A DNA stretch of 23,673 nt from a virus: positions 1 to 23,673 of IMG/VR virus record IMGVR_UViG_3300044695_006147. The stretch is one strand, 5' to 3'. The translations under genes were made by a program, and so were the position numbers. Positions 1 through 23,673 of the stretch are shown here, piece after piece; within the stretch, counting starts at the first letter, position 1, and every line of letters begins with the position of its first letter. The notes under the pieces were generated by a model. The model ran no database searches, was not told the origin of the DNA, and saw only the letters and a program-made list of their open reading frames with translations.

Positions 1-420
1 ATATAATATAAGTACATCTAATACTTCTGATAAATCTAAATTTGAACAACCATAAAGTTGTGCTCCACCTACTCCAATATCAAATTGACTCCCCCATTGA
101 AAAATATGGTATAATTTATCTTTATCACCTGTATTAGCAAATCTAAATATTCTAATCCTACCATAAATAGTTATAGTATGAAAACCAGGTGTTGCATAAG
201 TATGAGTTCTATTAGCAAAACTATTTATAGATTGTGTACCATCTCCCCAATCTATAATACCATTGTAAATTCCATTTGTCTGATAAGGTAAAGTAACAGT
301 TTCGTTAGGAGTTGTTGTTCTCCATTCACTAATATGAGGAGTATTACCTTGGTAAATTCCTTTAAGAATAGTAGTCCCAAATCTACCTAATTCTGGCAAT
401 ATAGTAATGGATGTTTTCAT
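1..420 (-). CDS. BspA-like/PKD-type surface or tail adhesin protein, N-terminal part
   Basis: This reading frame starts with ATG at 418-420 and runs off the left edge, so only the first 140 residues are present. The start reads MKTSITILPELGRF. Around residues 50-85 there is a PKD-like stretch (IIDWGDGTQSI, then THTYATPGFHTITIYG). It is followed by the FRF...WGSQFDIGVGG...LYGCSNLDLSEV pattern typical of BspA-type leucine-rich surface proteins (DUF285 family). Such domains mediate binding to surfaces or other proteins. The gene lies 1 bp after the stop of the 114-aa gene, at the distal end of the tail-fibre cluster. A receptor-binding or adhesin role in the virion is therefore plausible but inferred. 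Confidence 0.75.
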   Translation of the reverse strand, partial: MKTSITILPELGRFGTTILKGIYQGNTPHISEWRTTTPNETVTLPYQTNGIYNGIIDWGDGTQSINSFANRTHTYATPGFHTITIYGRIRIFRFANTGDKDKLYHIFQWGSQFDIGVGGAQLYGCSNLDLSEVLDVLILY

Positions 421-421
421 A

Positions 422-766
422 TTAAGCTACATAAGCAATTATAAATGTTGTATCTGTTGCATCATAATCAAATGCTCCTGTAATAAATTTATTATTATTT
501 CCTCCTGCATCCATATTAATAGTTGCTCCTACAGGAATACTTACTGCAGGATTTCCATTAACAGTTAATGTTCCAACAGCATTACCTGCATTATAAATAG
601 ATACACTGTGAGGTCGTCCAGGAATAGTTCCTGTAGTACTTACAGAAATTAAATGTGGAGTTTTGATACTATCTAAACTATTATCTTTAACTAATAACTC
701 TTCCTGTCCTGTTACTGCTACATTAGTATTATTTCTACCTTTTATGGTTACTTCTCTATTAGACAT
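422..766 (-). CDS. small virion-associated protein (114 aa)
   Basis: The protein begins MSNREVTIKGRNNTNVAV and continues TGQEELLVKDNS. This 'IKGR...V...EELLVK' opening is common in small virion proteins of Bacteroidota phages (from memory, not searched). The rest is beta-rich and low in charge (SVSIYNAGNAVGTLTVNG, then IPVGATINMDAGG), consistent with a small beta-sandwich that decorates a head or tail. No signal peptide or membrane segment is visible. The start is preceded by an A/T-rich leader and no Shine-Dalgarno sequence. It lies between the beta-helix gene and the BspA-like gene in one run, so an appendage role is likely. The exact function is unknown. Confidence 0.65.
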   Translation of the reverse strand: MSNREVTIKGRNNTNVAVTGQEELLVKDNSLDSIKTPHLISVSTTGTIPGRPHSVSIYNAGNAVGTLTVNGNPAVSIPVGATINMDAGGNNNKFITGAFDYDATDTTFIIAYVA

Positions 767-792
767 AATTATTTATTTTAAATGTTATTATT

Positions 793-2448
793 TTATCCTT
801 GATTATCAGTTGTATTGTTACCGTTTATACAATATCTTGTTATACCTGATGGTCCTACAACTGGAAAACTTCCTGAGTCTAATTTGCAATAATATAAATC
901 ACCGTTCATTGCATTTGTTGGATTAAAAGAACTTTCATTTGCAACACAATAATATATCTTAGCTTGAAAAGTAGCAGCTAAATACCCAAAGCTTTTACCC
1001 CCTGAACAAACACAATTATAAAATGTACCATTAAATTGAAACTCTAAATCATCAGATGCACCAAAAGAATAATCTGTTGAAGAACAATTAGTAAAAACAG
1101 AACCTGCTCTAACATCTCCATTGTAACCAAATGAGTATCCTTCAGTTGACGTACAATTTGTAAATTTTCCGCTACAAATACCAGGGCTTGTATAATCTTC
1201 AGAAGAACCAAAACAATAACTAACTCCTGTACAATTAATAAAAACACCGTCTGCGTCTCCCTGATAACCAAAAGAGTAATTATCTGCAGTACAATCTGTA
1301 AATGTACCACCTGTTGCAGTTGTTGCTATACCAGTTCCTGTTGAACCAAAACAATAACTAGTTCCTGTACATCTTGTAAATGTACCATTTGCTCTATATA
1401 TATACCCAAAAGAAAAACCAGCAGCAACACAGTCTGTAAAAATACCACTTGCTGATACCGAAATTTCTAAAGTTGCATCCCCAGCTCCAAAACAGTTATC
1501 ACCTCCTTTACAATTTGTAAATATACCACTTGCGTCACAGCAATAACCAAAGGAATAATTATCAGCTACGCAATTTGTAAACTCACCATTAGACATATTA
1601 AAAACACCAAAAGAATAATTATTGGCATTACAGTTTGTAAATGTACCGTTAGCTCCTCCTCCACTATTAGGATAGTGGGCAGCACCGAAAGAATAGTTAC
1701 TTCCTGTACAATTTTCAAATACACCAATAACATCTTGATTATATCCAAAAGAACCGTCACCGCCTCTACAATTTATAAAATTTCCATCTAAAATAGTACC
1801 AACAATGTTGTAATCAAATTGAGTAAATGAGTAATCTCCCCCTGCACAATTTTCAATCGTTCCAAGAAAGCTAGACTCCACATTAAAAACACTCTCTGTT
1901 AAAAGACCTTTAATATTAACATTAGATGCTGAAACAGAAATACGACCTTTTATGATAACATTTGGTTCTTTTATATCTGATATAGTTATAACATCTACAT
2001 AGTCAATGTTTATATTAAAAGGTGCTTCATATGCTGTATCAAAATCGTATACACCAGGGTAAATAATTACAGTAAATCTATTAGTATTACTTAAACTCTC
2101 TTCATTAGGTTCCACTGTTGTTGCGTAATCGTAAGCTTTTTGAAGCTCAATAGCATTTTCAGCAGGTGTACCTGTACCTTTTACAATAATGTAGTTAGTA
2201 CCTCTTGTACCAATTGCTACATAAGTACTTGTATCAACATCCCATAAGTAAGCATTTGTACCATCTGTATAAACAACATTAACTGTACCTGCAATATTAA
2301 CATTTAATGTTTGAACTTCGTTTCCAAAACTATCTAAATCAAATACAATACCTAATCTATCTCGATAAGCAAGTTTGTTTGTTGATTGATTAAAAAAGAT
2401 TTCTGTTTTTGCAGCATCCCAAGGATTTTTTGTTTCGTATTGAATCAT
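793..2448 (-). CDS. Right-handed beta-helix tail-fibre/adhesin protein with a cysteine in every coil (551 aa)
   Basis: The N-terminal ~165 residues (MIQYETKNPWDAAKTEIFF...) resemble an attachment region, followed by a short stretch like the pectin-lyase fold entry (AIELQKAYDYA...FTVIIYPGVYDF). From about residue 195 to 530 there are roughly 15 imperfect repeats of 20-26 residues with consensus G-x-F-x-N-C-x(4)-Y-S-F-G. Each repeat has a Cys at the same place and most have a Phe-Gly five to eight residues later. The pattern fits a right-handed parallel beta-helix. Such proteins form phage tail spikes or fibres that bind or cleave host glycans. No catalytic residues can be assigned, so binding rather than cleavage is the safer reading. 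It sits 4 bp after the 325-aa virion gene. Confidence 0.75.
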   Translation of the reverse strand: MIQYETKNPWDAAKTEIFFNQSTNKLAYRDRLGIVFDLDSFGNEVQTLNVNIAGTVNVVYTDGTNAYLWDVDTSTYVAIGTRGTNYIIVKGTGTPAENAIELQKAYDYATTVEPNEESLSNTNRFTVIIYPGVYDFDTAYEAPFNINIDYVDVITISDIKEPNVIIKGRISVSASNVNIKGLLTESVFNVESSFLGTIENCAGGDYSFTQFDYNIVGTILDGNFINCRGGDGSFGYNQDVIGVFENCTGSNYSFGAAHYPNSGGGANGTFTNCNANNYSFGVFNMSNGEFTNCVADNYSFGYCCDASGIFTNCKGGDNCFGAGDATLEISVSASGIFTDCVAAGFSFGYIYRANGTFTRCTGTSYCFGSTGTGIATTATGGTFTDCTADNYSFGYQGDADGVFINCTGVSYCFGSSEDYTSPGICSGKFTNCTSTEGYSFGYNGDVRAGSVFTNCSSTDYSFGASDDLEFQFNGTFYNCVCSGGKSFGYLAATFQAKIYYCVANESSFNPTNAMNGDLYYCKLDSGSFPVVGPSGITRYCINGNNTTDNQG

Positions 2449-2452
2449 GATA

Positions 2453-3430
2453 TTATAAATTTGAAATTAATAATTTTATTGTGTCGTAAGATATTGTATT
2501 ATATAACATAGTATTGTTTTCAATATCTCTAGTGTCATAGCAATTTAAAATGTGAAGTACTCTACGTTGTTGTTTTAATGATTCTAACATGTCACAGCAT
2601 ACACTACCAAATATCATTGCTTGTCTATAATTATCCACAGCATTTGAATACTGACATTGTTTACTCCACACTGCTTTTTGAAAACATTCTATTTCTAATT
2701 CTCCTTCTGTAGGAGGTACAATATAAGCTAAACAGATTGTTCCTTGATTGTAAGATTCTCCTGCAGGAATAGGTAATACAAAATTATTATTACTATCCAT
2801 TACTATAATACCTACAAACTCTGAAAAAATAGTAGAGTAAGTAGTGGAATATTCAGTTTCATCACTATTTGTATATAGTATAGCTCCTACATGATAAACA
2901 CCTGTACCTGTAAATAGTGGAGTACCATTATCAAAAGTAACTTCAGAAATAACTTGTCCTACAAAAATACCTTCTCCATCAGACATTAAGTACCATACTT
3001 TATCTTGCCAAGGTGTAGGAAAATATCCTGTATTATCTTCACAAAGCCAATATGTACATGCTTCTACTGTATTATTAGGAATTTCTACTTCTACAGTATA
3101 AGAGTAAAATTGAATAATATTCTCATTGTTATCTTCTTCTACATTCCAATAAACACTTTCAATATTTCCAGGATATTGTGCTGTAGCATATTGAGTAGGA
3201 ATAGTAGCAACTAGATTATTTGTTGGGTATACAGTAATTAATTCCCAAATTTCTGTTGTATTATTCCATTGAACACTAAATTCATAAAAAGTCCCATTTA
3301 TTGTTTGAGTAAAACTATATTGATTGTATTCATTATATGTATCAAAACTAATACATAAAAATGGTGCAACATCAACATTAGATGTACCGTTAAAGTAAGT
3401 ATAACCAATATATAAATGTGTAGCTACCAT
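2453..3430 (-). CDS. Putative tail/appendage protein with Cys-rich helical C-terminus (325 aa)
   Basis: I do not recognise a named family. The first ~245 residues are beta-rich and aromatic (SFTQTINGTFYEFSVQWNN, then YWLCEDNTGYFPTPWQDKVW), like virion appendage proteins. The last ~80 residues change to a helical segment with several cysteines (ECFQKAVWSKQCQYSNAVDNY, then FGSVCCDMLESLKQQRRVLH). The neighbouring 199-aa protein also ends in a Cys-rich helical segment, which suggests a shared assembly module, but the similarity is loose. The start ATG (3428-3430) overlaps the stop of the upstream 211-aa gene by one base, indicating translational coupling in the tail-fibre operon. Confidence 0.6.
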   Translation of the reverse strand: MVATHLYIGYTYFNGTSNVDVAPFLCISFDTYNEYNQYSFTQTINGTFYEFSVQWNNTTEIWELITVYPTNNLVATIPTQYATAQYPGNIESVYWNVEEDNNENIIQFYSYTVEVEIPNNTVEACTYWLCEDNTGYFPTPWQDKVWYLMSDGEGIFVGQVISEVTFDNGTPLFTGTGVYHVGAILYTNSDETEYSTTYSTIFSEFVGIIVMDSNNNFVLPIPAGESYNQGTICLAYIVPPTEGELEIECFQKAVWSKQCQYSNAVDNYRQAMIFGSVCCDMLESLKQQRRVLHILNCYDTRDIENNTMLYNTISYDTIKLLISNL

Positions 3431-4065
3431 TAGTCTATCATTTTAAGTAATTCTAATGTAACATTATTAACCCAAGCATCTCCTACTGTAAAATCTGATT
3501 CTATATTAAATACAGAATTAGCTCCTGTAAAAAAGTTTTCTATTAATATATCAATGGTTAAACCGTCACTACTTGTTACAGCATATCCTTTTAAATTAGT
3601 GCCTTCTTTAGTTAATACAATTTGTATAAAACCTGTAGATTCTTTTTCTACAACTAAAGATAAAATAGTTTCTTGGTCAGGTAAACCACTTGAAGGAATA
3701 TTAGTAATATTAAAAACACCTGATGTACTATCATTAACATGATATATAAAAATTAATCTTAATGTATCTCCATTAATAGCTAAATTAGAAGTAGGTATTA
3801 ACATTGATACATCAGGGTCATCAACAGAAAATTGTTTTTGTGTTAAAGTGTAAAGTAATGTTGTACCATTAATTCCATTAGTACCATTAGTACCTGGGTT
3901 TCCTTGTATCCCTTGAGGACCTTCGTAATCAGGACTAATAAAAGAAGAACCATCACTCATTAATATAGTAAATGTTCCATCATTGTTATCTGTAATAGAA
4001 GTAATTCCTATACCATCACTACCATTAGGGTAAGTAACCCCATTACATCCACAGTTTACACACAT
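3430..4065 (-). CDS. Collagen-like phage fibre protein (211 aa)
   Basis: The protein opens with MCVNCGCNGVTYPNG and a beta segment (ITSITDNNDGTFTILMSDGS). Residues ~49-68 form a short collagen-like run of Gly-X-Y triplets (GPQGIQGNPGTNGTNGING). The C-terminal ~140 residues are beta-rich and probably form the trimeric head of the fibre. Short collagen triplets are known in phage tail and head fibres, where they build a trimeric stalk. It is coupled to the 325-aa gene by a 1-bp stop/start overlap and follows the 199-aa gene by about 19 bp. The N-terminal Cys cluster (C2, C5, C7) is unusual and may crosslink subunits or bind metal. Confidence 0.75.
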   Translation of the reverse strand: MCVNCGCNGVTYPNGSDGIGITSITDNNDGTFTILMSDGSSFISPDYEGPQGIQGNPGTNGTNGINGTTLLYTLTQKQFSVDDPDVSMLIPTSNLAINGDTLRLIFIYHVNDSTSGVFNITNIPSSGLPDQETILSLVVEKESTGFIQIVLTKEGTNLKGYAVTSSDGLTIDILIENFFTGANSVFNIESDFTVGDAWVNNVTLELLKMID

Positions 4066-4084
4066 AGTATTTTATTTTAATTTG

Positions 4085-4684
4085 TTAATTACAACCACAT
4101 CCACAATCTGCAACAGTTGTGCAAAGTTTTGATGCATGTGTTAATAAGTATTTAGCTTGTGTAAAATTCTTACAAGCAAATGCTGTTTGAATACCATATT
4201 CAAGAACTTCTAATTGGTCTAATGTTTCTTTTAATCGAGTAGTACAAGTACTATCACAATTAGTAGCTAAGTCATAAACAAGGTTATTTTTACAATTACA
4301 AAGGTTACATAGAAACAATTCGTAATGAGTTTTATTAATATAGTTTGTACCGTTAGAAGTAACTGTATAAACTACTTTATAAACTCCATCACTAAGTTCC
4401 CATGGAGCATCACTTAAAGCAATAAAAGCACCTGGTTCAGGTGCTGATGTAACTGCAGAATACACATCAATAGTTGGACTTTTTAATACTATTGTTTGGG
4501 TATTTGAGTTGTCAGAAAAATCTGTAATTATAATAGATGCTGTATCAATATCACTTGTATCAATATTAGGACTTCCCCAACCTCCTGGATTCTGGTTAAT
4601 AACATAAACACCTGTAGATTCAGTAACTGTAACTGTATTACATTTTCCCCCAACAGATAAAGATATTTTTGGTATAAGTGCCAT
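4085..4684 (-). CDS. Putative tail/virion protein, GGWG type, Cys-rich C-terminus (199 aa)
   Basis: I place the start at the ATG at 4682-4684 (MALIPKISLSVGGKCN). An in-frame TTG six codons upstream is less likely. The N-terminal half contains VYVINQNPGGWGSPN and then DIDTASIIITDFSD, a layout I have often seen in virion proteins of Bacteroidota phages (recall, not searched). The C-terminal half is helical with many cysteines (LCNLCNCKNN, CDSTCTTRLKETLDQLEVLEYG, VADCGCGCN). The gene is the first after a strong terminator and has a TAnnTTTG box 16 nt upstream of its ATG. It therefore probably opens the separately transcribed tail-fibre operon that includes the collagen-like and beta-helix genes. 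Confidence 0.6.
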   Translation of the reverse strand: MALIPKISLSVGGKCNTVTVTESTGVYVINQNPGGWGSPNIDTSDIDTASIIITDFSDNSNTQTIVLKSPTIDVYSAVTSAPEPGAFIALSDAPWELSDGVYKVVYTVTSNGTNYINKTHYELFLCNLCNCKNNLVYDLATNCDSTCTTRLKETLDQLEVLEYGIQTAFACKNFTQAKYLLTHASKLCTTVADCGCGCN

Positions 4685-4699
4685 AATAATAATTTTTAT

Positions 4700-4707
4700 C
4701 AAAGATA
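4700..4707 (-). promoter_or_regulatory. Bacteroidota-type -7 promoter box for the tail-fibre operon
   Basis: On the minus strand these bases read TATCTTTG, an exact match to the Bacteroidota sigma-factor -7 consensus TAnnTTTG. The box lies just downstream of an intrinsic terminator and 15 nt before the ATG of the 199-aa gene. That is the right place for a promoter restarting transcription with a very short leader. A clear -33 TTG element at the usual spacing is not evident. Confidence 0.45.
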
Positions 4708-4709
4708 AT

Positions 4710-4758
4710 AAAAAAATAGTAACCCACCACTAGACAGCAAATTTTGTGGCGGGTTACT
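4710..4758 (-). terminator. Strong intrinsic terminator after the 458-aa virion gene
   Basis: In the minus direction the RNA would form a stem pairing 4746-4758 with 4718-4730: eight base pairs, one mismatch, then four more, with a 15-nt loop. An A and seven U residues (4710-4717) follow. It lies 17 bp after the stop of the 458-aa gene and before the tail-fibre operon. It would cut transcription behind an apparently abundant virion gene. Confidence 0.85.
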
Positions 4759-4774
4759 GAGGGTTGGAGAATTA

Positions 4775-6151
4775 CTATTGATTAAAATCGTCAGGGTCTA
4801 AACCTAAAGCTACAACAAACGTTTCACCGTTGTTTGCAGTTGAAGTATTCAAATTACCTGAAGCATCCAAGTTTAAGTAAACAAGCACGTTACCTTTAGC
4901 ACCTGCAGTTGTTACTAAACCTGTGATTGATTCTGTCCAAGCAATGTCTAATGCAGAGTAACGAGAAGTTGCTGCTGTATTTCCACCAATACCTGGGATT
5001 TTTACTTCTTGGTCACGAAGTGCAGGAGGAACACCCAACATATCGTTTTGTCCTTCAAAACCATAGTTCATGTACTCGTCCATAGCAACTTGTTGCCATA
5101 CACCGTTACCGTTATAAGCTCCTTGTGTATGAGATACCAAAGTATCACTAAGAGAAAAAGTAGCTGTAAATCTGTTAGCGTAATAATCACGGAAACTATT
5201 TACGTTAAATGGTGCAGCCAAACCTGTAAGAGTGATACCCCAGTTAGCGGCTGTAGCATTAGCTGCAGTTACGTATTCTGTAGAACCAATTGCAATAAGA
5301 GTGCTTTCAGCTTGGAAAGGTACGTCTAAAGTAATTGTCATTGGAGTTCCTGCTGGAGTAGTACCTGTTCCTGAAGTAATAGCTACAATTTTATAAACTG
5401 CAGATGTAGTAGCTGTTCCTGCACGTAAGTAAGCTCCTACAGCAAGTGCTGTGTCATTTACTTCATCAGAACCCAACATTGCAACACCTGAAGAGTTAGT
5501 ACCTGTTACAATTGTAGAACCTTTTACAAAAGAATAATGAGTTGCGTCAGCACCTGTTTCGATTGCTACAGCAGTACCTGCATTACTACAAATTGTTTGA
5601 AAAGCCAAGTAACCACGAGCAGGCTCTTTTTTAAAGTTTTGGATACCATTTTTCATTAAAGCAATAGCCAATTCTTCTTGAGTACCTGTAGAATCTGTTT
5701 TAACAGGACCTGCAAAAAGAGACATTGGTTGAGAACGGTTAGCCGCATCATTATCTCTCTTACGGATTTTAATCCAGAAATCTGTGTTGTTAGCTACAGG
5801 AAGAGTCCCTGTTGAACCATTGTAACCAATAGTAGTAATTTGTTGTACTGCTGGTTTGTGTTTAGCAATACTAAAAGATGTTTGTCCTTTAGTTAAGCGT
5901 GGAGATTTCATCAATGGAACACCTTCACCTTTTCCTTGGATTACATAAAATCCTTCACCATTTGCTAATCCTGCATAACTAGAACCTGTTGTACTAGCAT
6001 CTAATCGTCTGTGACCAGAATCAGTAAGTACAATTGCACCTTTAGGTAAATTTGAATCAGTTACAACTGCTCCCACTGCTGGAAGAGCTGTTGAAGCTAC
6101 GTTTGTGTCGTTTACTAAAACGCTAAAAACATTGTTTGCTTTTCTTAACAT
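4775..6151 (-). CDS. Abundant-type virion structural protein, possible tail tube or head decoration (458 aa)
   Basis: No named family is recognised with certainty. The protein is rich in Gly, Ala, Thr and Ser with alternating beta segments and no signal or membrane segment. Landmarks are MLRKANNVFSVLVNDTNVAS at the start, GLANGEGFYVIQGKGEG near residue 85, FWIKIRKRDNDAANRSQPMS near 125, and GFEGQNDMLGVPPALRDQEV near 370. Ala/Thr-rich segments in the middle (VTAANATAANWGIT) look like inserted Ig-like loops. It lies between the 245-aa connector-like gene and a strong terminator, so it is probably made in large amounts. A tail tube-like or capsid decoration role fits position and composition, but neither is shown. 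Confidence 0.6.
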   Translation of the reverse strand: MLRKANNVFSVLVNDTNVASTALPAVGAVVTDSNLPKGAIVLTDSGHRRLDASTTGSSYAGLANGEGFYVIQGKGEGVPLMKSPRLTKGQTSFSIAKHKPAVQQITTIGYNGSTGTLPVANNTDFWIKIRKRDNDAANRSQPMSLFAGPVKTDSTGTQEELAIALMKNGIQNFKKEPARGYLAFQTICSNAGTAVAIETGADATHYSFVKGSTIVTGTNSSGVAMLGSDEVNDTALAVGAYLRAGTATTSAVYKIVAITSGTGTTPAGTPMTITLDVPFQAESTLIAIGSTEYVTAANATAANWGITLTGLAAPFNVNSFRDYYANRFTATFSLSDTLVSHTQGAYNGNGVWQQVAMDEYMNYGFEGQNDMLGVPPALRDQEVKIPGIGGNTAATSRYSALDIAWTESITGLVTTAGAKGNVLVYLNLDASGNLNTSTANNGETFVVALGLDPDDFNQ

Positions 6152-6183
6152 TGTTATTTGTTTTTAAATTATTACTTATTTAT

Positions 6184-6921
6184 TTATTCGAGCTCTTTGA
6201 ATGGCTCAACTATTTGCATTTTTTGTTCTTTAACACGTTGTAACATTAGGTCTAAAGCGATGTCTACAATTACAACATGCGTTGAAGAATCTAACTCACA
6301 ATTACGTTGGTTAGTAGGAGTGTCTCTATCAACTACTATACTTTCAGGATTTTTAACATATCTAATATGATATTTAGTTACACTGAATGTACCGTCTGTA
6401 ATTAATTCGTGTCTTTTAGCAGTTGCTGTAGTATTGGGTAAAATACCTGTCACATTTCTGTGAAATTCTTTTCTCCATACTCTAGCATCTCCATACGATT
6501 TGTAATAAGGTTTTTTATACTTACTCCAATCGTATCTCTGAATCTCTGTATCACCTATAGTTACAATATAGGCTACAATTGGATTCTGAGTACCACATAC
6601 ATTTTTATTAATTTCACACTCTTCAAATGTGGTATACATGTGGTTAAGTGGAAGGTCGAAGAATTTTCCGTTAGTTAGTGTACCAACTTGAGAAGAAGAA
6701 ACCGTAAGGTTAGGAGCATCGTAGACTAATGCTCCTAATCCTTGGTTTCTGATTTCTATCTCTTGAAAACCTTTGGCTTTCCTATTATTTAATTCATCAA
6801 AGAACTTTTTAACATACAACTGCTGTGCTTCTGTTAAAACAGAAGTTAACTCAAAATCTTCGTATCCAGGAGAACCAAAACTATCACTTCTGTCTAGTTT
6901 TAATTCTAATTCGTCAGCCAT
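6184..6921 (-). CDS. Putative head-tail connector/structural protein (245 aa)
   Basis: I choose the ATG at 6919-6921 (MADELELKLDRSDSFG). A longer frame would need TTG at 6936. The sequence continues SPGYEDFELTSVLTEAQQLYVKKFFDELN, an 'LTEAQQ' layout that I associate with a conserved structural protein in crAss-like and related Bacteroidota phages (recall only). The C-terminal part (SSTHVVIVDIALDLMLQRVKEQK) is a helix that ends many connector-type proteins of these phages. It follows capsid-region genes and precedes the 458-aa virion protein by 32 bp. A connector or ring role is inferred from order, and sequence alone does not prove it. Confidence 0.6.
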   Translation of the reverse strand: MADELELKLDRSDSFGSPGYEDFELTSVLTEAQQLYVKKFFDELNNRKAKGFQEIEIRNQGLGALVYDAPNLTVSSSQVGTLTNGKFFDLPLNHMYTTFEECEINKNVCGTQNPIVAYIVTIGDTEIQRYDWSKYKKPYYKSYGDARVWRKEFHRNVTGILPNTTATAKRHELITDGTFSVTKYHIRYVKNPESIVVDRDTPTNQRNCELDSSTHVVIVDIALDLMLQRVKEQKMQIVEPFKELE

Positions 6922-6940
6922 TTGGTTAGCATTCAAAATC

Positions 6941-7519
6941 TTATCTTTTTAAATTGTTAATACTGTTTAAACTTCTTTTGCTTATTAATTTTGGTTTCCA
7001 AATTTCATTTTTATATTCCCAATGAAAACCTTTTGATTGTATCTGATAACCCCTACAAGCACTGGCTATCACATGTTTATTAAATCTTAATACTTCTTCT
7101 ATTTTTGCAGTAGATTCAAATTCGTTAATTAACTCTCCCGTTATTAAGTCTATTTGAAGTACTACTTTTTTTCTTGTATCAATATTTACTTTTTTATATT
7201 CATTAAAAACTCTTTCAGAAACTCCTCCAGGTTCGTAATTTACTAAATTATTTCCTGTTTTTGTAAAATATTTAATATAAAATTTTTCATATTTTTCCCA
7301 ATATTCTTTTTTACAATTATCTAATAAAACTATTAAAGGTTTAATATTATTTTTTTCTAGTTTTTTTATCCAATTGGCAACAGGTGTTTTTCTATTATTT
7401 CTTGAGCAATAATGTTCAACTAAACGAGTATTTAAATTACGTGAAGTAATCCCTACATACCTAATAATATTAGGTAAATTAGGATTAACTAAACCGTATA
7501 TTTTAATTTCCTCAGTCAT
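6941..7519 (-). CDS. Free-standing GIY-YIG homing endonuclease with NUMOD-like DNA-binding tail (192 aa)
   Basis: The N-terminal ~95 residues hold a GIY-YIG nuclease core: IYGLVNPN at residues 7-14, RYVGITSRNLNTRLVEH from residue 20 with the conserved Arg and His, then KNNIKPLIVLLDN and the EKYEKFYIKYF segment that supplies the catalytic Glu region. Residues ~125-175 (VVLQIDLITGELINEFEST, KIEEVLRFNKHVIASACRG, SKGFHWEYK) match the NUMOD1/IENR1 DNA-binding repeat of homing enzymes. Such enzymes cut alleles lacking the gene and spread by repair. It is wedged with 4-19-bp gaps between two virion genes and has no intron around it. It is more AT-rich and lysine-rich than its neighbours, consistent with recent arrival. 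Confidence 0.88.
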   Translation of the reverse strand: MTEEIKIYGLVNPNLPNIIRYVGITSRNLNTRLVEHYCSRNNRKTPVANWIKKLEKNNIKPLIVLLDNCKKEYWEKYEKFYIKYFTKTGNNLVNYEPGGVSERVFNEYKKVNIDTRKKVVLQIDLITGELINEFESTAKIEEVLRFNKHVIASACRGYQIQSKGFHWEYKNEIWKPKLISKRSLNSINNLKR

Positions 7520-7525
7520 TGTCTA

Positions 7526-8458
7526 TTATTTTTTAGTAGCTAAATCAATTTTAGCTTTGATTCTTAATTTTACTTCTTGGTTGTCAGGATTCAATAGATA
7601 ATTAATTGCATCTGTCAACTCTCCTAATTCTGCACCGTTGTCAAGTGTATATCTTTTGTCAGACTTACGAATGATAGCACCTGCTTCAACAGCTTCTTGT
7701 ACAAAGATACGCTCATCATATTGAGGATGATTTACAATCTCTAAGAAATATTTAGGATTAGTATCCACAATATTTAACACTTCACCTTTTAACCACTCTT
7801 CAGAAGCAGTAGCAGGAATAGTTCTACCTAGAGATTTAATAAATCCAATAGTAGATTTCTTACTGTTTGTAACTTCAGCAAATTTGATATAAGCTTGAGA
7901 TTTAACTGTTGCTTCTTCAAGTTTCTTAGTAGTTACTTTAGCTTCGTCAACCATCATAAATTCGTAAGTAGCTTTCAGTGTTCTATCTTCATAAGAAGGA
8001 GATATAGCTGATTTATTAGCTAATAGAATTAGATACTTTAACATATCTAAAGGTAGATTTAGATTAAGACTCATCCCTTCTTTTGTTAGAATAACTCTAC
8101 CTCTACGGTCAGTTCTCCAAAAGTTATTCTCTTGTTTTGACCAATTTAAATCTACTCCTAACTCTTTTTCAAAGAACTCTTTTTGAGTCATCCCGTTTGG
8201 ATGAGACTCCATATACTTTTGAATCTTTACACGCACTTGGTCGTCTAAGATTACTTTAACACCTCCTCCAAGATTTGCACTATTTAAAGGCACTTGAAAA
8301 GAACGTTTAACTTTGTTTAGTAGGAAAGGGTCTTTTGACTTATCTTGTCCTGCTACTAATAGGGTACTCCACTTCCCTCCTGATTCTACTGGTTTTACTG
8401 CAACAATTCTATTTTGTAAGAATGTACCGTAAACCACTTTTTCTGCTGTTTCTGTCAT
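7526..8458 (-). CDS. Capsid-region protein of unknown function (310 aa)
   Basis: I do not recognise a named family. The start is MTETAEKVVYGTFLQNRIVAVKPVESGGKW. Basic and aromatic patches follow (NKVKRSFQVPLNS, NNFWRTDRRGRVILT), then helical C-terminal parts (EEWLKGEVLNIVDTNPKYFLEIV, YDERIFVQEAVEAGAIIRKSDKRY). The mixture of charged residues without signal or membrane segment fits a soluble or virion-internal protein. It is the first gene after the capsid-gene terminator. It carries the same 16-nt leader as the scaffold-like gene, so both may be controlled alike. A head-completion or DNA-end role is possible but unsupported. Confidence 0.6.
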   Translation of the reverse strand: MTETAEKVVYGTFLQNRIVAVKPVESGGKWSTLLVAGQDKSKDPFLLNKVKRSFQVPLNSANLGGGVKVILDDQVRVKIQKYMESHPNGMTQKEFFEKELGVDLNWSKQENNFWRTDRRGRVILTKEGMSLNLNLPLDMLKYLILLANKSAISPSYEDRTLKATYEFMMVDEAKVTTKKLEEATVKSQAYIKFAEVTNSKKSTIGFIKSLGRTIPATASEEWLKGEVLNIVDTNPKYFLEIVNHPQYDERIFVQEAVEAGAIIRKSDKRYTLDNGAELGELTDAINYLLNPDNQEVKLRIKAKIDLATKK

Positions 8459-8474
8459 TTTGCTGTCTTTAATT
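8459..8474 (-). promoter_or_regulatory. Shared leader element, copy 1
   Basis: Directly upstream of the 310-aa gene the minus strand reads AATTAAAGACAGCAAA. The same 16 bases precede the scaffold-like gene at 11259-11274. Both copies lie downstream of a terminator hairpin and within one or two bases of the ATG. Role is unproven: a phage promoter, a translation leader or a protein site. Confidence 0.5.
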
Positions 8475-8483
8475 AATTCTCTT

Positions 8484-8523
8484 TAGAAAATGTGCCCTCC
8501 AGGCTTTCAACTCCAGAGGACAC
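8484..8523 (-). terminator. Intrinsic terminator after the capsid gene
   Basis: Read on the minus strand, 8513-8523 pairs with 8492-8502 in an 11-bp stem that includes three G-U pairs. The stem is followed by A and UUUUCU. It starts 15 bp after the stop of the 503-aa gene. Such a site would raise capsid mRNA relative to the downstream genes or stabilise its 3' end. Confidence 0.75.
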
Positions 8524-8538
8524 GCTTTTCATTATTTA

Positions 8539-10050
8539 CTATCTTTCGATATTCAATCTAAGGTCTACAATTTTTGTAGGGTCTTCAATCATCAAACCTC
8601 CCCATTTTTGGAAGTGTACAGAGTATCCGTCAATTGGAGAAGCTACCATTTTTGGTGAACCTTTACCTGCAGGAGAGAAAGGGTCTCTCATACCTGGGAT
8701 ATATGCCCAATTGTAATCTGGAACTCCTTTAGGTTTAACACGGTAGATACCTGCGTTATCACCATAATCCAAAGCAAGGATTCTATGAGATTCTACTAAA
8801 CCTTTTCCATCAGGGTGACGTTGTGGGAAGTAAACATCATCATCAAAGAAATCAACGATTTCAACCATGATAACTACTCCGTTGTACCATTCGTACACGT
8901 TCCACTGTGGTTCCATTAAACCTTTAGTGTTTTTACCACCTAAGTTTCCTGGGTCAGTATTAGACATCAAGAATTTGTCAGAGATTACAGTAAATTTACC
9001 TGTTCCTGATTTAGCTTGAATTTGTTTAGAGATTTCGATAGCACCGAATTCACCTGTTAGCAAGTGGATAACACGTTTTCCACGCTCGATTTTACCAACA
9101 CCCATATCCAACAACAATTCTAAATGCCAATCAAGGTCATAAGTATTGTAGTAGTGTACGTTAGATGGAGCAATTTGCTCAAAGAAACCTGAACCTGATT
9201 CGATAGCATATTTAGTCTTGTCGTCTTTGTTCAAGTATTTGTGGTCAGCTGTCCAGTTTTTCTTACCGTACATCAACATACGAGCAAACATCTCTTCACA
9301 TTGGTGATGAGCAACTAAATCTTGGTAGTTAATCCAAATAGACTCTTGAGTCCCTTTGTAGTTAAATCCAAATTCTAATGGTTCATTTTTACCTTTGTTA
9401 ATAGTATTACCTGCTACTTCATATTCCATTCTCAATGTAGAAGGACGGTTTTCCATTCTCCAAGGAGATGTGAAGTAAGGCTTAGCACCTTGGTAAGATA
9501 ACGTAGAAGGAGACAAAGAGTAGAATTTAGACCAACGACCTCCTACAGCTAATTCCTCAGAAGGAACAGACATAGTAGAATTATCAGTTACTAATTCAAC
9601 TTCAAATTTGTAACGAGAACCAGCATCCATTGATTTTTTAACCAACAAGTGATAGTCATCAACTTCTCCTCTAAGAACGTTTGTTTCTTCAAACAAAGGT
9701 TCGTCAAAAATCAAATAGAAACGCTCTCCGTTAGCACCAACGTTAGCAGGGAAAGTTCCTCCTGAGATAGTACGTCCGTCAATTGTTTCAGCATCTACTA
9801 AAGGAAGATTTTTATCATGTTGTCCTTGCAACATCCAGTTGTAGAATCCATTCTCTTGTTCCACCTCTTTTACAGGGAAACGGTCTACGAATTCACGTAA
9901 TTTACCTTGTAGGTTAGTTTTGTAAATCTGTTTGATAACATTACTAATCAATTGAGGTTTTTGTTGATACAAAGCATGGAAGTGGTTGTCAGTAACCAAA
10001 CCATTGTAATCTACAGCTTCGTACTTTTGTAATGGAAGTAATTGAGCCAT
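8539..10050 (-). CDS. Putative major capsid protein (503 aa)
   Basis: This is the best candidate for the major capsid protein. It directly follows an acidic scaffold-like gene and the portal gene, has the ~500-aa size typical of crAss-like capsid proteins, and has its own terminator. Landmarks are MAQLLPLQKYEAVDYNGL at the start, NGFYNWMLQGQHDKNLPLVD near residue 67, ANVGANGERFYLIFDEPLFE near 103, and LLDMGVGKIERGKRVIHLLT near 312, a helix-plus-strand arrangement compatible with the HK97 fold. A conserved-looking C-terminal stretch (YNWAYIPGMRDPFSPAGKG) follows. The fold is inferred, since HK97 capsid proteins share almost no motifs. A long A-rich leader precedes the ATG. Confidence 0.75.
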   Translation of the reverse strand: MAQLLPLQKYEAVDYNGLVTDNHFHALYQQKPQLISNVIKQIYKTNLQGKLREFVDRFPVKEVEQENGFYNWMLQGQHDKNLPLVDAETIDGRTISGGTFPANVGANGERFYLIFDEPLFEETNVLRGEVDDYHLLVKKSMDAGSRYKFEVELVTDNSTMSVPSEELAVGGRWSKFYSLSPSTLSYQGAKPYFTSPWRMENRPSTLRMEYEVAGNTINKGKNEPLEFGFNYKGTQESIWINYQDLVAHHQCEEMFARMLMYGKKNWTADHKYLNKDDKTKYAIESGSGFFEQIAPSNVHYYNTYDLDWHLELLLDMGVGKIERGKRVIHLLTGEFGAIEISKQIQAKSGTGKFTVISDKFLMSNTDPGNLGGKNTKGLMEPQWNVYEWYNGVVIMVEIVDFFDDDVYFPQRHPDGKGLVESHRILALDYGDNAGIYRVKPKGVPDYNWAYIPGMRDPFSPAGKGSPKMVASPIDGYSVHFQKWGGLMIEDPTKIVDLRLNIER

Positions 10051-10087
10051 TGTTTTTGTTTTTTATTTATTGTTAAACGGAATATAT

Positions 10088-11257
10088 TTATTTTCTCTTT
10101 GTTGCATTCTCTAACATACTTAGGATACCTTCTGTTCTTTTAGAAGTTTCCACAGATGTGTTACGTCCTACCCCTCTTTGTTCTTCTGCTGCTATTACTT
10201 TATCAAGCTCGTTTACTGCTTGTGTTTTAGCAACTGCTTTAATTTTTGAAATGTCAGGTTTAAACTTACCTTCTTTATCTAAATTAAATAACCCTAATGT
10301 GTCATAATAGTTAATCAACATTTCAAACTCTACTGGGTTTCTTTGTTGTTTATACATTAAACTATTAAACTCTTTTCCTGTTTTAGGGTCCTTATGTACA
10401 GGATTCATAATGTTAGACTTTAGTTTATCTTTGGCAACTTTGTTAAGTTGTAGTCCATCAATAAATGCATCTCTGCTATCTACATTGTCTAACAGTTTCT
10501 GAAAAGCTTGTGTTTGTGCTTCTTGTTGTTGTTTTGTTAACTGTTCCTTATTAACTCTAGCCTGTTCGACAACTGCATTAGCTTGTTTCTTTAATTCAGG
10601 AATAGCTTTAACTGCTTTCTCTTCTAATTTATTAATTGCTTCTGCATCCTCAATCTGCTCTACTGCTTCTTCATGTGAGAAATTCTTAGCAATCAATTGG
10701 TCATAATAAATTTGTTTTTGAAGTTTAACATCTTCACGAACATCATCTTCAGAAATAGTATCAAAGAACTCTAATCGTTGTGCCATTAGGATAGCGTTGT
10801 CAGTATCATCAAATGCATCTTCTATTTCTAAGAATCTTTTCTTTGCAGGTGATAAACCTTGTTTCCAACTATCTTCTTTAGCTTTGAATTTTCCATCTAC
10901 TGTATCCTCCATCAATTTCTTAATGGTATCAAACGTACCTGGCAACTCATCTAATTTTTCTACATCTTCTACTGAAAGTATACCTGCCGTAACAAGTTCT
11001 TTCATTAATGCTTTATACTTGACTTCAGTAACATTCTCGTTAGAATGTTTTGTTTCATCAGTAGTAGTACTCGTAGGTTTAACCTCTTTTGTACTTGTTG
11101 TTGTTTCTTCATCTCCTCTTTCTGTAGTTACAGGTGTTAATTCAAAACCTTCGTTCTCCTCCGAAGTTGCTTCATCAGCTGTTTCTTCTTTACCTGCTAC
11201 TGCGGAATTTAATTCTTCTGGGGACATAATCTGTAGTCCTTCAAATAAATCTTCCAT
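10088..11257 (-). CDS. Putative capsid scaffolding protein (389 aa)
   Basis: The protein is strongly acidic and low-complexity at the N-terminus (ELNSAVAGKEETADEATSEE, then a Thr/Ser/Glu linker near residues 45-75). It then becomes a long helical, coiled-coil-prone segment (DAEAINKLEEKAVKAIPELKK, QLTKQQQEAQTQAFQKLLDN). It ends in a basic tail (TSKRTEGILSMLENATKRK). This acidic, coiled-coil, basic-tail layout between portal and capsid genes is the classic profile of a scaffolding protein, which guides capsid assembly and then leaves. No protease is visible in the window. The ATG follows the shared 16-nt leader element. Confidence 0.7.
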   Translation of the reverse strand: MEDLFEGLQIMSPEELNSAVAGKEETADEATSEENEGFELTPVTTERGDEETTTSTKEVKPTSTTTDETKHSNENVTEVKYKALMKELVTAGILSVEDVEKLDELPGTFDTIKKLMEDTVDGKFKAKEDSWKQGLSPAKKRFLEIEDAFDDTDNAILMAQRLEFFDTISEDDVREDVKLQKQIYYDQLIAKNFSHEEAVEQIEDAEAINKLEEKAVKAIPELKKQANAVVEQARVNKEQLTKQQQEAQTQAFQKLLDNVDSRDAFIDGLQLNKVAKDKLKSNIMNPVHKDPKTGKEFNSLMYKQQRNPVEFEMLINYYDTLGLFNLDKEGKFKPDISKIKAVAKTQAVNELDKVIAAEEQRGVGRNTSVETSKRTEGILSMLENATKRK

Positions 11258-11274
11258 ATTTGCTGTCTTTAATT
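11258..11274 (-). promoter_or_regulatory. Shared leader element, copy 2
   Basis: The minus strand reads AATTAAAGACAGCAAAT just before the ATG of the scaffold-like gene. Sixteen of the bases are identical to the copy at 8459-8474. The flanking sequences differ, so the match is not part of a longer recent duplication. Confidence 0.5.
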
Positions 11275-11309
11275 GGTTACAATATTAATACTATTTTTAT
11301 AAAGTATAT

Positions 11310-11345
11310 TATTTATTTTAATAAAAGCTATACACGTATAGCTTT
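11310..11345 (-). terminator. Hairpin terminator at the end of the portal gene
   Basis: A perfect 9-bp stem (11324-11332 with 11337-11345) with a 4-nt loop overlaps the last two bases of the portal stop codon. On the minus strand it is followed by UUUUAUUAAAAU. The stem is AT-rich and the U-run is interrupted, so termination may be partial. Confidence 0.6.
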
Positions 11346-13779
11346 ATTTACTTCCTGTGGGTTTATTAGCAGCTTTACGCTGTATTTCTTCTTTAGCCAT
11401 ATTAGTTCTTTTAGTCTCTGCTAACTTTTCTTGAGCTATTCTTACTTGTTCATTCTTATAGTTTTCATCAATATCTGTTCTACGAATATCGAGGTAATCA
11501 CCTACACCGTTAGCATCGGTGTCTTCTTGTGTAGAATCCATGTGATGTCTTACATTAGTAGACATTTCTTTTATATTGGCTACTTCAATAGTTGCAGCAA
11601 TTTGCTCACGCTTAACAGAAATCTCGTCATCGTGTTTTTTCATTTCAAACTGACGTTGTGCGTCCGCTTGTTGTGCTTGCAGTTGACTAGCTTGTTGTTG
11701 TTGTTCTAATTGTTTTTGTTGCATTGCATCGTTGTCCTCTTTAATCTTACGAGCAGAGTCTTCTAATTTACGTGCAATATCTTGTACAGATTCAGATTGA
11801 GAAATAGCTACTAAATCTCCAATAGTTGCTTGTCCATTTTGAATAGCTGCTTGACCTAATGCTCTAAGGTCATTGTACAACTGAGTATCATTAGTAGAGT
11901 TGGAAACGTGTATATCATACTCTGAAGAAACGAATTCATCAAATTTAGTAACCATTTCTTGTCCCATATCGTCTAACAAAAATTGTCCTTTCTTAGGATT
12001 AATTTTGTAAGCATATTTACAGCACTCTAGGAACTTAGTCAACACTCGTTTACGGAAGTTAGAATCTATAGCAAACCATTTTTCTGTAATGTGAGAAGTT
12101 TGTGCTACCTCACGTTCAACATTGTTTACTGCTTCTCTTGATTGTATATCCCCTTCTCGTGCTCCTGTAACACCTGCAATTTTACCTAATGTAGTTTCTA
12201 CATCTAACATTAAGTTAGTGTACATACCTATTTCATTAGGGTCTCCTACCTGGATTTGTTGAGCAGTTAATGTATTAAAAGCTCCTGCAGATTTACCTTG
12301 AGAAGGTCCTTTTAAAATCTCGTTAGTTGGGTCTAACCATGCAAACTTGTTAATAGTTACATATCTCATCCATTCTTTAGGGTCCCAACCTGAAGGAACG
12401 AGTGATGAGTTTAATGCTGTAAAGGAACCCTTGTATGTAGCGATGGCTAGTTCACGTTTGTAGTAGGCGATGTCGTATGAATACGCAAGTGGTTTCATGA
12501 TGTCCATCAGCGATTGGACTTTGTAGTCGTTTGTTGAATTTACTGAACCTACATACGGAGGGGTTCCTTTAGATTTGTTAACCAAAGATTTTGAAGCATA
12601 AGGAACAGGTCTCATTACAGTGTAAATATGGTCAGCAACTTTAGTACCTTCCATCCACTCATTTACCCATACCCATTTTACTTTTTCTCCTTTATCTTTA
12701 TTTGGTTTATAGTCTTCTGGTACGTAATCTTTTTGTTCTTGACCTTCGTCATCAAAGTATGTTAATTCCCCAATCTTTCTTCTACTTCTCCAACATACTT
12801 TTAATACCCTTACGTTACCGTAAGTATCAAAAGCACCTGAAAAAGTTCTAGTACCCATCTCGTTAGGATGAAAGATTGATAAAGCACCTTGTTCTCCATA
12901 ATAGTCATAAACAGAAATATCTCTGTTTAGACCAATACCCCCACCTCCTATAGAAGCATCTGTTTTACCACGCTCTAAGAAATCTACATCGTCTTCAGAC
13001 AATACATCCCAATAATCATCTATTACTTGTCCTACAGATTTGTATCCGTATTCAACAATAATATCTGCATCTTCAATATACATAGAGTTACCTCCCATTG
13101 TATATACATTCATTGGATTAACTCGTCTCATTACTGGATTACCTCCCAGTACTCCACAATACATTATTTCTTCTCCACCTACTAACAAGTCTTCAAATGT
13201 ACGTAAGAATGTAAAATCAAAATCTCCTTCTTTGTATTCTTTTTTAAGAATTTTGTTAGCAGTCATTTCTGCTACATCTTGAAACTCGTATGTTTGATAT
13301 TTTTGTAATTGTTGTAATCTTTTTTGTATTTCTTCTTCACTGATAGAAGTAGATTTAATCATTCCTGTTAACTCAGCTTTAATTTGCTCCATTAACTGTT
13401 GCTCTTTTCTACTAATACCTTCATGGTCTCCGTTAGAAATATAAGCTTTAAACTCTTTCTTGCGTTTAGCGTATTCTCCTAACAATAGGTTGATTTTACT
13501 ATTCTCAATACCGATATGTTGAAAAGAAGCAGGTAAAGATTCTAAGTCTAAGTTGTCAGGGTTTATATATTTTTCAAAATCTTTAACGTTGATTATGTTA
13601 GCTCGTAGGTTATAATTAGATTTCTTGTTCTTAAAATTAGAACGCAAGTTAATATCAGAAGTCAACAAGTGTTCTGCAAAATCAATATTCTTTTTAAACC
13701 AATTATCTGTTTTTTGGCTATCAGGTAGCTTTTGTCTAGGGAAACTAATGTATCCCTGCATTTTAACAGGTGAACTCAT
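11344..13779 (-). CDS. Portal protein (811 aa)
   Basis: The portal ring joins head and tail and serves as the DNA channel. Size and order (terminase, portal, scaffold, capsid) support the call. The N-terminal part (ISFPRQKLPDSQKTDNWFKKN), the NLLLGEYAKRKKEF helix and the stretch FDFTFLRTFEDLLVGGEEIM with RRVNPMNVYTMGG match what I recall of crAss-like portals. Residues ~420-560 carry the clip/stem region (LMDIMKPLAYSYDIAYYKREL, then LDVETTLGKIAGVTGAREGD). After residue ~670 it becomes a Gln-rich coiled coil (KQLEQQQQASQLQAQQADAQ). Within this tail, residues 753-764 read DTDANGVGDYLD, resembling a thrombospondin type-3 calcium loop. The gene lies 26 bp after terminase. Confidence 0.82.
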   Translation of the reverse strand: MSSPVKMQGYISFPRQKLPDSQKTDNWFKKNIDFAEHLLTSDINLRSNFKNKKSNYNLRANIINVKDFEKYINPDNLDLESLPASFQHIGIENSKINLLLGEYAKRKKEFKAYISNGDHEGISRKEQQLMEQIKAELTGMIKSTSISEEEIQKRLQQLQKYQTYEFQDVAEMTANKILKKEYKEGDFDFTFLRTFEDLLVGGEEIMYCGVLGGNPVMRRVNPMNVYTMGGNSMYIEDADIIVEYGYKSVGQVIDDYWDVLSEDDVDFLERGKTDASIGGGGIGLNRDISVYDYYGEQGALSIFHPNEMGTRTFSGAFDTYGNVRVLKVCWRSRRKIGELTYFDDEGQEQKDYVPEDYKPNKDKGEKVKWVWVNEWMEGTKVADHIYTVMRPVPYASKSLVNKSKGTPPYVGSVNSTNDYKVQSLMDIMKPLAYSYDIAYYKRELAIATYKGSFTALNSSLVPSGWDPKEWMRYVTINKFAWLDPTNEILKGPSQGKSAGAFNTLTAQQIQVGDPNEIGMYTNLMLDVETTLGKIAGVTGAREGDIQSREAVNNVEREVAQTSHITEKWFAIDSNFRKRVLTKFLECCKYAYKINPKKGQFLLDDMGQEMVTKFDEFVSSEYDIHVSNSTNDTQLYNDLRALGQAAIQNGQATIGDLVAISQSESVQDIARKLEDSARKIKEDNDAMQQKQLEQQQQASQLQAQQADAQRQFEMKKHDDEISVKREQIAATIEVANIKEMSTNVRHHMDSTQEDTDANGVGDYLDIRRTDIDENYKNEQVRIAQEKLAETKRTNMAKEEIQRKAANKPTGSK

Positions 13780-13805
13780 AATGATTATTTATTTAAAATA
13801 CAAAT

Positions 13806-15980
13806 CTATGAATAATAATTTGAAGTATTGATATATTCTTTAGGTTTTTTAATTACACCCATCTGTCTCCAGTAATCATGGTCCATAAAACCTTTAACGT
13901 TTTCTACGTGTTTAACCTGTTCTTTAAACATTGTACTATCTAACCACATTAACATACCTAATGCAGATACCCTATCAAAGTTGCCATCAGGATTCCACAT
14001 TATTAATTCTGTTAACATTGCTGCGGAATATATTGTTTCGTAAACTCTTGTTTCTCCGTTTTCTGATATTTTCTCTTGTAACCAAGATTTAACCATATTA
14101 CGTGCTTCAGCATTAATACTACCTGATGCGTTAATACCTTTAGCTGTATTAGTACCTGCTTTGTAAGTATCACTTGAACGTAATTGATAAGGTGTGTCTG
14201 CTAATAAGTATGTACATTTATGTGCTTCAAAATGCGTATACAAACCAATAAGGTTTTTTTCATACATTCCTATTGCATTGTAATATAGCAACAACTTTCT
14301 ACACACTTCATAAAAATCTTTGGCTTCCCCTGTTCTTCCTGTATACTCCGCTACTATTTCTCTAGTGTATCTATTCATTACTACTATTGAAGGTAGTGAG
14401 TCTGTCGTTGATTTATCTTTATCAACAACGTCAATACCTGCAATATAGGTTCCTCTTTGGATAACTCCTTCATCGTTTTTTTGAGGTTTTACCCATATTT
14501 CTATACAACCTTTTTTCTCATCATTTCTACTTAATGGAAACTTACGTATAGGTTGAGCATCTTGCTGAGTAATAAACTCAGGTTCTCCTTGACCATTAAA
14601 ACTGATGTGTCCTTTAAATGAAGCTTCTGTATACTTGTGATATTTACCTCCTTCAACTTCAGCAAGTTGTTCTTTAAGTAGGAGTATAGGAAAGAAAGAG
14701 CCTTCAAGTACTAAAAACGCTTCAGACGGTAACATTGGTCCATTGATAATCTCTGTTTGGTATACTGTAGGGTCAGAAGATTTTTTAGCTAACATTCTTT
14801 TGTTTTCAATAAACAATCTTGCTAGTGCTTCGTCTGTTTCTTTGTTAGGACCTTTCTTAAATTCGTTTAGTGTTTTAGAATAAGGAACGAAGTATCCTAT
14901 TTTTCCTCTATGTTCAAATATATCTTCAAACTCTACACAATTGTAGTCTTGCGGATTACGAAATATAGATTCGGTGTACAACGCTGCTTTACCTGATACT
15001 AAACCCCCTGTACCTAATGCCCATATTACTAAATTCTTTTTTGCTTTAGATGCTTGTGTTGCTTCAATGGCTCCCCAAGATTCTTTAATGTTATACATGA
15101 AACCTACCTCGTCTAAAGCACATAAGTTAGGACGTGTACCGTTGGCTGCTAATGGATTATCTTTAAATGTTCTATGTCGTAACACAGAACCTGTAAAAGA
15201 TGTAGCATCTTTGTTAGGATGCATAGAACCTGTAAATGTAATAGCAAATGGAGAAGGATAATGCTCGTCTCCTAAATCAAAACTTCCTGGTAATAACTCT
15301 AAAGACACTTTAACTTTTTTCATTAAAGGTTCAGAGTACTTAGTATCAATGGCTCCAATAATAGTATCGGAAGCTGTATAGTTTTTAGACTGTTTTCTTT
15401 CTAAGTAATCATCGTAATCTGTAGCACCATCAAACAAAAAGTTGTGAGCACAGATACCTGATGTAGAGTAAGATTTACCTGAACCACGAGCCTGAATACT
15501 AATAAAATGTTTAGAAGAGTTCTTGTACAAAGGTTTACCTAAACTCTTACCATGATTTTTTCTAAGATATTCCTTTGCATCAATGTATGTAAACTTCTTA
15601 CATTCTGCTTCAGTAATACGTCCTAGCTTTAATGCTAATTCTTTTTCTGGTCCAAACTTTCTATCACATGTATATTGTTTGTCTTCACTAAAACCTGAGA
15701 ACCCTCTACACTCTTCGTAGATTAAAAACAGTTCCCAATCTATATCTCGAAGAAAAGGTAAACCAAATGCTTGTGCTACTGAAGAATCATCTTCAAACTG
15801 AATGTTGTGGAAGTTAATGTAGTAGTATAGTGGTCCTGACATCCATTTACCTTGTTGCCAATATCCTTCTATACATCTTCTTTTTTGTTCTTTCCAAAAT
15901 GTAACTCTTTCGTAATACTCTAATTCAGGATGATACTTAGGTATTTCACTTAAACGAAAATTAGCATTGTTTATTAACAT
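13806..15980 (-). CDS. terL: Terminase large subunit, ATPase and nuclease (724 aa)
   Basis: This is the motor that packages DNA into the prohead. A Walker A-like loop is seen at residues ~163-171 (QARGSGKSY). Walker B with the catalytic Glu is at ~285-294 (NLCALDEVGF), and a coupling motif at ~319-326 (IWALGTGG). The C-terminal RNase H-like nuclease has its first acidic residue in YIAGIDVVDKD (D517), probably a second in GLYTHFEAH (~585), and the late Asp in NFDRVSALGML. An N-terminal extension of ~150 residues precedes the ATPase (YERVTFWKEQKRRCIEGYWQ). The length matches crAss-like terminases. It starts 1 bp after the zinc-ribbon gene, so the two are almost certainly co-transcribed. Confidence 0.9.
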   Translation of the reverse strand: MLINNANFRLSEIPKYHPELEYYERVTFWKEQKRRCIEGYWQQGKWMSGPLYYYINFHNIQFEDDSSVAQAFGLPFLRDIDWELFLIYEECRGFSGFSEDKQYTCDRKFGPEKELALKLGRITEAECKKFTYIDAKEYLRKNHGKSLGKPLYKNSSKHFISIQARGSGKSYSTSGICAHNFLFDGATDYDDYLERKQSKNYTASDTIIGAIDTKYSEPLMKKVKVSLELLPGSFDLGDEHYPSPFAITFTGSMHPNKDATSFTGSVLRHRTFKDNPLAANGTRPNLCALDEVGFMYNIKESWGAIEATQASKAKKNLVIWALGTGGLVSGKAALYTESIFRNPQDYNCVEFEDIFEHRGKIGYFVPYSKTLNEFKKGPNKETDEALARLFIENKRMLAKKSSDPTVYQTEIINGPMLPSEAFLVLEGSFFPILLLKEQLAEVEGGKYHKYTEASFKGHISFNGQGEPEFITQQDAQPIRKFPLSRNDEKKGCIEIWVKPQKNDEGVIQRGTYIAGIDVVDKDKSTTDSLPSIVVMNRYTREIVAEYTGRTGEAKDFYEVCRKLLLYYNAIGMYEKNLIGLYTHFEAHKCTYLLADTPYQLRSSDTYKAGTNTAKGINASGSINAEARNMVKSWLQEKISENGETRVYETIYSAAMLTELIMWNPDGNFDRVSALGMLMWLDSTMFKEQVKHVENVKGFMDHDYWRQMGVIKKPKEYINTSNYYS

Positions 15981-15981
15981 A

Positions 15982-16227
15982 TTATTCTACTTTTAACCAT
16001 TTACCTAAAGGACAACTTGTTCCTGGTGAACGAGTTTTAAACTTTAACGAACAGCCACATTCACTGCAACAAATTTCTATTAGTGGAGCACAATCAGTAG
16101 ATTTGGAGGAGCACTTATCACATATAGCCTGTCGTTCAGCAGCGAGTAATTCGATTGCTTCATTTTCCACAATTGTGTTTTTAATTCCTTCAACAATTGC
16201 ATTACGATTATTCCACAGCTCTTTCAT
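15982..16227 (-). CDS. Small zinc-ribbon protein upstream of terminase (81 aa)
   Basis: After a helical N-terminus (residues 1-34) the protein carries eight cysteines: C36-x2-C39, C46, C53, C54-x2-C57, C59 and C72. The pattern CDKC...CCSECGC...SPGTSCPLGKW fits a zinc ribbon. Small proteins of this form are frequent near terminase genes in large phages (recall). It overlaps the preceding gene by 4 bp (ATGA) and abuts terminase, so a packaging-related or DNA-binding role is plausible. The biochemical function is unknown. Confidence 0.7.
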   Translation of the reverse strand: MKELWNNRNAIVEGIKNTIVENEAIELLAAERQAICDKCSSKSTDCAPLIEICCSECGCSLKFKTRSPGTSCPLGKWLKVE

Positions 16228-16745
16228 AGTTCTCCAGATTCTGTTAACGATTTAATTGTTTTACCTTTTTTGGTAGTTTTTTCATCTTCGTAATCACGTT
16301 TGATTTTTTTATAATCCTCAAACATTTTAGGAGTATTGGCTAACATCTTGTCAATCTTAACTAACTCGTCTGTATCACCATTTGCAATTGCTTTTTTGTA
16401 AAGCTCTTTAATTGAGTTATCTCTCATCACCATTATTTCGTTCCAATTAACTAAAGCTCTTTCTGCATCACTTAATACTAACGAACAATATGTGTCAATT
16501 AGTTTAGAATGTTTATCCCAATTAAACTTAGGGTCTTTTAAATAATCTGTAGCAATTGCTATTTGTTTATTAGATAAAGAAAAGAATTTAGACTCAGGAT
16601 GATAAGCAAAGTAAATTGCCCACATTATTTTAGAACTATCAGCTTTATCTTTTGATTTGTCTTTAGTTCTAAATTCGTTAAACTCTTTTAGAATAACTAA
16701 CTCAGCATTTATGTCCCAAAAGTTATTATCGTGAAGTGCTTTCAT
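16224..16745 (-). CDS. Helical protein of unknown function; small-terminase candidate (173 aa)
   Basis: No family is recognised. The sequence is strongly helical and charged: ELVILKEFNEFRTKDKSKDK, then KIMWAIYFAYHPESKFFSLS and NKQIAIATDYLKDPKFNW, ending in a basic Lys-rich tail (KKIKRDYEDEKTTKKGKTIK). It lies two genes before terminase and overlaps both neighbours (4 bp downstream, 20 bp upstream). This is a position where small terminase subunits are often found, but no DNA-binding motif is clear, so that role is only a suggestion. Confidence 0.6.
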   Translation of the reverse strand: MKALHDNNFWDINAELVILKEFNEFRTKDKSKDKADSSKIMWAIYFAYHPESKFFSLSNKQIAIATDYLKDPKFNWDKHSKLIDTYCSLVLSDAERALVNWNEIMVMRDNSIKELYKKAIANGDTDELVKIDKMLANTPKMFEDYKKIKRDYEDEKTTKKGKTIKSLTESGEL

Positions 16746-16941
16746 TTTGAATCCTTGTTAATTTTGCATGTAATTCTTCAAAAGATATTAAGCAAATATC
16801 TTGTTCTCCATTAGAATGTATCATACAACGACTAGTGTTAGAATTTTCAATTTTACTGATGGCAGTAATAGAATAATAAGTCTTTAATGTTTTTTCACCA
16901 TCTGCTCTTATAATATCAAATGTTAAATTAAGATTGTTCAT
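16726..16941 (-). CDS. Small beta-rich protein of unknown function (71 aa)
   Basis: The protein reads as alternating strands (LTFDIIRADGEKTLKTYYSI, then SRCMIHSNGEQDICLISFEE) and ends with a short helix (ELHAKLTRIQNES). This could be a small beta-barrel, but no family is recognised. It overlaps the IHF-like gene by 14 bp at its start and the 173-aa gene by 20 bp at its end. The tight overlaps support a real, co-translated gene. Confidence 0.6.
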   Translation of the reverse strand: MNNLNLTFDIIRADGEKTLKTYYSITAISKIENSNTSRCMIHSNGEQDICLISFEELHAKLTRIQNESTSR

Positions 16942-17188
16942 TTTCTTTGTGTATTTGTCGTTTGTTTAATCTTTTAATAAAATTTATTCTTGGTGTAAAC
17001 TTACCAAAATTATCAATATGTATAATAGGAAAATCTTCAAGTATAAATTGTTTGTCTTCATCTTTTCTTACTTGACCTATTTGCGAGGATAAACCTTGTG
17101 TAAAGTGTATCCATATTTCCTCTACTTGATAGTCAGGTAAACCGTGACGCTTTGCAACTTCTTTTAATATTTGTTGTTGACGAATCAT
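16928..17188 (-). CDS. Truncated HU/IHF-like DNA-binding protein (86 aa)
   Basis: The N-terminal half (QQILKEVAKRHGLPDYQVEE, then IWIHFTQGLSSQI) matches the two-helix start of HU/IHF proteins. IIHIDNFGKFTPRINFIKRL corresponds to the strand pair with the signature 'gFGkF.vR'. The chain ends soon after, so the DNA-clasping beta arm and final helix of bacterial HU (about 90 aa) are shortened or missing. An IHF-like gene near terminase is a known hallmark of crAss-like phages. It may bend DNA for packaging or expression. It overlaps both flanking genes by 4-14 bp. Confidence 0.7.
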   Translation of the reverse strand: MIRQQQILKEVAKRHGLPDYQVEEIWIHFTQGLSSQIGQVRKDEDKQFILEDFPIIHIDNFGKFTPRINFIKRLNKRQIHKENEQS

Positions 17189-17730
17189 GGAACAAAATTT
17201 AAGTCTATGTCAAAATCTTCTTCTTCTAATACAGGTGCTTGTGCAGCATCATACTTGTACTCTGTTGGTGGAGTAGAAGTAGGAGTGGTTGTGGGAGTTG
17301 TTACAATTTCTTCTTGTATTGGTTGAGGTGTTGATGGTTTAATAGCAGTCATCACTAAATTAACTTCAAATTTAAATCCATCGTTATCAGGTTTAAACTT
17401 TAATTCAGGATGCATAATATTATTCTCATCAATTAGAGGTCGTCCCATAAATACTTTTTTGGTAGACTTTAACCTAGACAACACAACATTAAATTGTTTT
17501 TCCTCCATACCTAACTCTTCTCTAATCTCTTTACGCATATCAGTAGATAGAATAAACTTACCACGCTTGTCAGGTGGTAAAGCTTCGTATTCATTATCTA
17601 ATCTAATTAGTTCAGCTAACACATCTCTTTCTTGCAATGTAAGATTCAACATAAAATTCATAAAGGCAAGAATTTGACGATATATCTTCTTCTCATTAGA
17701 AGGAAGAGATATTACTTTTCTTTGTCTCAT
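17185..17730 (-). CDS. Winged-helix-like protein with acidic, Pro/Thr-rich tail (181 aa)
   Basis: I start the gene at the ATG at 17728-17730 (MRQRKVISLPSNEKKIYRQI). The frame extends one TTG codon further. Residues ~30-110 look like a winged helix: LTLQERDVLAELIRLDNEYE, then STDMRKEIREELGMEEKQFN and VVLSRLKSTKKVFMGRPLI. The final ~50 residues are a disordered Pro/Thr linker ending in an acidic patch (LEEEDFDIDLNFVP). The function is unknown. A role in gene control or in packaging-complex assembly is possible. Overlaps with the 128-aa gene (35 bp) and the IHF-like gene (4 bp) indicate a coupled set. Confidence 0.65.
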   Translation of the reverse strand: MRQRKVISLPSNEKKIYRQILAFMNFMLNLTLQERDVLAELIRLDNEYEALPPDKRGKFILSTDMRKEIREELGMEEKQFNVVLSRLKSTKKVFMGRPLIDENNIMHPELKFKPDNDGFKFEVNLVMTAIKPSTPQPIQEEIVTTPTTTPTSTPPTEYKYDAAQAPVLEEEDFDIDLNFVP

Positions 17731-18082
17731 CAATAATAGTTTTTTGTAATTCTGTATCAGTTGCTAAAAATTTAGCTGTTTCGTACCAAGTAATTAAAGC
17801 ACCTTGAATTAAGTGAGATAATACGTCTAGTAATACTTGTAGTTCAAAACGTTTAAATTCTATTTGGTCAGGTTTTACGTATTTAAACTGTTGAATAGTA
17901 CGCTCTCCATAACCTGCTTCTCTTACTAAAATATCTACTACTTGTAATTTAGTATCATCAATTGTTTCATTGTACGATTTGTAAGCAAACTGTAATCCAG
18001 ATGCAATTGACTTTTCTGTAGCATGCATAAATGCTGTTGACATTATTTCTTTAACTGTTGCTAATTTCTCCGTTGTTCCCAT
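17696..18082 (-). CDS. Helical protein of unknown function (128 aa)
   Basis: The protein is nearly all helical (TVKEIMSTAFMHATEKSIAS, QVVDILVREAGYGERTIQQF, FELQVLLDVLSHLIQGALIT). The last of these is hydrophobic, but charged residues around it argue against a transmembrane segment. No family is recognised. It is preceded by an A-rich leader (TTTTAAATAAATAAA before the ATG) and overlaps the winged-helix gene by 35 bp. Confidence 0.6.
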   Translation of the reverse strand: MGTTEKLATVKEIMSTAFMHATEKSIASGLQFAYKSYNETIDDTKLQVVDILVREAGYGERTIQQFKYVKPDQIEFKRFELQVLLDVLSHLIQGALITWYETAKFLATDTELQKTIIDETKKSNISSF

Positions 18083-18100
18083 TTTATTTATTTAAAATTA

Positions 18101-18742
18101 TTAATATTCATTTTCTGTGTCGTAAAACATTCTCTCCGAATCCTCAGTGTGCCACTTGTCAAATCCCTCGCAGTTATACCAGTCCTTGTTCACCAAATAG
18201 TCAGGCTTCTCAGGAAATGGCTTAGTCACAAAACTAGGCTCCGACCATTTTATCCTATTGTTAGGCTGCAAGGCAATCTGTCCGTTATCAAGCAAGATGA
18301 TATGATGGGACTTATGCTCCATCGGGTCCTCTGCCAAAGATAAGTCCGTATTAACATCACCACTCCCCCAATTGATAGTCGCATAGTAACTCCCACTGTA
18401 AAACTTCTTGTCCTTCATAAAGACCTCCACCTTCATGTCGTACAAATACGAAAGATGAAGCAAAGTGAAGTTATACGAAAAACAATTCCATATCTGCAAA
18501 TAGTGAAATGGCAAATCTACCTCTGGCAACTTTGGCTCAGTCAGCAAAGCATGACTAGGTAACTTATCTCTCATCACACCATTGTCAAGTAACACCTGAA
18601 ACAATGCCGCCTGACCAGGCATACATCTGACAGAAATAATCACTCCTGGAGTAAATTCTCCTTGACCCTTTTGGTTTTGATACATATACTCGTTTCTAAC
18701 AAATACCTTCAAAGGAAAAAAATTATGCTCTATGTGTGCCAT
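18101..18742 (-). CDS. Conserved phage protein of unknown function (213 aa)
   Basis: The protein (MAHIEHNFFPLKVFVRNEYM, GEFTPGVIISVRCMPGQAAL, LPFHYLQIWNCFSYNFTLLH, EDPMEHKSHHIILLDNGQIA, LQPNNRIKWSEPSFV) strongly recalls a conserved hypothetical family seen in many marine and environmental phages, with the constant block 'EHKS...LDNGQ...PNNRI.W..PS'. The function of that family is not known to me. The DNA here is visibly richer in G and C, with more C-ending codons, than the genes on either side. It overlaps the 64-aa gene by 20 bp at its start. Confidence 0.7.
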   Translation of the reverse strand: MAHIEHNFFPLKVFVRNEYMYQNQKGQGEFTPGVIISVRCMPGQAALFQVLLDNGVMRDKLPSHALLTEPKLPEVDLPFHYLQIWNCFSYNFTLLHLSYLYDMKVEVFMKDKKFYSGSYYATINWGSGDVNTDLSLAEDPMEHKSHHIILLDNGQIALQPNNRIKWSEPSFVTKPFPEKPDYLVNKDWYNCEGFDKWHTEDSERMFYDTENEY

Positions 18743-18917
18743 TATTTTCTAGTTTAAATTTTAATACAAATTCTAGTTTTTCTTTTAGAGTAACAGCGTA
18801 TTCAAAAACTGTTACTCTATTGTGGTATAAACAATACTGTTGGTATTGTGTTGTGATACGTTCTTCCTTATCAAAAAGAATCTTTAAGTTGTCCGATTTA
18901 AATTCTCCAATTACCAT
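18723..18917 (-). CDS. Small protein of unknown function (64 aa)
   Basis: The protein (MVIGEFKSDNLKILFDKEER...) is charged and probably helical, with no recognised family. It begins 8 bp after the winged-helix regulator gene and overlaps the next gene by 20 bp, which supports it being real. Its coding DNA holds a perfect 10-bp inverted repeat (18787-18796 and 18809-18818), which could act as an RNA hairpin between regulator and downstream genes. Confidence 0.5.
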   Translation of the reverse strand: MVIGEFKSDNLKILFDKEERITTQYQQYCLYHNRVTVFEYAVTLKEKLEFVLKFKLENNGTHRA

Positions 18918-18925
18918 CAGTAACC

Positions 18926-19231
18926 CTATAACGAAAATACTTCTAAATTAAGTCTATATCTACCCCTTACTTCGGCTGTCCGTATAAGGTCTCTCTCTTT
19001 TAAAGAAGAAAGATGCTTATCGAGAGTAGGGGGAGATATACCCAATTTATTCATAATAAATGCTTTGTTCTGTTTGTCTGCGTACCATAAATTCTTTTCA
19101 AAATCTAACTGACGCATTATATAAAACAATACATGGAATGTTCTATCATTAGACTTTAATAATACACTTTCGTTAGTGTCTAAGTAGACTGCTATCATTT
19201 TCCTGTTTTTATTATAATTGTATTTATACAT
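18926..19231 (-). CDS. Winged-helix DNA-binding regulator or small replication initiator-like protein (101 aa)
   Basis: I use the ATG at 19229-19231 (MYKYNYNKNRKMIAVYLDTN). A longer frame would need TTG at 19258, and another ATG lies at 19198. The chain FHVLFYIMRQLDFEKNLWYA, then NKAFIMNKLGISPPTLDKHL and SSLKERDLIRTAEVRGRYRL, matches a MarR/RepL-type winged helix with its wing at the end. It heads the whole minus-strand block and faces the divergent region with five GATAGT half-sites, so it probably binds there to control the switch or start replication. A TATATTTG box ends two bases before the chosen ATG on the minus strand, which would give a leaderless mRNA. Confidence 0.72.
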   Translation of the reverse strand: MYKYNYNKNRKMIAVYLDTNESVLLKSNDRTFHVLFYIMRQLDFEKNLWYADKQNKAFIMNKLGISPPTLDKHLSSLKERDLIRTAEVRGRYRLNLEVFSL

Positions 19232-19243
19232 TGCAAATATACG

Positions 19244-19345
19244 TATTTGATAGTACAAATATCAGAATAATATAGATACTATCCAAATTTGATAGTTAAA
19301 ATATACAAAAATGATAGTAATAAAATGTGCTAATGTTTGGATAGT
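19244..19345. promoter_or_regulatory. Cluster of five TTTGATAGT-like half-sites: operator or iterons
   Basis: Half-sites on the plus strand are 19246-19254 (TTTGATAGT), 19288-19296 (TTTGATAGT), 19310-19318 (AATGATAGT) and 19336-19345 (TTTGGATAGT). One is on the minus strand at 19278-19287 (TTTGGATAGT). The first lies in a perfect dyad, TATTTG-N6-CAAATA (19244-19261). The second and the minus-strand site form an inverted repeat (ACTATC-N7-GATAGT). They sit in the 184-bp divergent space between the winged-helix gene and the metallophosphoesterase gene. This fits autoregulation or an origin with iterons. Confidence 0.65.
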
Positions 19346-19415
19346 GTTATATTTCAGGGGAATAGTAGTGAGGATATGAATTATTTTGTAATTTTATCAA
19401 AAAATCCCCCTTAAC

Positions 19416-20537
19416 ATGAATGTAGAAACCCTCAAAGAGATTAAATCTTTACTAGACTTAGGTGTCAGTAATGTAAGTGAAATTGGTAGAAGAGTTGCAG
19501 AAACTCTAGGAGTTGATTGCACTGATAGTTATCGAAGAACGATAGCAAACTATGTAAAAAAGATACAAGAACACCCTGCGTTGGCTCAAGAAACTATAGA
19601 TAAGGGATTAGATTTTAGTTCTATTAGGAGCTATTGGCATAAATCTAAACAGTTTAGTATTAGGAGTGATGTGAAGGAAAGCTTTAACTATGATGACTTT
19701 AGGGAAGACTTTTGCAACATGGTTGAAGGACTAGCTCCTAAACATTCTAAAGTAGTAAGAGATAAAATTGTTGATGGACACTGCTTACTAATAGACCCTG
19801 CAGACATACACATTAATAAATTGGCAAGTGCTTACGAAACTGGAGTAGAGTACAACAGTCAGATAGCAGTTATGAGAGTGTTTCAAGGTGTGGATGCTAC
19901 ATTAGATAAGAGTAGAGGATATAACATAGACAAGATTATATTAGTTGTAGGTAATGATGTGTTAAATACAGATACTATTAAAGGAACTACAACTAAGGGT
20001 ACAGAACAAGATACACATCTTAAATGGTTTGATGCATTTAGAATGGCTAAGCAAATGTATGTAGATATTATTGATAAGTTAATACAAGTTGCAGATGTAG
20101 AGGTAATATATAATGTAAGTAATCACGACCACATGAGTGGTTTCTTCTTAGCAGACTCCTTAGCTAGTTGGTATAGACAACATCCTAATGTAGAGTTTAA
20201 GAATTCTCCTAGTCATAGAAAGTATACTACATACGGTAAGAACTTAATAGGTACTACACACGGAGACGGAGCTAAACAAACAGACTTACCTTTATTGATG
20301 GCACATGAAGCAAGTGAATATTGGCACGATTGTAAACATAGATACATCTTTGGTCATCACGTACATCATAAAGTAAGTAAAGATTATATGAGTGTACAAT
20401 TTGAAACATTACGTTCTCCTAGTCCTGCTGATAGTTGGCATCACATTAAAGGGTATCAATATTCACCTTTATGTATAGAAGGATTTTTGTTCCACAAAGA
20501 GTTTGGACAAGTAGCTAGATTTACTACTATATTTTAA
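19416..20537 (+). CDS. HTH-metallophosphoesterase fusion protein (373 aa)
   Basis: The first ~50 residues look like a helix-turn-helix (LKEIKSLLDLGVSNVSEIGR, then RTIANYVKKIQ). Residues ~120-330 are a calcineurin-like metallophosphoesterase, with the metal ligands in order: D130 and H132 (DPADIH), GND with D181, N236-H237-D238 (SNHDH), H282 (THGDG) and GHHVHH at 313-318. Such enzymes hydrolyse phosphodiesters with two metal ions, the substrate being nucleic acid or nucleotide. The HTH suggests action on DNA or a link to the phage genome. It is the first plus-strand gene after the operator cluster, so probably an early gene. No Shine-Dalgarno precedes the ATG. Confidence 0.85.
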   Translation: MNVETLKEIKSLLDLGVSNVSEIGRRVAETLGVDCTDSYRRTIANYVKKIQEHPALAQETIDKGLDFSSIRSYWHKSKQFSIRSDVKESFNYDDFREDFCNMVEGLAPKHSKVVRDKIVDGHCLLIDPADIHINKLASAYETGVEYNSQIAVMRVFQGVDATLDKSRGYNIDKIILVVGNDVLNTDTIKGTTTKGTEQDTHLKWFDAFRMAKQMYVDIIDKLIQVADVEVIYNVSNHDHMSGFFLADSLASWYRQHPNVEFKNSPSHRKYTTYGKNLIGTTHGDGAKQTDLPLLMAHEASEYWHDCKHRYIFGHHVHHKVSKDYMSVQFETLRSPSPADSWHHIKGYQYSPLCIEGFLFHKEFGQVARFTTIF

Positions 20538-20546
20538 TTAAGAGAT

Positions 20547-20711
20547 ATGGCAACAATAGACGAGATGTGTAAGGTAGTAGAAGCCTACATACATGACAAA
20601 AAAGGAGTAGTAGTGAAGATACAAATTAGATATGACTTCAGATTTTTAGACCACGACATAGCTTTACTGCAATATGCTTATAGTGTTGCAAAGAATGGAG
20701 AAAATAAATAA
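20547..20711 (+). CDS. Small protein of unknown function (54 aa)
   Basis: An open frame from the ATG at 20547 encodes MATIDEMCKVVEAYIHDKKG, then VVVKIQIRYDFRFLDHDIAL and a short Lys-ending tail. It begins 9 bp after the metallophosphoesterase stop and uses similar codons, so it is likely the second gene of that unit. No family is recognised. Long noncoding sequence begins just behind it. Confidence 0.55.
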   Translation: MATIDEMCKVVEAYIHDKKGVVVKIQIRYDFRFLDHDIALLQYAYSVAKNGENK

Positions 20712-20753
20712 TCAAAAACACTTGACATTGTCATTTATTTTAGTTATGGGACG

Positions 20754-20845
20754 TACTATCACTGTAATGGTGCTTGGACTATCATTGCATGTTAGGTTAT
20801 TACTATCACTCTAATGATAGTAAGAGCCTACCAGGAATGGTAGTA
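20754..20845 (+). ncRNA. Predicted three-way-junction RNA
   Basis: Read by eye, 20754-20761 pairs with 20838-20845 (8 bp, one G-U) to close a domain. Inside are hairpin two, 20764-20771 with 20781-20788 (8 bp), and hairpin three, 20793-20798 with 20825-20830 continuing after one mismatch into 20800-20808 with 20815-20823 (9 bp, 6-nt loop). The strand is chosen because a U-run terminator follows on the plus strand. Several stems contain ACTATCA/TGATAGT, so DNA binding is an alternative explanation. Confidence 0.5.
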
Positions 20846-20862
20846 AAATCGTATAACTTGCT

Positions 20863-20886
20863 GATACATAGTTTTGTATCTTTTTT
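20863..20886 (+). terminator. Terminator-like hairpin with six U residues
   Basis: A 6-bp stem (20863-20868 with 20875-20880) and 6-nt loop are followed directly by TTTTTT. The stem has low GC but the U-run is ideal. It could end the transcript that includes the metallophosphoesterase gene and the three-way-junction RNA. Confidence 0.55.
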
Positions 20887-20895
20887 AGACTACTT

Positions 20896-20943
20896 ATAGG
20901 TAAACCTACAAGGTAGGTGTACGTTACCTATTCGTATGAATAG
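20896..20943 (+). ncRNA. Stem-loop pair with competing folds
   Basis: One fold pairs 20896-20903 with 20924-20931 and 20904-20909 with 20913-20918, leaving GTACG as a bulge. A second hairpin (20928-20933 with 20938-20943) uses four of the same bases, so the two folds cannot fully coexist. Confidence 0.4.
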
Positions 20944-21000
20944 CTGTAACTTAGACCGTTTACAAGCTACCTTAGTAGCAATAATTACTATCACTATATT

Positions 21001-21201
21001 ATACCCCTTCCTTACTACAACTATATTATTATACCCCCTGAGGTATAGAAATAGTATGTCTCACATATTTTATACCCCTACGGTATTATTTTTATATATT
21101 TTTTAAAGTTTAAGATGTCTTAATAGTGAGTACTATTATTTTTATACCCCCGTATTTTTTATGGTGTCTTAAAAGTGGTTAGCACCTAAACAACATACCC
21201 C
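21001..21201. repeat. Five ATACCCC repeats
   Basis: ATACCCC occurs at 21001, 21031, 21072, 21144 and 21195, the first four preceded by TT or TAT (GGGGTATAA on the minus strand). Four cytosines in a row are rare in this AT-rich genome, so five copies within 201 bp are unlikely by chance. Two copies sit in an imperfect longer repeat (21070-21130 and 21142-21177) that also shares TGTCTTAA-AGTG. Possible protein sites, iterons or minus-strand promoters. Confidence 0.55.
21121..21143 (+). terminator. Weak terminator-like hairpin
   Basis: A 7-bp AT-rich stem (21121-21127 with 21132-21138) with a GAGT loop is followed by TTTTT. With so few G-C pairs it may be only a partial terminator. Confidence 0.35.
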
Positions 21202-21205
21202 TACT

Positions 21206-21247
21206 AAAGTTGGGGCGGGGGAACGACTCCCCTGTTCATCAACTTTA
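21206..21247 (+). promoter_or_regulatory. Two-stem leader structure covering the start-box of the 103-aa gene
   Basis: 21206-21212 pairs with 21240-21246 (7 bp) and encloses a GGGG/CCCC stem (21218-21221 with 21229-21232) with the loop AACGACT. The outer stem includes the first bases of the CTTTAAAAC box. Folding could therefore hide the box from ribosome or polymerase and act as a switch. It does not match a riboswitch class I can name. Confidence 0.5.
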
Positions 21248-21251
21248 AAAC
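21243..21251 (+). promoter_or_regulatory. CTTTAAAAC start-box, gene 1 of the array
   Basis: The box lies 9 nt before the ATG at 21261. The same box is found before all five genes of the array (see 22243, 22492, 22912 and 23457) and not before the first two plus-strand genes. It may be a promoter element of a phage-specific polymerase or a translation-enhancing leader. Confidence 0.6.
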
Positions 21252-21260
21252 ATTTGAGAT

Positions 21261-21572
21261 ATGAAATTGAATTTAGAATTATTGGCAGGCATCGTTAAAA
21301 TTTACGGAACACCGTTATATTCATCAACACCAGAGACCGTAGCAGGTACCGTTAGTGCAGGAGAATATACGATATCCGAGAACACCTTAGTCCTAGAGAC
21401 AGAGGTAGGTACGATGTACATTCCGATTCGCTCAAGCAGAGTCGAAGCAGGGATTGACGAGACACAGTCTTTCACAATCGGAAGCTTCAGTGCTCTTCGT
21501 GATGCAAGCGGTGAGTACAACGGTGTTGCATGGTCCGTGAAGCAAGGCGAAGCAAAGGCATTTGCGTATTAA
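21261..21572 (+). CDS. Small beta-rich protein of unknown function (103 aa)
   Basis: The protein (MKLNLELLAGIVKIYGTPLY, then GEYTISENTLVLETEVGTMY and ETQSFTIGSFSALRDASGEY) is beta-rich, soluble and of unknown family. Its DNA is clearly richer in G and C than the surrounding small genes (codons such as GTC, CTC, ACC), which suggests different origin or selection for high expression. It stands alone between a structured leader and a very strong UUCG terminator, as expected of an abundantly made protein. Confidence 0.65.
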   Translation: MKLNLELLAGIVKIYGTPLYSSTPETVAGTVSAGEYTISENTLVLETEVGTMYIPIRSSRVEAGIDETQSFTIGSFSALRDASGEYNGVAWSVKQGEAKAFAY

Positions 21573-21600
21573 CAACAGCACCCTTCGGGGTGTTTTTGTT
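21571..21600 (+). terminator. UUCG-tetraloop intrinsic terminator
   Basis: A long stem runs from 21571 to 21600 around a C(UUCG)G tetraloop (21583-21588). It has seven pairs near the loop, one mismatch, then five more, and U-rich sequence sits in the 3' arm. It overlaps the stop codon of the 103-aa gene by two bases. Confidence 0.85.
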
Positions 21601-21841
21601 ATTCCTTATGCTTCTAGTAGTAGACTATTTATAATCTACTACTAATACTCTACTTCAGCAGTCATATTGCTATGCTTGCATAGTAATATTAGTCTAATTA
21701 CTAACACTTAACTGATTCATTATGAATTTATTAGTTGTTGTTAATGGTGTTGTTACTACCCTAGATTGGATAGTAAACACCAACGCATAACATGCGTGAT
21801 AAGCCATAACAGTAAAAAGTTATGGCTTAATAGAAATTAAA

Positions 21842-21998
21842 TACTCTCATCCAAGCAGGATATTATATACTCAAATGATATAATTAATTTACTAATGACA
21901 ACTTGTCTGTTGGAGAACAGTGCATCTATTACATAGAAAAGAAATAAGTTGGGAAAATCAAAAGTAAATTATACAAGGGTTGCAACCTTGTGAGAGTA
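21842..21998 (+). ncRNA. Predicted multi-branched RNA of 157 nt
   Basis: The outer stem pairs 21842-21849 with 21991-21998 (8 bp). Inside are a 7-bp hairpin (21862-21868 with 21878-21884), a 9-bp stem (21885-21893 with 21963-21971) and a 5-bp hairpin (21974-21978 with 21986-21990). The 9-bp stem holds a 6-bp stem (21899-21904 with 21946-21951), which in turn contains a GGAG-loop hairpin (21907-21920) and a small hairpin (21926-21936). Six nested or adjacent stems in 157 nt look designed rather than random. No tRNA or named RNA family was recognised. Confidence 0.5.
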
Positions 21999-22144
21999 CA
22001 AAACAAAGGGATTTTAATGTAGTGTCTTTTATTCCCTTACTCTGTTTAACCAACAGATAATTAAAGACCGTGGTAGATTGTGTGATAATACTGTGGTGGT
22101 ATTAGTGAAACAATCAGAGAACGATAGCTACGAATAACAGCTTG

Positions 22145-22201
22145 TGTAGTGCTTATGTTAAAACTACATTAACTAGCTTAGTAGTGCTTATAACAAACTA
22201 C
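22145..22201 (+). repeat. Direct repeat GTAGTGCTTAT forming two tandem hairpins
   Basis: The 11-mer occurs at 22146-22156 and 22181-22191. Each copy is followed by AAACTAC, so both can form a hairpin (22145-22150 with 22163-22168, and 22181-22185 with 22197-22201). This looks like a duplicated RNA module. Confidence 0.5.
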
Positions 22202-22202
22202 T

Positions 22203-22236
22203 TAATAGACTACTCTTTAATTAGAGTAGTCTATTA
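22203..22236 (+). terminator. 14-bp perfect hairpin upstream of the 68-aa gene
   Basis: 22203-22216 pairs with 22223-22236 around a TTAATT loop. There is no long U-run, so it may be an RNA processing or stability element rather than a true terminator. The next gene's start-box begins 7 nt later. Confidence 0.5.
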
Positions 22237-22242
22237 TTAACT

Positions 22243-22251
22243 CTTTAAAAC
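22243..22251 (+). promoter_or_regulatory. CTTTAAAAC start-box, gene 2 of the array
   Basis: The box is followed by AAACAATA and then the ATG at 22260. Confidence 0.6.
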
Positions 22252-22259
22252 AAACAATA

Positions 22260-22466
22260 ATGTATACTCAAAAAACTATCAATGAAAATCTCTTTTCACC
22301 TGAATTTTGTATTGTTGCAAAATATCTAAACTTTAAGAGAGTTGCAGGTTTTGAGAAATTTTTAAGACAAATGAATCCTAATAATAGAATCGCCTATGGT
22401 GTTAAATTTATTAGAGTTCATCGACTTCTTAAAGAAATCGAAAGCCTTAAAAGAAGTGAACAATAG
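22260..22466 (+). CDS. Small basic protein of unknown function (68 aa)
   Basis: The protein (MYTQKTINENLFSPEFCIVA, then FKRVAGFEKFLRQMNPNNRI and a Lys/Arg-rich end) is basic and mostly helical, so nucleic acid binding is possible. No family is recognised. The ATG follows a start-box. The stop codon TAG sits in the loop of an 8-bp hairpin shared with the 3' end. Confidence 0.6.
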   Translation: MYTQKTINENLFSPEFCIVAKYLNFKRVAGFEKFLRQMNPNNRIAYGVKFIRVHRLLKEIESLKRSEQ

Positions 22467-22480
22467 TAGCTTCTTTTTTA
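22449..22480 (+). terminator. Hairpin terminator overlapping the stop of the 68-aa gene
   Basis: An 8-bp stem (22449-22456 with 22470-22477) is followed by TTATTTTATT. It holds the stop codon in its loop, so translating ribosomes would disrupt it. Confidence 0.55.
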
Positions 22481-22491
22481 TTTTATTAAAT

Positions 22492-22500
22492 CTTTAAAAC
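22492..22500 (+). promoter_or_regulatory. CTTTAAAAC start-box, gene 3 of the array
   Basis: The box is followed by AAACAAT and the ATG at 22508. Confidence 0.6.
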
Positions 22501-22507
22501 AAACAAT

Positions 22508-22765
22508 ATGAAAACAAATTTTAAAACATTACCATCAAATCCTCTAAATGGAGGTGTTCAATTTCACTTTAAAGCTGATAATGGATATGGTGCATCTATT
22601 GTTCAACATGAGTTTTCTTATGGATACAATCAAGGTCTATGGGAATTAGCAGTAATTGGTAAAGAAGGTCAAATTGACTACACTACTCCTATTACTGATG
22701 ATGTATTAGGATATTTGTCTGAGGAAGAAGTGAACGCAACACTTGATAAAATTGCAACATTGTAA
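22508..22765 (+). CDS. Small conserved phage-type protein of unknown function (85 aa)
   Basis: The protein reads MKTNFKTLPSNPLNGGVQFH, then DNGYGASIVQHEFSYG and LWELAVIGKEGQIDYTTPIT, ending DDVLGYLSEEEVNATLDKIA. The layout NGYGASVV-H-YSYG...LWELAV...TPITDDV is, from memory, a widespread small hypothetical protein of phages and their hosts. Function is unknown. A hairpin overlaps its stop codon and a structured RNA follows. Confidence 0.7.
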   Translation: MKTNFKTLPSNPLNGGVQFHFKADNGYGASIVQHEFSYGYNQGLWELAVIGKEGQIDYTTPITDDVLGYLSEEEVNATLDKIATL

Positions 22766-22777
22766 GTTTACAATGTT
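22756..22777 (+). terminator. Hairpin across the stop codon of the 85-aa gene
   Basis: A 9-bp stem (22756-22764 with 22769-22777) with a 4-nt loop includes the end of the coding region and part of the stop codon. No U-run of terminator quality follows, so partial termination or mRNA 3'-end protection is more likely. Confidence 0.4.
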
Positions 22778-22788
22778 TAACTTAACAT

Positions 22789-22899
22789 AAACAAGCAGAG
22801 TACATTGTACTAACTTATCTGTGCTTTTGGAGTAATTACCAAAAGTGGGAACTGGGAGCAGAGAGTGTATACATTTCATGGGTATACACCTGCTTGTTT
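22789..22899 (+). ncRNA. Predicted four-way-junction RNA of 111 nt
   Basis: A 10-bp stem (22789-22798 with 22890-22899) closes a domain with three hairpins: a weak 4-bp one (22800-22810), a 7-bp one (22824-22830 with 22839-22845) and an 8-bp one (22865-22872 with 22882-22889). The linker GGGAACTGGGAGCAGAGA between the last two is purine-rich and unpaired. It is cloverleaf-like but lacks the T-arm and anticodon signature of tRNA. U-rich sequence and a start-box follow it. Confidence 0.55.
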
Positions 22900-22911
22900 T
22901 TATTTTATAAT

Positions 22912-22920
22912 CTTTAAAAC
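22912..22920 (+). promoter_or_regulatory. CTTTAAAAC start-box, gene 4 of the array
   Basis: The box is followed by AAAACAAT and the ATG at 22929. Confidence 0.6.
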
Positions 22921-22928
22921 AAAACAAT

Positions 22929-23336
22929 ATGAAAGTATTAATAAACGATTGCTATGGAGGATATGGTATTAGCTTAGAAGCTGAACAATTATACCTTCAG
23001 AAAAAAGGAATTTCTTATGAACTTCTTGAAGAAAAATTTGGTGTAGGTAAATATCTAATAAATGGTAAAGAAACTTATCTTCAACTTAGAAGAGATGACC
23101 AAGTTCTTATAGAAGTATTTGAAGAAATTGGTTCTGAAAGAGCATCAGGTATTCATGCAGAATTATCAATTTCTGAAATACCAGATGGAGCAGATTATTC
23201 TATGCATGAATATGATGGAATAGAACATATTGATAACACATGGTTCACTTTTACAGCTGAAGAACTTAAAAATGGTTTATCAGATGAACAGTTAGAACTT
23301 GTAAGTCAAGTATCTTGTATTAAAGTAGAGTATTAA
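22929..23336 (+). CDS. Conserved phage protein of unknown function, CYGGYG family (135 aa)
   Basis: The start MKVLINDCYGGYGISLEAEQ and the later blocks LRRDDQVLIEVFEEIGSERA and EIPDGADYSMHEYDGIEHI match a small protein found in many phages and some bacteria ('K-INxCYGGFGLS ... R-D--L--VVEELG--A-G ... IPD-xDY-I-EYDG-E'), recalled from experience. Its function is unknown. The protein is acidic, soluble and full length. It lies between two structured RNAs and follows a start-box. Confidence 0.78.
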   Translation: MKVLINDCYGGYGISLEAEQLYLQKKGISYELLEEKFGVGKYLINGKETYLQLRRDDQVLIEVFEEIGSERASGIHAELSISEIPDGADYSMHEYDGIEHIDNTWFTFTAEELKNGLSDEQLELVSQVSCIKVEY

Positions 23337-23341
23337 CCATT

Positions 23342-23448
23342 TAATGTTGTAATAGCAAGCTTAAATAACTTGTGAAGACTATTGTATGCTCATGTGACAG
23401 TGGAGGAAGATGGATGACCACCTAGAGTACAATAGAATTACAACATTA
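23342..23448 (+). ncRNA. Predicted multi-branched RNA of 107 nt
   Basis: A 12-bp perfect stem (23342-23353 with 23437-23448) closes the domain. Inside are a small 4-bp hairpin (23356-23372) and a long arm, 23379-23386 with 23428-23435 (8 bp), then 23389-23391 with 23425-23427, then 23400-23403 with 23418-23421. The purine-rich tip resembles the unpaired purine run of the RNA at 22789. It begins 5 bp after the stop of the 135-aa gene and ends 8 nt before the next start-box. Confidence 0.55.
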
Positions 23449-23456
23449 TATATTAA

Positions 23457-23464
23457 TTTAAAAC
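23457..23464 (+). promoter_or_regulatory. TTTAAAAC start-box, gene 5 of the array
   Basis: The leading C of the other copies is A here. It is followed by TATATTT and the ATG at 23472. Confidence 0.5.
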
Positions 23465-23471
23465 TATATTT

Positions 23472-23673
23472 ATGATTAAAGTAACTAAACAAGAAGCAAT
23501 TGATAAATTACTTGCTAATAACTATAGAGCAATTGAAATTCTTCAAACATACGACCATGATGGTGAAGATGAAGATATATTTGTTACTATGGCTTATGTA
23601 GATAAATCACATAAACATGTACCATTAAAAGTGTTAAAACAAAACATGGATATGTATGATTTTATATACATAG
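23472..23673 (+). CDS. Small protein of unknown function, cut by the window edge (67 residues visible)
   Basis: An open frame from the ATG at 23472 reads MIKVTKQEAIDKLLANNYRA, then an acidic stretch (YDHDGEDEDIFVTM) and VPLKVLKQNMDMYDFIY to the right edge without a stop. The last base is the first base of the next codon. No family is recognised. The start-box and the structured RNA before it mark it as the fifth member of the array. Confidence 0.65.
   Translation, partial: MIKVTKQEAIDKLLANNYRAIEILQTYDHDGEDEDIFVTMAYVDKSHKHVPLKVLKQNMDMYDFIYI

Follow-up and report, generated by a model that had tools for sequence, protein, structure and literature searches.

The 23,673 nucleotides analysed here (the window) form the terminal part of a contig from a crAss-like phage, and the region described is an accessory-gene zone where exchangeable structured RNA modules and short protein genes take turns along one strand. 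The viruses carrying these RNA modules are a group of environmental viruses of Bacteroidota. By comparison among relatives, the type-B RNA and, in related phages, the type-H RNA are conserved folds with a constant core and a variable peripheral domain, and there is modest support for the same design in type A; the same comparison shows that the modules are not tied to one gene and are swapped independently of their neighbours. Types A, B and H match no Rfam family. We give about even confidence to the reading that they are interchangeable beads for RNA processing that would cut transcripts between the small accessory genes, with new self-cleaving ribozymes probably among them.

The five consecutive small genes described in an earlier note on this DNA (103, 68, 85, 135 and >67 aa) are present as open reading frames, all on the plus strand, with starts at 21261, 22260, 22508, 22929 and 23472 (Table 1). 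Searches of the small proteins against Pfam gave nothing above the cut-off, and small gene 1 had no PHROG or Pfam family above it either. Homologues of small gene 2 were found in contigs L035 (by eye), L055 and L056, and a search of IMG/VR with the 68-aa protein gave no confirmed relative. The DNA of the region had no match among named phages. Positions 21744-21804, which overlap the possible micro-ORF, are conserved in more than 10 relatives.

Boxes of the form (C)TTTAAAAC stand upstream of the small genes, as had been claimed: the 23.7-kb window contains exactly four copies of CTTTAAAAC, all of them on the plus strand (21243, 22243, 22492 and 22912) and with the start codon 7-9 nt behind, and the fifth gene has the variant ATTTAAAAC at 23456. 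Four copies of CTTTAAAAC in 2474 nt compare with 0.03 expected under a first-order Markov model, in which four or more copies arose in 0 of 2000 simulations. The suggestion that the box is a special part of the system found no support: it is a strong form of an A-rich start signal that precedes genes throughout these phages. TTAAAA was found in 10 of 26 upstream regions (2.1 expected) and AGGAG in none of the 26, and the exact box-plus-spacer pattern had no match in IMG/VR. The translation-initiation region of Bacteroidota combines an A-run at about -9 to -14 with an A at both -3 and -6, and it has no Shine-Dalgarno sequence (PMC6847099). Because the genome-wide A-rich signal matches this layout, with the A-run at about -9 to -14 and likewise no Shine-Dalgarno sequence, the TTTAAAAC box is an ordinary A-rich start region for Bacteroidota ribosomes, differing from the known region in being unusually uniform among the early small genes.

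Table 1. Features of the small-gene array and its RNA modules, in window coordinates.
Feature	Position	Strand	Basis or remark
M1, multi-branched RNA-like element and following hairpin	20742..20918	+	between exonuclease operon and array
M2, conserved leader of 103-aa gene (GTGGTTAGCACC, ACCCCTACTAAA, G-rich/C-rich hairpin)	21175..21240	+	
Box CTTTAAAAC of gene 1	21243..21251	+	exact match; general A-rich start signal
Small gene 1, 103 aa	21261..21572	+	ORF list; many sister phages carry relatives
Probable intrinsic terminator of gene 1, GCACCCTTCGGGGTGT and T run	21576..21600	+	fold
Possible 22-aa micro-ORF (MNLLVVVNGVVTTLDWIVNTNA), then strong hairpin 21801-21830	21722..21790	+	read from sequence
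Type-B RNA	21842..21998	+	covariation, relatives
Type-B P1	21842-21849/21991-21998		with constant strand TCCAAGCAGG and variable insert
Type-B hairpin	21974-21978/21986-21990		loop GTTGCAA
Exchangeable noncoding module directly 3' of B	22000..22172	+	identity in L169, L122, L129
14-bp perfect hairpin before gene 2 box	22203..22236	+	inverted repeat I4; fold z -4.3
Small gene 2 (68 aa, 22260-22466) with its box	22243..22466	+	ORF, box match
Small gene 3 (85 aa, 22508-22765) with its box	22492..22765	+	phrog_4074, unknown function
Fold C, closed multi-branched; arms 22784-22798/22890-22904	22784..22904	+	inverted repeat I8; z -3.4
Exchange unit: box, 135-aa gene and fold A	22909..23450	+	96% identical in L035
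135-aa gene	22929-23336	+	phrog_16527
Type-A RNA: closing stem, small hairpin, inner stem, variable tip	23342..23448	+	comparison
Exchange unit: box ATTTAAAAC and gene 5	23446..23673	+	92% identical in L208 from 23446
Gene 5, >67 aa	23472 to contig end	+	box ATTTAAAAC upstream

The RNA side of the earlier observation is real and reaches further than had been described. Covarying base pairs among homologues, the check that the earlier note had proposed for its folds, are clear in B and in H (the latter outside the window) and modestly supported in A, so that the idea was not refuted on this point. Compensatory changes affect 8 of 13 pairs in B (25 cells), a level reached by 0 of 500 shuffles, and 9 of 24 pairs in H (64 cells), in samples that were chosen by sequence, so that most B and H copies share one version of a stem. 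Type A has four distinct members, in which 28 pairs are 99% kept with two compensatory changes. A conserved core held by covarying stems, as in small self-cleaving ribozymes, is seen in B and H and only modestly in A. Type B is present in at least 119 IMG/VR stretches and had no exact match in 84,980 GTDB genomes, and H was found at 57 places in the 74 loci searched, in related phages. The H pattern had 15 matches in GTDB genomes, one of them supported by the H model and terminal on the short contig L265, which bears the label of an alphaproteobacterial MAG; neither the B nor the H core had a credible match in named phages. The type-A strand occurs in 15 IMG/VR stretches, and among the matches listed only the contigs L035, L104/L173 and L210 carry the type-A element, the rest being unrelated conserved sequence.

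The picture of one fold in every gap, as drawn in the earlier note, was only partly upheld. Folding energy beats shuffled sequence in 21573-21720 (z -4.1), 21780-22242 (z -5.7), 22140-22242 (z -4.3) and 22766-22911 (z -3.4). In the gap between the 68-aa and 85-aa genes (22467-22507) there is no separate fold, the MFE of 22467-22491 being 0, and only a terminator-like hairpin extending back into the 68-aa gene is present. The fold at 23337-23455 is supported by comparison, its folding energy by itself falling short of significance (z -1.35), and the 687-nt gap before the 68-aa gene contains several elements, not one. The limits 21206-23673 given for the array also leave out the covarying element M1, which is noncoding, has about 80% DNA identity in five relatives, and in the consensus fold of six sequences has 51 pairs, of which 11 stay paired through double-sided changes. 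M2 is conserved in about 20 relatives (energy z -2.3) and was rejected as a covarying RNA for want of any double-sided change; a search for relatives of fold C found none.

Such intergenic elements might be cis-acting controls of the downstream genes, in the form of terminators, leader switches or mRNA-end stabilisers serving one small gene each. Every element is indeed intergenic and in sense orientation (193 of 201 B copies and 57 of 59 H copies share the strand of the neighbouring genes), 13% of B and 36% of H copies lie within 60 nt before a start, and T-run hairpins such as that at 21576-21600 resemble ordinary terminators. However, B lies at a median of 306 nt from the next start (range 29-1559 nt), before differing genes and modules and with no single downstream partner; the constant short distance and fixed type of downstream gene of a riboswitch or fixed 5' leader are not seen. 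Moreover, B, H and A have no closing T run, and the conservation of their constant cores far exceeds that of terminators. We consider this cis-acting role improbable.

The cassette-like system with RNA elements between genes proposed in the earlier note is supported, since A and B are conserved, shared units end at element or box borders, and slots interchange. The L035 copy of 22909..23450 has unrelated flanks on both sides, and the borders of shared units coincide exactly with those of elements and boxes. Among phages, the B insert, its 5' neighbour and its 3' neighbour are reshuffled combinatorially; the module 3' of B, for instance, has identities of 88.5% in L169 (to 22162), 78% in L122 (to 22172) and 81% in L129 (to 22109), and is also found behind other B inserts. 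Slots are exchanged as well, with B and H, and A and H, trading places, and in some arrays several RNA modules follow one another with no intervening gene. This exchange would probably proceed via homologous recombination in the constant parts. Borders as sharp as those at box and fold ends could also mark elements that act as DNA, namely recombination hot spots or single-strand hairpin promoters with an incidental RNA fold, and early genes in L035 and G016 are preceded by hairpins with 3-nt loops, which may resemble N4-type hairpin promoters. B and H differ from these triloop hairpins, however, their stems tolerate G-U, which argues for RNA rather than one fixed DNA strand, and the elements trade slots with Hatchet, an RNA ribozyme family. 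A DNA-level function seems very improbable.

Pistol and Hatchet were themselves discovered because they are physically associated with ribozymes of other kinds and with phage genes (PMC4604425), and the modules described here keep company with known self-cleaving ribozymes in the genomes and exchange slots with them. Hatchet is present at ten loci, L128 among them, in every case 498-1367 nt upstream of a B and on the same strand, and a shared 5' neighbour is followed by Hatchet in L128 and L221 and by B in L139, L162 and L219. Of 50 records in the B set, 7 contain Hatchet, against none of 50 records without B (Fisher p 0.012), a contrast that is only indicative because the two sets differ in length. 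Pistol was found once, in L219, where B and H lie in the same intergenic stretch. The Rfam covariance models of Hatchet and Pistol had no match in the window (gathering score; E up to 5), so that neither identity is supported for the window elements, and Rfam as a whole gave nothing credible there at the same settings. The best H score in the window with filters off, 12 bits, is noise. The absence of Hatchet, Pistol and H from the window itself counts against the processing-bead reading, as does the selection of the B and H samples by sequence.

Because Hatchet, a known self-cutting RNA, fits the same slots in relatives, the folded RNAs may act as new scissors, or as signals for processing, by which viral messages are chopped into single-gene pieces. 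Among the roles that had been put forward for the RNA elements, processing is favoured because Hatchet and Pistol occur in sister arrays. The modules would cut or delimit a long transcript between the small genes, releasing single-gene messages and free RNA pieces. Of A, B and H, one or more would probably be a self-cleaving ribozyme in its own right. That all three are new self-cleaving ribozyme classes, forming with Hatchet and Pistol an interchangeable transcript-cutting set of Bacteroidota phages, is a tentative and somewhat doubtful extension, in which each remains a candidate. Under that extension the array would be an operon punctuated by ribozymes, and phages would trade the punctuation marks among themselves.

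Alternatively, the modules might be trans-acting phage RNAs (decoys, sponges, antisense RNAs or host-protein ligands), with the core as scaffold and the insert as an effector diversified in an arms race, and with Hatchet and Pistol merely trimming them. This would suit the 54 insert clusters in one shell, the large and structured inserts, the RNA modules standing in a row with no gene between, and the lack of a fixed gene tie. Yet the B and H shells share no inserts, which is unlike portable cargo and leaves inserts as a common cargo moved between shells unsupported, and the Hatchet copies here likewise have variable peripheral domains. We regard trans action as unlikely.

If the processing-bead reading is right, at least two well-supported and widespread phage RNA classes, B and H, are new to Rfam, and the punctuation of phage small-gene arrays would be a natural setting for ribozymes such as Hatchet. 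It would also supply a set of candidate ribozymes that can be tested directly, with some 45-85 constant nucleotides apiece, and would document how RNA modules recombine as beads.

Among known systems, the RAGATH motifs, one of which was studied in PMC11061315, are likewise structured RNAs recognised via known ribozymes or their genes, and RAGATH-18, identified through the same kind of association, turned out to be a guide RNA of TnpB (PMC11061315), a point against the processing-bead reading. A, B or H, set apart here from Rfam families, may be a RAGATH motif outside Rfam. The HDV-like theta ribozymes of gut phages, located at tRNA 3' ends and thought to process phage RNA (PMC10879173), are likewise ribozyme-type elements in Bacteroidota phages, whereas A, B and H occupy gaps between small protein genes, and neither ARAGORN nor Rfam detected a tRNA in the window. 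Hatchet (RF02678) and Pistol (RF02679) differ from the candidate ribozymes A, B and H in sequence and secondary structure. They nevertheless have, like these modules, a small conserved core, variable peripheral stems, an intergenic position and an association with phages, and they share sister-phage arrays with them, Hatchet in the very slots of B.

Relatives were taken for comparison from loci L041-L120, whose large terminases are 64-86% identical to that of the window. The window itself is a virus record of 23,673 bases; its large terminase shares 33% identity with the one in Cellulophaga phage phi14:2 and is weakly related to those of crAss-like and Flavobacterium phages. The terminase, portal and major head protein each have a match among the PHROG head-and-packaging families. 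Noncoding gaps of whole relatives cluster in a single stretch (e.g., in the 88-kb record G001 at 23.0-28.7 kb), which may be expressed early, and the array of small genes recognized in the earlier note proves, judged from these records, to be only the beginning of such a stretch. Compared with relatives, the noncoding DNA of the window is composed of conserved blocks with sharp ends. The earlier note had placed a closed fold or strong hairpin before every small gene; most gaps do fold more strongly than shuffled sequence, but 22467-22491 is without a fold, and the energy of the last fold of the array (23337-23455) is unremarkable against shuffles.

Positions, directions and builds of the genes and RNA elements
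Feature	Position	Direction	Build or occurrence
Structural genes	from ~19.3 kb	leftward	
Exonuclease-like gene	19416-20537	rightward	
M1	20742-20918		
Small genes of the array	21206-23673	rightward, as the exonuclease-like gene	
Possible 22-codon micro-ORF	21722-21790		
Type B RNA	21842-21998		8-bp P1, constant strand TCCAA(GC or TTGC)AGG, variable insert, 5-bp hairpin with loop RTTGCAA
Fold C	22784-22904		
Gene of the 135-aa protein	22929-23336		
Type A RNA	23342-23448		
Type H RNA			TGCACCATT-hairpin-CAGTTGTAAT-insert-ATTACAACTGAGTGCAGAGGGG; in related phages and locus L035

The five open reading frames and their start boxes are as first described. The box CTTTAAAAC has four copies in the array, all on the plus strand (0.03 expected), and none elsewhere in the window. 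More generally, 10 of 26 window genes (2.1 expected), including late genes on the opposite strand, have TTAAAA no more than 22 nt from the start, as do 21 of 87 and 21 of 89 genes of two relatives (about 8 expected). AGGAG precedes none of the 26 starts. In Flavobacterium johnsoniae, an A-run at -14 to -11 and A at -3 and -6 replace Shine-Dalgarno pairing (PMC6847099), and the array box is a strong, uniform copy of such an A-rich start signal and, as such, ordinary. The surroundings of the micro-ORF, which is followed by a strong hairpin, are conserved in more than 10 relatives.

One conserved RNA of the array is type B. More than 100 loci share a short block with the window (21974-22002), and AAGGNTTGCAACCTTGTGAGAG was found by scanning in at least 119 IMG/VR stretches and in none of 84,980 species genomes. 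The partner strand CTCTCATCCAA lies upstream of AAGGNTTGCAACCTTGTGAGAG in 144 of 150 matches within loci, and the insert is most often about 35-130 nt long. Standard pairs make up 98% of the pair counts, with compensatory change at 8 of 13 pairs. As the scan had fixed one P1 strand and most of the hairpin, secondary copies within these loci supply much of the variation. The loop TGCAA and TTGCA in the constant strand may form a pseudoknot, and the candidate sides co-vary by eye (TTGTA with TACAG in L146; TTACA with TGTAA in L087).

A second class, type H, was placed by its model at 57 places in 74 loci and at none in the window. Its hairpin comes in several versions that are all fully compensated (CTCAC/GTGAG, CCTGA/TCAGG, TCTAC/GTAGA, CTATC/GATAG), and a TCCC/GGGR pseudoknot is kept in 96% of cells. 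In loci L229 (7094-7526, 7888-8183) and L159 (6782-7079), where H forms tandem partial copies, a constant module, CACGTGGATATAAAGACTTCTTG ... AAGATGTGAAACCACAAT, is nested inside the core hairpin of some elements. Species genomes yielded a single H-like match, L265:1-103, on the 4.6-kb GTDB contig RFNS01000086.1, which is binned as an alphaproteobacterium but possibly a misbinned phage contig. T-arm-like sequences (GTGGTTCAAATCCAC; AGGTTCAAATCCT) occur in the B insert of L121 (~9030-9150) and the H insert of L202 (~10128-10248); ARAGORN calls no tRNA at either, and both look as if a tRNA fragment had turned into a peripheral domain.

Type A shares the shell-plus-insert design of B and H; its four distinct members carry two compensatory changes, equaled by 37 of 500 shuffles, which lends modest support to a conserved fold. 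M1 has 11 covarying pairs among six sequences. For fold C no relative was found, so the evidence for it is folding energy.

Known self-cleaving ribozymes stand in the same slots. Rfam matches Hatchet in L128 and Pistol in L219, both arrays that also contain B and H. Among whole records, Hatchet is present in 7 of 50 of the B set (in which a few records lack B) versus 0 of 50 of a comparison set; the latter has less total length, so the contrast is only indicative. The loci contain ten Hatchet copies, some from near-identical contigs, and each is followed on its own strand by a B, 498-1367 nt downstream. In L128 and L221, a common 5' neighbor (at most 93 nt, 84-95% identical) precedes Hatchet; in L139, L162 and L219 it precedes B. 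A second neighbor is common to Hatchet in L200 and B in L137 and L172. Judged in this way, 8 pairs show B and H in a shared slot and 5 pairs show A and H; A, B, H and Hatchet are therefore interchangeable at these positions.

The modules also move independently of their surroundings. Box, 135-aa gene and fold A (22909-23450) are 96% identical in L035, whose flanks do not match the window, while fold A by itself recurs in L104/L173 and L210, and the box with the last gene (from 23446) in L208 (92% identity). One B insert family of 14 copies has 10 different 5' and 9 different 3' contexts; conversely, one 3' context of B, the recurrent module GAAAGGACGTGATATTCGTCGTATACCTGAGCATGTAGACAAACTGCTCAT with 15 copies (e.g., L041, L104, L213), stands behind 11 different inserts. 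Carriers of B include 88-kb phages with a window-like terminase as well as 100-123-kb phages, whose terminase is about one-third identical over part of its length. Distant relatives of the 135-aa protein (37-41% identity) occur in Acinetobacter, Vibrio and Edwardsiella phages, and the range of this small accessory gene therefore extends well outside the phages of Bacteroidota.

In L035:2660-5050 and at ~88-89 kb of the whole record G016 (minus strand), each small gene stands behind a 4-6-bp hairpin with a 3-nt loop (L035: GTCC-TTC-GGAC, GCCC-TTC-GGGC, GTGC-TGC-GCAC, GCAC-TGC-GTGC; G016: GCATGC-TAC-GCATGC, GCAGAC-TTC-GTCTGC) and a constant A+T-rich tail, in L035 ~55 nt before the start. These resemble the hairpin promoters used by the N4 virion RNA polymerase, and might be relevant to crAss-like virion polymerases.

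B and H lie on the same strand as nearly all neighboring genes, at distances that are not fixed, which speaks for a transcribed RNA and not a leader switch. Pistol, Hatchet and twister sister were discovered through association with other ribozymes and phage genes (PMC4604425), and theta ribozymes of phages are thought to process tRNAs (PMC10879173). Given these parallels, we prefer a reading in which the RNA modules would act as processing beads, with self-cleavage likely in at least one of the classes. RAGATH-18, found by similar association logic, proved to be a TnpB guide RNA (PMC11061315), and action of the diversified inserts in trans is the main rival to processing beads. None of A, B and H has a match in Rfam, and no paper among those searched describes such arrays; B or H might have been listed earlier as an unnamed motif. 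Intergenic ribozyme-like RNAs of phages are a kind already known, while we rate the modular setting and the classes themselves as new.
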